The notes under the pieces were generated by a model, which made no database searches, was not told where the DNA came from, and was given only the letters and a program-made list of their open reading frames with translations. Made by a program: the position numbers and the translations under genes. DNA of 64,000 bases from assembly GCA_012976225.1 (NCBI GenBank), contig JAAVVG010000017.1, forward strand, positions 591,822 to 655,821, in the 5' to 3' direction. The DNA comes from Golubevia sp. BC0850. Lineage: Eukaryota; Basidiomycota; Exobasidiomycetes; Golubeviales; Golubeviaceae. How positions within the stretch are numbered: the stretch's first letter is position 1; each line of letters begins with the position of its first letter. Of this stretch, positions 1 through 64,000 are shown piece after piece.

Positions 1-421
1 CTTAGGACGACTAGCCACAGACCTCAACCCCGTAATCAATCGTTCTTTCTTTGCTCTGTTTCTTGCTATCGACTGTTTGTTCTTCGATTTTCTGTGCGAG
101 ATACTAGAAGCAAAAAGGAGAGTATAGGTTGGACCACGAATGTGATGTTGCTAAGGCTCTAGTTGAAATACCAACGAACATCCTTCCACCTTTGCACCTA
201 TATTTAAGAAGTACAGAACCCCTTGAATTCTCAAATAGACAAATAAGAGGAGACAAAAAAAAATTTGGGATGTGGAGGTGGGGTCGAGGGTCCACACTTG
301 AGAAACTGGATTCGAAACAACTTGCTTCTCTTTCTTTCTTCCTTACTTTTCACCCGATCGAACTATATCTTCAAAAGTCTTTGTCAATTTCCCAACACAT
401 TCAAAATCAGCTCAAGTAATC
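1..421. promoter_or_regulatory. Upstream region of the first HSP9/12 gene
   Basis: No convincing coding exon is visible here. A TATA-like stretch tatatttaag lies at about 199-208, some 220 bases before the start codon. Its core TATTTAAGAAG (201-211) recurs exactly upstream of the paralogue at 48912, which suggests a shared core promoter. A CCCCT (stress-response-element-like) sequence is at about 217-221. The regulatory reading is inference. Confidence 0.4.
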
Positions 422-952
422 ATGAACAGTGAGTAACAACCCTTTACCTCTCTTTCGCCTCATTGTCCCAATGCGTCCATGTGTGCGAAGCTCACCCACC
501 CCTTCTCTCTCTTTCCTCAGACAAAGGAAAGCCCTCTCAAGCTGAGAAAGGAAACTTTTCTACCCAAAACGAAGCTGAAAAGAGCGTTTTGCAGAAAGGA
601 AAGGAAGAAGTTGAGGTGAGTTATTCGCGTAGTCGCCCATCGACGTTCGCTCTTGATTCATCGTCTTTGTTTGTGTCTGGTCATCAGATTGAAGTTAAGC
701 TAGTATTTCGTGAATCCAATCTCTGACAGGCTCTTCTCGCTGGTGCTGGAAAGCTTGCTGATCAACACGGATCTGACTCGTGAGTGATCGATGAAGTCCA
801 TTTGGAAAGTGGATAATCCGAATAAGACCCTTTTCTGAATCTGTTCCAATCTCATTGGTATCTTCAGTCCATCTGCCAAACCAGAGGAAAGCTCCAAATC
901 AATCATCGAAAAGGCCAAGGACGTTGCTCTTGGACTCAAGAACAAGTTATGA
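422..952 (+). CDS. HSP9/HSP12-type small stress protein (paralogue 1)
   Basis: Predicted 78-residue hydrophilic, Lys/Glu/Ser-rich protein from four exons (422-428, 521-615, 730-779, 868-952); all joins are GT-AG and in phase. The layout is that of the fungal Hsp12/Hsp9 family: an N-terminal MNNKGKPSQAEKGN-type start, a middle LQKGKEEVE block and a C-terminal KAKDVALGLKNKL amphipathic tail. Family members are induced by heat, osmotic and stationary-phase stress and associate with membranes. Exon 1 is only 7 nt, so the start is found by splicing rather than as an open frame. Exons 1 and 2 match the paralogue at 48912-49474 in length (7 and 95 nt). The sequence is more diverged from canonical Hsp12 than that paralogue, so the family call rests partly on shared gene structure. 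Confidence 0.7.
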
Positions 953-953
953 A

Positions 954-1541
954 ATGTTTCTCTCTCGCTTCATCTGTAAATGATCTCCTAATGAAATGAA
1001 GGCAATTCCAGAAACTCTCTTACATGTTTGAATTGATGTTACCCGCTAGACCGTGACTGTAAGTCATATGGCATCTTTCGAATGTCGCTAATTCCCTCTT
1101 GAACGATGGCCAAAGCGAGACATACAAGATCAGAAATGCAAACATTTAAACCACAACCATATCCAATCTCAATGAACTTCTCTGATACTCTTGAAGAGTT
1201 CTTTCTAGACAGATCTATCCCGCGAAAGTAAAGAGGTTGGTGTGAAACCAGGCGCAGACTTGATTAGAAAGGGGAGCTCTTTAAAGTAACGCTCCCAAGT
1301 AGGCGGAGTAAATTTTAGATCAAGAAATAAGTAGGCAGTACAGGAAGGAACAATAGAAACAGAGGCAGAGAAAAACAAGAAGGGGAAACGGGAGGCAGAA
1401 AGGGGTAAAATAGAAAAGCCAGAGATAAACTCCAAGCAGATCATGGTTTAAGAGTTTAATACTACTCTTTTTTTACCGGCTGGAGAGGGAAAAAGGGAAG
1501 GAAGGGTCAGGGTCAGTTCCAAAGTAATGCGAGATCGACAG
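954..1541. other. Convergent intergenic region
   Basis: This stretch lies between the 3' ends of the HSP9/12 gene (+) and a secreted-protein gene (-). I see only short unsupported open frames and no RNA gene. It probably holds both 3' untranslated regions. Confidence 0.5.
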
Positions 1542-2226
1542 TCAACTCATCTGTGCCATTCTAACGGAAGCCCTTACCAGGTACAAGAACCCAGTCAATG
1601 GATTCGGCTTCTCCTCATCACGACCAACCAATCCGCCAAAGCAATTCTTCTGTAGGACAGGAAGGACGTCGAGGGCGGCTTCCAACATTGCATCATGGTC
1701 CAGACCAAAAGTTTTGAGCAAGACACAGGTAGATGTTTGGTCCTGAAGAAACAGAGTAGGAGAGGCAAATTTCAGTCCCAAATTGACTTTGGAAGGGTTT
1801 GTTCTGTGGAGAAATGCTTTTAGGAGTGCTCACCTTAGAAGATCCCATTTTCTCAATCTCATCGATAGCGGCATTCAGAATCTTGACGAACTTCTTCAGA
1901 TCCTCAATCAAACATTGATCGTCTGATTTCGCAGCTCTGTTAAAGAAGTTGAGATTCTCGTTGTTTCCATTGAGATCTGGAGATTTGTGAGTGACAGAGT
2001 TGACGACTTTGACTGGAGTAGTAGCTCTGTTGAAAAAGTTGAGATCTTGACTGTTTCCATTGAGAGTTGGACTCTTTTGGGTGACAGAGTTGATGAATTT
2101 GACTGGAACTACTTCAGAATTTTGACGATTCTTTAGATGAGAGTGACCATGAGGGGCCTTGACCAAAGTAGCAGAAGTCAAGGCGAAGAGAGAGAGTGAA
2201 GCGATGAGGATTGAAGAGACACGCAT
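1542..2226 (-). CDS. Secreted protein with a 30-residue tandem repeat
   Basis: Predicted 197 residues from two exons (2226-1834 and 1742-1542, phase 0, gtgagc donor and ttcttcag acceptor). Residues 1-19 form a signal peptide (MRVSSILIASLSLFALTSA). Two adjacent copies of a 30-residue unit follow; each has a PVK..NSVT.KSP core and ends LNFFNRA. The C-terminal half carries three cysteines (DDQC, TSTC, KNC) and predicted helices, with no transmembrane segment after the signal. I do not recognise a family. An extracellular or cell-wall role is inferred from the signal peptide only. The repeat could be processed after basic residues, but no clean Lys-Arg site is present. A long GA repeat sits 25-80 bases upstream of the start. 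Confidence 0.7.
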
Positions 2227-2248
2227 ATTGAAAGAGAGTGGTTGAGAT

Positions 2249-2252
<4 letters not shown>

Positions 2253-2307
<55 letters not shown>
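2253..2307. repeat. (GA)n microsatellite
   Basis: About 27 uninterrupted GA units lie directly upstream of the start codon of the secreted repeat protein, read as TC repeats on its coding strand. It may sit in the 5' leader or promoter. Confidence 0.95.
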
Positions 2308-2308
<1 letters not shown>

Positions 2309-3188
2309 TGATGAAGAAGAGAGAGACGTTCAGAATCTCTTGCTCTTACACCTTCCGAGCTCTAAAACAAGGGGTAGCATGTTTGGGGTGGAAATGTTCT
2401 GGCTCGCCCGCTCCTGTTCGTCGGTTCCGTAGATGGGACTGAAAGGTTACAAAGTTGCAGCTAAAGAGGGAAGAATTGGCAGCTGAGAGGAATTTTTGGA
2501 GCTGTCACATCGTTCCTGAAGGGGTAGGGTGGATCGTTCAACAAGGGGGGTTAGGTGCAGACAAGTCAGAAAGGAGAGTTTCTCCCTTGGGCCGGTCAAA
2601 GATTTGAATGGAATTGCCGACTAAAAAGAAGATAGACAGGGATTGAGAACAATCTGACAGCTCTCGAATTGTCGGTGGAAGACAAATGACTGAGGCTATA
2701 GAGGCTCGACAAAAGATAGTCTTCTGAGCAAATATTGAGCCCTTGACCTTATTCTGTCGACTTCGATTGTTATCCTGAAACGGAAACTGTCTCTTTTTTG
2801 ATCTTTAAGGATGAGGCGATGAAGATTTACTATTCATCAACTGCTTCTCGATGCTTGTGCAATCCCATCGGGACTCTATTACCTATAAGACTCAAACTTA
2901 AACCAAATCCACAGCCAGTCAGGAATTCAAGACATCTTTTCTCCTGTCGACTTCTATTTCCGGAGAAATTGTAGAATCAGAGTGGGTCGAGCGAGAAAGT
3001 AGAACCACTGAATCCACTTGTTCAAACTTGAGAATGTTTATCACTACTCTCTCATCATCCCAAGCTCAAAACGTCCTCAGTAAAATACCCAAAGAAAACC
3101 ATCTTGAGAGTGGAAGAACTCCACCTCCTCTTTCCATCCTCATTTTTCCCGAAAGACCTGACTCGAAGAGAAGACGTTCTCATCACTC

Positions 3189-3202
3189 CTCCTCTCTCTC
3201 TC

Positions 3203-3233
<31 letters not shown>

Positions 3234-3258
3234 CCTCTCTCTTCTCTCTCTCTCTAAC
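3189..3258. repeat. (CT)n-rich microsatellite
   Basis: CT dinucleotide repeat broken by a few extra bases; about 70 bases long. Confidence 0.9.
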
Positions 3259-3797
3259 ACATTTTCTGACCGAAAGGATAAAATTGAAGAACTTGAATTG
3301 GATGATGTTACAGAAAGAAGACAGGGAAGAGAAATATGCAAAGAATAAGGGTTCTATGAACTTTTGAGGTTTTGAGAGGGAGCGAATTGGGGATCTTAGA
3401 TTCTCTTTGAATACCGCGCTAGATGATAATTGACTGTCGGACTTGATCTTGGGAGTTTGGCGGTCTGAGAGGAGAGAAAATTCAAAGGGAAGGGAGGAGA
3501 AGGGGGAGGGAAAGAGATTGGGATAAAGAAGGAGAGTCAGCTTGGGTCTTAAGGGGAGGGGATAATTCGAGTGGGTCCAACAGGATTGATGGAAAAGACC
3601 CTAAATAGATTATCCCTTAGTTGTCAGCGACCCTAAGCTCAGAAGGATAGTAGAGAACTTTGAAGGAGAAGAATTCTGACAAGTAGAGCTCTCTAACCTT
3701 CTTTCCTGAATCTATCTGAGTTCTTTCCCTCCTTCCAAGACTATCCAAATGGTTTGAAGCTTGAGATCTAATCCAAAGGAATCTTCAATAGTGCTTC

Positions 3798-4114
3798 TCA
3801 TGCGATCCTAGCCTTCTGAGGACGTTCTTCCGATCTTGTCTGTCTGCAGCTCTTCCCTTCTCTCTCTCGAATCACTCTCCACTTTCCGACATCACCTTTT
3901 ACTTAGTACTGATCACTACTACCTCTACCCTAAGATGCTGACTCACCTTTGATTTCATACACTCAGCCAAAGCTCTAGCGCTCTCTGCACAAGGACCTGA
4001 ATTGTTGAGATCATTTGCACTCGCCCAGCAAGCCAACATTGCAGCGAATTCGGGAGCACAAGGAGCTACCCTTGATTCCTTCTTTGGTCGAACTTTAAGG
4101 TTTCTTAACTTCAT
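3798..4114 (-). CDS. MRP10: Mitochondrial small ribosomal subunit protein mS37 (Mrp10, twin Cx9C)
   Basis: Exon 1 (4114-3947) encodes 56 residues beginning MKLRNLKVRPKKESR, with two Cx9C motifs: C19 to C29 (APC...LAC) and a second C-x9-C ending in AECM. This is the CHCH fold of Mrp10/mS37/CHCHD1, a small mitoribosomal protein imported through the Mia40 disulfide relay. A gtgagt donor follows the last cysteine. My best second exon is 3839-3798 (acceptor gcagacag), adding 13 basic residues for a total of 69. Other fungal homologues often end in an INYHL motif, which I cannot find here, so the 3' exon is uncertain while the identity of exon 1 is firm. Confidence 0.75.
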
Positions 4115-4438
4115 TGAAGGTTTATGATTGAGAGTCGTGATGGGTTGAGGTTAAAGATGGAATTGAAGCGTCTTCTACTCTTCTCTCTCTCCATTCCATG
4201 TTCCAGGGAATCACAACTCAATTCACATCCAATCTCACTTTTTATCTGAACAGACTAGCCAGTTACTGACTTCAACAGTTAACTTCAATCAGTCATACTT
4301 TATTAGGTAGTCCTTCATTGGTTCTATCCTTTTCAGTTCAGTCGAAACGATAGCAGTCAAGCTCAGTTCGATTCCAATTCATATTCAATCCGATCTACTT
4401 TTCTCAATCAATTCCCTCTGTTTGATTCAACTGAAACA
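4115..4438. promoter_or_regulatory. Divergent promoter region between mS37 and TFIIB
   Basis: The 324 bases between the two start codons hold no coding exon. The stretch is rich in caatc/gattc motifs. No specific site can be assigned. Confidence 0.4.
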
Positions 4439-6160
4439 ATGACTAATCAGGTGCGCATCCATTCGTCGCTTGAGTGAATGAGAGAATGGAGGAGCCGAAG
4501 GAATGGCTGCAATTGGAAGAGGAAGGGGGATCGGATTGGATGCTGTTGGACATAGCATACAATCCCTTTCCATTCTCCTTCTCTCAATTGTTTTGGCATG
4601 AGATTGTAGATCTGTTATTGAATCATTCCGCTTGTGTCTTTCTATTCCCAGAGATCTTCACAAAGCTGACCTCTTTCTCTATCCCTCCAACTCTCTTCCT
4701 GATTCCCTCCTTCCTCTCGTGTGACATTCTCCTCTTCTATCTACTCTTATCTACTCTAATCTACCTTGAATCAAATCTTACATCATCTCATCAACTTCAT
4801 CCGATCCAGCCCATCACCACTTCCAAATCCACCGCCAGACCTTCAACTTCAGCCCCAATTTTATCTCAACACACTTCACATTCTCAACCTTTCGCTTTAC
4901 GTCCAAGTGCAAAGAACAAACAAGATGAAGAGAAAGATCAAGATGAGAAAGATGCTGCTTTCCAAGCTCAACTAGGTGTCAAGTTGCATTGCCCAGATTG
5001 TGGTCCAAGCGATTCTCCAAACATCATTGAGGAATTCTCTTCCGGAGATTTGGTCTGTGGCAATTGTGGTTTGGTTTTGGGAGATAGGATTGTGGACACT
5101 AGGAGTGAATGTGAGTAATGATGGGAAAAGATAGGGAGAAGGTGTGAAGGGAAAGGTTGCGCAGTTCTTTCTATCTTCATGGGAGGAGGGATGATCCTTC
5201 CTTCCTCTTATATTGTCTGAGTGAAGGAGATTCAGTTGTTTCCCCTTTGAGTTGACTCTCCCCTCTCTTTCCTTTTATTCTTCCCCAGGGCGTACCTTTG
5301 CAAACGAAGATGGAGATGATCCATCTCGTGTAGGTTCAGCTCAAAACCCTTTACTCGGAGGTTTACAAACTCATTCCTTCGAAACCAGAATTTCATCAAA
5401 AGATGGTTATACAGGAGTAGCCATAGCACTTCAACGAGCAGCATCTCGAGTAGCAGCACCTCAAGGTAGAGCTTTACAAGATGCTTTCAATTTAATTCAA
5501 TCCAAAGGCGAATCCATTTCTTTAGAAAGAATGGTAACTGATTCAGCCAAACAACTTTATGCAAGAGTTTTAAAAGAAGGAATTTTAAAGAACAAAAGGT
5601 TAGAGGCCATTGTAGCAGCCACAATCTTCGTAGCTTGTAGAGCTCATAAAGTTCCAAGAACCTTTCCTGAAATCGTTGCTTTAACAAACGTTCCTAAAAA
5701 AGAAGTTGGGAAATGTTTCAAGGAAATTGCAAAGAATTTCAATATCAATACTGCTGTTATGAATGGTGGGAAAGAAGGTGAAAGTAGTGGGGCTGGAATC
5801 ACTCCTACTGATGCTATTGATTTGATTGGTAGATTTTCAAATCATTTAGGAATTAAAGTTAACGGTTTTGCTAAATCTAGTGAAATGTTGGCTCAAAGTG
5901 TTAGAGAGTTGGGGTTCTTGGCTGGAAGATCTCCGGTTACAATTGCGGCTTGTATTTTATTAATGTGTTGTACTCTTTGGGATGGTGAGGCTAAGAGAAC
6001 TGCAAAGGACATTGCTAGGGTAGCCAGTGTTAGTGAAGTTACCATCAAAAGCTCTTATAGAAAGCTTGTGGTTGAACAAAAGGAACATGGGAAACTTATT
6101 AGTCCGGAGTTTTTGGAAAAATATAAGGGTAGAATTGATGTTAAGAGATTGGTTGAGTAG
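4439..6160 (+). CDS. SUA7: Transcription initiation factor IIB (TFIIB)
   Basis: Predicted 394 residues from three exons (4439-4450, 4810-5110, 5289-6160). TFIIB bridges TBP and RNA polymerase II at the promoter. After about 60 Ser/Thr/Lys-rich residues comes the zinc ribbon with cysteines at about 65, 68, 87 and 90 (HCPDCG and VCGNCG). The B-reader motif is rebuilt across intron 2 as SEWRTF, which confirms that splice. Two cyclin-like repeats follow (from about KGESISLERMV and from about ITPTDAIDLIGRF), ending EKYKGRIDVKRLVE. Yeast Sua7 is 345 residues; the extra length is the N-terminal extension. Exon 1 encodes only MTNQ and precedes a 359-nt intron. Confidence 0.96.
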
Positions 6161-6912
6161 ATTTTGTTCTTTCGTCGTCTGCTTTTTCCAGTGAGTAAAT
6201 TTAGCTTTCCTCGATTTTGCGGAGAGCGGGAAACGCTTTGTTTGCTGAGAGAGCAGAGAACGTTGGTAGTTATGATACATCGACTCACTCTTCTTCCTGC
6301 GTTGTCATTCAACAGCTGCTTTTCCTCAAAACTTCATTTTCGAACCGGCTTAGAGGATTCCTATACTTGGGCGTCTTCCACTTCCATCCAAGACTCCTCT
6401 TACTCTCTTGCTATCCTCAACGTAGGTTTGTTTTTCCTCGAGTTTCTCTTCTTTCTTTTTTCGGTCACGTTTTACTTTTTAGGCGCCTTCTCAAAACAAA
6501 TACACAATCGTCAAAACTTCTGCATACTCTTTTCTCCACTGCAATCAATCAATCAATCAATCAATCTATCTTCTGTTCTCTGACTTGGAAACGAGACTGC
6601 GAGTAGAAATCTCATTTCAAAGAGTTGACAACTGACAGTCAAATAGTTACTGAGAGAACTGATTGCTAATGTATGAAAGAACAGACGACGAGAACATTGG
6701 TAAGGCTATGAGTCGAGCATGAGTAAGGAGAAAAGTATCGAGGGGAGAAATGAGTCAACGGAAGGTTGAGGACATAAACTCTAGAGACAGCGAGACAACA
6801 GAGGGGAGAATGTAAACTAAAAGATGATGATTGAGACGATTCGATTCTAGCTTGAATTCTTGACGAGAACGACTTCGAGAGCTTCACTTTTGATTTTTTT
6901 GAGTTACGGTTT
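6161..6912. other. Convergent intergenic region
   Basis: This lies between the TFIIB stop and the stop of the minus-strand zinc-knuckle gene. It contains a (CAAT)n-like stretch (caatcaatcaatcaatcaat, about 6541-6562). I see no gene; 3' untranslated regions are likely. Confidence 0.5.
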
Positions 6913-8875
6913 TCAGGCGCGAGGAGCTCGCAGGATGTAAGGACATTGGTAGACGGCGTGACCCATCGAGAGACAACTCAAGCAGCAATGCATTCTCTGA
7001 GAGAAGGGAATTCAAGGCAAGGAGAGGGTGAAGAGAAGTCAGGAGTCAGAAGAGAGAAAGAGAGGAAGGGAGCCAGATCGATAATTCGACCATTCAACCA
7101 CACTCAAAAAGGAGAGAAAAGGTCAGAAGACTCACCTGACAACCTTCACAGCCACGCTCTGGTACGTTGAACATGAAGCAGAGAGTATCCGCTCTTCCCT
7201 TTCCGTCAGGCGAGGCATGGTCGTTGCCAGCTCGAGCTCTAGCTTGTCTAGCGACAGCACAATCTGGAACTCCATGATTTGCGTCTCCACAGCACATGCA
7301 GACATGACGCTTTGGACAGTTCTTAGCCTTTCGCTTGCATCCTCCTCCATTGTAAGAGTAGCAAAAGATCCTTGGCTTGCTAGCACCGTCGCCGCGATCA
7401 TGACCATCTCTACCTCCATGAGAGCGAGAGTTCCTATCGTCTTCATGTCTTTGACGTTTAGAAGGAGGTCGTTCCATTCTGTCAACCAGAGAATCAGCTG
7501 CGTTTGAACGAGGTGAATAAGCTTCTTCAGGTCTTCTTGAATCGTACCTGCTGTCCAATGGATAACGATCAGCTGGAGGTCGAGGAACGTAAGAAGTTCT
7601 TGGGTCCAATCTTGGATCTTGAACCGGAGGAGGAAGGGGGACATCTCTTGGATCGAACCTTGGATCTGCTCTGGGATCCGCTCTTGAGTCGTACCTCGGA
7701 TCCAATCTAGGATCTAACCTTGGATCAAGTCTAGGATCCAAACGAGGATCAACTGGAGGATCTAAAGATGAACGAGGAGGTTGGTGAAGATAGGCTGCGT
7801 AAGGATCGCTTGAATACCTCGGTTCTAGACGAGGATCAGACCAAGCCGGCGGTGGAGGTGCAGGTGAAGAGATAGGAGCTGTCCTGTAATCCAATGGAGG
7901 AAGAGCCGAAGCATATCCGTGTCCAGATCCAGATGCTGGAATAGCAGAAGCGGCAGATTGATGACGATCGGCATCTCCTCTTTGACGAGAATCGTAAGGA
8001 CTGTAACGATCAGTTCTAGCACGAATTCCATTGACTGAATGATGATCTCCATTAGAATTATCTTCAGCTCCTCTACCCTTCTTTCCTGCTTGACCTTTTT
8101 CGTTGATTCGATTGACCGTACTTTCCATTCCAGATTCTCCTCTCCTTGTCTTGGTTTGAGCATTTTTCTCCAACCATTCGATTCTTCTCTGTTGAGAGAA
8201 GACCTTGTCCTTCATCCTAGATTGTTCTTCTTTAATCACTTCCAATTCTCTGCGAAGAGTTGACATTGGAGATTCCTCTCTTGGACGAGGAGGAAGTCCA
8301 GACGTTGTCGGGAGTGGAGCAGACTCGGAATTGGACTCGGCTGGTTGAGGTTGAGGAGAATCAAAGTTCTCAGAGTGTTCCTGCTTGATGACTACCTCTT
8401 CTTGAACTGAATATAGAACAGGACTTTTCTCCAAAGGTACAGAGGTATGGTCTTGACTTTCATGGGATTCGACTGGATTTGATAGGTCCTTTGAAACCTG
8501 CAAAGGTTCCTCTGCAAGAGATGGCTGTTCTTGAATCGGAACAGGATCTGGAGTGTCTGGGGTGTCTGGAGTTTCTGAAGGTTCTTCTTTGATTGGATTG
8601 TCCGATGTCGGAAGCTCGACTTGAGCTTGGCCAACATTTGAGTCTTCCTTTGGCTCTTCTGTCGGAACCATCACCTCGTCTTGATCCTGGACTTGAGGAG
8701 CTGTTTCCATTGGATTGTCTTGAATAGCAGGCGCATCAGCGGAGAGAACAGCCTCAAGAGATTGAGAAGGGTCTGTTTGAAGAGAAGATTGAGGGAGAAC
8801 GGAAGGAGACGTGGAAGCCACCAATGTAGATTCATGATTCTCTAAACCGGTAGCTGAAGCTGCAGTCTCACTCAT
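6913..8875 (-). CDS. Proline/acid-rich protein with DPRLDPR repeats and two CCHC zinc knuckles
   Basis: Predicted 607 residues from two exons (8875-7136, 6996-6913). Residues 1-200 are acidic, Pro/Ser-rich and disordered. A short coiled coil (MSTLRRELEVIKEEQSRM) follows at about 205-240. A run of DPRLDPR-type repeats occupies about 355-415, then an RS/RD-rich stretch. The C-terminus has a CCCH-like C-x7-C-x6-C-x3-H and a C-x2-C-x4-H-x4-C knuckle. A second C-x2-C-x4-H-x4-C knuckle is completed only by the 84-nt second exon (CCLSCLSMGHAVYQC), which strongly supports the splice. RNA binding in the nucleus is a reasonable inference from the knuckles and RS/RD content. I cannot name an orthologue. 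Confidence 0.85.
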
Positions 8876-9235
8876 AACGAGTAGAAGGTGAAAGGAGGTA
8901 GACTAAGAAAGATCAAGAAGGGTTGTCTTGGAGAACTTGAAGAGTTGCGAATTTCTCCTTCGTGGATCCCTAAGAGGAAATTTTTCTTCAAGTCGCGTAT
9001 TCTCGACTCGCGAGACACAATCATCTCCAACCCATCCCTTAAATCAATTTTTCGAGAAAGTTCCACTTCTCAGAAACTGATATGCTATTCGTTATGGTAC
9101 TTATACGAGGCGAGTAAGATATTGGACGTTGAGGTACAAGAAATGAAATCAAGAAACAAGTGGATATCTACAACAAATACAGAGAGAATCTTCAAATCTT
9201 TAACAAAATAGGTAATATACATGGAACTCGAAAAG
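8876..9235. other. Upstream region of the zinc-knuckle gene
   Basis: 360 bases between the 5' end of the zinc-knuckle gene and the 3' end of the membrane-protein gene; both genes are on the minus strand. No coding exon is seen. Confidence 0.45.
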
Positions 9236-10492
9236 CTATAACGCTCCAGCAGGCCATCTTTGACGAAGGAGCGAGCTTTGGTCTTCTCCAATCCTTCGAC
9301 CTCCTTCTCCTTCCGGCCCAGGGCCTCTCTGGGTAGCCACCAAGGCTTCGTCTGGTACTCCCAAAGCTTTGGCAGATCCCCAGCCACCAGAGAATTGAAT
9401 TTTGGCGGCTATGAACTCGCGTAAGAAGATCAAGAACTGTCCAATCATGAAGGAGATGACACAGCCCACCCCGATCCCGGCTATGTAAGCCCCTACCAAG
9501 CCTCCGTTCTCTTGAGTGTCGAGGAAGTCGTAAGTGTAGAAGCCTTGAGCGGCGTAGGTGATATATGCGCTGAAGAAGAGAAGGTGTGGCTCTAGATCAG
9601 TGACTTTTCGAAGTACAGCTCTCTTCAACTTTAGGATCTAGCTCGAGTCTACTCACACTCCGAGATACATGGCTATCAGTAGAAACACAGATAGACAGTG
9701 CCACCAAGGTAGCATGGGTCCTCGGCCTAGGACAAAGACTTCGAGAACAGCAAAGACCAGATTCAAGGCGTGAACGGATATATTATCCCACGTAGACCAG
9801 ACCGAATCGAAGGCATTTCCTGCCAACAAAGCCCAAAAGACGATAGTAACTATCAGAGGCTGTTGAATGAGTAGAAGAGAAAGAAGGACTGAGTGAGCCA
9901 AAAAGTTGGTTGAGTCACTGAACGGGTATAGGACAAGAACTCACGAAAGTCGCAACTGTTGACCAAAGAAGAACATGAGCCAACTGGAAAGGCCTATAGA
10001 ATCTTTCGAGCCAAGATCGAGGCTTTTCTTGTTCCGACTGATGTAAGATTTGATCCCTATCCTGAGACTCGAGGTTCGAGGGGGTCGAAGAGCGCAGCTT
10101 CTCTCTCATCTCTGTGGTTCTCGTAGAGTTCGCTTTCCTCCATTTTCGTAACGAAATCCAGAATGAGAAGGTATGGACTGCAGATATGGTGTACCATCCG
10201 AAGAGACCCCAGTAGGAGAGGACAGTGCTGTGAAAAAGAAGGAGGATTGTCAGCCAATCTATCTCGCAGCTTGCCTCCACCTCTTGAAAGCCACTCACAA
10301 GAAAGAGAATTGACTTGTGCCATTCCTGGCAAAAGTGATGATCAGAGTGGTCAGGACGTAGATCGCTACCAAAGCTCTCCAAAGGAAGAGAAGCAGAGGA
10401 GAGAGTAGATACGAGGTAACGAATCGATGTTGAGGATCGAAAGGAGTAGAGACTCCAAGGAGCTTGTAGATTCTTGTCGAGAGTTCGCCCAT
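9236..10492 (-). CDS. Multi-pass membrane protein, basidiomycete family of unknown function
   Basis: Predicted 337 residues from four exons (10492-10299, 10227-9945, 9859-9657, 9569-9236), all in phase. About six or seven hydrophobic segments are visible: YLLSPLLLFLWRALVAIYVL; VLSYWGLFGWYTISAVHTF; LAHVLLWSTVATFPLIVTIV; NLVFAVLEVFVLG; LPWWHCLSVFLLIAMYLGV; and LVGAYIAGIGVGCVISFMIG. A charged loop of about 50 residues lies between segments 2 and 3. The WDNISVHALN, PWWH and GFYTYDFLD motifs resemble a conserved fungal membrane family distantly reminiscent of FAR-17a/AIG1-like proteins, but I cannot confirm that. The C-terminal tail is hydrophilic. Function is unknown. Confidence 0.85.
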
Positions 10493-11165
10493 ATCAAATG
10501 AGTCTCGCGAAGTGATGCTTTGAGGCAGAAGAGATGGTTTGGAAGAAGGAGGAGGAAGAAAAGGATGAGAGGAAATTTGGCATGAGGTTTAAAACCATCC
10601 TCCTTTTTGAGGGTGAGGAAGGTCAAGCATTTGAGATTTGATTAATTCTTGAAGTAAGGGGGAACGGAACCAAGTCCCGTTCTTCTGTTCTGTCCTACAT
10701 ATATACGGTTGATCTGATGAGGTAGTGAGGTACCACTTGGTCCCAAGGTTGAAGGGAGAGGCAAATGCTTTGGAGGGTTGGGGTGGTTCGAGCAAGGGGT
10801 AAGGACCTCCTGGGCGCAGTAGGAAGGTCACAGGGTGAGTCGAAATACACGTTTCTTTTTCTTCCCATTCGAAACAAACAACAAGGTCTCTCTTTCATAA
10901 TAATTCGGTTTAAAAAACAGAAAATGCCTTGGAGTGTTGCCTATTAGTTTACATCGAAAAAGTATGAATGAGTGAGTGAATGCATGAATACATAGAAAGG
11001 GAAGCTTGGGAGATGAGTTTTCGACTTCGAGAGGAAACGAAACCAAGCATTTTTGGGTTGGAGATCAAAGAACCGAAGGCTCAAGCGTTAACAAGAGTCC
11101 AGAGAAGAGGCAGTCGAAAGGGGAAGTTGAACAAATCAGATAGAAAGAAGTGTAACAACCACCAT
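10493..11165. other. Intergenic region
   Basis: About 670 bases between the 3' end of eL30 and the 5' end of the membrane-protein gene, both on the minus strand. I see no supported gene. Confidence 0.45.
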
Positions 11166-11896
11166 TTAGGCAGCGACGGTGGTTAGAAGATCAGAATCAC
11201 CAGCGTCTAGTACGGTCATGACACTGTAGAAGAGAATGGGAAGGAAGGAAGGAAAAGAAGGAATAGTCAGCGCCCGGTCTCTGCTTTAAAAGCTCGCGGG
11301 CGAGGCGAAAGGGCAAGCTGAAGGCAAGCATGATCTTCTGGCTCGCTCCAAGGTGTGGCTGGGAAGAAGAACAGATGTCGAAGCATCTTGAGATTAAAGA
11401 GGTTTACACTCATCGTCCGGAGACTCTGAATGTGACCTCTGAACATCATCGAGGTGGCTGATTTTGGCAGAGAACTAGAGGATTGAATCTCCTCGCAGCT
11501 CCTCCAAATCCCAACCTCGACATCCATTGCAGCTATCATCACCTCTTCTCAGCATCTCAGCCAATCTATTCCAACTCCCACCTATTCTCATTACGTATCC
11601 CTCTCTTGAGTAACTCACCCAACACGGAAGAGCTTTCCAGCGGCCGTTCCAAGGGCAGAGTTGGTACCTTGGAAGTGGTGAACAGAGGTCTTTGAGAGCA
11701 TGGCGTAGTACTCAATCTCGGACTTTCTGAGAGGAGGAGTGTTGGCAGAGATGAGGACCAACTTGGCCTTTCCGTTTCTCATGGCCTTGAGGGTGGACTT
11801 GAGACCCAAGGTGACCTTTCCTGACTTCATGACTAGCTGAAGCTTGGAGTTGATGGTGTCTTGAGTGGACTTCTTGGACTTTTGAGCTGGAGCCAT
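11166..11896 (-). CDS. RPL30: 60S ribosomal protein eL30
   Basis: Predicted 111 residues. Exon 1 (11896-11619) starts [20 protein letters not shown] and contains the eL30 signature [43 protein letters not shown]. Exon 2 (11223-11166) adds [18 protein letters not shown], the expected C-terminus, joined at phase 2 (Gly codon split GG/T). The intron is 395 nt, long for this genome. In yeast, L30 binds its own transcript to block splicing; whether that happens here cannot be seen. It is divergent from eL37 across a 0.69-kb shared upstream region, consistent with co-regulated ribosomal protein genes. Confidence 0.97.
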
Positions 11897-12583
11897 TGTG
11901 TCTGGTAGTAGAGAAAGAGGAAGGATGATGGGAGTTAGCTTGCTGAGGGAGGATGGGAAGGAAGGTGAAGGTAGGACCAATCCTCCTTCGGATGAAGCCA
12001 ATTCGACCATTCTTCTTGAGGAGGATTATTCATTTGAACTCTTCAGAATTCGTATGCCTTTCTACTACGAAAAAAGAGCCTTCCATCCAAAGCAGTAGCT
12101 CTTCTGCAGCGCCTTCCCATTTTCTTCCTGCTGCTACCATCTCCTCCCCGCGCTCCCTCCATTCCGTCCTATTCTTGATGCAGGCTGATGTCCTGATTCT
12201 GTCTTTGAATTCAATGATGTTTTTGAAACTAACCTTGATGTGTTGTCGTGAGGTAGAGGAGAAGAAAGGAAAGAAGGTGGAAGAAATCTTGTGGGCATTC
12301 TTCGCGCCTCTGAGAAAATTCTTCTACTCTCTCTTCCTCTCTTTCCCTCCCCTAACTTTTCGGACTTCAAGGTTAGTTTCTATTGAAAGTTGAATCCAGT
12401 CTATTCAAAGATTGAATTGATCCATCAAGAAGCTGAATCCGTCAAATAGGATATAGCAGCCAAGGACTGGTCTTCCTCAATAAGAAGCTGCGGCGACGAC
12501 TCTAAAGAGCTTTTGAATCACAGAGCCGCATTACTGACTCTATCATCTACAATCCTATTCCATTGCTATCTTAAACAGACACA
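11897..12583. promoter_or_regulatory. Shared divergent promoter of eL30 and eL37
   Basis: 687 bases separate two ribosomal-protein start codons on opposite strands. It contains pyrimidine-rich stretches before each start. No coding exon is supported. Co-regulation is inferred from the arrangement. Confidence 0.5.
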
Positions 12584-13806
12584 ATGACAAAGGGTACAAC
12601 TTCCTTCGGTAAGCGCCAGTGAGTATCCAATGAGCAGACTTTGAGGTTTTTCCAAAACCTCGAAAAGGCCCTCCTTTTCTCTCCTTCGCAGAGGGTGGTC
12701 TATTCGCTTCAAGATTCATCAAAATACAATTCGTCGAGAGTTGGAACTTGTCAAGGCGAGATTTGGGAGACATGGAGTGGTGGAGGGGGACATGGGAAGG
12801 AAGCAGCTAGGCCAGGCAAGAGAACCTACTTTTGGAACTGCAAGAATACTCAAGAGAGAAATGCACCATCAGAGGAGAGACACCTTCAAACTGGAGATGC
12901 TGGCGATGGAAGTCGCCTGGAGAGGAGATGTATACTTGGATGGGCGGATAGTAGGTGGTGGTGGTGGTGCATCTCTCCTCTACAGCAAGATCAACGATAT
13001 GTCTTCAATTTCGCATGCAAACGCCCTGTAAGATCACCCTCAAGATACTTCAAGCCATCAAAATCGATCTCGATCCATCAACTTACAACATCGACCATCC
13101 TCTGTGCTTCGCAGCAAGAGCTCTCCAAGCTCACATCCAATTTCTCAATCTAATCTCTTTCACTTCTAACAGCACCAAGTCGCACACTATCTGTCGTCGT
13201 TGTAACAAGCGTTCATTCCACAAGCAACACAAGAGTGAGTTCACTCAATCTGGAACTGAGGCAGGAGGAAGGAAGGGTGGTGGTGGTGGTGGTGGATGAT
13301 AGAGGAAGGAGGACAAGAGATAGGCTTGTCGAAGAATTGGAAGCATGAGGGAGCAAAGATCAATCCAAGACTTGGAATTCGAAATCTGGGAAGACGAGAT
13401 AGCGCTGGTGGAGATCTGGGTTGAAGAGGGGAGGTTCAAATTCAAGTTAAGAAGGAGGACAATCCTTCGTCCCAGAATCCCCCTCTTGGCCTCTGGAACT
13501 GGTCTGGAATCAAGATCATAAAGACAGAGAAAGAATACTTGATGGATGGAAGACCTCTGATTCAAGCACCTTGCCCCAGCCCCGAATCTAACAACCACTC
13601 ACCTCTTCTTCTACCCTCCGACAGCCTGTGCCGCCTGTGGATTCCCAGCCGCTAAGACTCGCTCTTACCAATGGGGACAGAAAGCCATCAGAAGAAGAAC
13701 TACTGGATCTGGACGTATGAGACATCTTAAGGACGTTCCAAGACGTGCTAAGAATGGATTCAGAACTGGAACTGTTGCCACCAAGAAGACTCCGGTTGCC
13801 GCCTAA
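12584..13806 (+). CDS. RPL37: 60S ribosomal protein eL37 (zinc-finger type)
   Basis: Predicted 92 residues from three exons (12584-12618, 13173-13234, 13625-13806). The product reads [12 protein letters not shown], then [15 protein letters not shown], then [20 protein letters not shown], ending in [16 protein letters not shown]. The two CxxC pairs (CRRC and CAAC) form the structural zinc site of eL37. Both splice junctions rebuild conserved residues (KRH and KTC). The introns are 554 and 390 nt, among the longest here, while the coding part is only 279 nt. Open frames inside intron 1 look like chance. Confidence 0.96.
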
Positions 13807-14489
13807 ACAGGTCAAAGAAACCCGAAACGTTTCTATCAAAACCTCTCAAAGCCAAAACTCTATTCAATCAAGTCCGTCTCTGGTCCTTCTTTCTCAACGC
13901 ATTTGTTCTAAACATACACAACCAACCAACACCAATCTTTCTTCCAAATTTTATTTTTTCAACTCTTTTGTCCTTGGTCTTATGATTCCATGCAAACCTT
14001 TTTCACACAAACTCTTCTGTTTATGGAGACATGATTCCCTCTAATCATGTTTCTCCTCTTGTATTCATCCAACCCAAAACCAACATCAAAATGCACATGG
14101 CACTTTTCTTCTGACATTTGCTAGATCTCCCTGGCTGCTATGTGCTTCTGAGTAGGTAGAATACTGGTGTCCGAGATAGAATTCAGACATCAGTGGCAGC
14201 TTCAGGGCGACCACGGAAGTGAGGCGAGAAGGCGGACTGAGGATGAGGAGTGGAAACGGATGAATCTGGACGGTATGAGGGGAGAGTGAAAATGGGTTTT
14301 ATCTGAAAACAATTGTTCTGGAAGGTTTGGAGTGACAGAGAGAAGCTGATGACGTAGAGCAAGTCTGATGTGTGAGCTTCGAGCATCAACACGCCCACCT
14401 CATCCTTTCCTCCTGCCCGAAACATTTCAAACAAGCCGAACTAACACATTTACTGTAGGTCTAGATGAATACAAAAAAGAGTATCACAA
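13807..14489. other. Convergent intergenic region
   Basis: This lies between the eL37 stop and the stop of the minus-strand phosphatase gene. It is AT-rich near 13900-14060, as expected for a 3' untranslated region. No gene is seen. Confidence 0.5.
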
Positions 14490-16109
14490 TCACTCCTCAA
14501 CCGTCAACTCCCTTTCAAACTTCTTCAAAATCCTAGCTTTCCTACCTTTATAGAGAGCCGTCAAGACCTTTTCTTCCTTCCATTTCCCACTTTCTACTCT
14601 CTTGGTCATTGTATCGAAAACCAAAGCACTTTGTTCCCCTCCATAAGCTCGGCTGATTCCAGTATCGATCAACAGGATCTTGTCTTCGCATCTGCGGACG
14701 AAACCATCGAAGTGTGGCGTATGACCCATGACTAAAGAATTTGAAGGTACGATGAGGGTCAGTAGGATGTGGATGAGATTATTCGAGAAGAAAGATACTT
14801 TGCAAGAGAGGTACGAACCTAAATGCTGTACTCCCAAACTCTTAGTCGCTTTCTCAGCAATCTCACAAACCGCTCCTTCGCTCTCATAAGCATAACCTCT
14901 GTACCACAGAGGACCGTTTTCTCCGTACAAAGCCATCTCTTCCGAAGTCGTCCCTGAGGGAAGATGGCCAGTAGGATTCTTCTCCGACAACCCTCTTAGA
15001 AGGAATGATTTCCCTAAAGTGTTGATGTGATGAATTCCGAGGGAAGCGTAGTAAGGAGTGATACCTCCGTGAACGAAGGAAGCTGAAGGTAGAGGATAGC
15101 TTGAGGGAAGTAAAGAAGGCGGAAGTAATGGAATTGAAGAAGTTATGTTGAAATCTTCTAACCAAAGTTTTCCTATCCATCCAGAGGTTGACATTGCCTC
15201 CCTACGAGCTGAAGGTCCTCCAAAAGAGGCGGTATCTCCTGGTGTAACGTATCTGGGGGAACGAGAATGAGATCGATTCGAAATAGAAAGGAAAAGTCAA
15301 ATTTTGAATCAGTGATCTTCGTTAAGCGGGTGTGTGGGAGAGAATCAGATTCTCACTCTCACTCTCCCTTCGGCGGGAACGTGAGATGCTCACCTCCAGT
15401 CATGTAAAGCATTCATTACTTCGTGATTTCCAAGCATGTTATGAACTTCACCGCCAACTTCTTTGGCTTCTTTCCTTAATCGAATGAACATTTTGTAGAG
15501 CTCTATCGTATCGTCTCCTCTGTCTACTATATCTCCGGTTGACACTAGAACGTCGTGACCGGCTATAAAGGTCCCAAGTTGAAGAGTGGAAGAGGGGAAG
15601 CAATGGAGAAGTCATGCATGAGATTGGGAAAAAGTGAAGTGGAAGAGAGAAGTCAGAACTCACCTATCCAGTGATTCGACGAATCGATCAAGCCTGCCAT
15701 TCTCAAGACATTATGAGCATGCTGAATTTAAGAGGTTCGAGGCAGCAAATTGAGATCAGATGAAGGTTTGTGGGAAATGAAGGCAGAACGTTGTTGTCTT
15801 TCTCCCTTTCCTTATCAGTCTCTTGTCGCTCCCTTCTTCTCCTTTCCCCTTCCTCAAGAATCCCTTCTAGTCTTTGGGCATATCCGAAACGGCTTCACTC
15901 ACCTCTAAATCGCCATGCAAATCAGCTAAAGCTACCAGTCTCCTCGAGACCGAATCTCCAACCTGCAAATCTTTGGCCAGTCCTGCCTCCTGCTGATGCT
16001 GATGTTGTTGCAGCTCTAAATTGAAAGAGGATTGGTTGGCAGAAGTAGCCAAATACCATAATGATACTGATGACAGCACTGATAGAAGTCCTGTCCTTAA
16101 AGAAATCAT
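14490..16109 (-). CDS. Membrane-anchored PPP-type metallophosphatase, Shewanella-like (SLP) group
   Basis: Predicted 369 residues from five exons (16109-15903, 15721-15664, 15562-15394, 15252-14819, 14731-14490). The start chosen gives an N-terminal signal-anchor (LLSVLSSVSLWYLATSA). Metal and catalytic motifs follow in order: ALADLHGDL (GDxHG-like), STGDIVDRGDD (GDxVDRG), MLGNHEVMN (GNHE), VHGGI (late His) and VMGHTPH. This is the PPP fold; the VHGGI and LWYRGYA context resembles the Shewanella-like phosphatases of fungi, plants and bacteria. The active site is probably lumenal. Intron 4 (87 nt, gttcgt donor) is a multiple of three and has no stop, so retention would insert 29 residues before the VMGHTPH motif. 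It is divergent from the UCH gene across 85 bases. Confidence 0.88.
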
Positions 16110-16194
16110 TTCTTGAAGCTTTGATGCAATGGAATAGAGAACAACTTCCTTCTTGCCCCACTCTAACACACCCTCACTTCAAACACACACAAGT
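16110..16194. promoter_or_regulatory. 85-bp bidirectional promoter, phosphatase/UCH
   Basis: Only 85 bases separate the inferred start codons of the phosphatase (-) and the ubiquitin hydrolase (+). Shared regulation is inferred. Confidence 0.45.
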
Positions 16195-17298
16195 ATGTCA
16201 ATTCGTTGGGTTCCCCTAGAAGCTGATCCTGAGATGTTCAGTCAATGGTCCAAGAAATTAGGACTAGACGTTGAAGCTCTAACTTACCATGACGTCTTAG
16301 GACTCGACGAGATGCTCCTCGACATGGTCCCAAAGCCAGCTGCTGCCGTTTTACTCTTATATCCAATCACAAAGGAGAATGAAGAATTGAAGGATAAGGA
16401 AGATCAAGGAATGGAGAATAGTGAAGGGAAAGATGACGAGGGAATGCTTTGGATCAAGCAAACTGTGAGTAGAGGAACTGGCTGGAGGCTAGTTGAAACG
16501 AGCTTCTCGCTCGAGGGAAGATGAAGAGAGATCTCTGGACTTTTAGTTGTTCTGGAACGAAAATGCCTGGGGGAGAAGGTCTAAGACAGTAGAAGTGATC
16601 ATGATTCGGCTTCCACCTGGAACTTCTTATCATCTTTCCCCAACTCTTCCCTCTCAACTTATCTCCTCACCCCTTCTTCCCTTTTATCAGATCGGAAATG
16701 CCTGTGGAACCCAAGGCTTAATCCACGCTCTAGCAAATTCTCCAGCCAAATCTCACATCTCTCCCGATTCACCTCTCTCGAATCTAATTTCTCAAGCCAA
16801 ATCTTTAACTCCACTTCAACGTTCAGAACTTCTTGCAACTTCAAAGGAATTAGAAGAAGCTCATTCAGTCTCAGCTCAAGGTGGACAATCAATAGTTCCA
16901 GACGCGGAATCTAGAGTGAATCTACACTTCACTGCCTTCGTCAGACATCCTGAGAATGGAAGCTTGATTGAACTAGATGGTAGAAGAAAGGGCGTGAAAG
17001 TTAGAGATGTTAAAGTTGAGAAACAGAAGGATTTGTTGAAAGATACGGCTGCTTTCGTTCAGAAACAATATGTGAGTTCTGAGATTGACGTTTGGAGAAA
17101 GAGATGAGCATCACTTTGGTCAATCGATTGTCTTTGCGTGCTTATTACAGTCTCGATCCGCAATGACTTATACTTTCAAGATCCAAATGACTTATACTTA
17201 ACATTCTTTTTGAATTTGTTTCCTACTTGCAGATGAGTCTAAATCCAGAGGAGCATAACTTCAGCTTGATTGCGTTGGCCCCTCCTGAGACCGACTGA
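16195..17298 (+). CDS. YUH1: Ubiquitin carboxyl-terminal hydrolase, UCH (peptidase C12)
   Basis: Predicted 238 residues from three exons (16195-16464, 16691-17071, 17233-17298), all phase 0. It hydrolyses small adducts from ubiquitin and ubiquitin-like C-termini. The catalytic triad is visible: Cys95 in GNACGT, His169 in NLHFTAF and Asp186 in ELDGRRKG. The start RWVPLEADPEMFSQW and the closing FSLIALAPPE are typical of Yuh1/UCHL3. A Glu/Lys-rich insertion (about 65-84) lies before the active-site loop. The last exon encodes 21 residues and completes the core fold. Confidence 0.95.
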
Positions 17299-17501
17299 TT
17301 CAGGCCCATTTTTTTTCTGTTGTTAATTCTTCTGACATGTTTCTTTCTTTTGAATGAATCTTGTGTGAAGCCCATCATCCCATCGTTTCCGTTTGTGATT
17401 GTAGGCTGGCCCGTGCGAATTTTTGCCCTGGCCTTGGAAGAGAAAAAAAAGTCGAAGTTGCTTCTCCCAACCGCAATCCACCTCCAAATCTCCGTCTTCC
17501 A

Positions 17502-19059
17502 ATGGTCTCTTTCAAGTAAGTTGACATTCAAACATCCACTGAAATTCCCGCCAGACTCTCGCAAGTCAAGCTCTCTCCTCAACTACTAACTGACCCCCTT
17601 CACTCTTCTTCCCATCCATCCCATTCTCTCTTCATTGCCTCTCTCTCTCAATTTAGCTGCGACGCCTGCAACGATGTTGTCAAAAAGCCAAAACTAGATC
17701 AACATTACAATCAAAGATGTGGAGCTTCTTTCACTTGTCTAGATTGTTCAGTCCAGTTCTCAAATCCTGCTATATGGAAGTCTCATAACTCCTGTGTGTC
17801 TGAGGCTCAGAAATACGAAAAGACAGTTTACAAAGGAGAGAATGGAAAGGCAAATAAGAAGAAGAGAAGTGTTCAGGGTGCTTTTGGGAATGAGATGAAG
17901 AAGCAGGCTGAGAAAGGTGAGTCTTTTGATAGAGGAAGAATTGTTGAATCGATGGAGATGCAGGCGGCAGTGATCAAGGATGCGAAAAAGGCGCTCGTGT
18001 GGCAAAGACGCCGAAATGTTGAATTGAGTAGTATTAGATGGGTGAAGATGGAGGAAAAGTTGGAACGCTAGGCTCGATGTCACACGAGAGAGCACTTCTG
18101 GAGCGTCCTTTTGCGAGTGGAGGCAGACTCCTTGTCTTCGATACAGACAACTTAGTAAGCAGGAATCTAAATCCCTGTTGCCTCTTGGTATTTAGTCGAG
18201 GAGAAGATTCATCGTTTCTCTTGCTCTACAAAGGCTAACCTTTTCCACCTTCCTCCTCCTTTCGCCACTTTCTCTTCTCTTCTCAGCTGCTGCTGCTGAG
18301 ACGAAGCCCGAAGCTTCAGTATCAACAAACGCTCTAGAGGCTGCTGTCAAGGAATCGATCCAGGCTGAAGCTCCAGCCCCCTCCGCATCCGATGCAATGG
18401 AAGGAGTCGAAACTGAAACTCCAGCGATTGAAGCTCCAGTTACGGAAAAGAAGGAGAAGAAAGAAAAGAAGGAGAAGAAGGACCAAAAGGGAAAGAAGGA
18501 AGATGGAGAACAGAAAGAATCAAGATCAGAGAAGAAAAAACGTAAATTGAATGAAACGGAAGAAGCTCCAATCACTACTCCATTCATTGAAGAAGCCCCT
18601 GCGAAAGCGACATCAGGCGATGATGTAGAAGCAATCAAAGCTAAGAAGAATGCTAAGAAACAGAAGAGAGAGGAACAGAAGAAGGACAAAAGGAAAGAAG
18701 GTGCCTTGGCTCGAGAGGCTGCTGTTAAGGCCGATCCTTTTACTGTTGCAAGTTTAAGTGAAGCTGTCAAGGATCTAGCTGGAGAGGAGAAGTTGGAAGA
18801 GACAGAGACCAAGGAAACGGAGATGGAAGTCGATGGTGAAGAAAAGGTAGAAGGAGAGGAGAAGAAGGTCAAGAAGCAAAAGAGGAACGAGAAGTTCACT
18901 CTAGAGCAGGTCTTACTTCAACTTTCGAAGGAGAAGAAGGAAGGATTGGATGGCGGATTGAATAAGAATAGAGAGAAATTCATGAAGAATGTTAAGGTTG
19001 AGTGGAAAAGTGTAGAGGGTAAAAAAGGGAAGAAGAAGGAGGTGTTGGTCATCGTTTAA
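17502..19059 (+). CDS. LYAR-type C2HC zinc-finger nucleolar protein
   Basis: Predicted 348 residues from three exons (17502-17515, 17657-17916, 18287-19059). The N-terminus MVSFNCDACNDVVKKPKLDQHYNQRC is the first LYAR zinc finger and CLDCSVQF...WKSHNSC is the second, followed by SEAQKYEKTVYKGEN, a family hallmark. The middle is Lys/Glu-rich and low in complexity. The C-terminus KFTLEQVLLQLSKEKKEG... matches the winged-helix-like end of LYAR proteins. LYAR proteins act in the nucleolus in rRNA transcription and processing. Intron 2 (370 nt) starts with about 150 nt of open, coding-looking sequence, so failure to splice would give a roughly 180-residue protein with only the zinc fingers. Confidence 0.9.
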
Positions 19060-19462
19060 GCAAGTAGCTCCTTTTAGACGTTTCCCTTCACAAATGTATC
19101 TCACCAACTCATTCTTCGGTTTCTTTAATGCATGTCATCATCCGTCACCCGTGCCTTCTCGTGGGGGTGTCTTCTCGACCTCTCTGCCTTCGCCACCTCC
19201 CAACGACGACCAAAGATCTCGAGCTACTCTTGGTAACGCGTTCTTTTGTTCCAACTTCGAGAAGCTTGGAAGAAGCGGAAAGGCAGCGAGCGTCTTTGCG
19301 GCGAATCCAAACTTTAGATTGTCTTTGTGGCTCAGGGGCTCTTTTAGTCTGTTTTCTAATCTTTACGAGTCAAACGACCATTTCCTTTCCTCTTTCCTCT
19401 TTCCTCTTCCTCTCTCTCCCTTCTCCTCTTCTTTGAATATTTGAATCTTATCTCCAAAAACA
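19060..19462. promoter_or_regulatory. Upstream region of the GH1 gene
   Basis: About 400 bases between LYAR and the glucosidase start. The last 80 bases before the start are strongly pyrimidine-rich (ctttcctctttcctc type), typical of a fungal core promoter. No gene is seen. Confidence 0.4.
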
Positions 19463-21655
19463 ATGTTACAAGTTCAAGCTCTAAGCTCGTTCGTGACGTT
19501 GGCTCTTCTAACCTCTTCCGCCGTCCAAGCCGCCACTTCCCACAAGAAGCAACAACAACTTTTCTTGGACGGAAAAAAATTACCCAAGGATTTCCTCTAC
19601 GGATGTGGAACTTCAGCCTACCAAATCGAAGGAGCAACAGGTGAAAAGGCGGAAGGAGGAAAGGGGTACTCGGTGTGGGATACTTTCGCTCACGATACTG
19701 GCAAAGGTCACATTTTTGTGAGTCATCTTTAATACAATAGTCAACGACTAGAAGACTAACTCAGGCCTTTTCTGCTTGATTCTCTGCTTTTGTAGGGAGA
19801 CGTCAATGGAGACGTAGCTATGGATTTCTATCACACTTATCCAAAGGATCTTCCTATCTTCAAGAAAGCTTTGGGAGTTGGTCTATACGATTTCACCATC
19901 GCTTGGACTCGGTGGTTCGCCAATGGAACTGGCACCGAGCCTTTGGAAGATGGAGTCAGATTCTACAAAGACATGATTAAGAAGACTCATGACAATGACA
20001 TGCTGGCTAGTTGCACTTTGTATCACTGGGATATCCCTCAAGCTTTGGAAGACAAGTATGCTGGCTGGACTTCAAAAGATGTCGTCAAAGACTTTGAGCA
20101 TTACGCTAACGCAGTCTATGACAATCTAGGAAAGGATTGTGACATTGTGAGTTCTTAGGAGGGGCTGAATCTGCCCGGCGATTCCCTCTGACTCCTCGTC
20201 TTTCTCTCTTTTGCTTCCTTGCTTCGAAGTGGGTCACTATGAACGAGCCAAGAACCTTCTGTGTAGAAGGGTGAGTCTTAGGACGTTAGGAGCTGAAGGA
20301 CTTTCAACCAAGTACTGACGACTCGACTGACTGTCGATTCTCTCTTCCACCCCTCCCTCTCTGACTCCCGATATCTTCCTTTCCATAGCTATGGACCTGA
20401 TACTGATTCAGCTCCCGGTAGAGAGGGCCCGATCGAAGACACCTACAAATGCATGCGTAAGTCTCTAATTTTGATCAGTCATCTCTAACTCCTTTTTTCC
20501 TAGTCTGTCGCCAGACCTTATGAAATCTTCCAGTACCTTACTTCTGACTTTGTCTTCTTTTTTCTCCGCCTTCAGACAACGCTCTTCTCTCTCACGCCAC
20601 AGCAGTCAAGCTCTTCAGAGAGAAGAAGGAAGCAGGCATCGTCAAAGGGAAAATCGGCATCAAGTTAGATGGATCTCCAGCTTTCCCTCTCAATGCTTCA
20701 GATCCTTCCCACATGGACGTGATTGAAAGAGCCAATGATTTCGAGATTGGATGGCCCACTGGACCGATCTACTCTGGAGACTATCCTCAAGTTATGAAAG
20801 ACACTATGAAAGAAAGATTACCCACTTTCACCCCTGAAGAGAAAAAACTGTCAGTCACGACTCTCTGGGTCACCAGCACCACTCCCTTTCTGACCATCCC
20901 CTTCTTCTCTATTCATCCTTCCACAGTCTGAAGGAAAGCGGCTCTGATTTCGTAGCTTACGATGCTTACACTTCTCAGTGGGTCTCTCCTTTAGCTGAAG
21001 GTGAAGCTTGTGAGTATGGTGATGATACCTGGCCAACCTGCTTGAACTCCTACAACAAGAATCCTGATACGGGAGCTTTGATTGGTAGACCTACAAAGTC
21101 TCCTTGGAACTTCCAAGCCAACGACACCATCTGTGAGTCCTCTTTCTGGACCATTCCTTCCCTCGATCTCTTCTAACAAAGGACCTGTCTTCCCTCTTTC
21201 AGTTAGTGGATCGAAGTACTTCCACGAGAGATGGGGTGTCCAAGACATTAGGATTGGAGAGAATGGACTCGCTGTCTCAAATGAAACGCAGCTACCGATT
21301 GCAGAGATCGTGAATGACATTGACAGAATCGAATGGTATCGACAAGCATTGACGAACATCAAGTGGGGATTGGACTACGGCTTGGTGAGTTCACGCATCT
21401 TTGAAGGAAACTTTATCAAAATGAAGTCTGACATCTGACGTGCCATTCTTCTTGCCTTTCTACCTTCAGCCGATCACCGGATGGATCCCTTGGAGTTGCA
21501 TTTCAAATCTAGAATGGTCTTCGGGTTATGTCAATGACTTTGGTATGATCCACACTCTTCCCGGTTTGAATCAAACCAGAACTCCAAAGAAGAGTACGGC
21601 CTACATGAAGGGGGTCATGACCAAAGGAAATCCAATAGATCCTTTCAACTTCTGA
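19463..21655 (+). CDS. Secreted family 1 glycoside hydrolase (beta-glucosidase-like)
   Basis: Predicted 520 residues from eight exons (19463-19717, 19796-20146, 20230-20270, 20389-20456, 20576-20849, 20927-21132, 21203-21384, 21470-21655). Residues 1-23 form a signal peptide. GH1 landmarks: [14 protein letters not shown] near the N-terminus, [16 protein letters not shown], the acid/base motif TMNEP (Glu about 208) and the nucleophile motif IGENG (Glu about 418; ITENG in most relatives), then [12 protein letters not shown] near the end. It should cleave beta-glucosides or related sugars outside the cell or in the wall. Several NxS/T sites are present. Exon 3 is only 41 nt and carries the acid/base residue. 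Confidence 0.95.
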
Positions 21656-22109
21656 TTTTCCCATTCAGATCTCTACTCATGGACAATTTCGTTCCCTCTT
21701 CACGACCCTTAATGCTCAATGCCTCCTGTTCATGCTTCGTCTCACGAATCTCATTTTACGATACTCCCCTTTTCTCTCTGTTGATCTTTCGTCTTCAAAA
21801 CTATTTGAATCTGATTCCGTCTTTCCCAGCTTTGACAGGCTCTCGAATTGGTTATCTTGTTTGCTGTGGCGATGTCAGCTAGCTAATGATTGCCACTTTT
21901 GCTTAGTGTATGTATTTACAAGGTCTACGTAAAAGGAAGAAGGGAAAAGAGGTCGATTGCGTATTGAATGAGGCATCAGGAGAGGTTCATTGAAAGTCTG
22001 CAGTCGTTGATTCGAAAAGTAAGATGAGATTGGAGGAGTGAAACTGAATGACTCAAAAATTGAAAAAGCAGCAGTAGAAGTAGAAGTAAAGTTGCAGATC
22101 TTGAGGAAC
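21656..22109. other. Convergent intergenic region
   Basis: This lies between the GH1 stop and the stop of the minus-strand epimerase. No gene is seen; probably the two 3' untranslated regions. Confidence 0.5.
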
Positions 22110-24441
22110 TTAGTTCGAACTAGCTCCAACCCCATTAGTCTTCGCAACAGCTGGAGGTTTCTCCGCCACATGTTCCGCAGTCTTCTCAGCCTGCATTGGA
22201 GTGAATCCCATCGCTTGTTGATTTCTCTTTACTTTTGCAGAAGCTCTAGCCGCGGCTAAGAGATACGGTCTAGGTCTTGAAAGTGGAGAGTTTGGTCTTG
22301 AATGACTTGAATGAGAAGGTCTTCTTTCCCATCCACCTGACGAAGAAGAACCTCTTCTATTGAGTTGTCTGATCACTGCTTCGTCCTCATCATCTCCATC
22401 TCCATCGATCTCGACAGCTAGATAACCATCTTCATCTGCTTCTGCTTCGATACGTTCTCGTTCGGCTTTGATACGTTCTTGAGCTTCTTCGCACCTGGTT
22501 CGTAGGAAATGAATTACATCTCTAGGCGATTCGGCACCGAAGATAGCTGTTCCTCCGACGATGACGTTGGCACCTGAGGATAAGAGAAGGTGAAGACAAG
22601 AAAGGTGGTCAGTCTAGGTAGACAATATGGAATCGATTTGACCTTCCACATCACTCACCAGCATCGGCACATCGATCGATTGTCTTTGGTCCAACCCCTC
22701 CATCGACTTCAATGTTCAAGTTTGGAAATCGAGCACGCAATTCCGCGACCTGGGTAGATGGAAGAAGGAGAGAGATTAGCACTCCTGATCCCCAAAGGTG
22801 AATGTATGCCTCCCTTTTCCCTCAAAATCCAACATCAAACCCACTTTAGGCATGCATTCCTTCATGAACTTCTGTCCTCCGGCACCTGATAAAGATAACA
22901 TGACGATAAAAGAGAGGTGTTAGCAAGTGGTAAAGATCACGTCTGGGAAAGCGCTATTTCCCTCTACGAGTGCCCCGATATTTCAAAGCCTCCAATATTG
23001 GTCCTTCTAAAGTTCAAGCTTGTATGAAGGAACGCAGCTTGGGCGGGTAGACGTTCGAGTCCTTCCTAAAAGAGTTCTCGTCCTTCCTAAAAGAGTTCTC
23101 GTCCTCTGGACCTTTACTTCCAAAGTTGGTCCGCCCCCCCCCCCCACACACTGAAGTCTTCTATCCAACCGCCCTTCTTTTCTCAGCTCCTTCAGCTTTG
23201 CCTTCCAGATATTTTTGCGCAGGAGCTCAAAAGACTCACCAGGCCACACAGTCATCACCAAAATCATGTCCACCGCTTCTCCCAATTCATTTGAGATTTC
23301 GCTCGAAGGCGTTCCTGGATTGATGGCAACTGCAGCTTTCATTTTGGTGGCACGGATTTGACGAACTACGTCCAATGGATCATCTGTTTGTATGCAGTAT
23401 CAGTATCAGTTGAAGTCGTTGAGGTTCAAGATCAATGAAAGGTTGTGGTTGAAATTGTGTGTCGGAATCGAAGAAAAAGATTTAGAAAAATCGGAAGGTG
23501 TCAAGTTGAAGTGGTCGAGTTGAGATGAATTTAAGATAGAATGTCAAAGAAGAGACAATCGGAGCAAGAGATCAGAAGAAGTAGAGGAGAAGGACACTGT
23601 TAAGAAATGTGGAGCTGGTAAGAACTCACCTGTGGCTTCTAGGTGAAACGTATACGACGCTCCTCCAGCTTCCGAGATATCTTTGACCCACTGCAATAGT
23701 TCAAGATGTAGAGAAGTGATGGGCAGGGATCAGCAGAGAGAAAAGATAAAGCGTTGAAGGGAAATCAAAGAGAACGGAGTGGATAGCTTTGTCTTTCATC
23801 ACTGATCCTTCTGTCGGATACCTGACATTCCACACGACAGATGATGAGCTTCCTATCTTCAGAAAGGAAACTGAGAACGGCTTCAATCGATCCTCCGGCC
23901 TTCTTCGCCTTGCCTGCCTAGTCGTGTGCGAGCTGGGAGCTGTTAGATCTCCCGAAAGAGATGAGATACTCACCCTACCAGGTTCAGTAACCATCATATG
24001 ACAATCCATGAAAGCAGTTGGAATGGATTTATGAACTGAAGCAATGATTGGAGCTCCCATCACAATGTTCGGTACAAAGTGACTGCATAGGATTCGATTC
24101 GGTTGGGGAGAGAAAAGTGAAAAAATGGCAGAGACTCTGTAAGATGACTGTGACTAGTTGAGAGAGGTTGAAAGGATAGATGATGAACTTACCCATCCAT
24201 GATATCTAAGATGTTCAGAACATGGAGCCAAGGAGAGGAAGAGGAGTCAGGATCTAATGGACCATCTCAGTTCTTGCTATTTCCGTCTGTGCTTGCCCCA
24301 AAGTAGATGGACTTCTCTTGAACCATTTTACTTACCCATATGTAACCAATCAGCCCCATTATCTATCATTCTCTGACATTCACAAGTCAAGTTACCCAAA
24401 TCTGAAGCTAAAACTGAAGGCGCGATCTTTGTAGAAGGCAT
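22110..24441 (-). CDS. RPE1: Ribulose-phosphate 3-epimerase with a C-terminal extension
   Basis: Predicted 342 residues from eight exons (24441-24336, 24205-24193, 24082-23974, 23690-23630, 23383-23240, 22885-22845, 22749-22659, 22573-22110). It interconverts ribulose 5-phosphate and xylulose 5-phosphate in the pentose phosphate pathway. The barrel motifs are clear: [26 protein letters not shown] (metal His/Asp), [47 protein letters not shown] and [12 protein letters not shown]. Exon 2 is 13 nt and carries the DIMDG metal-binding core. Normal enzymes end near residue 230. Here the last exon runs on for about 100 further residues: a Glu-rich helix, an acidic DGDGDDEDE patch, a Ser/Arg-rich stretch and an Ala/Lys-rich tail. 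Confidence 0.94.
23053..23105. repeat. 21-nt direct repeats inside an RPE1 intron
   Basis: Two and a half copies of a unit close to gttctcgtccttcctaaaag lie in tandem within the 354-nt fifth intron of the epimerase gene. A run of about 12 C residues follows at about 23134-23145. Confidence 0.85.
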
Positions 24442-24742
24442 GCTTTAAGATATGAGGAGGGAGTGGGACAGGAAGAGAAAGAAAGCAAACAACTGTGACT
24501 TGGAGCGATTCGGTGTTAGAGGCAGTGAAAGATGTTGTCAATCTGAATTGGCTTTGAAAGTTGGTTAGAGTATTTTGGAGGAAGAGAAGAGATTTTGGGT
24601 ACCGGTTCAGAGTGGAGCGTTGGCATGGAAGGCGATTTCGTGAGGCTGCGTCTGGAAAACTCGCATAATTCCTTGTTTCTTTCTTATATTTCTCTCCAAT
24701 TCTCTGGAATTCTACTATTTTCCGAAGTCAAGGTGAAGCAGC
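24442..24742. promoter_or_regulatory. Divergent promoter region
   Basis: 301 bases lie between the start codons of the epimerase (-) and the next gene (+). No coding exon is seen. Confidence 0.4.
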
Positions 24743-26487
24743 ATGAATCAACAACTCAACGGGAACTACAGAAGTAACTCAGCTCAACAACAATCACAGC
24801 AGCAACAACAGAATCCTTTCTGTTAGTAGCTCTTACTTCATCCTGAAATCTCCCGGCTTTTCTCACTTCGTCGTTCTTGGTTGCTAATCAACTCCCTCTC
24901 TTTATTACCTACTGCCTCCAGATTTCAGTCCAAGTCAATACCAAACTCATTCTCATCCACCGCCACAAGTTCAACCAACTCCTCAACAACATTTCTTTCA
25001 TTCTCCGAGTCTACCTTCCTCTTCCGGATCGGTCGGAGCCATCGGAATCGGTTCTAATTCCAATCTAAACTCTTCTTCTTCATCTTCTTCCAATCTTCCA
25101 TCTTCTACTGATCTTTCATCAATAACTCAAAGTCCAAAGACTGCAGAAGAGAGAAATGAAGCCATCTATTCTTTGGAGAAACGTAGAGATGCTATCAAAT
25201 TCACCATCGCCAATCTTCAGAGCGAGAAGGAGATGGCTAGATTGAGTGGAAGACCTTTTCAAAGTGAACACACTTTGACTCATTTGAAGGATACTAGAGA
25301 GAGTCTTTCTGATCAGTTGATAGAGTTGATGCAATCGAAGGTGAGCATACGAAGAAATTGTTGAAGAGAGATGAGATGCAAATAAAGCTGACCTTTCACG
25401 TTTTCTCTACAGGTCTCCTCCAAGAGAAGTCGTTCAACTACCAATCAACGTGGACACAGAGCTCATAAACCAGGTTGGACTCCAGGATCAGCATTTGGAG
25501 CTCATCAAGCATCAGAAGCATGGAATCGTTCAATTCCAAACAGACACGTCTTGCTAGCTTCCGGTCTGGGACACAGACCTCATGAACTTCTCTTCCCACC
25601 TCGTAAAACTCGTGCAAAGAAAGCTAGGGGAAGCAATGATGAAGATGAGGATAACGATGACGAAGATAACGAAGCTGAACAAGTCTTGGGAGGATCTACT
25701 CCTGCAGAAACCTTGGCTGCCAATTCCAAAGCTCTTTGTGGAAGATGTAGAGTCGGACATGGAAATCACAAAGTCTCTGGAATTGGTAGATTCAATGATT
25801 CTGCAGAAGATTTCAGAGTTCAAGAAGGAAGTTTTACTATTAATCCGAATACCTATTCAGGTTCAGATTTGGATCTGGCAAATCAAACTCCTTGTGGTTG
25901 TGTGATTTCAGATGTTTTACTTCAATTCTTCATCTTTAAACAGGTTAGATTAAGTCATGATAAGAACAATCCTCTTTATAATCAAGCTTCTCCTTGGTTT
26001 ACTCCTGAACAATTGCAATAGTGAGTAAAGAGAGAAGCTCAAAGAACTCCTCGATGATGAGTTTGCTGATCTCTCGCTCTTCTTTCTTCACTTTTCCTAT
26101 CTATTCAGCTTAAAAACTTTCTTATGGAAATTCTGTGGTGTCAACTTGGACGCTCTCTACCAACCATCTCAGAAAGACAGGTTCATGACCATCAGAAACG
26201 AGTTAGATAGAAGACTTTCAAATGATAACGAACTCAATCATTGGTGGGAATTCATTGGAAAAATTGATGAAATGTCAGTGGAAGAGGTCGAGTTCAGATT
26301 AAAAGTGGAAGAAGATGAAAAGATTAAGAAGAGAAAGATTGCAGAGGAGACTAAGAAAGCTGGTCTTCCTCCTAAAGGTCCTGGAAGACCTAGGAAAGAT
26401 GCGAACCAGGAAGGAAGATCTTCAACTGCTAGTTCAACAACTGGAAAAGCTGGTGCAAGTAGAAAGGGAAAGGAGACTGAAAGGTAG
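24743..26487 (+). CDS. Unrecognised Gln/Ser-rich protein with an AT-hook-like C-terminus
   Basis: Predicted 494 residues from four exons (24743-24821, 24922-25340, 25413-26020, 26109-26487), all in phase. The N-terminal 100 residues are Gln-, Pro- and Ser-rich. A helix at about 115-165 (TAEERNEAIYSLEKRRDAIK) follows. A basic segment includes RGHRAHKPGWTPGSAFG and PPRKTRAKKARG, then an acidic Asp/Glu run. A folded-looking region has CGRCRVGHGNH and FRVQEGSFTINPNTYSG, ending near YLKTFLWKFCGVNL. The tail is Lys/Glu-rich with PKGPGRPRKD, an AT-hook core. Composition suggests a nuclear DNA- or chromatin-associated protein. I do not recognise the family. Confidence 0.82.
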
Positions 26488-26982
26488 TGGAGAAAGTGTT
26501 TTTTTTTTTCGTTCTGTTCTTTTTTCTAGATTTTGGAAGCTTCGTTTTCTTTGTCTTTATCCTTTTATTTGTAATCACCTTTGTTTTTGTTTTTCTGGTT
26601 AATCGCAATTCTACACTCCTTTGTATCTGTCACTCCCATCTCAAGCTCTCAAGCTCTGGTCTCCCCGCTTCATTTCTCTCCATCTGTCTTCGCAGAATCG
26701 CAGTTCGCAACTTCGCGACTTCGCAAGCAATTCTCACAATATATACTGCGCACCGATGTGCCGATCTCTTTGATGTGAAAGGGAAGATCTCATGCCAATT
26801 GATTGAAGCGATGGGGCTCGCCTTTCACATCTTCGGTGTTTTTGAGTTGGGATCTCACTTCACGAGCTCCTATTTAAACCCTTCCCTCTGAATCTTCTTC
26901 TTTCCTTCGTCCTTCGTCCTCCAATCTTTCTCCTTATTCTAACCCTCACCCCACCTAATCGTTTCCTCTCACACAAGCAAAG
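26488..26982. promoter_or_regulatory. Upstream region of the flavin monooxygenase gene
   Basis: About 500 bases without a supported gene. A cluster of TTCGC words lies at about 26688-26727 (cttcgcag, gttcgca, acttcgcg, acttcgca), which could be a regulator-binding array; that is inference. Confidence 0.4.
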
Positions 26983-29060
26983 ATGGTATCTCAAGTTGAA
27001 CACAAAGAAGTTCTCATCATCGGTGCTGGTCTCTCTGGAATCAACGCTTCTTACAGAATTCAAAACGACACTCCTTATGGCAACGACTATGCTATTTTGG
27101 AAGGTAGAGATACCATGGGTGGAACCTGGTCTCTGTGAGTTTGATGCTTGGAGCAGAGGGAGGAGCTGAGGGTGCGTGCTTCTTTCATTATCTAACTTGA
27201 CTAATCAAATCCTCTCTTCTGTCTCACTCTGAATTTGACTCATTTCTCATCAATTTTCAGTTTCGAATACCCTGGATTGAGATCTGATTCTGATATGTGT
27301 GAGTTCTCATCTCAATGCATCCAAGCAACTCGCTTTTCACATTCTCCGCTTCTTCCTCGGAGATCTCGATCCTTTCAACATTCACTCATCGCTCGTCAAA
27401 TCCTGACTCCAATTCTCCACTTCTCCTTTCTTGATTCTTTTCACGCTTCCCCAAACAGACACTTTAGGATTCTCTTTCCGTCCTTGGAAGTCTGCTGAGT
27501 CTATCGCAGATGGACCTGCTATTTTGAAATACCTCAAAGAGACTGCCAGTGAATTCGGAATCGATAAGAAGATTCGTTACAACCAGATGGTTTCCTCTGC
27601 TGACTGGAATTCTCAAGAAGCCAAATGGTATGTCAACATTGACATCAAGGATCCTTCTACTGCCGAAACTGTTTCGACTAAGCAGATGAGCTGCAAGTTC
27701 TTATACTTCTGTGCTGGTTATTACTCCTATGCTAAAGGTTTCCAAGCTGAACTACCTGGAATGGAGAAGTTCAAAGGAAAGTTCATTCACCCTCAACAAT
27801 GGCCAAGAGGATTCGACTACTCAGGAAAGAAGGTGAGCTCTCTTTGACCTACAATGGAAGGAATCGGAGCTTTTTCGCTATACGACCTGAATCACTACTA
27901 AACTTCGTTTTCATATCTGTTTCCACTTCTCAGGTCGTTATTATTGGATCAGGGGCCACTGCTGTTACTCTTTTACCTTCAATGACTCCAACAGCCTCTC
28001 ACGTAACAATGCTTCAAAGATCTCCAAGTTACTTCATCACTCTTCCGAGAGGAGACCCTTTATCCGATCTTCTGAAATTCATTCTTCCGGCCAGTATCGC
28101 ACATTCAATCATTCGTTTCATCATGACTCTTAGAAGTTACGTGTTCCTGTGGCTTTGTAGGTTGTTCCCAAGTGGTTCTCGGTCTGTTCTCAGATGGATG
28201 GTTTCAAAGCAACTGCCAAAGGACGTTCCTCTCGACCCACACTTCAAGCCTTCTTACAAACCTTGGGATCAGCGTGTCTGGTGAGTGGAATTAGAGAAAG
28301 TCAATCTTGCTCTTTGTCTTGACAGAAGCTCATCTGCTGACCTCCTCGACTCTTTCTTTGCCTCCTTCAGTTTGATTCCAGATGGAGATTTCTTCCAAGC
28401 TCTTCGATCTGGAAAGGGATCCATCCGAACTGATCACATTGCCGACTTCACTGAGAACTCAATTATCCTCAAGAGTGGAGAGAAATTGGAAGCCGATGTT
28501 GTTGTCAGTGCCACTGGTTTGGAAATGCAAATGGCTGGAGGTTCGAAGTTGAGCTTGGATGGAAAGGCTGTCAACATTGGAGATTCTTTCATCTACAAAG
28601 GGCAAATGTTACAGAACATCCCTAACATGGCTATCTGTCTAGGTGAGTGCTCGAAACTGAAAGAGCGAAGGGAAGGGAGGCTCTTTCTCTTTGATTCCAG
28701 CAATCGCCCCTGACCTTATCTCCTCCTCTATTCTTTCTTTCAAAAGGTTACACCAACGCATCTTGGTCTCTAGGAAGTGATCTCGCCGCTCGTTACATCG
28801 CTCGTCTCCTTACTCACATGAAGACAAACGGACTCGATGTCGCTGTTCCAAGGACCAATGATGGAGTCCAAGAAGCTCAACAACTTCTCAACCTATCTTC
28901 CGGATACGTTCAGAGAGCTTCCAAGAAGAAGATTCTCCCAAAAGCTGCTACTTCGAAGCCTTGGTACATGAGGACAAATTACTTCTACGACTGGATCAAC
29001 GTCAAGTTCGGAAGTGTTGAAGACTCTATGGAGTTCAAGACTATCCACAAGATCAAATGA
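26983..29060 (+). CDS. FAD-dependent monooxygenase, EthA/Baeyer-Villiger-like
   Basis: Predicted 498 residues from six exons (26983-27134, 27261-27298, 27459-27832, 27934-28280, 28371-28642, 28747-29060). The FAD-binding Rossmann motif is VLIIGAGLSGI near residue 10, then GGTWSLFEYPGLRSDSDM. The NADPH site is VVIIGSGATAVTLLP at about 189, followed by HVTMLQRSPSY. The ending GYTNASWSLGSDLAARY is characteristic of the EthA-like flavoprotein monooxygenases that oxidise ketones or thioamides. Two hydrophobic stretches (ASIAHSIIRFIMTL and YVFLWLCRLFP) may contact membrane. The substrate is unknown. Neighbours do not suggest a biosynthetic cluster. Confidence 0.93.
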
Positions 29061-29512
29061 TTTTGTTGAACAATTAGCTCCTCCATCATCGTTCCTCTCA
29101 TTTTAGAATACCCCCCCTCTCAATCCCTTGCTTTTCTCAAAATTCTCGTCTAATTGGTCACTCTTATCACACCCTCCTTCGTAGTCTACTATTTCTCGTT
29201 TCCTTTGGATCTTATTTGCAGTATTTATCATCTATCGATTGTTATTTACACTGTCCCGTTTTTGTAAATCCAAAAATCACCTTGCTCGTGGAGCGCTTGC
29301 AATCGGAGCGCTTGCAATCGACGATCTTGCGAGCCGTTCGTGACTGCCTCCTCTTGGTTTATGATCCAATCAAAGTGGCGAGACAGATCTGAGATCTGAA
29401 CATCAGTCTTTGTACTTGCAGAGGAAGAAAAGGACTTCTTGCCATCTCTCCCTTCTTCTTCTTTTCGCCCATCGCCAATCGCACACTCTCAAGAACGCAA
29501 CTCCTCTTCGCA
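29061..29512. promoter_or_regulatory. Upstream region of the BRCT gene
   Basis: No gene is seen. It contains a perfect 15-nt tandem duplication (ggagcgcttgcaatc) at 29290-29304 and 29305-29319. Confidence 0.45.
29290..29319. repeat. Perfect 15-nt tandem duplication
   Basis: ggagcgcttgcaatc occurs twice with no spacer, about 200 bases before the BRCT gene start. Confidence 0.9.
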
Positions 29513-31866
29513 ATGCATCTCGAGACGAAAGCCGCCAGAGTACAGCGTTGGTACACTAAAGCCGAGACCGTCTACGGTGGATCAAGCCAATCCTATTCAG
29601 ACGAATCGGACCTTCAAGATGATCAAAGTTCAAGGAATGAAGTAGCACCCCAGTGGTTGATGGCCAGGCCTGTCTGGAAAAGGGAAGCAATTGAACTCCT
29701 ACGCAACCGTCTTCAAGGATCAGACGAGGGAGAAAGAGAGCAGGATGGAGGACTTGAAGAAATCACGAAAAGCAGATCTGGGAGACCTTCAAACAACAAT
29801 TCTATATCCAAGCTCCAGCAGTCTCGATCTGCTCGCGTTCAACCATGCAAAGAAAGAGTTTCTATTATAGAAAGATCTAGGAGCCTTTCGATGGGATCCA
29901 ACCAAGCAGGCGAAGGAGCTCAATTCGCATCTCACAACGAACCTTCAAGAGATCAAGACCAAGAGGTGGAAGACGTCTCTATGCCTGGATTAGATGACTA
30001 TCCCCGCTTCGATGAAACTTCAAATAGAGAGGTGCTTTCAGGCGCTTCTATCTCGGTACCCCAGTCAGTTCAAGAACGACGAGGAGACAGATCTCTGGCT
30101 GCCAAAGCTTCTCCTCACAAATCTACAAAATTACCTCCAAATTGGCCCCCATCTCTCGAATTCAGCGCCTCTAAAGATCCCGGCCCATCCAAACCTCGGA
30201 AGAAAAGCAATCAAGAAATCAAAGCCGCTCAGGTGGCTAAGGTTCAGGAACAGACGAGAGCCAACCTTGAAAGGTTCGAAGACATTCCAAATGTCAGCAT
30301 CGAAGAGAGCGGAGAGGTGGGATCAAATCTGGTCTGTGGAACTTCGAAAGCAGGGGCTAGCAGACCTTCAAGGAGAGCTCTCATCACTCAAGATGAGGAG
30401 GACGAAGAGCAGAGCAAGAGAGCTCAGCAGAAAGGCAAAGCGAAAGCTGCAAAGCCTTTGCCTCCTCCTCCTCTGAAGCCCATGCCACCTTTCTCTGCTC
30501 AAACGAACGTAACTAGCCCTGGAGGGACTTCGAGGCTACAGTCTGGAAGTGGAAGTGGAAGCCATGAGACTGGATCTGGAGGATTGGGGCAGCAGCAAAT
30601 CAGAGACAGTCGATCGGAAAGGAGCCTTCGAGAGGAAAGAGAGGAAGCTCAAAGGAAAGAACTTAGGAACGCAGGAAGCAGGAGCGACAGGGGTAGAGGG
30701 GTTGAGAAAAGAAAAGCTCCAGAACTGAATTTCGGAGGCCAACCTTCGACCTCAAAGCCCCCTCAATCTCGAGCTCGTTCAAAAGAAGTGTCCCCTGCAA
30801 AGAAAACTCGATCCGCTGTAGAAGACTCTCAAGAAGAAGAGTCTCAGACAGAAGATGAATCTTCTATCGCTTCTCCTCCCAAAGTCTCTAGAGCGGCGGC
30901 GAAGGGCAAGGAGCTTGTCCGTGGAGCATCTGCTTCTAATGTTGGAAACAAGAGGAAAGCAGAAGAGACTACTCTTAACACCACAGGAGGAAAAAAGAGC
31001 AAGGTTCGTTTTCAGGAGGAGAGCAACTCACCTGACAGTTCCTTCGAAGACTCTATCGAAGATGTCTCACTAGCGAACATTCAAGATCCGGCCCCGACTT
31101 CGAGAGCTCCCAAAGCAAACGTCAAAGATTCGAATTCTAGTAACTTAACATTTAAGCAAGTGGCAGAGAAAGCGAAGAGACCACCTTCCATGAAAACGGT
31201 TCGACAGCCTCCTACCTTTGTGAAGCTGATGGAGACCTGTAAAAAGGAAAAGTTAGAATTGAATCAGGTGATTGAGGTCTTCGACAAATGGGTAGATTCT
31301 TTGGACGAAGATCAAAAGAAAGGAAGAATGTCAAAGTGAGTTCAAGAGTAGAACGCGTTTCCACGATTCATTCTGACCTCTGGAATTTGGCTCTCTTCGT
31401 CTGTTTCAGTGAGACGCATATCTTCGAAGGTAAGAGCATATGTCTTGAAACCTTTCGTAAACCAACAGAGGGAGCCACGACTATTGGAAATGTAAGTCTT
31501 CTCCTTTCTCTCCTTTCAATTATGAGCTTCTCTGACCTTGTTTCTCGCTTTCCTGACTTACTTGCAGATCTACATCAGGGGAGGCAGGGTGACCAGCACG
31601 ATTCGTCCCAATACCAATTACGTCCTCACTTCCAACAGCTCCCTTTCCAGTGTTGCCTCAAAGTTCAATCTCTCGGTGGAGGAGCTGAAGACAAGAGGAA
31701 TAGAGGTCACTGACATGCACTGGGTTCCCAAGTGTCTTAAAGTGAGTCTCTAAGCTCGGCCGTTCAACTCGTAGACCACGACTTGCTTTCTGATCAAGAT
31801 TCCTCTCTCTCACTTTTCTTTCAGGACGAAAAATTGCTCCCGATTCACGACCTTCCATATCCTTGA
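29513..31866 (+). CDS. Disordered nuclear protein with a C-terminal BRCT domain
   Basis: Predicted 693 residues from five exons (29513-31335, 31410-31429, 31469-31491, 31568-31741, 31825-31866). Most of the chain is Ser/Lys/Glu-rich and disordered with several basic clusters. Spliced exons 2-5 build a BRCT-like end: THIFEGATTIGNIYIRGGRV, then TIRPNTNYVLTSN, then DMHWVPKCLKDEKLLPIHDLPYP. The W-x3-C and LLP motifs are typical of BRCT domains in DNA-repair proteins such as ligase IV or X-family polymerases. Exons 2 and 3 are only 20 and 23 nt. DNA-damage or telomere scaffolding is inferred; no orthologue is named. Without the short exons the BRCT domain is lost. Confidence 0.85.
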
Positions 31867-32119
31867 GTGAGGGTTGACCTCGAAAACAAAACATCACATT
31901 CCATCAGTTTCTTGTTCGTCGAAAGATTCTCTGTTGTTTAGATTCGAAGAAATGAAAGGGAGAAAGAGCAGACTTTGTTCTTTAAAAAATACAATTGAAT
32001 TTAGATGTCACGGCCGGGAAAAAAGGAGAAACTATAAATGAGATTCGCAAAGTCGATTCTCCCCTTTCCAGTTTCACTTCCCCGCTTCCCATCAAACCTC
32101 TCTCGCTCCATCTCCTTCA

Positions 32120-35100
32120 TCAACGATCGTTTGCAGTCCCACTTCCACTAGCCACCGCATTTCCCTCCAACTCATCCTCCTCTTCTGCCGACATGATTTG
32201 AGCTTGATTCTTCGATGATTTCTGAGGAGAAGCGAAAGTTTGAAGAAGTTCTTTCCAACTAGGATCATTTAAAAGGGAATTCAAAACCCCAGGACTTGCA
32301 TTGGAGGAACTATGAAAGTGAGAAGGAAAGGAATTTGAACCTTGAGTTAAAGAAGCTAGATTGATAGGAGTCATTCCGGGGGTCAAACCAGTAGAAATAA
32401 AATTAGAATGAGTTGTATTTCTTGATCTTCCAGGAGTTCTTGGTAATTGAGATGTTGAAGCATGCAGGTTTGAATCCCCAATTTGAGCTTGACCATCTCT
32501 AAGGACTGCCGCTTGAATTTCACCAAAGCTCTGTTGATTTCCATTTGGATTGATGTGAGCAGCTACACCAGTCCCCCCATTCTGAGTGAAATCTCTCAAT
32601 TGACTTCCGAATTCATTTGATCTGTAAAGTTCGATTGCTTCTCTAAAAGTATCTGAACTGATGTTCAAACCAGGTTGACTTGAATTTGGATCCAAACCAA
32701 TTCCGCTTGCAGCCAAAAGGCCATAAGGATCTTCGAATCCTTCAAAGAGTCCACTTTCGGCAGGTGAAGGTCCTTCGTCCATATATTCATCTTCATCGTA
32801 ATTGGAACCTCCACAAGAACTTGAAGGAGCGTCTTCGACTGTAGCTGGAAGTGGTTTACGAGCCACTCGAGGAGGATCGGATTGAACCTTAGGAGCTAGA
32901 GCTGGAGAAGGAACTAGAGCTTGAGACTTCTTTGAAGCACTGTCCCGGGTTGTAGAAGGGGATTCTCCGACTCCAGGTCTCTCTCCAGTTCTGCTAGCTG
33001 GAGTTTCTCCTCCCCAAAGAGGACTCTTAGCACTAGCCCATGATTCCTCTCTGAGATGCTTGAAAGTGCATCCATTGTTCCAACCTTTTGAAGTTCCTTT
33101 CTTTGGAGTCGTGATTGGATTGGGTCTGGAGGCTTTCTCAGGCGATCTTCCTTCATCATTTTGAAGTGCGAGCTCAAAGACAGATGGACTACCTCCTGGA
33201 GGATTCGAAGTGTTGAAGAGATTTTCTTGCTTCTTTCCGATTTGGGGCTTTGATCCTAATCTTCCAGCAGTCAGTTTGTGGCTAGAGGAAGCTCTCAAGC
33301 GACTAGACGAAGATGGGCCTCTGGAAAGTTCAGAGCTTTGAGCTGTCTTTGAACCTTTTCGATTCCTCCTACTACTTGAAGGGGAGGCCTCCAATTCTTG
33401 AGTAAGGTCATCTCCTTTGTCTCCTCCTTCTTCGTCGTCTTCATCATCTTCCTGATTAGTCCAAGCCCAAAGACCAAGATCCAAGTTCGGAGTCTCCAAA
33501 TCTTCCTCATTCTTCCTCTTGTTGGAACTTCTCTTACTACCACCACTTCTGAGGTTGCTACTTGGGGTTGGAGAGCCAGGAGAAGTATCACTTGAGTTAC
33601 CTATCTCCTTGTTGTTCGAGTGAGAAGCTCTCTTACCGAGACTAGAAGACAGCATAGCAGGATGGAATCCACCATTTGAAGACCTGGTTCTACTTCTAGT
33701 CATTGGAGAGACTGAACTTGTAAGCACGCCCATCGAAGCTGGTCCACCTGGTTGATGACGATTCAAGCTCAATCCTCCCTCAGTTCTAGAAAGAGAAAAA
33801 GTTGGACTTGCAGGCATCTCCATATTCGAAGAAGCGTAAGGGTTGCTCTTGTTGAGAGTTCCTGAAGGAGCTTTCCTTGGACTTCTACGTGGAAGTCCTG
33901 AACCGAACGAACTTGATGTGTCATTTCCAATCCCTTGCTCATCTAGAGAAGCGTCCAGGTTGAATACTTCGTTTCCTAAACCAGGGAAAGAGATCGAACC
34001 AAAATCGTAATCACATTCGCTCATGAACTTGTCCAAGGTAGCTCCTGGGCTTGATGCCATGAACCCATTGGAACCACTAGCCTTTGATCGACCTAGAGGA
34101 CTACAGTTAGATCCAAATCCATTGAAGGTAGCTCTAGCAGAGATGGAAGGTCTGACAGGACTGGATTGACCGAAGTGAACTGCTTTACCTTTTGAAGAAG
34201 AACTAGAAGATTTAGGTTTGGATTTGAAGGGAGGTCTGGTCCTCTTTCCTGTGACCTTGTCAAAGATTGGTTCTGGAAGCTGACTTGGTTCTGCCAACAT
34301 ACTGGACCAAGGTTTGACAGGCGGAACGTAAACAGCTGGTCTCGCCGGTGGAGCTCGTGGCGGATCACCAGGTCGTCTGTAGGAACCTCTCTTGACTACT
34401 TTCCCTTTGTTGTTAAGCTGAGAAGTGGAAGCGACGGAAGGAATTGGGGAATCCAAGGTTTCGCTGCTGGTAGCCTCATTGACAGCAGGAGTTCCAACCT
34501 CTCTGGATTCGCAGAGAAGTTTCAAGCTGTTGGGAGCGGCTTTGGATGATCTTTTGAGACCGATTTCTCTAAACATCTTTCCACCAAGACCACCAGCTGC
34601 GATTCCTCTTCCAATCTTCGAGTTTCCGTTTCCATCCTTCCAATCGAACACTGGAGCTGCATGCTTGCTCGACTCCGACTTCTTGTTTCCGATACTTGTA
34701 CTTGGATCCGGAGTAGCCCTAGGAGTAGAAGTTGGAGTGTCCGCAGAGGTCACTTTACTTCGAGATTTGATCCAAAGGCGTTCAGGTCTACTGGAAGCGT
34801 ATTTTTTCCTATATTGACCGCACAACTTGCAAGCTCTAACTTGAAATGCTCCTGGCTCTTCCACCTCTTTTTCCTTCCCCTTGCCCTTGCGATTGCCCTT
34901 TCGTCTCCACGTTTCTTTCCGAGTCGAGTTCACCGTCGCTCCCGGATAGCTAACGGTCTCGTGTTTGAATAGAGTGACGACCGTGAAAGCATCTCCCTCG
35001 TCAGCTTTCCCACAGTTGTAACAGATAACAGCATCGGCATTCTGATTTCCATTATTGATTGGGTTGGTTGTCATTGATCTTTCAGAAACGTAAGATCCTT

Positions 35101-37262
35101 GACTTGCTGGAGCTGGTGGAAGGTTCTCCTTAGCTTTGTCTAAACTTGAAAGTAGAAAGCTCCAATCTTGAGGTGAAGAAGGTTGATAATTTGCTTCCGA
35201 CTGGTCATTTCCACAATTCTCTGCTACTGGATCCTGACTAGAAGAAGGGGCAGTGAAGGAAACTTTCGGAGGAACTGATCTAGATTGAGCGGTACCTGAG
35301 ACTGGACAAGAGAGGTTGCGATGAAGGGAGGAAGTTGAACCTTGAGGTAAAGTTGAAGAAGAAGCGAAAGGAAGAGAGGATGGAGGTGGCATAGATTCAC
35401 TTTCGTTACGTTGATTTGAACCAGTTCGTTTCGGAGTACTTTGAGCCCCCAGAGCGCCAGCTAGAGAGTTCAAAACCTGAACCAATTGAGCTTGATTCTG
35501 TTGACTTCCATTGTGACCACCACCATTTGATAGTTTAGTTTGTTCGCTGACTGCTTGAAGGAGATGAAGAAGATGTTCTGTCTGTCCAGGTCGAACATCT
35601 AAACCTTGAGAATTTGAAGGTTGAGGTTGGTTGAAAGTAGCTGGAGATGCTGGTTGTTGACGACGAGAAGGATCGAAAGGAGGTGAACTGGAAGTAGCTA
35701 AAGCTCCAACGTCCAAGAAAGACGAAGGTGAAGCTCGGTTTTGAGTCGGATTGGAAGTTGTCCTTCTGAAAGCAGTTGATTGAGAGATAGAATTTGACCT
35801 AGTAGTTTCGGTTGGATTGGAATTGGGATTGAGATTAGATTGATCCAATTTTCTCCTTTTAGATTTTCTAGGTTGATTTCGAGATTGATCCTCATTTCTA
35901 AACGAAACTTCTTGAGCCATTCCATTTCCACTTTCTCTTACCCTCGAAGGTCCAGGTTCAGGTCCAGTCGAGGTACTCGTCGTCTTCGAACTAGAACTGA
36001 ATCCTCTAACTGTGTCAAAATATTCTTCTCTGCTTCGACTTTCAGTTTCTCTCAACCTTAGGATCACTTCTAAAACTTCCTCTTCCTCTTCTTCTTCCTC
36101 ATCGCTGAAATCCTCATCTTCAGAATCATAATCTTCTCCTCTACCTCGAGTTCCAACTAAACAAACTCTTCCAGTCACCAAAGAATCTCCATCTCCAGGT
36201 TCTTGTAAGCCCCAGTTGAACATCCCTTTTCCGACCAGATAGGAAGATTGTCGATATTTGGATGAAGATGGAGATTGAGGTTCAGGTCGAGTTGATTGAG
36301 AAGTGGATTTGACTGAGGAACGATAGGATTCGATTGGATCTACTGCGTAGAGAATGTAGTCTTTTGAACGATCGAATACCAGCTCAGGGCTGTAGGGAGG
36401 AGAGAATATGGGATATGGTTAGAACAGTTCACAAATCGATGAGATGGAAGGTGGGACAACGAGAATCTGCTCTCCACGTCAGCTCTTTCAGATACGCCTT
36501 TCTCCTAGCCACAAGAAACACCAGTAGAGTTCACTTGAGCCAACGTTGAGTAGCCTGAGTCACATTACAAGCTCCTGCCTTCCCCGTCCTCCCAATGTCT
36601 CGACCAATGAAGATCTATGAGCCGGTCTTCCGACTCCACACGCTCCTTTTCGCGTTCAACCGGACTCATCCACAAGCAGATCTCAACCTCTTCAGATCTT
36701 CAGGATGAGAGAGGGGAGACCGTGCTCCGCTGTGCCTTCAGCCATCCATGACCCACTTCCTCCTCTCTCTTACACGTGTCCAACCTGGTCTACACACTTC
36801 CAATCCAACCAATTACTCACCTAGCAATGCAAATCGCGCTGAGACAAGTCTTTAGAGTGATACTGCCGAACCAAGGTCGCTGCGGGCTCTTTGTTGTAGG
36901 ACCAGATTGAAGGGTGATAGGAATCGGGTTCCCTAACCTAGCTACCATTGTCTGTTGCTGGTTTGACTCTAGAGTGTATAGTACTTTGACTGTTGGAGGT
37001 GAAGGAGAGATGAGGGAAAGGGTGAGATGTGCTTCAGGATGAGGAAGCAGGGGGAGGTTGACTTACCATCCATCGCTCTCGTCTGTCTCTGCCTTCTACC
37101 ATTACTTGATTGAGGTTGTGATTGATTCATGTTGTGATTATTATTGGTTGGATCGATTTTGATTCTCTTGTTTGGATTCCTGCTATTTTGATTGATGGAA
37201 GGATTTGGACATGCAGTTGGATTGTTGGAGTAAGAGTAGGCAGGAGATGACCAATCCATCAT
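32120..37262 (-). CDS. Large GATA-type zinc-finger regulator (about 1537 residues)
   Basis: Three exons: 37262-37067, 36968-36821 and 36389-32120. The start MMDWSSPAYSYSN is the upstream ATG of an Asn/Gln-rich exon; a shorter form could start at 36948 (MVARLGNPI). A folded N-terminal domain spans two junctions: GNPIPITLQSG, PWFGSITLKTC, PELVFDRSKDYILYAVDP and GKGMFNWGLQEPGDGDSLVTGRV. A Cys4 finger follows, CYNC ... CKLCGQYRKKYASSRPERLW; the second half matches the GATA CNACGLY-type end, but the loop between the cysteine pairs is about 60 residues instead of 17-18. The rest is Ser/Asn/Pro-rich disordered sequence. It is probably a transcription regulator. It is divergent from the RPAIN-like gene across 268 bases. 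Confidence 0.85.
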
Positions 37263-37530
37263 CAATTCCTGCTACTATCACTGCTAATTCAATTCCAGCT
37301 GAAGAATTGAAGTTGTTGAATCTTGAATAGGAATTTAAAGTGCGAGAGAGAGAGGGGGAGAAGGGAAAGAGCATCAGGTCAAGCGTGTCGCGACTCGCGA
37401 GGAGATTGGGCTGAGCTCTCAAATCTCAACGTTTCGTAACCACACCACCTAATATCTAAAGATCAAAGACAATCGCTGTTGAAAGGAATTAACTTCTCTG
37501 GATCCCAAAGGAGAGGAGACGCTTTATTAG

Positions 37531-39278
37531 ATGAACAGAGGATCATCGTCATCTCATCATCTTCCCTCCAGTCCATCACCTCTACGTGAATCTCATTCTT
37601 ACAACATTGAAATCAAGCAACCTTCCTCTCCCTTAACAAATCCAAGCTATTCTTATTCTTTCCTTCCACTTTCACTTTATACCAACACACCAATACCAAT
37701 CATGAATCCGATCCTTTCACCTCCACAATCCAATCCTCAATTCGAATCCTTCTCCTATACTTCCCATCTCAATTCACTAGATTTCAAACCCCAGGATTCA
37801 TTCAATCAATCCAATTCACCCAACCATATTCAAAAATCCACCGACACCAGCACTTCTCCATTACCCTATACCTCTCTAAGTTCCCCCTCAACAAACTCTT
37901 CCCAACCTTCACGTCCTCAAGTTCTAACCGCTTTCCAATCTCAAGCCTTAGAAAAACGTAGAAAATTAATCTTCAATCGATCCTCCAGCACAGGTACAGG
38001 TTCAGCTTCAAGATTCAAAAGACCTAGCTCTAATCAATCTGAAGAACCTTCACAAGCTCTATTGAGACAGAGGTTTAGAGATCGATGTAGAGCTCATATG
38101 GAAAGAGATAGAGCTAGAGCTTTGGCCAAGAGTAGAGGTGATAGAGGTCCGGATTTGACAAAAGGAAAAGGAAAGAAGAGAAATCAAGAACTCGAACCTG
38201 GAAAGAGAGGTTGGAATGGAAGGAAGGAAACTTTGAGAAGTAGTGATTTGGAAGACAGTGATTTGGAAGATGATGAACAGGACTTTGGAGAAGAAATTGA
38301 AATGGAGGGAGATTGGGAGGCTGAAGATGATGAGGTGAGTGATACAAGAAGAGGGGATGGGAGGGGAAGCCACAAGGTGAAGGACGGTGTTGGTGGTATG
38401 AGAAAGTGTGTAGCTTGAACATGAGCGAGTAACCTTGCTTTTTAAAATGGAAATTTGAGAATACAAATGAAGAAAATCCTCTCACTATCGATAGCGATGG
38501 TCTAACCTTATCTCCCCTTCCCTGACATCTCAGTTAATCCGAAGGATCATGCTCTCAGAATATCGATCCCTTCAGAAATCAAGAGAAAGAGAAGGTGAAA
38601 GAGCGTTAGATTGGTTGAATGAAGTTGAAATCGATTATTTGGAAGAAGAATTAAAGAGAGAAGAAGAAGAACGGCTGAGAAATGGAGACCTCCATTCAGA
38701 TTTTCAATCAAGTAATCAAATTGTCGAGGAAAAGGACCCGTTCAAGACTCCAAGAGCTAAGAGATGGATTGGAGAGAGAAGCTGTGAGTGTTCTTGAGTG
38801 GTGAACTTCAGGAGGAGAAAGAAGAGAGGTTGAATGTATGCCAACTTTTTCGCCACACACATTCAAGCAAGCTTTGGACTTCGTCTGAGGATCTGACGTT
38901 TCGCTCAGCTTCATAATCTCTTCGTTTTCTCTTCCTTTCGACTTCTTCTCAGATCCAATCAATAGCACGTTTCCCTCATCATCAACTTCGAACGCTCAAC
39001 AAGATCAAGCAGCTCTTGCTCAGATAGAACAGGATATTGAAGGAGAAGAAGATCCATCGCTACAATACGAAGAATATTTATCTCAAACTAGAGGTGGAAA
39101 TGATCAAGAAATGGAGATGCAGGACGATTTTGACTGCGAGGAATTAGATCTTGACGAAGACGTCTTACAGGAATTGGAGAATAGAGCAATGATGGAGAAA
39201 CTCCATGAGAAGAATGGGAAGGAACAGGAACATGCTTTGCAGATGGAGAGTTTGGATTCCGAGATGGAATCGCTTTGA
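37531..39278 (+). CDS. RPA-interacting-protein (RPAIN)-like protein
   Basis: Predicted 459 residues from three exons (37531-38334, 38534-38783, 38953-39278). The first 170 residues are Ser/Pro-rich. Three short blocks resemble RPAIN in the same order: LLRQRFRDRCRAHMERDRAR (basic N-box), LIRRIMLSEYRSLQ, and AALAQIEQDIEGEEDPSLQY followed by an acidic FDCEELDLDEDVLQEL. RPAIN is a nuclear import adaptor for replication protein A. The usual C-terminal CxxC zinc region is absent; the chain stops at DSEMESL. The resemblance is from memory and modest, so the name is tentative. The exon structure is well supported. Confidence 0.6.
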
Positions 39279-40056
39279 GGGGCGACTTTCAAGGGAATCT
39301 TTTAGGAATTCCGCTCTTCTTCTCGCACTTCTAGATAGGTCTCGGAGTTTGTCATGCATTTATTCCTTCGAAATTGTATTTTAGTGTATTTCAGTGTATT
39401 TTGTTCTCTGTTCTTCTTTTCCTGAAAGTGTGTACACTGTATCACCTTCGCACTGCCGGCTCTCTGTACAGCTGGCATTTGGCATCCCTTCACACGTTTG
39501 CTTCAAAACGGATTCTACCCACTCCAACCGTCTCGCTATCTCCAAGGATAAAATATTATCGGCCACCTTTTTGATTTTTCCCCCGCAGAACAGACCCAAG
39601 CCTTAAGCCTTGAGCGACTACTGATTGAAGGGGAGGTCGGCTGCGATCCGAGCATAGCAGAAATAAGAACACCCTCATAAACTTTGAGCATTTAGTTATT
39701 TTACCCGTATCCAATAACTAAAACGTGTTCAACGTTCACTGTGAGCAGTTCTGAGCCTTCCTCTCACTAACTTTTTCAGGGGCATGGCCCAAAAGTGTTC
39801 GAGTTGGTGCCAAGTGAAGCCTCGAAGGCCAACGCATTTGACTTATCCTATCTTATTAAAGATCTCATAGGGGTACTCCTAGCTGAGCTATAAAACGCCG
39901 TGAGAGATTTCAAAACTCACTTCCCTCACCCTTAAAGTCACCAACTCTCTCTTCTTCCTTTTCTCTAAAACTTCGTAGCTGGCCTACTTATCTTTCAACT
40001 TTAGTCTTCCTTTAATTTCTTTCATTAAACCCTCCTTTCTCAAATCCCATTCAACG
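39279..40056. promoter_or_regulatory. Upstream region of the secreted repeat precursor
   Basis: About 780 bases with no supported gene. The last 120 bases before 40057 are pyrimidine-rich and contain ctataaaacg (about 39888-39897), a good TATA box 160 bases before the start. A strong regulated promoter is inferred. Confidence 0.5.
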
Positions 40057-42108
40057 ATGCAACTCCTTAAATTAGCATTACCCCTTGCTTTCGTCTCTGC
40101 TTTGGCCTCCGTGTCTGCTGCGCCAGTCCAGGTGAGTCTACGACCTTCATCCTGTCAAAAGTTCGGAGACTATTTCACTGATTCTTTATTCGGGCTCTCC
40201 TCTGCTACCTCTGATAGGAGAAACGTATGGCAGTCGGAAACGAGAACCTCATCGTACACAATCCAAACTGGTATGAAGATTATCTCAGACTGTACAAGAA
40301 CAAGAATGTCGAAGCCAGAGATGTCCAAGACCTCAATGCTCGTGATCTCGAGAGAAGACTCGGAGGATTTGCAGGTGAGTCTACGTAACATTACGGTTGA
40401 CAGCCTCTTTTCAGCCCTTCAAGTCCTGATCTCCCTCTACCCCCCCCTTTTTCGACCTTCCCCCTTGAAAGGTGCTTTCTCCCTTGCTCTTCCACTCTTT
40501 GCAAGCTTCATCACCAAGAACAAGAAAGAAGTGAGTGTTTCCCCCTTTTTCGGAACCTTCTTCGCAGCACGCCTTTGATTCATTTCCCTTCTCTCATCGT
40601 ATAGGCTCTCAACGACGACGATCTGAACGCTTTTATCTCGAAGATGGCGGAGGACTTCGATACTCCTGAGAAGAGACAAGACCTTCACCCTGTCACCAGA
40701 GACGTCGAAGACCTCAATGCTCGTGATCTTGAGAAGAGACTCGGAGGATTTGCCGGTGAGTCTACATAACATTACGGTTGACAGCCTCTTTTCAGCCCTT
40801 TCAAGTCCTGATCTCCCTCTACCCCCCCCTTTTTTTCGACTTTCCCCCTTGAAAGGTGCTTTCTCCCTTGCTCTTCCACTCTTTGCAAGCTTCATCACCA
40901 AGAACAAGAAAGAAGTGAGTGTTTCCCCCTTTTTCGGAACCTTCTTCGCAGCACGCCTTTGATTCATTTCCTTTCTCTCGTCGTCGTCTAGGCTCTAAAC
41001 GACGATGATCTAAACGCTTTTATCTCGAAGATGGCGGAGGACTTCGATACTCCTGAGAAGAGGAGACTTCCACCTGCTGCGGTTGCTCCTGTTGCTCAAA
41101 AGTCGTTCTTCACCTTGAAGAATGCCGCGATCGGATTAGCTTCTGCTGTTGGAGGATGTGAGTTGAATAGACGACTGATTATTAATTTCTCTAAGTCTCT
41201 TCTAACCAAGTCTCTTTGCTCAATTTCCCTTCAATCTGCAGGGTTCACCACCAAGGAAGGTGGGTGTTTGAAGATCTTTTGCTTTCCTTTTGAATCTTTC
41301 AGTGACTTAGATCTCTCCCTTTCCGGTCTTTCACTCCTGCAGGTCAGGACTTCTTGCTTTCAGATGAGGGACAAGCCTTCGCATCAAAATTAGCTGAGGA
41401 TTCGAACGACGAGGTCTTGAAGAGAGCTCTGTCCGAGATGACTGGAGAACTTGAGAAGAGAAGACTTCCACCTACTGCGGTCGCTCCTGTTGCTCAAAAG
41501 TCGTTCTTCACCTTGAAGAATGCCGCGATCGGATTAGCTTCTGCTGTTGGAGGATGTGAGTTGACGCACGACACAAGACTGAGCTTCGATCCTTTGAGAA
41601 TTGATCTGACGACGCTTCTTGCCTCCTTCGTTTTCCCGAACTACAGGGTTCACCACCAAGGAAGGCGAGTAAAGGAACAGTCCACCTTGTTTCTCATCTC
41701 TTCGGACCCAGCTCACGTATCTCACCGTCTCGATTTTCACTCACAGGTCAAGACTTCTTGATGTCATCTGATGGTCAAGCTTTCGTATCTAAGCTAGCAG
41801 AGGATAATGAGGTCTTGAAGAGAGCTCCTCTCAACTCCGCAGGATTTGTAGGAATGACTTTGGGAAGGTGAGTTTCTGGAGGTGGAAGTTGTGGAAGCGA
41901 AGCGACGGTCCATTACCCTTCATTCTCCAATTTTAACCTTTACTCTTTCCTAATCTTTTTCAGTGTCATCAAGAGCTTATTCTCTGGTACCAACAAGGCG
42001 CCAATGAAGAGAGAATCTGCCGATGACTCTTATGAACTTCTCTCTGCCCTCGAGCGTCGTTCAGCTCAAGTCCACCCAGACCTTGACCTTCTAGGATTGG
42101 ATTTGTAG
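40057..42108 (+). CDS. Secreted Kex2-type repeat precursor with tandemly duplicated exons
   Basis: Predicted 393 residues from eleven exons: 40057-40131, 40218-40374, 40472-40530, 40605-40755, 40856-40914, 40992-41157, 41242-41259, 41343-41555, 41647-41664, 41747-41867, 41964-42108. All joins keep phase. Residues 1-21 form a signal peptide (MQLLKLALPLAFVSALASVSA). Eight to nine dibasic Lys-Arg or Arg-Arg sites cut the rest into predicted peptides of about 44, 49, 21, 49, 64, 12, 62, 31, 16 and 15 residues. The two 49-mers (start LGGFAGAFSLALPLF, end DFDTPEKR) are identical. The 64- and 62-mers (start LPP.AVAPVAQKSFF, then WFTTKEGQDF) are near identical. Each large peptide has a hydrophobic or amphipathic front and an acidic rear. 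The architecture is that of fungal Kex2-processed repeat proteins; the function is unknown. One intron has a GC donor (41665). Confidence 0.85.
40318..41062 (+). repeat. Tandem exon-intron duplication A (two units, period about 381-385 nt)
   Basis: Unit 1 (about 40318-40677) and unit 2 (about 40701-41062) each hold the end of one exon, an intron, a 59-nt exon, another intron and the start of the next exon. The 59-nt exons (40472-40530 and 40856-40914) are identical and the introns are nearly so, which indicates a recent duplication. Confidence 0.9.
41063..41760 (+). repeat. Tandem exon-intron duplication B (period about 398 nt)
   Basis: The block encoding LPP.AVAPVAQKSFFTLK plus the 18-nt exon and the following QDFL exon start occur at about 41063-41360 and again at about 41460-41760. 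Exons are almost identical, but the introns have clearly diverged, so this duplication is older than A. Confidence 0.85.
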
Positions 42109-42392
42109 AGATCGCTCTTTCGTATGGTCTTTTCTTCTTCATTTAGTCTTTGAATCTTGTCGCTTTTGCTAGTAGTTAGTACTTTGAATTTGATTTCAGT
42201 TGGTGAGACTTTGCTCTCAGAGTCTGAGAATCTGAAGGCTCAGGAGATCACAAGCAGTCTCCACAGCGCGCCCTTGCCGCTTGAAGCTTGGAGGGACTAA
42301 GGTTACTCAGGCACTCAGGATTTGAGAGGTGAAAGAATTGAATTCAGTTCACATGTTCATCATCGGATAGTACGAATCATCAAAGTCGGATA

Positions 42393-44617
42393 CTACCACA
42401 TGAACCTCTGCCACCCTTCCTCACTTTCCCACTTGAAAGGTTTATAAAGAAAGACATAAATAGTTACCAAGTTGATACTTCCATACCACAAGAACTCAAG
42501 GACCAGATGCGTTAAATCTAGATCCTCTAAACCAGACTTCGAATTCTTCGAAGCTAGCTCATCCTGAACGGTCTTAATCGCTTCGTCCTTCTCTTCAGTT
42601 TTATTCTCCGCCTTGACTTCTTTCTCTTGAGAGCTCCAATCTTCACCTTCCCCAAGGTGTAATCTCATGATCATCCAAGGAATCAAGAAATATCTTGGTT
42701 CAACAAGTCCAGCTGGGACTAGAGTAATCATCGCACAACCCCAAAATCCAATTAACCAAAGAAGTGAATTGTTTTTTCCTAGGGCCACCCACCAAGCTCT
42801 GATTTGAAGCATGTAAATTGGAGCTAGAAGATATCGGATGTAGGGATGTAGAAGGATTGTTCGTCGGAAGACGTAAAATAGATAGTGTCGGTTGTCGGCT
42901 AATAGAAATGGATGAATGTGGGTTTGATGATGAACAACCAAAAGAATGGTTTGAAGCAAAAAATAAGTCGATATGAAAGCGATGAAATCAAACCTGGGTT
43001 TGAGCTTCTTTAAAGATCTCGAGAAGTTTCTACTTCCGTCTTTCTGACTTGAAAAAGGAGGAAATAGTCCCAAGCTTTTGATTAAACCCAAAAATCCAAA
43101 GAAAGTTGAGAAACTCAGAAAATAGAAGATTTGAGGGAAATGGACTGTAGGTTGATGATTTGTTTTGTCTCCCAGCACGATTCCGCCGTTCCACTTCAAG
43201 AAATAGATGAAAGAGAAGAAGGTTGGAAGGTAGGGTAGAATAATCTTTGAAACCAGCAGGAGATGTGGAGGCTTTTTCAGAAGGAAGAACAGGGAGAGAA
43301 GGATGTTGAGGAGCTGGGCGAATAGAGGTGTTCGATGGTGAGGTAGAAAGGAAGAAGGCTCTTGAGATTGGCTTTGAGTTTGCTCCTCGGGACCATCTCT
43401 TCTGTATGGTGAATATAGGATTGGATCTAATAAGCGGTCATCCGGATCGCCGAGCTTCTGTTCGAATTCCCTTGATTTTAATTTCGTTAGGATTGAAGTT
43501 GCGAGAATGAAAGCTAACCAAATGATGTTGGTTTGCCTGAAGAATAGTGAGACACCTCCGAGCTGATGAGATGTTTTTGAGAGATGTGGAAGTGAAGAAG
43601 ATTGAGATGAAGAAGAAGGGAGGATGGAGAGAGCAAGGTGAAAAGAGAGGGAGAGAAGATCAGAGGTCAAGTCTCGAAGGGTAAGGGACAGATTTAGATC
43701 AAAACTTCACGTTATGATAGTGGAAATAAATAGCTCGACGTCTTGGTTAAAGTTCCGTAGACTCACCAAACTAGCTACCCAGTGCCTCTCCTTCTTAGCC
43801 ACCAGCATCGACGCCAACACCATCGTCAAACTCCCCACATCCGTATAATAAAGATAACCAAAGAAATACAACGGAGGTAAGAACACCATTAAATGAGATT
43901 TCAGAGTTCTTCTTAAGATCTGGGTAGAGGTTTTGAACCCTTTTGAGAGGATTGACTTTTTGAAGTGCTGAGTAGAAGACATTGGCTTAGAAGAGGAAGT
44001 CTGAACAGCCTTGAAGTTTTTAGAAGTTGATAAAATCCTATTTGGATTCGCAGCATCAGTTGAATTCATACTTTTAGAATAAGAAGGGGGATCGGTTTGA
44101 TCTAGCCTATCTCTTTCCCTCTCCGACTCTTTCTCCTCCTCTAGACAATCCAAGAGCGCCCCTATTAGATGAGGTAAGATCATCAGCATTAATAAGTTCG
44201 TTGTTCTTAGAAAACCGATTGATTGACAATCCCAGGTTCCTTTGGTAGTGAAAAAGCTAAACAACTTTGAGTTTAGGACTTTATGAATGGCGATCGAGAA
44301 TAAGTATAGGCCTGGAGGGGTAGTGAGCTTTGGATCCCATGATTTAAAATCAGATCGACAATAAGCCTGGGCTTGAGGAACGTGGAAGATTTCGTCCTGG
44401 AGTGAGAGATAGAGAGAGCGAAGACGTCAGAGAATGAAAAAGCCTGAAGAAGGTCGACTGGAATGTCCTGACTCACCAAATATGGATCTGGGACAACCTT
44501 GTTGATCAATTCAGCTAAGAAAGCTGAAGAGAGAGCGAATAGACTCGAGATTATGATCGAAGTGGTCGAATGTCCAAATCCCAAACTCGGAACAGAACCA
44601 GAACCAGAAGAACTCAT
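42393..44617 (-). CDS. ALG10: Dol-P-Glc alpha-1,2-glucosyltransferase ALG10
   Basis: Predicted 646 residues from three exons (44617-44477, 44396-43767, 43562-42393), all phase 0. It adds the last glucose to the lipid-linked N-glycan precursor in the ER lumen. The family signatures are present: DEIFHVPQAQAYC with WDPKLTTPPGLY in the first lumenal loop, FFRQTNIIWLAF after intron 2, and the diagnostic HPFLLADNRHYLFYVFRR near the C-terminus. About a dozen hydrophobic segments are seen. A Ser/Lys/Asp-rich loop (about 110-180) and a Glu/Lys-rich loop near 580 make it longer than the roughly 460-530 residues of many homologues. Confidence 0.95.
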
Positions 44618-44977
44618 CTCCTCCTTACGTTTGTGGCTATTTGGTGATTTTCTTGTTGATTGGTTCTTATTCTGTACTTCTCTCGATCCTTCAGTTTTTT
44701 GTTGAGATGGCCAAGGAAGAAACCTCGAAAGTCACAGCCCACGTTACACGAGGAAAAAGCTTTTAAGCAAGCAGATCGCGCCTCCTGCGTGCTCGAAACA
44801 GAAACGGAGAGAACCAAAGAGAAGGAGTGAAAACATGATGGAACGGATGATTTCGATGCAGAGAATTTAAGATTACAAGTACAGAGGACGGTTGAAAGTT
44901 TGATAAATGGGAGGTTGCACTAATACAGTTGATTTTCGGTTTTGCAATCACAGATCTTTGCTCTGTAGAATTAATTT
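44618..44977. other. Intergenic region
   Basis: 360 bases between the 5' end of ALG10 and the 3' end of the next minus-strand gene. No gene is seen. Confidence 0.45.
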
Positions 44978-47900
44978 TCATCCAATTTTCTCCTGTCGTT
45001 CAATTTCTCCACCTCTCTGCTTCCTCTTCATCTCTAACCTCTCTCTTCTAGCCTGCGATTCCTTCGCCTGTCTGCTCTCCTGTCGTTTCGTCTCTTCTCT
45101 TTCCTCCCTCTGTTCCGCTCTCAAATACTTGAATTGAAGTCTATTCAATAACTCAGAAGGGATCTCCTCGTCTCCTAGACTGAAGGCATTTCGGGTCCGC
45201 GACGAGGTCGAATTTGGATTTTGAAATTCTTCATGTTCGACTAATTCGACCGTTTCTTCCATAATTCTTTCTCTTTCTTTCTTGAGTTTCTGTTGTTCTG
45301 CTCTTCCATTTTTCGATTCTTTATCGAGATTCTTCTTTGGCTCTTCCTTGCCTTTAACCTCTTTTCCTTCTCCCTTAACCTTCGACTTTTCTTTCTCCTT
45401 TCCTTTTCCTTTATCCTTTCCTTTGACTTTGACTTTCCCTGCTTCTGCTTCTGAATCCGATTCATTCTCCTTCTCTTTTCTCTTACGTTCTTCCTCCAAT
45501 CCATCTCTCTCCTCATGTTCTTCTCTTTCTAACTGTTCCCTTAACCTACTAAGTTCCAGCACACTTGGATCTAAAGAACTCTCAAGAGTCTTGATGAAGT
45601 GATTTGAATAATCTGGAATCTGTGAGATAGAGGAAGCATCGGTAGTATTGAAGGATGCTTGAATATGTGCTTTGGCGAGTTCTTCTAAGTAAATCGCTGC
45701 GAAAGAGCAATGAATTTCAAGAACAAGCGGGGCGGAAGAGGAAGGAGTAAGTCTTAAAGATCCCACTTCAGATCTCAATCCTTTGTTTGAGAAAAGTGTC
45801 ATCACTCACCTAAAGCCACCAAAGCACTATCCTCACATCTCTTGAACATGTTATCTCTTTCTCGATCTTCTCTTTCTTTTTCCTTTCTCCTAACATCATC
45901 TCTCTCCTTATCCTTCTGTCTTTCCTCTGATCTTTCTCCCTCTTTCCTCATCTCCAATCTAGTCTTCTCAATCCTCTGCCTCCTCAAGATCTCATTCTTG
46001 ATGGCCTTCATTTCTTCCGAAGCTGCTTGCTTTCTCAACTTGTTATACTTTGAATGTGCATGTTTTAAAACTGAGAGGTATGGATGATTTCTTTCATTCA
46101 AGGTAGGAAGCGCTCTGGGTTTCGACTCGATTGCTTCAGTAGTTGCATTGACTGAAGCATTATTACCTGTAGTGACCTGTTTCAACTTTCTCAAAGGGAT
46201 ATCGTCATCGTCAAGTATAGGTTTCAATTTCCTTAAAGGAACGTCATCGTCGTCTTCGTCTGAGTCTGAGTCTTGAGGTTGAGGTTGTTTGAGTTTCTTC
46301 GAAGGTCTATCCTCTTGACCTTGAGCTTGATCTTCATCTCCATTCGCATTTCTACTTTCCTCTCTTTTCCTCTTCCCCTCTTCTTTCCCATTAGCTATTG
46401 CACTCTCTCCCCCCTCTCCACCTTCGATCGTCTTCTTAGCCTTTCTAGGCCCATACTTCCTCTTACCCCCTTTCTTCCCATTGTTCTTCTCAAAATTGAT
46501 CCTCCACGTTTTCAACATCTCTCTGATATCCGTCCAGTAACCTCCTGATTTGAGTTCATTTTCTCGATCCCTTTCAGCTTTCTTAGCTTCCGCACCGACT
46601 GAGAACCACTTTTCGGTTCTGGAAGCAGTGAAACTTGAGATGAGATCCGATGAAGAGAGAGAGCCTAGAGGAACTACTTCTTCGGGATATAAATGATGTA
46701 ATGGTGAAATTGAAGTTGGAGAATGGAGAAGGTTGTGAGAAGAGTAGAAATTAGATGAGTAGTGATGGAGGGAGGAGAGGAGAGACTGCGGGAGGAGAGA
46801 GAGTAAAGGATTAGAATTTGGGACGATTGCGAATGATGAAGCAACTGAATGAAATACCTACTCCGTCTGGCATGTTAGGTTCTATAGTGAAATCGAAGGG
46901 AGTAGAAGGGACAAGAGAGGTTCAACTTCTGCTTCTGAGAAGGACAAGGCTTCTCTCTCCTGCTCTCTGTCTCTCTCTCTTCAGCGTGACAGGTCCGATC
47001 CTAGCATAGAGCTTGCAAGAACTGCTGATCAGTCCAAAGACACGAACTCCTATCGCCACCCAGTCCTAGCTCTCTCGACTCACCTTCTTCATATCTAATC
47101 CAACCCCAACCAAACCTATTCTCCTCAAACTCCCCCATGTCGTGCTGTACAGTTGGAAAAGTGTGCAACAAAGAACTGAAAGCAGTTCCTCTACTTGTTC
47201 CATATTGAAAGTATTCCTGATCTACCTTGGTCTTCCTTCTGACCACTTCAAATTCATCCAAAAGAGTTGGATACCTAGCTCTACAATCCGAAGGAACCAA
47301 AAAAGTAGAATCATAAGTTTGAGGAAACTGTCCAGTAATTCTAGGATCATCTAAATCCTTATTCAAATTGTAATTGCTAGAACTTGCAATCTTGACCAAA
47401 TCATTTCCAAGACCTCTCTTGAAATTTCTACGGACAGAATCTTTGACCTGTTGGATCCCATCATAATAATCACCTAATTTATGATATTCAACATCTGTTT
47501 TTGAAGAACTATATTTCTTTTCTCTTTCTGGATGGGGATGTTTTTGAGCTATTGAATTGATGATGGATAATTCACCTGAAGGTAAGTAAGGTCTTTGAAA
47601 AGGATCTTCTGTTGGATTGGTTTGAATTCTTGGGAATCTTGACTTTGTTGGGATTGATAAAGATGTTAAATCATAAACGTTGGTTTGTGAACTCAAAGCT
47701 TGAATCCAACCAGCCCGAGGAATTGGTTTGGATAATTCTGCTGGGATTTTGGGATTCAATCCACTTCTCGGTTTGGGTTTGGATTTTGTTTCGGTAGACT
47801 TGTTCAGATTGAGCTTTGGAAGTGGCACATCATCTTCATCTTCTTCTTCTCCATCTTCATCTTCATCTGGTTGGTTCGCACGAGGTGAAGAGGGCTCAAT

Positions 47901-48011
47901 CGCAGCCTCTGCTTCTGCCTGATTTGTCTGCTGCTTCTTTTTCTTCTTCTTTGATGTCGTAGAAATTTGTTGATCTACTTGCATATCCGATCCAGAAGAG
48001 GAATCGGACAT
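44978..48011 (-). CDS. Large acidic/basic coiled-coil protein with DD[VI]PL[PR]KL repeats
   Basis: Predicted 880 residues from four exons (48011-47084, 46881-46862, 46785-45810, 45696-44978). Exon 2 is a 20-nt micro-exon (EPNMPDG) whose phases fit both sides, joining what would otherwise look like two genes. Landmarks: acidic N-terminus; a conserved-looking region DYYDGIQQVKDSVRRNFKRG to FGWGWIRYEE; then EKWFSVGAEAKKAERDRENE and GGYWTDIREMLKTWR. The motif DDVPLPKL, DDVPLRKL or DDIPLRKL occurs three times. The C-terminal 400 residues are Lys/Glu/Arg-rich coiled coil with an AIYLEELAKAHIQ segment. A nuclear scaffold, perhaps in chromatin or ribosome assembly, is inferred from composition only. 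I do not recognise the family. Confidence 0.75.
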
Positions 48012-48050
48012 TACTGGAAACAATTGAGTCAAAGAGGATATAACCTAGAA

Positions 48051-48640
48051 ATGAGTAAGGCAGGGAAGGGCAACGCCAAATTTGAGCGTCTCATCCCATT
48101 CTATGATTCTCTAACAAACTCGATTCTTGATCCGACTCTCAACTTGCTTTCCTCTGAAGAAGATCACCTTCTCATCACTAACGATGCACTTTCACCATCT
48201 CTTCAACCACGTTGTCTAGCTAGAGCTCTTTATGAGGAGATAGCGTTTAGAGAGCGTTGCATCGTCGCATTCTCTTTTGACAGCGATAAGGATGCGAAGG
48301 GGAAGGTAGGAGAGCTGAAAAGTGCGGATGGGTAGTTGATGTCTTAGAGAAAGGCTGAAGAGAGATTGGAAAGAACAGAATTGGAAGCAAATGAGGTGGA
48401 AGATCGACCTTGAAGAAAGGTGTGGAAAGGGAAGAAGAGATGGGAAGAACACTTTGAAGCAATTTCCCACCAACCTTTTTCAGCTCAAATAATTCACTCG
48501 CAGTCGATCCTACCAAAGAGGCAGAATGGGAGAGAGAGGGGAAAGAAAACGGAACAGTGGCTTCTACTAGTATCTTTGAATCTCTCTCGAGGAAGAAGAA
48601 TGTTCTAAATTCAAGTCATCAGAAGGAAAGTTCTAACTAA
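48051..48640 (+). CDS. Small conserved-looking protein of unknown function
   Basis: Exon 1 (48051-48331) encodes MSKAGKGNAKFERLIPFYDS ... LQPRCLARALYEEIAFRERC, a compact helical domain of about 85 residues that I do not recognise. The 3' end is uncertain. My preferred model uses a weak gtagtt donor and exon 2 at 48484-48640, giving 145 residues that end KNVLNSSHQKESSN. An alternative uses the gtagga donor 24 bases earlier. The start lies only 39 bases from the start codon of the divergent gene. A 16-nt tandem duplication spans the proposed stop codon. Confidence 0.5.
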
Positions 48641-48780
48641 GGAAAGTTCTAACTTGACTCTGTCTCTCTCAGAGGCTTCTCCGTCTCAGATTTGCGTACG
48701 AAGGTATAGAAGGCGAATGAAGGCGAGAGAAGAAAATGACATCATGAGGATGACAGGTGGAGGGCGGGACCCTCTAAAAC

Positions 48781-48792
48781 TTCTCGCGAGAA
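48781..48792. promoter_or_regulatory. Palindrome TTCTCGCGAGAA upstream of the second HSP9/12 gene
   Basis: A perfect 12-nt palindrome with TTC and GAA arms lies just before TATTTAAGAAG (48795-48805), about 120 bases upstream of the start. It resembles a heat-shock-element arrangement but with non-canonical spacing. Function is inferred. Confidence 0.4.
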
Positions 48793-48911
48793 ACTATTTA
48801 AGAAGATTTCTCTCCCCTTTCCCTCCTCCTTTCCTACTTTTCACCCACCATCTCACTTCAAATCTCGAATACTCGATCGCACTTCAACAACTCAACTTTA
48901 TACAATCCATC

Positions 48912-49474
48912 ATGACTGGTGAGGATTCCCTCTTCTTCGTTCTCAACTTCTCCATCCGCTCAGTTTTCCTCGTCATCGATCAACTCACTCACCCACTTCT
49001 TCTTTCTCTTATCGTCTGACAGACGCCGGAAGACAATCTGCCACTGACAAGGCCACCTCTGCCATGAAGCCTGATTCTGAAAAAGGACTCATGGAGAAGG
49101 GAAAGGAAGGATTGGACGTGAGTGTTTGTTTTTGAGTCGTCGGTCCGTGCTCCTAGCTACCTTCTCTACTCTATGCTGATTCTCGTCCTCACTTCCTCTT
49201 CCCACAATCCTTGATAGTCTGTTGCCTCTTCTATCCAACCTGAAGGTCAAAAGTCCACTGGTCAACAAGCCACTGATGCGTGAGTCATCATCGTCGTCGA
49301 CGTCTCCACGAAACTAGGTCAAGTCCCCACTGGCTACCACTGAGCTTTCTTCTTCCCGAACCACACTCTTTTTCAAAAACCATCTCATAACCTCACAGAG
49401 TTTCTGGAAACTCCAACGAGAACTCAGGATCCATGCTCGACAAAGCCAAGGACGCCGTCGGAATGAACAAGTGA
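48912..49474 (+). CDS. HSP12: HSP9/HSP12-type small stress protein (paralogue 2)
   Basis: Predicted 79 residues from four exons (48912-48918, 49023-49117, 49218-49279, 49399-49474). The sequence is close to canonical Hsp12/Hsp9: MTDAGRQSATDKATSAMKPD, then EKGLMEKGKEGLD, then SIQPEGQKSTGQQATDA and a KAKDAVGMNK tail. Hsp12 is an intrinsically disordered protein that becomes helical on membranes and is strongly induced by stress. Exons 1 and 2 are 7 and 95 nt, exactly as in the paralogue at 422-952, and all three intron phases match. The promoter has a palindrome and a TATTTAAGAAG box shared with that paralogue. Confidence 0.93.
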
Positions 49475-49962
49475 TTTCACCGCTTGGTTCCTTCTCGTCG
49501 TTCCCAAGTTCAAAAACCTATACCTCGACTTTGTTCCTCTCATCATTCTCTCCTTCAACTTCTTTGGGAACCTAGTTGCATCGATGCCACTCGATCCGCT
49601 TCTAATGGCGTAGAGCAGTCGCGTTTAAAAAAGATGACCCTTTACAAACCTCACAACCTCCCATCTCTCTTTGCTTTCTCAATGTTGTAAATTGCAGATC
49701 CACTCCGTTCTTCCCTCATGTGTTGTACATACGCAAAACATCAATCTCATCCTCACTCCCCCTTGTCTTGAGGTGTCACGAATCGTTTTTATTTTTTTTG
49801 AATTTATCGTTCGAACAAACCTTGTTCTGAATAGCCTTCAGTTTCACATGTTCACTCGATCTCCGCTTCAAAGATAAAGAATCCAAGTTGAAAATCTGCA
49901 TCGAATTACAAATGAGTCTGGGTCTCAAAGTACGAACGAAACTTCATGATGCAACGGCAATT
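49475..49962. other. Convergent intergenic region
   Basis: About 490 bases between the second HSP9/12 stop and the stop of the minus-strand membrane protein. No gene is seen. Confidence 0.5.
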
Positions 49963-51035
49963 TCACTCTTCTTGCGACCAAGCACTGAACCTCCCAGAAT
50001 CCCTGCGTCGCATTCTCGAGTCTTGCTCTAGTGGCGGTGATGGAATGGAACGATGGTTAGTCTGAGGTCCATCAGAATTCGATTGAGGTGATTCAAGAGG
50101 AGAACCTTGACCCTGATCTCGATGATCTCCTCTCTTGGTGAGTTCACGTTCGGTAGATCCACTTCCACCTTCACCGTTGTTATCTCCGATCGATTCTCTC
50201 TCAGCTACTAGTAAGTGAGAATATCCTCTCGAATCCTCTCTTTCAGCTAAGAGCTCCTCTTTTTTTCTCCATCCATTTCCAAATCCCTTGACCCCTTTAA
50301 CCCCTTCAGATTTAGCTTTGTCGACTCTCTCTTGAACACTTTCTGGTAGTTTGAATCTTTCTTGAACCTTCTTACATCTGGTGCAGATATTCTCGTGATC
50401 GATCCACATGAATAGAGGTGCTAGTGGAAAGATCAAGATCAAGGCAGCGATCCCACCTTTCCCGTACTTTCTTTTGTAGTGGTGACGTCCATTGGCACAT
50501 TCGGCTAGCATGGCCAGTTGATATCTAGCACCTGAAATAGAATTGAAGGTGGATCGAAGCAGTTCAGGGAGTGGACGTCAGTGGAGACTTCTTGATGACG
50601 GCTGTCGACACTTTGAAGTCATCGAAGGAGCTCACCTTCAGCAACTCTTGAATCTGTAATCAGATCTCCGGCAGAGGTCACATTGAGATCTCTATCCGGA
50701 AAATCAGCTTCTCTGCTATCTTGAAACTCGGTGTCGGAGGTAGGTGGGAGGATTTGAGAGCCTTGATTGTATCGAGGTGGGGCTTCCATCAGCATTCCAC
50801 TAGTCGATCCACTCCCTTGTCTCTCTTGAATTGATCTTGAGTTTGAGCCTCTTTGATGATAAGTTTCTGGGTCAAGATCGGATTCCGCATCGTCGAGAAG
50901 GTCAGTGCCTGGCTCAGGTCTCATCGATTGAGGTCTGGGAGGTTGATAGAGTGGTGTGGTCTTTTCTTTAGGATAGATGGTTTCTTGAGTTCCCTCTTTG
51001 CCCAAGTGAAAATTTGAGTCTTCAGCGAAAGTCAT
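49963..51035 (-). CDS. BRI3/DUF2367-like single-pass membrane protein with long disordered tails
   Basis: Predicted 322 residues from two exons (51035-50636, 50531-49963). The first 130 residues are Pro/Ser/Asp-rich and disordered. A compact segment at about 142-190 reads ECANGRHHYKRKYGKGGIAA, then LILIFPLAPLFMWIDHE, then NICTRCKKV. A cysteine followed by His/Tyr, a hydrophobic span with a central FP, then an acidic residue and CxxC resembles the BRI3 (brain protein I3) membrane domain. The tail is Ser/Arg/Gly-rich with PxxP-like motifs. A trafficking or lysosome/vacuole role would fit BRI3-like proteins, but this is inference. The family call is moderate. Confidence 0.65.
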
Positions 51036-52116
51036 GAAAGTAGGAGTATGCAGAATTGAGAAAGAAGGAGAGTTGCTGTAGACAGACTCAGAAGATGGAT
51101 TCCTCTATTTATACAAGCCCGCTACCAAGAGGCTGTGAAGAGGTCGACGGAAATGTTAGGTAGGAGGTTCAGTTTCCCATCGGAGCTATCCAGCTCCATT
51201 GGAGGCACCGATTGCTTTTTCTCGAGGAGTGAAATTCAAGAGATCAGAGCTTTTCATTTCTGATCAGATTGTGTATAGGGCCGGGGTAGAAAGGTAAGAG
51301 AAATCAGAGATCATTGGGAGAGAGGGAAAAGGGGGTGGGGGTTGCGAAAGAACAACGTGAAGGCCAATATATGACTGCACCTTCCAAAGCGATGATGTGG
51401 AGAGAGATACGCAAAGGAAAGAAGAAAGAAGAAGGAAGGGAGGTTAGGTTTGAAGAGAATTGGAGAGGGAGAAAATGATTCAGATGACGAGATTCGGATT
51501 GGTTTTCAAATCAACAATTTTCGAGAGGGGTTGTGAGTTCTTTTTGTTGATGTGCACCTACTTGTACTCAATTCCTGATCATAGAAGAAGATCGATTTGA
51601 ATACTGTGGGAGAGCACGGGATGGAGGGTGACAATGTCGAGAGAGAAGAGAAGGGAGAAAGAGAAGAGACCACAGAGAAGTATGCAAAAGTTATGTTATT
51701 CGAAGTTCTGTTTAAGAGAAGAGATGGGAAAGGTTGGGTAGAGAATTGGGACAAAGGAGAAGGGGGAGAGAGGGGGAGGGGAAGAGACCGGGCAGATATA
51801 TTCGGCGGAGAGAGAACTCCAGGAGTGTCGACTGATGAAAGAGAAGAAAGGAGATGAGGTGTCGTAGAGGAAAGAGCGAAATAGGATTTTTCTTTTGATT
51901 GCTTCTCTTACGATAAGTTTGGAGGGATTTGAAGGAACTTGATCAGATTAACGAAGGCGTCCTGGACCGACCCTGATAACGACTGAGAGAAGGAAGGAGA
52001 ACGAAAGGGACGATATTTGATTTGAAGAGAGTTAAGTTTTAGAGACCGAGAATTAATTCGGTAGCGGAGAGAACTGAAGCGTCAAGAGTGAAATACTTTG
52101 TTCCTCCTTCTGAAGC
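51036..52116. promoter_or_regulatory. Intergenic region upstream of the BRI3-like gene
   Basis: About 1.1 kb between the start of the BRI3-like gene and the stop of the splicing-factor gene, both on the minus strand. The plus strand is purine-rich (gagagaaga type) around 51590-51870. Open frames there are low-complexity. No gene is supported. Confidence 0.45.
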
Positions 52117-54615
52117 TCAACCAAGTTTGGCGGTGAAGAAGGCTTCCGAAATGCTGTGCAAAAAAAAGAAAGTAAGAGAAAAAAGAATCAGTGAGGTGTC
52201 AAAATGGAATAGACTGCCTAAAAGCGACGGTCTCGAACTCACTAAGAAGCAGTGATTGGTTTCCCACCAAACCATCTACCATTCAAAGCATTCAAAGCTT
52301 TCCCAGCAGAAACCTCATCTTGAAACTTAACATAGATTTCCCCCGCACTTTCCTTCTCAACATAAAGTTTTTCAACCTTTCCATATTTAGTTTCACATTC
52401 CTCCTTAACGTCTTCGGTCAATTCCAAATCCCAATCTCTTTCAAATTCTTCAGAAGGATCAAACATGTTCTTGAGTAAAAGAGCTTTAGAAACATTCTCA
52501 GGGATAGTAGAAGGTCTAGATTGTTCTTGATTTTCTTCAGGTTTTGAAGGTAAACCAATAGAATTGGTTTCACCTCTAGCTAATTTCTCCATTAAGTCGG
52601 CTCTAGAACTAGCACTCATTTTACCACTTCCTAAACCTTCATCTAGACCTGATATCTTTTGAGGTAAAGATCCTCCATCGTTACTTGAATCCATTCCTCC
52701 TCCACCTCCACCTCCTCCAGAGCCAGTGTTTCCTCTTGAACTGACATGACCGACTTTGATATTTCTACCAGCCAATTCGAATCCATTCATGGCTTGAAGA
52801 GCAGATTCAGCTTCAGCTGCATCTCTGAACTGAATGAAAGCGAAACCTTTGGATTTCCCAGTTCCAGGTTCCTTGTGAAGCTCAACGTCATCGATTCCAC
52901 CGAAAGGTTCGAAGACTGCTCTGATGTTCTCTTCGGTTAAGTCGAAATGCAAGCTTCCAACGTAAAGTCTTGCTCCATTGTTCAAAGACTTGGCACCTGC
53001 AGCCACTCCTTCCATTCCGAGTCGAATAGGTGCACCTGATCCAGAGAAGTGAGGTGGGAGTGGGATGTTTCCAATTGCTGGAATGGCGTATTGAGGCATG
53101 TTGGGTCGGTGAATGACTCCACCCTCTTCAGTAGAAGTTGGGTAACGATTGCGTTCGGCGTCAGACCTTTGAACTAGAATTGGAATTCCGAAGAGCTTTT
53201 GACCTGAAAGGGCGATGGCTTTCTCTGTAAGAGATGCGGCGTCTAGCTCGACGTACCCGATACTGGAAAATTTGAAAAGGGGAAGAAAGAAACTAGAAGC
53301 GTCAATATCGGAGGAAAGGCTTAAAGGGAGAAACATCAAACCCACTCACCCTTTACTCCTTCCAGTGAATCTATCCGTAACAATCTTGACATCTCTAACC
53401 GCACCTTCACCCAATTCCTCCTCAAAAAATTCACCCAAATCCCTCTGACCCAATCTCACAGCCAATTGAGAACAGAACAATGATCTAGATTCATAATCTT
53501 CCTGTTCAGCAGCTGATCTGAAAGTTTTCCCACCCATTGGAGAATGATCGTCATCTCTAGCAGATCTTCTTGGAGGAGATCTACTTCTGGCAGGAGGAGG
53601 AGATCTAGATTCCCTTCTAGGTCTTCTAGAATAACCATCGTCTCTTTCTCTTGAAGCTCTATAACTATCACCACCTCTTCTCCTTCCCCCACCTCCTCCA
53701 CCATAGGGTCTAGCTCTTGGAGATCTACCATCATCTGCATGTCTTTTAGTACCACTTAAAGAAGAAACTTGACGTTGTCTTTCGAATTCTCTATCTCTTT
53801 CATCCAATTCTCTACGTCTTCTTTCTCTATAATCTTCTCTTTCTTGATCATCCATTTGATCTACATCGACTTCCATTGATTTCCTTTCAGAACCAGATCT
53901 TCTTTCATTCCTTCCACCTGTTTCCGTGGATTTCAATCTCTTAGGATTGAAAAGGTCATCAGAATCATAACCTCCTTCTTCTCTTTCCCTTCCTGATCTT
54001 CTTTCACTACGACCACTATCTCTTTTCCCACGTCTACGTTTACTCTCCTTGGCTGAAGAAGAATGTCTCTTCGAGGATCTTCTGGATGAATCGTGATTCC
54101 GTGGAGATGGAGAGCGAGAACGATCGATTGGAAGAGGAGATCTGGAAGGAGACCTTGACCTTGATCTCGAGGTAGACCTGGATCTAGACCCTCCGTGAGA
54201 TAGTGGAGAAACACTTCTAGCGCGAGACCTTCCCCTATCGTCTTTGGATGATTTACCATTTCTGGATTCGACTGCTCTCCTGAGATAAGGGGGAAGTGGG
54301 ATGATAAGATGGATGAGTGGGCTGCCATGCTAGCTGAGCGAAGGGGGAGGAGGAAGATCTGGATACTTGTCAATCGATCACTAACAGTCTTAACTTTTCA
54401 GCCAATTCCCTTTCTTTCCTTTCATTCTGATTCTCAATCTTAAGTCCTTCTTGATTTTGATCATCCCTGTCTCTATCGTGATGACCATTCTTGGAACGAG
54501 GAGCAGGAGACCTCGATCTTGAATTGGAACGAGAAGCTGAACGAGATCTTGAACGAGAAGCCAGAGTTCTAGATCTTGACCTTGAAATTGAACGTGATAA
54601 AGATCTTGATGCCAT
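52117..54615 (-). CDS. RBM39/CAPER (Rsd1)-like splicing factor
   Basis: Predicted 738 residues from four exons (54615-54386, 54279-53350, 53262-52243, 52153-52117). The N-terminal 330 residues are RS-rich. RRM1 spans about 345-420 with RSLFCSQLAV as RNP2 and SKGIGYVEL as RNP1, split by intron 2. RRM2 is at about 484-560 (ARLYVGSLHF and SKGFAFIQF). The C-terminal atypical RRM (UHM) is at about 644-738 (ALLLKNMF, EIYVKF, GRWFGGKPITASYISEAFF). A Gly run follows RRM2. RBM39-like proteins act in 3' splice-site recognition with U2AF. The last exon is 37 nt and completes the UHM. It is divergent from RRP36 with 79 bases between starts. Confidence 0.94.
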
Positions 54616-54694
54616 TCTTTGAGTATTAGGGAGTAGTAGATTGCGAGTGGATGATGAAATGGGGAGGTGATGGTGGGGGAGAGAGAGGAAAAAG

Positions 54695-56824
54695 ATGAAG
54701 CCATTTTCAAAGAAGATCGTTGCGACCATCCAACCAAAGCAAAGGAACCCTTCAATTAGAATTAAAATGAAGAACAAATTCAAAAATCAGACATTCGAAC
54801 AGAGTGATGAGGAGGAGGACACCCTAGATTTCTCAGTCAATCATTCAAAGGCAAAGGACCCACAGCCAGAAGGTTTGCCAGATGAAGATTCAGATTCGGA
54901 AGAAGAAGAAGAAGAAGAATCGGATGAGCCAGTGCTTTCCGAAGAAGAACAGGATCAATTAACTCAGCCTACTTTCTCTCAGTACATCGACGAGGAAGAT
55001 TTGGAGGAAGAGGAGGATGATGAAGAAGGAAGCCAAGATGAGGAAAGTCAAAGTGAAAGTGAAAGAGATGAAAATGACGTTGCAGCTCCTAATGAGGTGA
55101 GTTCACTTTCCATCAGACCTCAAATAATGAGAACATCATTTCAAATGACTAGATAGCGACTGCTTGGTTGAGTGGTTGGTGCAGAAACAAGAGGGACAAA
55201 TCTACTGCAAAATCAAGTCGCACCCAAGCTCCCCTCTCTTTCTTTTCTCACACCAACTCTCATTCTTTCCTATCACTGATCACTAGGCTCAAATCAAGCA
55301 GCGTGAGTCTTCTCCCTTTCAGTTCCCATCCTCTCCAGCCTTCTTAGCTGAATTCCATCTCTACTCTCCCTTCCCACTTCTCAGAACTTTCCTCCCTACC
55401 CTTCTCAGCTCTATTGGCAGCTCAAAAATCAATTTCCAAGTCAAAAAATTCTTCTTCCTCCTCTTCCTCATCGACATCTTCCTCAGAAGAAGCGTCAGAT
55501 TCAGAAGTCGATGAATTCGATCAAGACAGAAAACCACTTTCAGCTTCAGAACGTAGAAAGAAAATCAAAGCTGAATTGAGAGAAAGGAAAGAGAAACTTC
55601 AAAATGGAACTCAAGAGAAATTAACTCCGAAAGAAGAAAGAGAGAGAGAGAAGGAAGAGAGAAGGAAGAAAATGTTGAAGAGTAGGAAATTGGAGGATGA
55701 GAGAGAAGATAGAGGTAGGAGGAATAAACATGCGTGAGTCTTTTTGAGGTCCTTCTTTTGAATTGGAAAGACGAAAAAAGAAATTGTTTGGATTGCTAAC
55801 CATTCTTTCTGAATTCCTTCTTGGACGCCCCAGTCCGACTGAACAATCTTCCAAGAATCCAGTTTCTAGAAAAAGAATTGTCATTGAACAGAGATCCTCA
55901 GTGAGTTTCTCTCTTTCCTTTTTTGATTCCCTTTTCAACTATCTTACCGTCATCCTTGAAACTCCACCTCTTTTTCCAGCAACTCCGAGACCCAAGATTC
56001 TCCTCCCTCTCAACCGCTCCAACCAATTCCTCTCATTTCTCATCTGCTTATTCTTTCTTAGAACCTCAACGTTCAGAGGAACTTTCAACTCTTAAAGCTA
56101 CTTACAAGAAGTTACAAAAGCAAGAAGCCAATCATGCTGGTCCAAAAGCTAAATCTGAATTGGCAGAAGCTATTAGAGGAGAAAAAGCGAGAGTTGAAAA
56201 GGCATTGAGAAGAGAAGAAGGAAAAGCTCATGAAAGAGAAAGAAGAGAAAGAGAAAAGGAAGTCATGAAAAAAGTTAGAGATGAGAACTATGGGAAAATG
56301 AGACAAGGTGGAAAGGGTTGGTTCTTGAAAGATGGTGAGTTTTTTGAGATCTTCCAAGAGATGAGAGAGATCCTTTAGTTTTGAGGGTTCTAGTCTTCAA
56401 GGGTACATGTTATCATTGGGTCCTATTTCTGACACCTATCTTCGGTCTGCTCTCTGTCTCCCATCAAAACCTATCAGCCGACAAGAAAGCACTTCTACTA
56501 AAAGACAAATACGAAAGATTAGCTACTTCAAAGTCAAAGCCCAAGACTTCTTCCAACCCTTCAGATCCTTCCGCTACTGCTCCCGCCAAGACAGATTCTA
56601 GAGCTTTGAGAAAAGCTTTGGATAGAAGGATAAAGAAGAACGCTTCGAGGGAGAAGAAAGCTGGTGGACCTAAGATTGGAGGTGGGGCCATGAACTTTGG
56701 AGGCGGCGGAGGGGTCCCTAAGAGAGCTAGAGATGGTGGATATGTTGGAATGGGAGGTGATGGAAAGAGGAAACGTGAAGGTGGAGACGAAGGAAGGAGC
56801 CGGGGGAAACGAGGCGGAGGATAG
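54695..56824 (+). CDS. RRP36: rRNA biogenesis protein Rrp36
   Basis: Predicted 511 residues from six exons (54695-55096, 55287-55302, 55385-55733, 55834-55900, 55980-56334, 56478-56824). An internal ATG at 54767 would remove 24 residues. Rrp36 is a 90S pre-ribosome component needed for early 18S rRNA cleavage. After an acidic Glu/Asp-rich start, the family core appears: QQLSSLPFSALLAAQKS (needs the 16-nt exon 2), NKHAPTEQSSKNPVSRKR (spans intron 3) and QLRDPRFSSL (start of exon 5). Then follow helical LKATYKKLQKQ repeats, DKKALLLKDKYERL, and a Gly/Arg-rich GGGAMNFGGGGGVPKRARDG tail. Conserved junctions support the splices. Confidence 0.93.
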
Positions 56825-57113
56825 AAAGAGGTTCCATTTGTGCCTGTGGGTGGCATCACGACGTCGCAAATTCAAAAAATCGATTCGGAGGATACATGAA
56901 CGTGGGAGGGTCCGAAACGATCTTCGATAACTAACACAACTACCATATCCCGAGAAACAGAATTTTTACGAGAGAAAACGAATCGGAGAAATAAAAGACA
57001 TAGGAGAAGAAGAGACCGAGGGGAGAGAACACTGAGACGAGTGTTTGATTTAGAGACATGCTACGAATTGAGAAAGGCCTTTGATAACTTTAGGATTCTG
57101 TTGATTCAGTCTT

Positions 57114-57758
57114 TTAAGCCAATCCAAGAGCTTCTTCTAGCTCTGTGAGCCCTAATGCGTCCAAGACGGCAGTTAAGTTCCCTCCAAGAGCCTCATCTAG
57201 GACTGCCTCCAAAGCAGTAATGCCAACAGTGTCCTCAAAGAACTTGATCAAGTTTCCTATATTCTGAATCAAGCCGTCTGGAAGTGGGTCGTCTGAGCCA
57301 AGTCCAAGGCCTTGTTCAGCTTGAGTAAGTCCTAAGGCTACTTCGAGATCAGACTGCAGAAAGAGTGATGACTTTGAGTTAGCAGAACCTTCGACACCTT
57401 GAGTCCATTTTACACTCACAATAGTTCCTCCACTGATGGCATCGAGTGCTTCTGAGACCGCAGTGACGCCAAAATCGTCTTCTAAAGTTTGAATTAGCTT
57501 TCCTATAGATTGGATGAGACCTGTTTGACGACGGTGGAGATAGGAAGCTAGACTCTCGCGAGTGTAGTACTGAGCCTGCGGATTGAAAAGAGAGAAGAAA
57601 GAAGAAATAGATGATGAGGCTGTGTGGGAGAAAGTTCGAAAGATTCATCACAAGGAACTCACAGCGACGCCACCATTGTCGACATTGCCAATTGAAGAAA
57701 TTGGGGAAGCAATGGCGACGCGAGCCAGAGCAACAAAGAGCAAGAATTGAAAACGCAT
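57114..57758 (-). CDS. Secreted protein with a duplicated ~53-residue helical unit
   Basis: Predicted 163 residues from three exons (57758-57663, 57575-57420, 57353-57114). Signal peptide MRFQFLLFVALARVAIA. An RR site (LHRRQ) precedes two copies of a unit: GLIQSIGKLIQTLEDDFGVT ... and GLIQNIGNLIKFFEDTVGIT .... Both continue with a leucine-rich A.LGLT.LE/AE..LGL end. Intron 2 (57419-57354, 66 nt, with a gctaac branch motif) has no stop and is a multiple of three; removing it is what makes the two units align. No cysteines after the signal. The units look amphipathic and helical. Family unknown; a cell-surface or secreted role is inferred. Confidence 0.78.
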
Positions 57759-58649
57759 TTGAACTTTTTCTGAAGAGGATGAGGAGCAGAGTTGACTTGA
57801 GAGGTGATGCGGTGATGGGGAGAGATAAAGAGACTGAAAAGTGGGTCGTATTTAAGGGGCTTTCGAGACCCCCATCTTGGTCCCCTTTGACCTCTACTCT
57901 TCTTCTTCATTGAAGGCCTTATCTTAGACTGGATCTTATGAGCATTTTACTAGTCTTTCGAGCTGATAAGGAGGGAAGCGTCGGGTCGAGGGGAGTGGCA
58001 AGAATCCAGTCGATTTCGAAATGACGGCGACTGAGATGAAAGAGTCAGAGCGTCACGTTAAGAGGAACGAGTGATTTTAAGAGAGTTTTCTACTGTCCAG
58101 AATCCCGAATCATGAGGGATCAGGGGCCAATCCGTTGGAAGAGTGGTGAGGCTGGGACTCTTTCCACCCTAAGTTCATCCTGTAGAGTGATAGGGTTCGG
58201 AGGACTCACTTGTGGAAAGTAAGAACCGCTTCTAATAAATGTAATGAATTTCTTCAGCGAACGTAGGATTCTAAGAATCAATCATAGGAAGATGAGATTT
58301 GCGGGTAGAGGAGGTGAAAGTTGATTGACTCAATCTCAAATGTCTCTCTCAGAGAAAACGGTGGTCCAAAGTCAGGACAAAAGAGATGTTGAATTCGAGT
58401 AAAGTAGTAGAAAGAGTGAAAGAAAGGGAGAAGGGAGAAGGGAGAAAGGAGAAGGGAGAAGTGAGACTGGTGAAAAGGAGAAAGGAGAAAATGACGGGAT
58501 GAAGTCGTGAACGGAGAAAGTGTGAGCCAGTAACTTGAGGAAGAAGGAAGCAAATGGAGACTCATCTTTTAAGAAGGGACGAGAAATCGAAAATTAAGCG
58601 CGGGAAGAGTCGAATGAGTCATCATACTGATAGGTCTACTTCTGGCTGC
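57759..58649. other. Intergenic region with GGGAGAA repeats
   Basis: About 890 bases between the 5' end of the secreted repeat protein and the 3' end of the next minus-strand gene. A degenerate gggagaa/aggagaa tandem array lies at about 58425-58500. No gene is seen. Confidence 0.5.
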
Positions 58650-59271
58650 CTACTTCTTGTAGACGTTTCCGTTAGGAGCGGTGTAGGTGGAAGCACCATT
58701 TCCATCGTTGTAGTAAGTAGACTTGTCTGGGTTGGAGTAGTAGTAGGATCCATTTGAGTTTGAGCTAATAGCAAAAAGAGGGCAAAGAAGAAAGCGGAAG
58801 GAGAGGAATGCAAAAGGTCAGCGCTGAACTGGTGTTTCCGAGTATCGGATATGATTGTCATTGTCTCACTAGTGCTGTAAGATCAGTTGTTTGGGGATAG
58901 CAGAACGTGGGAGCAGAGAATGCCAGTAGAAGCAGAAAAGATACCGACTTTTGAGCGACGGTTCTAAATAATACAATCTATACACCCACATAACTTGGAT
59001 TGGCACCACTACCATAGTCACGAGAACAATAGTGGTTTCCCTGGAAAAGAGAATAGAGAGATGAACATCATGGGAAGTCAGGCAAAAGGTTGAAAAGAGC
59101 GAAAAATTGCGAAGCTGGGAGCGAAGAGCGAAAGAGACGAGATGAGAGAGATAGAAGTGCAAGCCACTCACTTGAGAGTTTTCTCCACTAGATCCATAAG
59201 AGTAGTCACCGTATGTGTCTACCAGTTCCACCACCTTGGGAAGGAGATTGAGAAGAGTTGTTTTGAGACAT
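58650..59271 (-). CDS. Small Tyr/Asn/Ser-rich protein (GNHYCSRDYG family) with a 5-nt micro-exon
   Basis: Three downstream exons are firm: 59040-58990 (GNHYCSRDYGSGANPSY), a 5-nt exon 58874-58870 (CACTA, flanked by ttacag and gtgaga), and 58764-58650 (SNSNGSYYYSNPDKSTYYND to NGNVYKK stop). Joined, they give PSYHYSNSNGSYYYSN, matching a small protein family I recall from basidiomycetes. The upstream exon ends at 59172 with GDYSYGSSGENSQ. The obvious start is ATG at 59271 (MSQNNSSQSPSQGGGTG), but it is out of frame by one base with GDYSYGSS, and no normal-sized intron fits between them. Either the start is elsewhere, or the locus or the sequence carries a 1-nt insertion near 59219-59225. Function unknown. 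Confidence 0.6.
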
Positions 59272-59390
59272 TTTGAAGCTTGATTGAGATGGATTGCGGG
59301 TGGAGAGGAAAAGCGAGGAAGTTCAATTCTCCTGAACGTTGCTCTCGACCAAACCACCACCTCCTACTCTGATTCTTCTTATCCCCAATC

Positions 59391-61103
59391 ATGTCAAGAC
59401 CAATGAACGATGATGAAGTTCTATCCGAGATGAAGAAAATGGTAAGCAGCTCTTCAGTTCAATTCATCTCAGCTGGCAGCAGCCTGCAGGGCAACTGCTA
59501 GGCCCCTTGAACTCACTCCCCCGATCTACCCTCCTTCACAGGTCGCCTTCATCAAGCAAGAGGCAATGGAGAAGGCTCGTGAGATCCAAGTCAAGGCTGA
59601 CGAGGAGTTCGCCATCGAAAAGGTAAGCGCTGCGACTAGAGCAAACAAAGTTGGAGGTGACCTCCTACTGATCTTGCTCTTCTCTCCCCTGGAACTGCTC
59701 ATTGGAATGTGTTTAGGCAAAGATCGTTCGTCAAGAAGCTATCTCTATTGATGAGGCTTACGAGAAGAAGACCAAGCAAGCTGAAGTTGCTCAGAAGATG
59801 TGAGTTGTGATGGTCTCCCTTCCTCCCTCCTATCTAGAAGCTGAAGGGGGTTCGCATTAGTCCGATGTGACTTCTGAGAATCTACCATTCTAATTCTACC
59901 CCATTGAAATGCACTTCTGAATCATCTCTCAAACCTGGACATTACTTCAAACCTCCGACCCTTGCCCCTCTCCTATCTACCTCAACCTCTCCTCAACCAA
60001 AATCCCATCAATCCGTTCCGTTTAACCTTCAATTCGAAATCGAATCATAGTGCCACATCGAACCAAACAAACGCATCTCGTCTCAAAGTCCTACAAACCA
60101 GAGAACAACATCTACAAGAACTGTTCGAGCAGTCCAGAAGTGGTTTGAATGATTTGACTAAGGATCAAGCTAAATATGGAAAGTTGCTGGAAGGATTGGT
60201 TCTGCAGGTTAGTACAAGAAGTCTTTCTGAACCCAAAGGCTGATTGATGGTGATGTTCGAGCGGAAGACAGGGAGCTGAAGGGGGAGGACAGCTGGGTGG
60301 TGGAGAGCGTGGGCAGCAGAACGTCGAGTCAAACACCTCTGCTGTCTCGATCGAGAGTCGGATCGGACCTGAATATATTGTAACAATGATCAAGAAGTTC
60401 TCGACAGGCTACGGAGGAGAGGGCGGTCGACTTGTGATGAGGGGATCCTGTCAGGGCCTCCTTCCTCCTCCTCTACATGCGAACAAAGGTCTAAATCATC
60501 TCTCAATGATCAGAGAGTAACGACTGATTCTACTCTAACAATATCAATTTAACAGGGACTCCTTCAATTGACCGAATCAACAGTCACTATCACAGCTCGT
60601 TCGACTGACGTCCAGATGGTTCAAACTGCCTCGGAAGCTGCCAAGCAGAAATACCAAGAGAAGAGTGGTAGGGAGGTTGAGGTCAAGGTTGAAGAAGGAT
60701 TATCCAAGGATTGGTGAGTCTTGAAAGAAGATTTCGGGACGATGTCAGGTCCTGAGCATCCGTAGCGCAGACTCACCTTTTCCTCCTCGATCTTCCCTTC
60801 GATTTCTTGATTTCCATCTTTGTCTTTCGATCGATGATTTATCAGTGCTGGAGGAGTCATTCTAGCTGGACACGGTGGAAGGATCAAGATCAACAACACT
60901 TTGGATGAACGTTTGCGTCTACTAGAAGACAGAGTGAGTCAACCTCCCAGTTTCTTCTGCCCCATCAGACCTCCGGTCCATCATAGCCACTTAACTGAAC
61001 TTTCTTCTTTGCCTACTCTTGTTTCCTTCCTCTCCTAAAGATGCTTCCTGAAATTCGTATGGATCTGTTCGGAGCCAATGAGAACCGCAAGTTCTACAAC
61101 TAA
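59391..61103 (+). CDS. VMA4: V-type proton ATPase subunit E
   Basis: Predicted 226 residues from seven exons (59391-59441, 59542-59622, 59717-59799, 60051-60207, 60556-60713, 60846-60933, 61041-61103). Subunit E is part of the peripheral stalk linking V1 to Vo, which acidifies the vacuole and endosomes. The sequence shows the long N-terminal helix MNDDEVLSEMKKMVAFIKQE ... AKADEEFAIEKAKIVRQE, then VTITARSTDVQMV, then the conserved GGVILAGHGGRIKINNTLDERL and LPEIRMDLFG at the end. All junctions are in phase. Length matches the family (about 226-233). It is divergent from the small Tyr-rich gene. Confidence 0.96.
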
Positions 61104-61512
61104 TCTGAAAGTCCACTTCAAGATTCGATCTGACTCTAGAACGCTCAGGAAGAAACAAAATGCCGTCTATGGTATCAAGTATTGAATCGGGCGTCCTGCC
61201 CGTTTGAGCAATCGTCTCTCCTATCCCTTTTCTCATTTTAGATCTGTCATTCTTATTGTGACAGACTTGTAACTAGTTTTCCCTCTTTCCCTCTCACGTT
61301 TTTTTCTCTCCTCGGGTCTCTGTGAACTTTGTGGCGAGCCTACTTCGCTTGAGGTGGCTACATTTCGAACCCTGAGAGAACAAAACAGCGAAATTTTCAG
61401 AATGACTTGCGTCTCGAAGAAACTAGGAAAACAGCGATAAAATTCTGAACAAAATCTAAGAGAAAAGATGCAATGATTGATTAAAGCGACAGGTAAGATG
61501 AATTGCAACAAA
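61104..61512. other. Convergent intergenic region
   Basis: 409 bases between the V-ATPase E stop and the ESF1 stop. No gene is seen. Confidence 0.5.
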
Positions 61513-64000
61513 TCAGACTTTTCGTTTCTTCCCCTTCCCATTTGCTGATTTTCCCCCACTTGCCTTCTCTCCCTCTCCATCTCTATCTCTCTTGTTCATT
61601 CTACCGACAATAGCTTTCCAATCCTCTTCCTTGTTTCCCTGCTGTCCATCAGGTTTACCCGACTCCTCTCTAGGAGCGTCTTCTCCCATTCTACCTCTCT
61701 GTTTCTTCCTTCTTTCTTCCATCAATTTGTCCATTCCTTTGGTCTTGATGAAACTTGGATGACTTGGATCAAGAGCGAATCTATGATCTTCCAATAGGTT
61801 ACTGAATCTCGAATCACCGACATCGATTTCGAATCCAGGTTGAGTAGCACCGGGTCCTCTTTCATCTTCGTCTTCCTTGTTCTTTCGGTATTTCTTGCTT
61901 TTCTTGGGTTTCTTGTCTAGTCCTTTCTCTGCTCTGATGACATCTTTCATATTGAAGTGAGCTCTTGAACTAGATTTCCCTCCATTCAATTCATCTCCAG
62001 AATCGTCGTCTACCATCAACTCTAATTCCGCCTTTGATCTTGCCAGTTCTGCTTCTTTTTCAGGTGAAAGGTTCTGTTTGTTCTTCTTTGACCTCTTGTC
62101 TTTCTTCGATCTCAGATCCTTGGAGCTAGGCTCGTCTCCTTCCTCGGCAGCCAAAGCAGCTTCGAAATCCATTTCTTCTCCAGCTTCTTGGAAGAAAGGA
62201 TCGTCCCAACCAAGATTTCCTCCTTCTCCACCTTCATCTTCATCCTCTTCATTTTCATCTTTCTTCTCTTCCTCGCCAGGTTTGTTCTTTCTCTTCTCCT
62301 TCTTTTCTCTCTGCTTCCTCATGTACTTTTCTAAAGTGGTTTCCTCTCCATCTTCGACCTTCTTTTTCTCTCCTCTAGCTTTCCGAGCAGCTGCTTCAGA
62401 AAGTCCAGGCATGAAGGTAACTTGCATGTCTCCTTCCTCTTCTCCCATTCCACCTCCTACGCCTCCATCTCTCTTTCTTCCAAAGACCCCTTTCGAAGAA
62501 TCTTTGCCGTCCCCGTCTAGATTCATTAACTTTCTAAAAGTTTCTCTAGCTTCTGGGTTATCTTCTCCTTCACTTTCCGAACCTGATCCTAAGTAAGCCC
62601 TGAAATCGTCGTCTCTGAGTTCAGCTGCTGTAGGCCCTTTCTTTCCTTTCTTGGATTTGGAGGTCTCTAAAGCATGACGACGTCGAGTGAGAGCGGTTCT
62701 TTCCGGATCATCTGCATCCCAGGTGAGAGAGACCTTAGAGTGTCGAAGAGCCTATCAGAGAGAGAATCGAGGGGAAGGAAAGGAGAAGAATGTCACGCGT
62801 GTGGTGTAGAAGCATCAGAAACTCGGCAAAAGGCTCGTCTTGCTTTGGGTTGCTGACGAGAAACTCTGTATAATACTCACATCAGTCCTCCAGTCCACTC
62901 CCTTGTAGCTCTTGGCTCCCTTACCACTGCTAACCTCCTCTCTACATTCGTCTCTCCAACCTCCTTCGACAGCTTTCTCTCCAGAAGCAGCTTCTCCTGG
63001 ACCTTCTGGAAATTCCATTCCTTCGGGAACGAAACGAAGATCAAAGATGTTTGCAGTTCTTTCCATTTCGGTGCCATCGATTTGATCGTAGACGAACCTG
63101 GCAGCTTCCTTTGAAGAGAAGGTGGCAACAGCGTAGAAGTATCTAGGGAGAGTTGAGAGGACCGAGAGTAAGTTTTGGCTGGAGTACAGATAGATGAATT
63201 AACCTCATGGACCTGACTCTACTCACCTCAGTCTTTCCAGCTGGTATTTCCTCAGCTTTTCGACATCGAACTCCTCTCCATCATCTACTTGAACTAGAGG
63301 ATCATCATCTTCATCCTCACTCAAATCACTATCATCTCTCTTGCTCTTCTTCTTTTTCTTGTTCTTCTTTCCTTTTTGGCCTTCAAAAATCTCTTTCGGA
63401 GGACCTTCTCTATCTTCTCTCTCCATTCTCTCTCTTCCAAAATCTGAAGGATAGACTCTAACGTAGAACAGCTCTCCTTGAACTTGAGATGTTTGCTTTG
63501 CTTTCCTTGGATCCGAATCAATTTTGAAACTTGAAGTTTTGGGTAGAGAGGAAGCTGGAGGAGCAGTTGGGCTGACGAGGGAAGAAAAGACCTTGAAAAG
63601 ATCCAAAGCTCTTAAATGATCCCAATCCATGTTGACTACAGCTATCCGATTTGAATCGTCTCCTACAGGAACCTCCTTTGCAGATCTGACTCTCTTGGCT
63701 TTATTCTTTGATTTCTTGTCGGATGAGAGCTTTGAAGTAGAGGGACCAGCTGCATCTTCATCTTGATCCTTTTCAGCTCTGATGGCAGCTTCAGCTTGAG
63801 CGTCTAGAAGAGCTGAAGTTTTTGAATCTAATGAAAGTTCTTTCTTCGCAGCAGCTAGAGAATGCTTTTCTGCTTCTGCCTCTTCATCCTCTTCCTCTTC
63901 ATTCAAATCCACTTCCAAATCACTGTCCTCCTCTTCATCATCCTCTCCTTCTTCTGCCAACCTCTTCTTCTCTCTAGCTCTCACCGCTGATCTACCGACT
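61513..64000 (-). CDS. ESF1: Pre-rRNA processing protein Esf1 (5' part beyond the window)
   Basis: The gene runs off the right edge. Visible exons are 64000-63227 (partial), 63142-62881 and 62751-61513, encoding about 755 residues. Landmarks: VGRSAVRAREKKRL at the edge; NRIAVVNMDWDHLRALDLFKVFSS, an RRM-like segment; FYVRVYPSDFGRERMEREDREGPP; then RYFYAVATFSSKEAARFVYDQIDGTEMERTANIFDLRFVP across an intron; VSLTWDADDPERTALTRRR; and near the C-terminus DSRFSNLLEDHRFALDPSHPSFIKTKGMDKLMEER, the NUC153-type motif. Esf1 is a nucleolar factor for early 18S rRNA processing. Long Lys/Glu-rich linkers separate these blocks. Confidence 0.94.

What the first reader, a model, noticed from the sequence alone, without database searches (positions are those of the whole stretch)
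40057..42108. Kex2-type repeat precursor predicted to release two identical 49-residue and two near-identical 62-64-residue peptides
The spliced frame has a signal peptide and then blocks separated by Lys-Arg or Arg-Arg sites. Two blocks (residues about 73-121 and 143-191) are identical, and two others (about 193-256 and 270-331) are nearly so. Each has a hydrophobic or amphipathic front half and an acidic rear half. This is the general layout of fungal Kex2-processed repeat proteins, whose products range from hyphal surface peptides to cyclic peptides. I know no family with these peptide sequences. No modifying enzyme gene (for example DUF3328/UstY) sits next to it.
Basis: partly seen in the sequence, partly recalled or inferred. 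Interest (0 to 1): 0.78.

Follow-up and report, generated by a model that had tools for sequence, protein, structure and literature searches.

The report
Hairpin-tagged family of secreted fungal peptides
The gene is one of a large family of fungal genes that each encode several secreted peptides as one chain to be cut apart, and many of these genes carry the same small RNA hairpin just before the start codon, which suggests that one RNA-binding protein controls the secreted peptides together.

Summary
In detail: an 11-exon, 393-residue secreted precursor with two identical 49-residue blocks and two blocks 52/57 identical, bounded by Lys-Arg sites. A Kex2-processed layout is supported: the genome encodes Kex2 and no UstYa over the cut-off. 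It is not a lone gene: unit searches hit 28 loci in the home genome at E 0.01 or better, this one included, with unit types reused in different combinations.

The unexpected part is upstream. At 39975-39987 lies a hairpin with a CYGGY loop. GTAGCYGGYCTAC occurs 32 times genome-wide (reversed control 0); by a fixed rule 24 of 32 precede a signal-peptide ATG by 54-150 nt (random positions 103/4000). Stem positions covary and orientation is sense only (22/32 against 0/32). A CNGGN loop on a free stem is the published Smaug/Vts1 recognition element, and the genome encodes a Vts1 with the seven listed RNA-contact residues. Most likely about 40 secreted-peptide genes form a Vts1-type post-transcriptional regulon. 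Transcription, binding, cleavage and peptide function are untested.

The parts
39889..39894 (+). TATAAA box, 168 nt before the ATG
   Evidence: TATAWA lies 77-98 nt upstream of the hairpin core at 10 of 22 sites, background 43 of 5000
39975..39987 (+). Leader hairpin GTAG-CTGGC-CTAC: 4-bp stem, five-base CNGGN loop, 81 nt before the ATG
   Evidence: the only element in the predicted fold of the leader
40057..40131 (+). Exon 1: signal peptide MQLLKLALPLAFVSALASVSAAPVQ, ending at a phase-0 intron
   Evidence: 71/75 nt identical to exon 1 of paralogue L038
40218..40358 (+). First block, MAVGNENLIV...ERR
   Evidence: MAVGNEN and YLRLYKNK recur in paralogue L008
40359..40676 (+). Unit A1 (residues 73-121; three exons)
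40740..41063 (+). Unit A2 (residues 143-191), identical protein, 5 synonymous and 0 other differences
41064..41425 (+). Unit B1 (residues 192-256), with an 18-nt exon at 41242-41259
41462..41823 (+). Unit B2 (residues 269-331), with an 18-nt exon at 41647-41664 followed by a GC donor
41824..42012 (+). Block C, APLNSAGFVGMTLGSVIKSLFSGTNKAPMKR
   Evidence: related sequence in C8:52.9k
42061..42108 (+). C-terminal tail SAQVHPDLDLLGLDL and stop; D-(F/L)-D-(L/I)LG-type ends recur in paralogues

Best explanation
The gene is a multi-peptide secretory precursor. The signal peptide is removed, Kex2 cuts at Lys-Arg/Arg-Arg sites in the Golgi, and two A, two B and one C peptide are released, probably linear. 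It belongs to a mosaic family in this genome, built by duplication and exchange of unit-sized exon groups between precursors. Each full unit has a hydrophobic, cationic front and an acidic rear; I infer a membrane- or surface-active front kept soluble by the rear. The mRNA leader carries a 4-bp hairpin with a CUGGC loop, of a kind (C(U/C)GG(U/C) loop on a 3-5 bp covarying stem) that recurs before about 40 secreted-peptide genes. I infer that Vts1, the fungal Smaug, binds it and represses or destabilises these mRNAs together until the peptides are needed. Shown: gene structure, family, hairpin, its placement, orientation and covariation, and the presence of Kex2 and Vts1 genes. Inferred: that the hairpin is transcribed, cleavage, Vts1 binding, the direction of control, and what the peptides do.
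For: Gene model. KR/RR excess. Coding constraint after duplication: A copies 5 synonymous, 0 nonsynonymous; B copies dN 0.052, dS 0.239 with introns at 65-69%. 28 loci with related units at E 0.01 or better and mosaic secreted precursors there. Kex2 with subtilase and P domain. Hairpin: 32 sites against 0 for the reversed pattern; 24/32 before a signal-peptide ATG, background 103/4000; sense 22/32, antisense 0/32, reversed 0/8; covariation at stem positions 3-5, 20, 15 and 11 of 22 against 13.6, 6.6 and 4.4, 0 of 10,000 permutations each; covariation score 0.299 against 0.101 shuffled and at most 0.129 slid. SRE definition. Vts1: PDB Vts1 chains E 1.4e-16, SAM_2.
Against: No transcript, binding or peptide data. 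Five of 15 family leaders lack the hairpin. Eight of 32 exact sites fail the signal-peptide rule, and L067, one of the 24 that pass, looks false. An early scan that demanded stems of 5 bp or more found only one such CNGG hairpin before a family gene. The leader does not fold better than shuffles (z +1.23, 180 of 200 at least as stable). Sites with a C-G fourth pair precede signal peptides in only 2 of 7 cases, and non-G-C sites are no commoner overall than their reversed control (25 against 23). In one search two of five measures (pairs changed on both sides, further pair types) do not exceed shuffles. Paralogous leaders are related, so shuffles overstate significance. In the passages seen, SREs are described in 3' UTRs and reading frames, not 5' leaders.
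Confidence: 0.55

Rival explanations
1. The leader element acts as DNA: a palindromic transcription-factor or downstream core-promoter site shared by co-expressed secreted-peptide genes.
For: Position is fairly fixed relative to TATA boxes (77-98 nt at 10 of 22 sites). The stem is short and the leader energy is not below shuffles. Transcript starts are unknown.
Against: Paired changes at stem positions 3-5, signal peptides after 11 of 16 other-paired but 2 of 9 unpaired sites (Fisher p 0.041), and one orientation only are not expected of a DNA dyad.
Confidence: 0.2
2. The hairpin is a real RNA element, but another RNA-binding protein reads it, or it tunes translation without a dedicated protein.
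For: Only the SRE consensus was matched; no binding was tested. Loop letters 2 and 5 are only U or C (31 U and 13 C, 35 U and 9 C in 44 sites), narrower than the published CNGGN.
Against: Loop CNGGN on a free stem is the Smaug consensus, and Vts1 is present with the seven contact residues.
Confidence: 0.2
3. The protein is not cut into peptides: the repeats work as one secreted chain, for example a wall or surface protein, and dibasic pairs are incidental.
For: No cleavage data; two pairs of repeats rather than a long array.
Against: KR/RR excess that no shuffle of 10,000 reaches, and KR/RR at unit borders in paralogues with quite different units.
Confidence: 0.08
4. The hairpin was spread passively with a duplicated promoter-leader-signal-peptide exon and has no function.
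For: Exon 1 of the window gene is 71/75 identical to that of L038, whose units differ.
Against: Stem letters change in pairs while the loop stays; signal peptides and bodies behind it are very diverse.
Confidence: 0.1

Closest known systems
Kex2-processed repeat proteins (KEPs; PMC6339444, PMC7329392, PMC9769878)
   Same: Signal peptide, repeated blocks between dibasic sites, Kex2 gene present, no UstYa needed; long peptides of 25-50 residues and more are reported for yeast-like Basidiomycota (PMC6339444 results), and single-genome expansions up to 18.5 per strain are known (PMC7329392 section 6).
   Different: Two pairs of repeats instead of three or more of one kind; a family of mosaic precursors sharing unit types; a common leader hairpin. 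The sections seen do not describe a shared RNA element.
Smaug/Vts1 recognition elements (SREs; PMC4053848, PMC9893680, PMC3468468)
   Same: Stem-loop with CNGGN loop on a stem of free sequence; Vts1 with the seven listed contact residues in the genome.
   Different: Sits in the 5' leader, 54-150 nt before the start codon at the exact sites that pass the rule, and marks one product class; binding untested.
Ustiloxin-type RiPP precursors
   Same: Secreted Kex2-cut repeats.
   Different: No UstYa/DUF3328 gene over the cut-off in the genome.
Rep1 repellent of Ustilago maydis (recalled)
   Same: A Kex2-cut precursor of peptides of several tens of residues (recalled).
   Different: No Rep1 sequence was at hand, so no relation was tested.

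Membership tests
KEP (Kex2-processed repeat protein) | Signal peptide | tested here: met
   Hydropathy rule only, not SignalP
KEP (Kex2-processed repeat protein) | At least three similar repeats between Kex2 sites (definitions) | tested here: inconclusive
   Two A (identical) and two B (52/57); A and B are only weakly linked, through a paralogue that matches both (L018, E 0.003 and 3e-7)
KEP (Kex2-processed repeat protein) | Repeats no longer than 100 residues | tested here: met
   49 and about 62-65 residues including the KR
KEP (Kex2-processed repeat protein) | Kex2 protease in the genome | tested here: met
   Peptidase_S8 E 9.8e-40 and P_proprotein E 5.3e-16 at C5:266.5k
KEP (Kex2-processed repeat protein) | Cleavage into peptides in vivo | not testable with these tools
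   Needs peptidomics
Smaug recognition element (SRE) | Loop CNGGN0-4 closing a base-paired stem of free sequence | tested here: met
   Loop C(U/C)GG(U/C); stem covaries at positions 3-5
Smaug recognition element (SRE) | A Smaug-family SAM domain with the RNA-contact residues in the same genome | tested here: met
   Vts1 at C2:131892, seven of seven residues by alignment and spacing
Smaug recognition element (SRE) | Bound by the Smaug/Vts1 SAM domain and controlling the mRNA | not testable with these tools
   Needs binding and reporter assays
Ustiloxin-type (dikaritin) RiPP | UstYa/DUF3328 cyclising enzyme near the precursor | tested here: not met
   0 matches over the cut-off genome-wide; best 14.5 bits against 25 (exon-wise search)
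Any Pfam or Rfam family | Match over the curated cut-off | tested here: not met
   Best DUF2501, 20.6 bits against 21, not repeated in single units; Rfam best 21.8 against 55
Rep1-type repellent | Sequence relation to Rep1 peptides; amyloid-like surface fibrils (recalled) | not tested
   No Rep1 sequence was at hand

The most novel reading that the evidence does not exclude
A fungus controls a large set of Kex2-released peptides, about 40 genes, after transcription: each mRNA carries a Smaug-type hairpin in its 5' leader, read by Vts1. The shared promoter, leader and signal-peptide exon and the unit-sized exon groups recombine to make new members that join the regulon at birth.
Probability: 0.45. 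Interest if true: 0.86.

Novelty: new variant of a known kind. Interest (0 to 1): 0.74.

Why it matters
What fungal KEP peptides do, and when they are made, is largely unknown; in Coprinopsis, knock-outs of six KEPs showed no apparent phenotype (PMC9769878, discussion). A shared cis-element that finds such genes without reference to their protein sequence gives a way to list them, to find their regulator, and perhaps to shift many at once by removing one gene. It would also be a Smaug/Vts1 regulon with one clear product class and with its elements in the 5' leader. I found no such report in the listings of five paper searches, most of which list only part of the papers found; the library lacks most subscription papers and, as stated, bioRxiv.

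Tried and rejected
A cyclised ustiloxin-type RiPP was rejected: no UstYa over the cut-off. Named families were sought and not found: Pfam, PDB, Rfam, IMG/VR, six peptide strings in the paper library. The near-threshold DUF2501 match is not repeated by single units of the window or of two paralogue units, so I take it as chance. A Ssd1-type pyrimidine motif (recalled) is only slightly commoner in family leaders, 2.0 against 1.4 per 160 nt. The first hairpin scan, which asked for stems of 5 bp or more, gave 1 hit before family genes; tabulating stems showed that most have 3-4 pairs. The hydropathy table cut units B1 and B2 of the window at the wrong lysine; those two rows are not used. Identities of leaders and introns between paralogues rest on free end gaps and few columns and are not relied on, except exon 1. 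The organism was not identified; one PDB comparison of a neighbour enzyme did not settle it.

The figure of about 40 genes comes from 44 sites less L067, which looks false, and less three second sites in one gene (L025, L026, L043). The signal-peptide rule is my own; it missed L074, which has a signal peptide by eye, and the count of 24 of 32 includes L067. The 22-site set was found through protein homology and the signal-peptide rule, with the loop CNGGN and the two inner pairs fixed by the pattern; one search has 21 rows because the L038 and L039 sites are identical. Paralogue gene models are machine-made and several are partial.

Full report
What is there. The window is the last 64 kb of contig C8 of a 25.77-Mb, 64-contig genome. 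Hand splicing gives eleven exons and a 393-residue frame between 40057 and 42108. A gene finder written here returns the same exons; its splice weights were set after I had seen these introns, so this is only partly independent. The protein has a signal peptide, a first block (MAVGNENLIV...), two identical units A, two nearly identical units B, a block C and a tail ending DLDLLGLDL. KR/RR pairs number 12 against 2.35 in shuffles.

How the repeats arose. The A copies are a recent tandem duplication that includes introns (96-98% identical), yet all five coding differences within the 49 codons are synonymous. The B copies are older: introns are at 65-69% while the protein holds (dN 0.052, dS 0.239 over 57 codons). 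The peptides look constrained, and the identity of A is not only recency. The duplicated exon groups run from a phase-1 intron to a phase-1 intron, so they can be added or swapped without breaking the frame.

A family, not a singleton. Single-protein searches of the home genome with unit A, unit B, block C and four paralogue peptides hit 28 separate places at E 0.01 or better, this gene included, by my merging of hits within about 3 kb. E-values are for one genome, the tool calls its counts lower bounds, and three places (C61:123k, C18:335k, C61:878k) have stops inside a matched stretch, which may be introns or decay. Gene models at many of these places are secreted precursors with KR/RR-separated units. 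The same unit types recur in different order and company, with a common rear motif around K-E-x-x-D-F-L...F-x-S-K-(L/M)-A (15 chosen sequences, invariant K, E, F, S, K). In 12 of 15 tabulated peptides the front carries +1 to +3 and the rear -3 to -10; the other three are the two window B units, cut wrongly in that table, and block C, which has no acidic rear. Many precursors end in D-(F/L)-D-LLG or a close variant.

The leader hairpin. Reading paralogue leaders I saw a shared string, TAGCYGGYCTA. In the fetched loci (242,723 nt, both strands) the core YAGCYGGYCT occurs 23 times, and 14 of 23 lie 61-147 nt before a modelled family ATG in sense. In the window the 11-mer occurs once exactly, in this leader, and once more with a mismatch, when 1.1 such matches are expected by chance. 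Genome-wide, GTAGCYGGYCTAC has 32 exact matches against 0 for the reversed pattern. I read the DNA after all 32. Ten lie upstream of unit-family loci. By a fixed signal-peptide rule 24 of 32 have a signal-peptide ATG 54-150 nt downstream on the same strand, against 103 of 4000 random window positions; one of the 24 (L067) looks like the inside of another gene, and one that fails (L074) has a signal peptide by eye. Several genes found this way are dibasic precursors with other repeats (L053-L055, L068, L069, L072), so the element is not a passenger of one coding family.

RNA rather than DNA. Searching with the fourth stem pair kept away from G-C (HTAGCYGGYCTAD) gave 25 sites, no more than its reversed control (23). 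But 16 of 25 form another Watson-Crick pair where 8.1 are expected from the base make-up (hand count; 8 of 20,000 permutations as high), and signal peptides follow 11 of 16 paired sites but 2 of 9 others, the T-G site counted among the 9 (Fisher p 0.041). All six A-U and all three U-A sites pass, but only 2 of 7 C-G sites. In 22 sites found through protein homology, with outer stem positions free, Watson-Crick pairing at positions 3, 4 and 5 is 20, 15 and 11 of 22 against 13.6, 6.6 and 4.4, with no excess at positions 6-8. On 21 distinct rows the covariation score is 0.299, shuffled 0.101, slid at most 0.129; paired cells 81.9% against 68.7% shuffled and at most 41.9% slid; two of five measures (pairs changed on both sides, further pair types) do not exceed shuffles. 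In the homology-found loci the core lies in sense before a signal peptide in 22 of 32 cases; the same sites read from the other strand 0 of 32, a reversed core 0 of 8. A dimer-binding DNA site would explain a palindrome but not paired changes and one orientation. Caution: paralogous leaders are related, so permutation counts overstate significance.

Which protein. A CNGGN loop on a free stem is the Smaug recognition element (passages of PMC4053848 and PMC9893680). Yeast Vts1 triggers deadenylation, decapping and decay of such mRNAs (abstract and passages of PMC3468468). The genome has four SAM_2 matches. The one at C2:131892 matches Vts1 chains of the PDB (E 1.4e-16) and has the residues listed for yeast (R464, K467, Y468, L496, G497, R500, K501) by alignment and spacing, which is my reading. 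TATA-like boxes 77-98 nt before the hairpin core at 10 of 22 sites (background 43 of 5000) suggest, by the usual distance from TATA to start, that the hairpin is transcribed; this is inference.

What argues against. Five of 15 family leaders lack the hairpin. Eight of 32 exact sites fail the signal-peptide rule. Most stems have only 3-4 pairs, and a scan for 5 or more found one hairpin before a modelled family gene. The leader's energy is not below shuffles, though the hairpin is its only predicted structure. There is no expression or binding evidence. The two other signal-peptide-like genes that I noticed by eye among the window's predicted genes (19463-21712 and 57114-57758) have no exact hairpin, which fits specificity but is a sample of two.

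Place among known things. It works like a KEP; strict membership is open because the published definitions want three similar repeats. It is not an ustiloxin-type RiPP. The hairpin meets the sequence and structure criteria of an SRE, but binding is untested. The combination, an SRE-type element in the 5' leader of about 40 secreted-peptide genes, was not found in the listings of five paper searches. Papers seen: outlines and named sections of PMC6339444, PMC7329392 (13, part 1 of 6) and PMC9769878 (discussion); passages only of PMC4053848, PMC9893680 and PMC3468468; all others as listings.

Noticed in passing
window 57114-57758 (minus): A predicted secreted 163-residue protein with two related halves (GLIQSIGKLI.../GLIQNIGNLI...) and one RR site; no exact leader hairpin in the window besides that of the finding.
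   Followed up: no
window 42061-42108 and precursor ends in L008, L009, L021, L023, L041-L043, L052, L070: Precursors with different units share a C-terminal D-(F/L)-D-LLG-type tail; perhaps a sorting or folding signal.
   Followed up: partly
L020, L021, L042 leaders: This subgroup lacks the CYGGY hairpin, but its leaders share AAGAAGTCT followed by pyrimidines, by eye; perhaps a second leader element.
   Followed up: no
window 41242-41259 and 41647-41664: Two 18-nt exons of the same coding sequence in the B units; the second is followed by a GC donor.
   Followed up: partly
G000 C7:134879 and C7:139129 (L057, L058): Two exact hairpin sites about 4 kb apart on opposite strands, without a signal peptide by the rule; the next long open frame at L057 looks like a membrane protein.
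   Followed up: no
L025, L026, L043, L066: These genes have two hairpins in the leader or just upstream.
   Followed up: partly
window 40437-40994 (minus): A 185-codon open frame antisense to the A units, counted from stop to stop; probably a by-product of composition and repeats.
   Followed up: no
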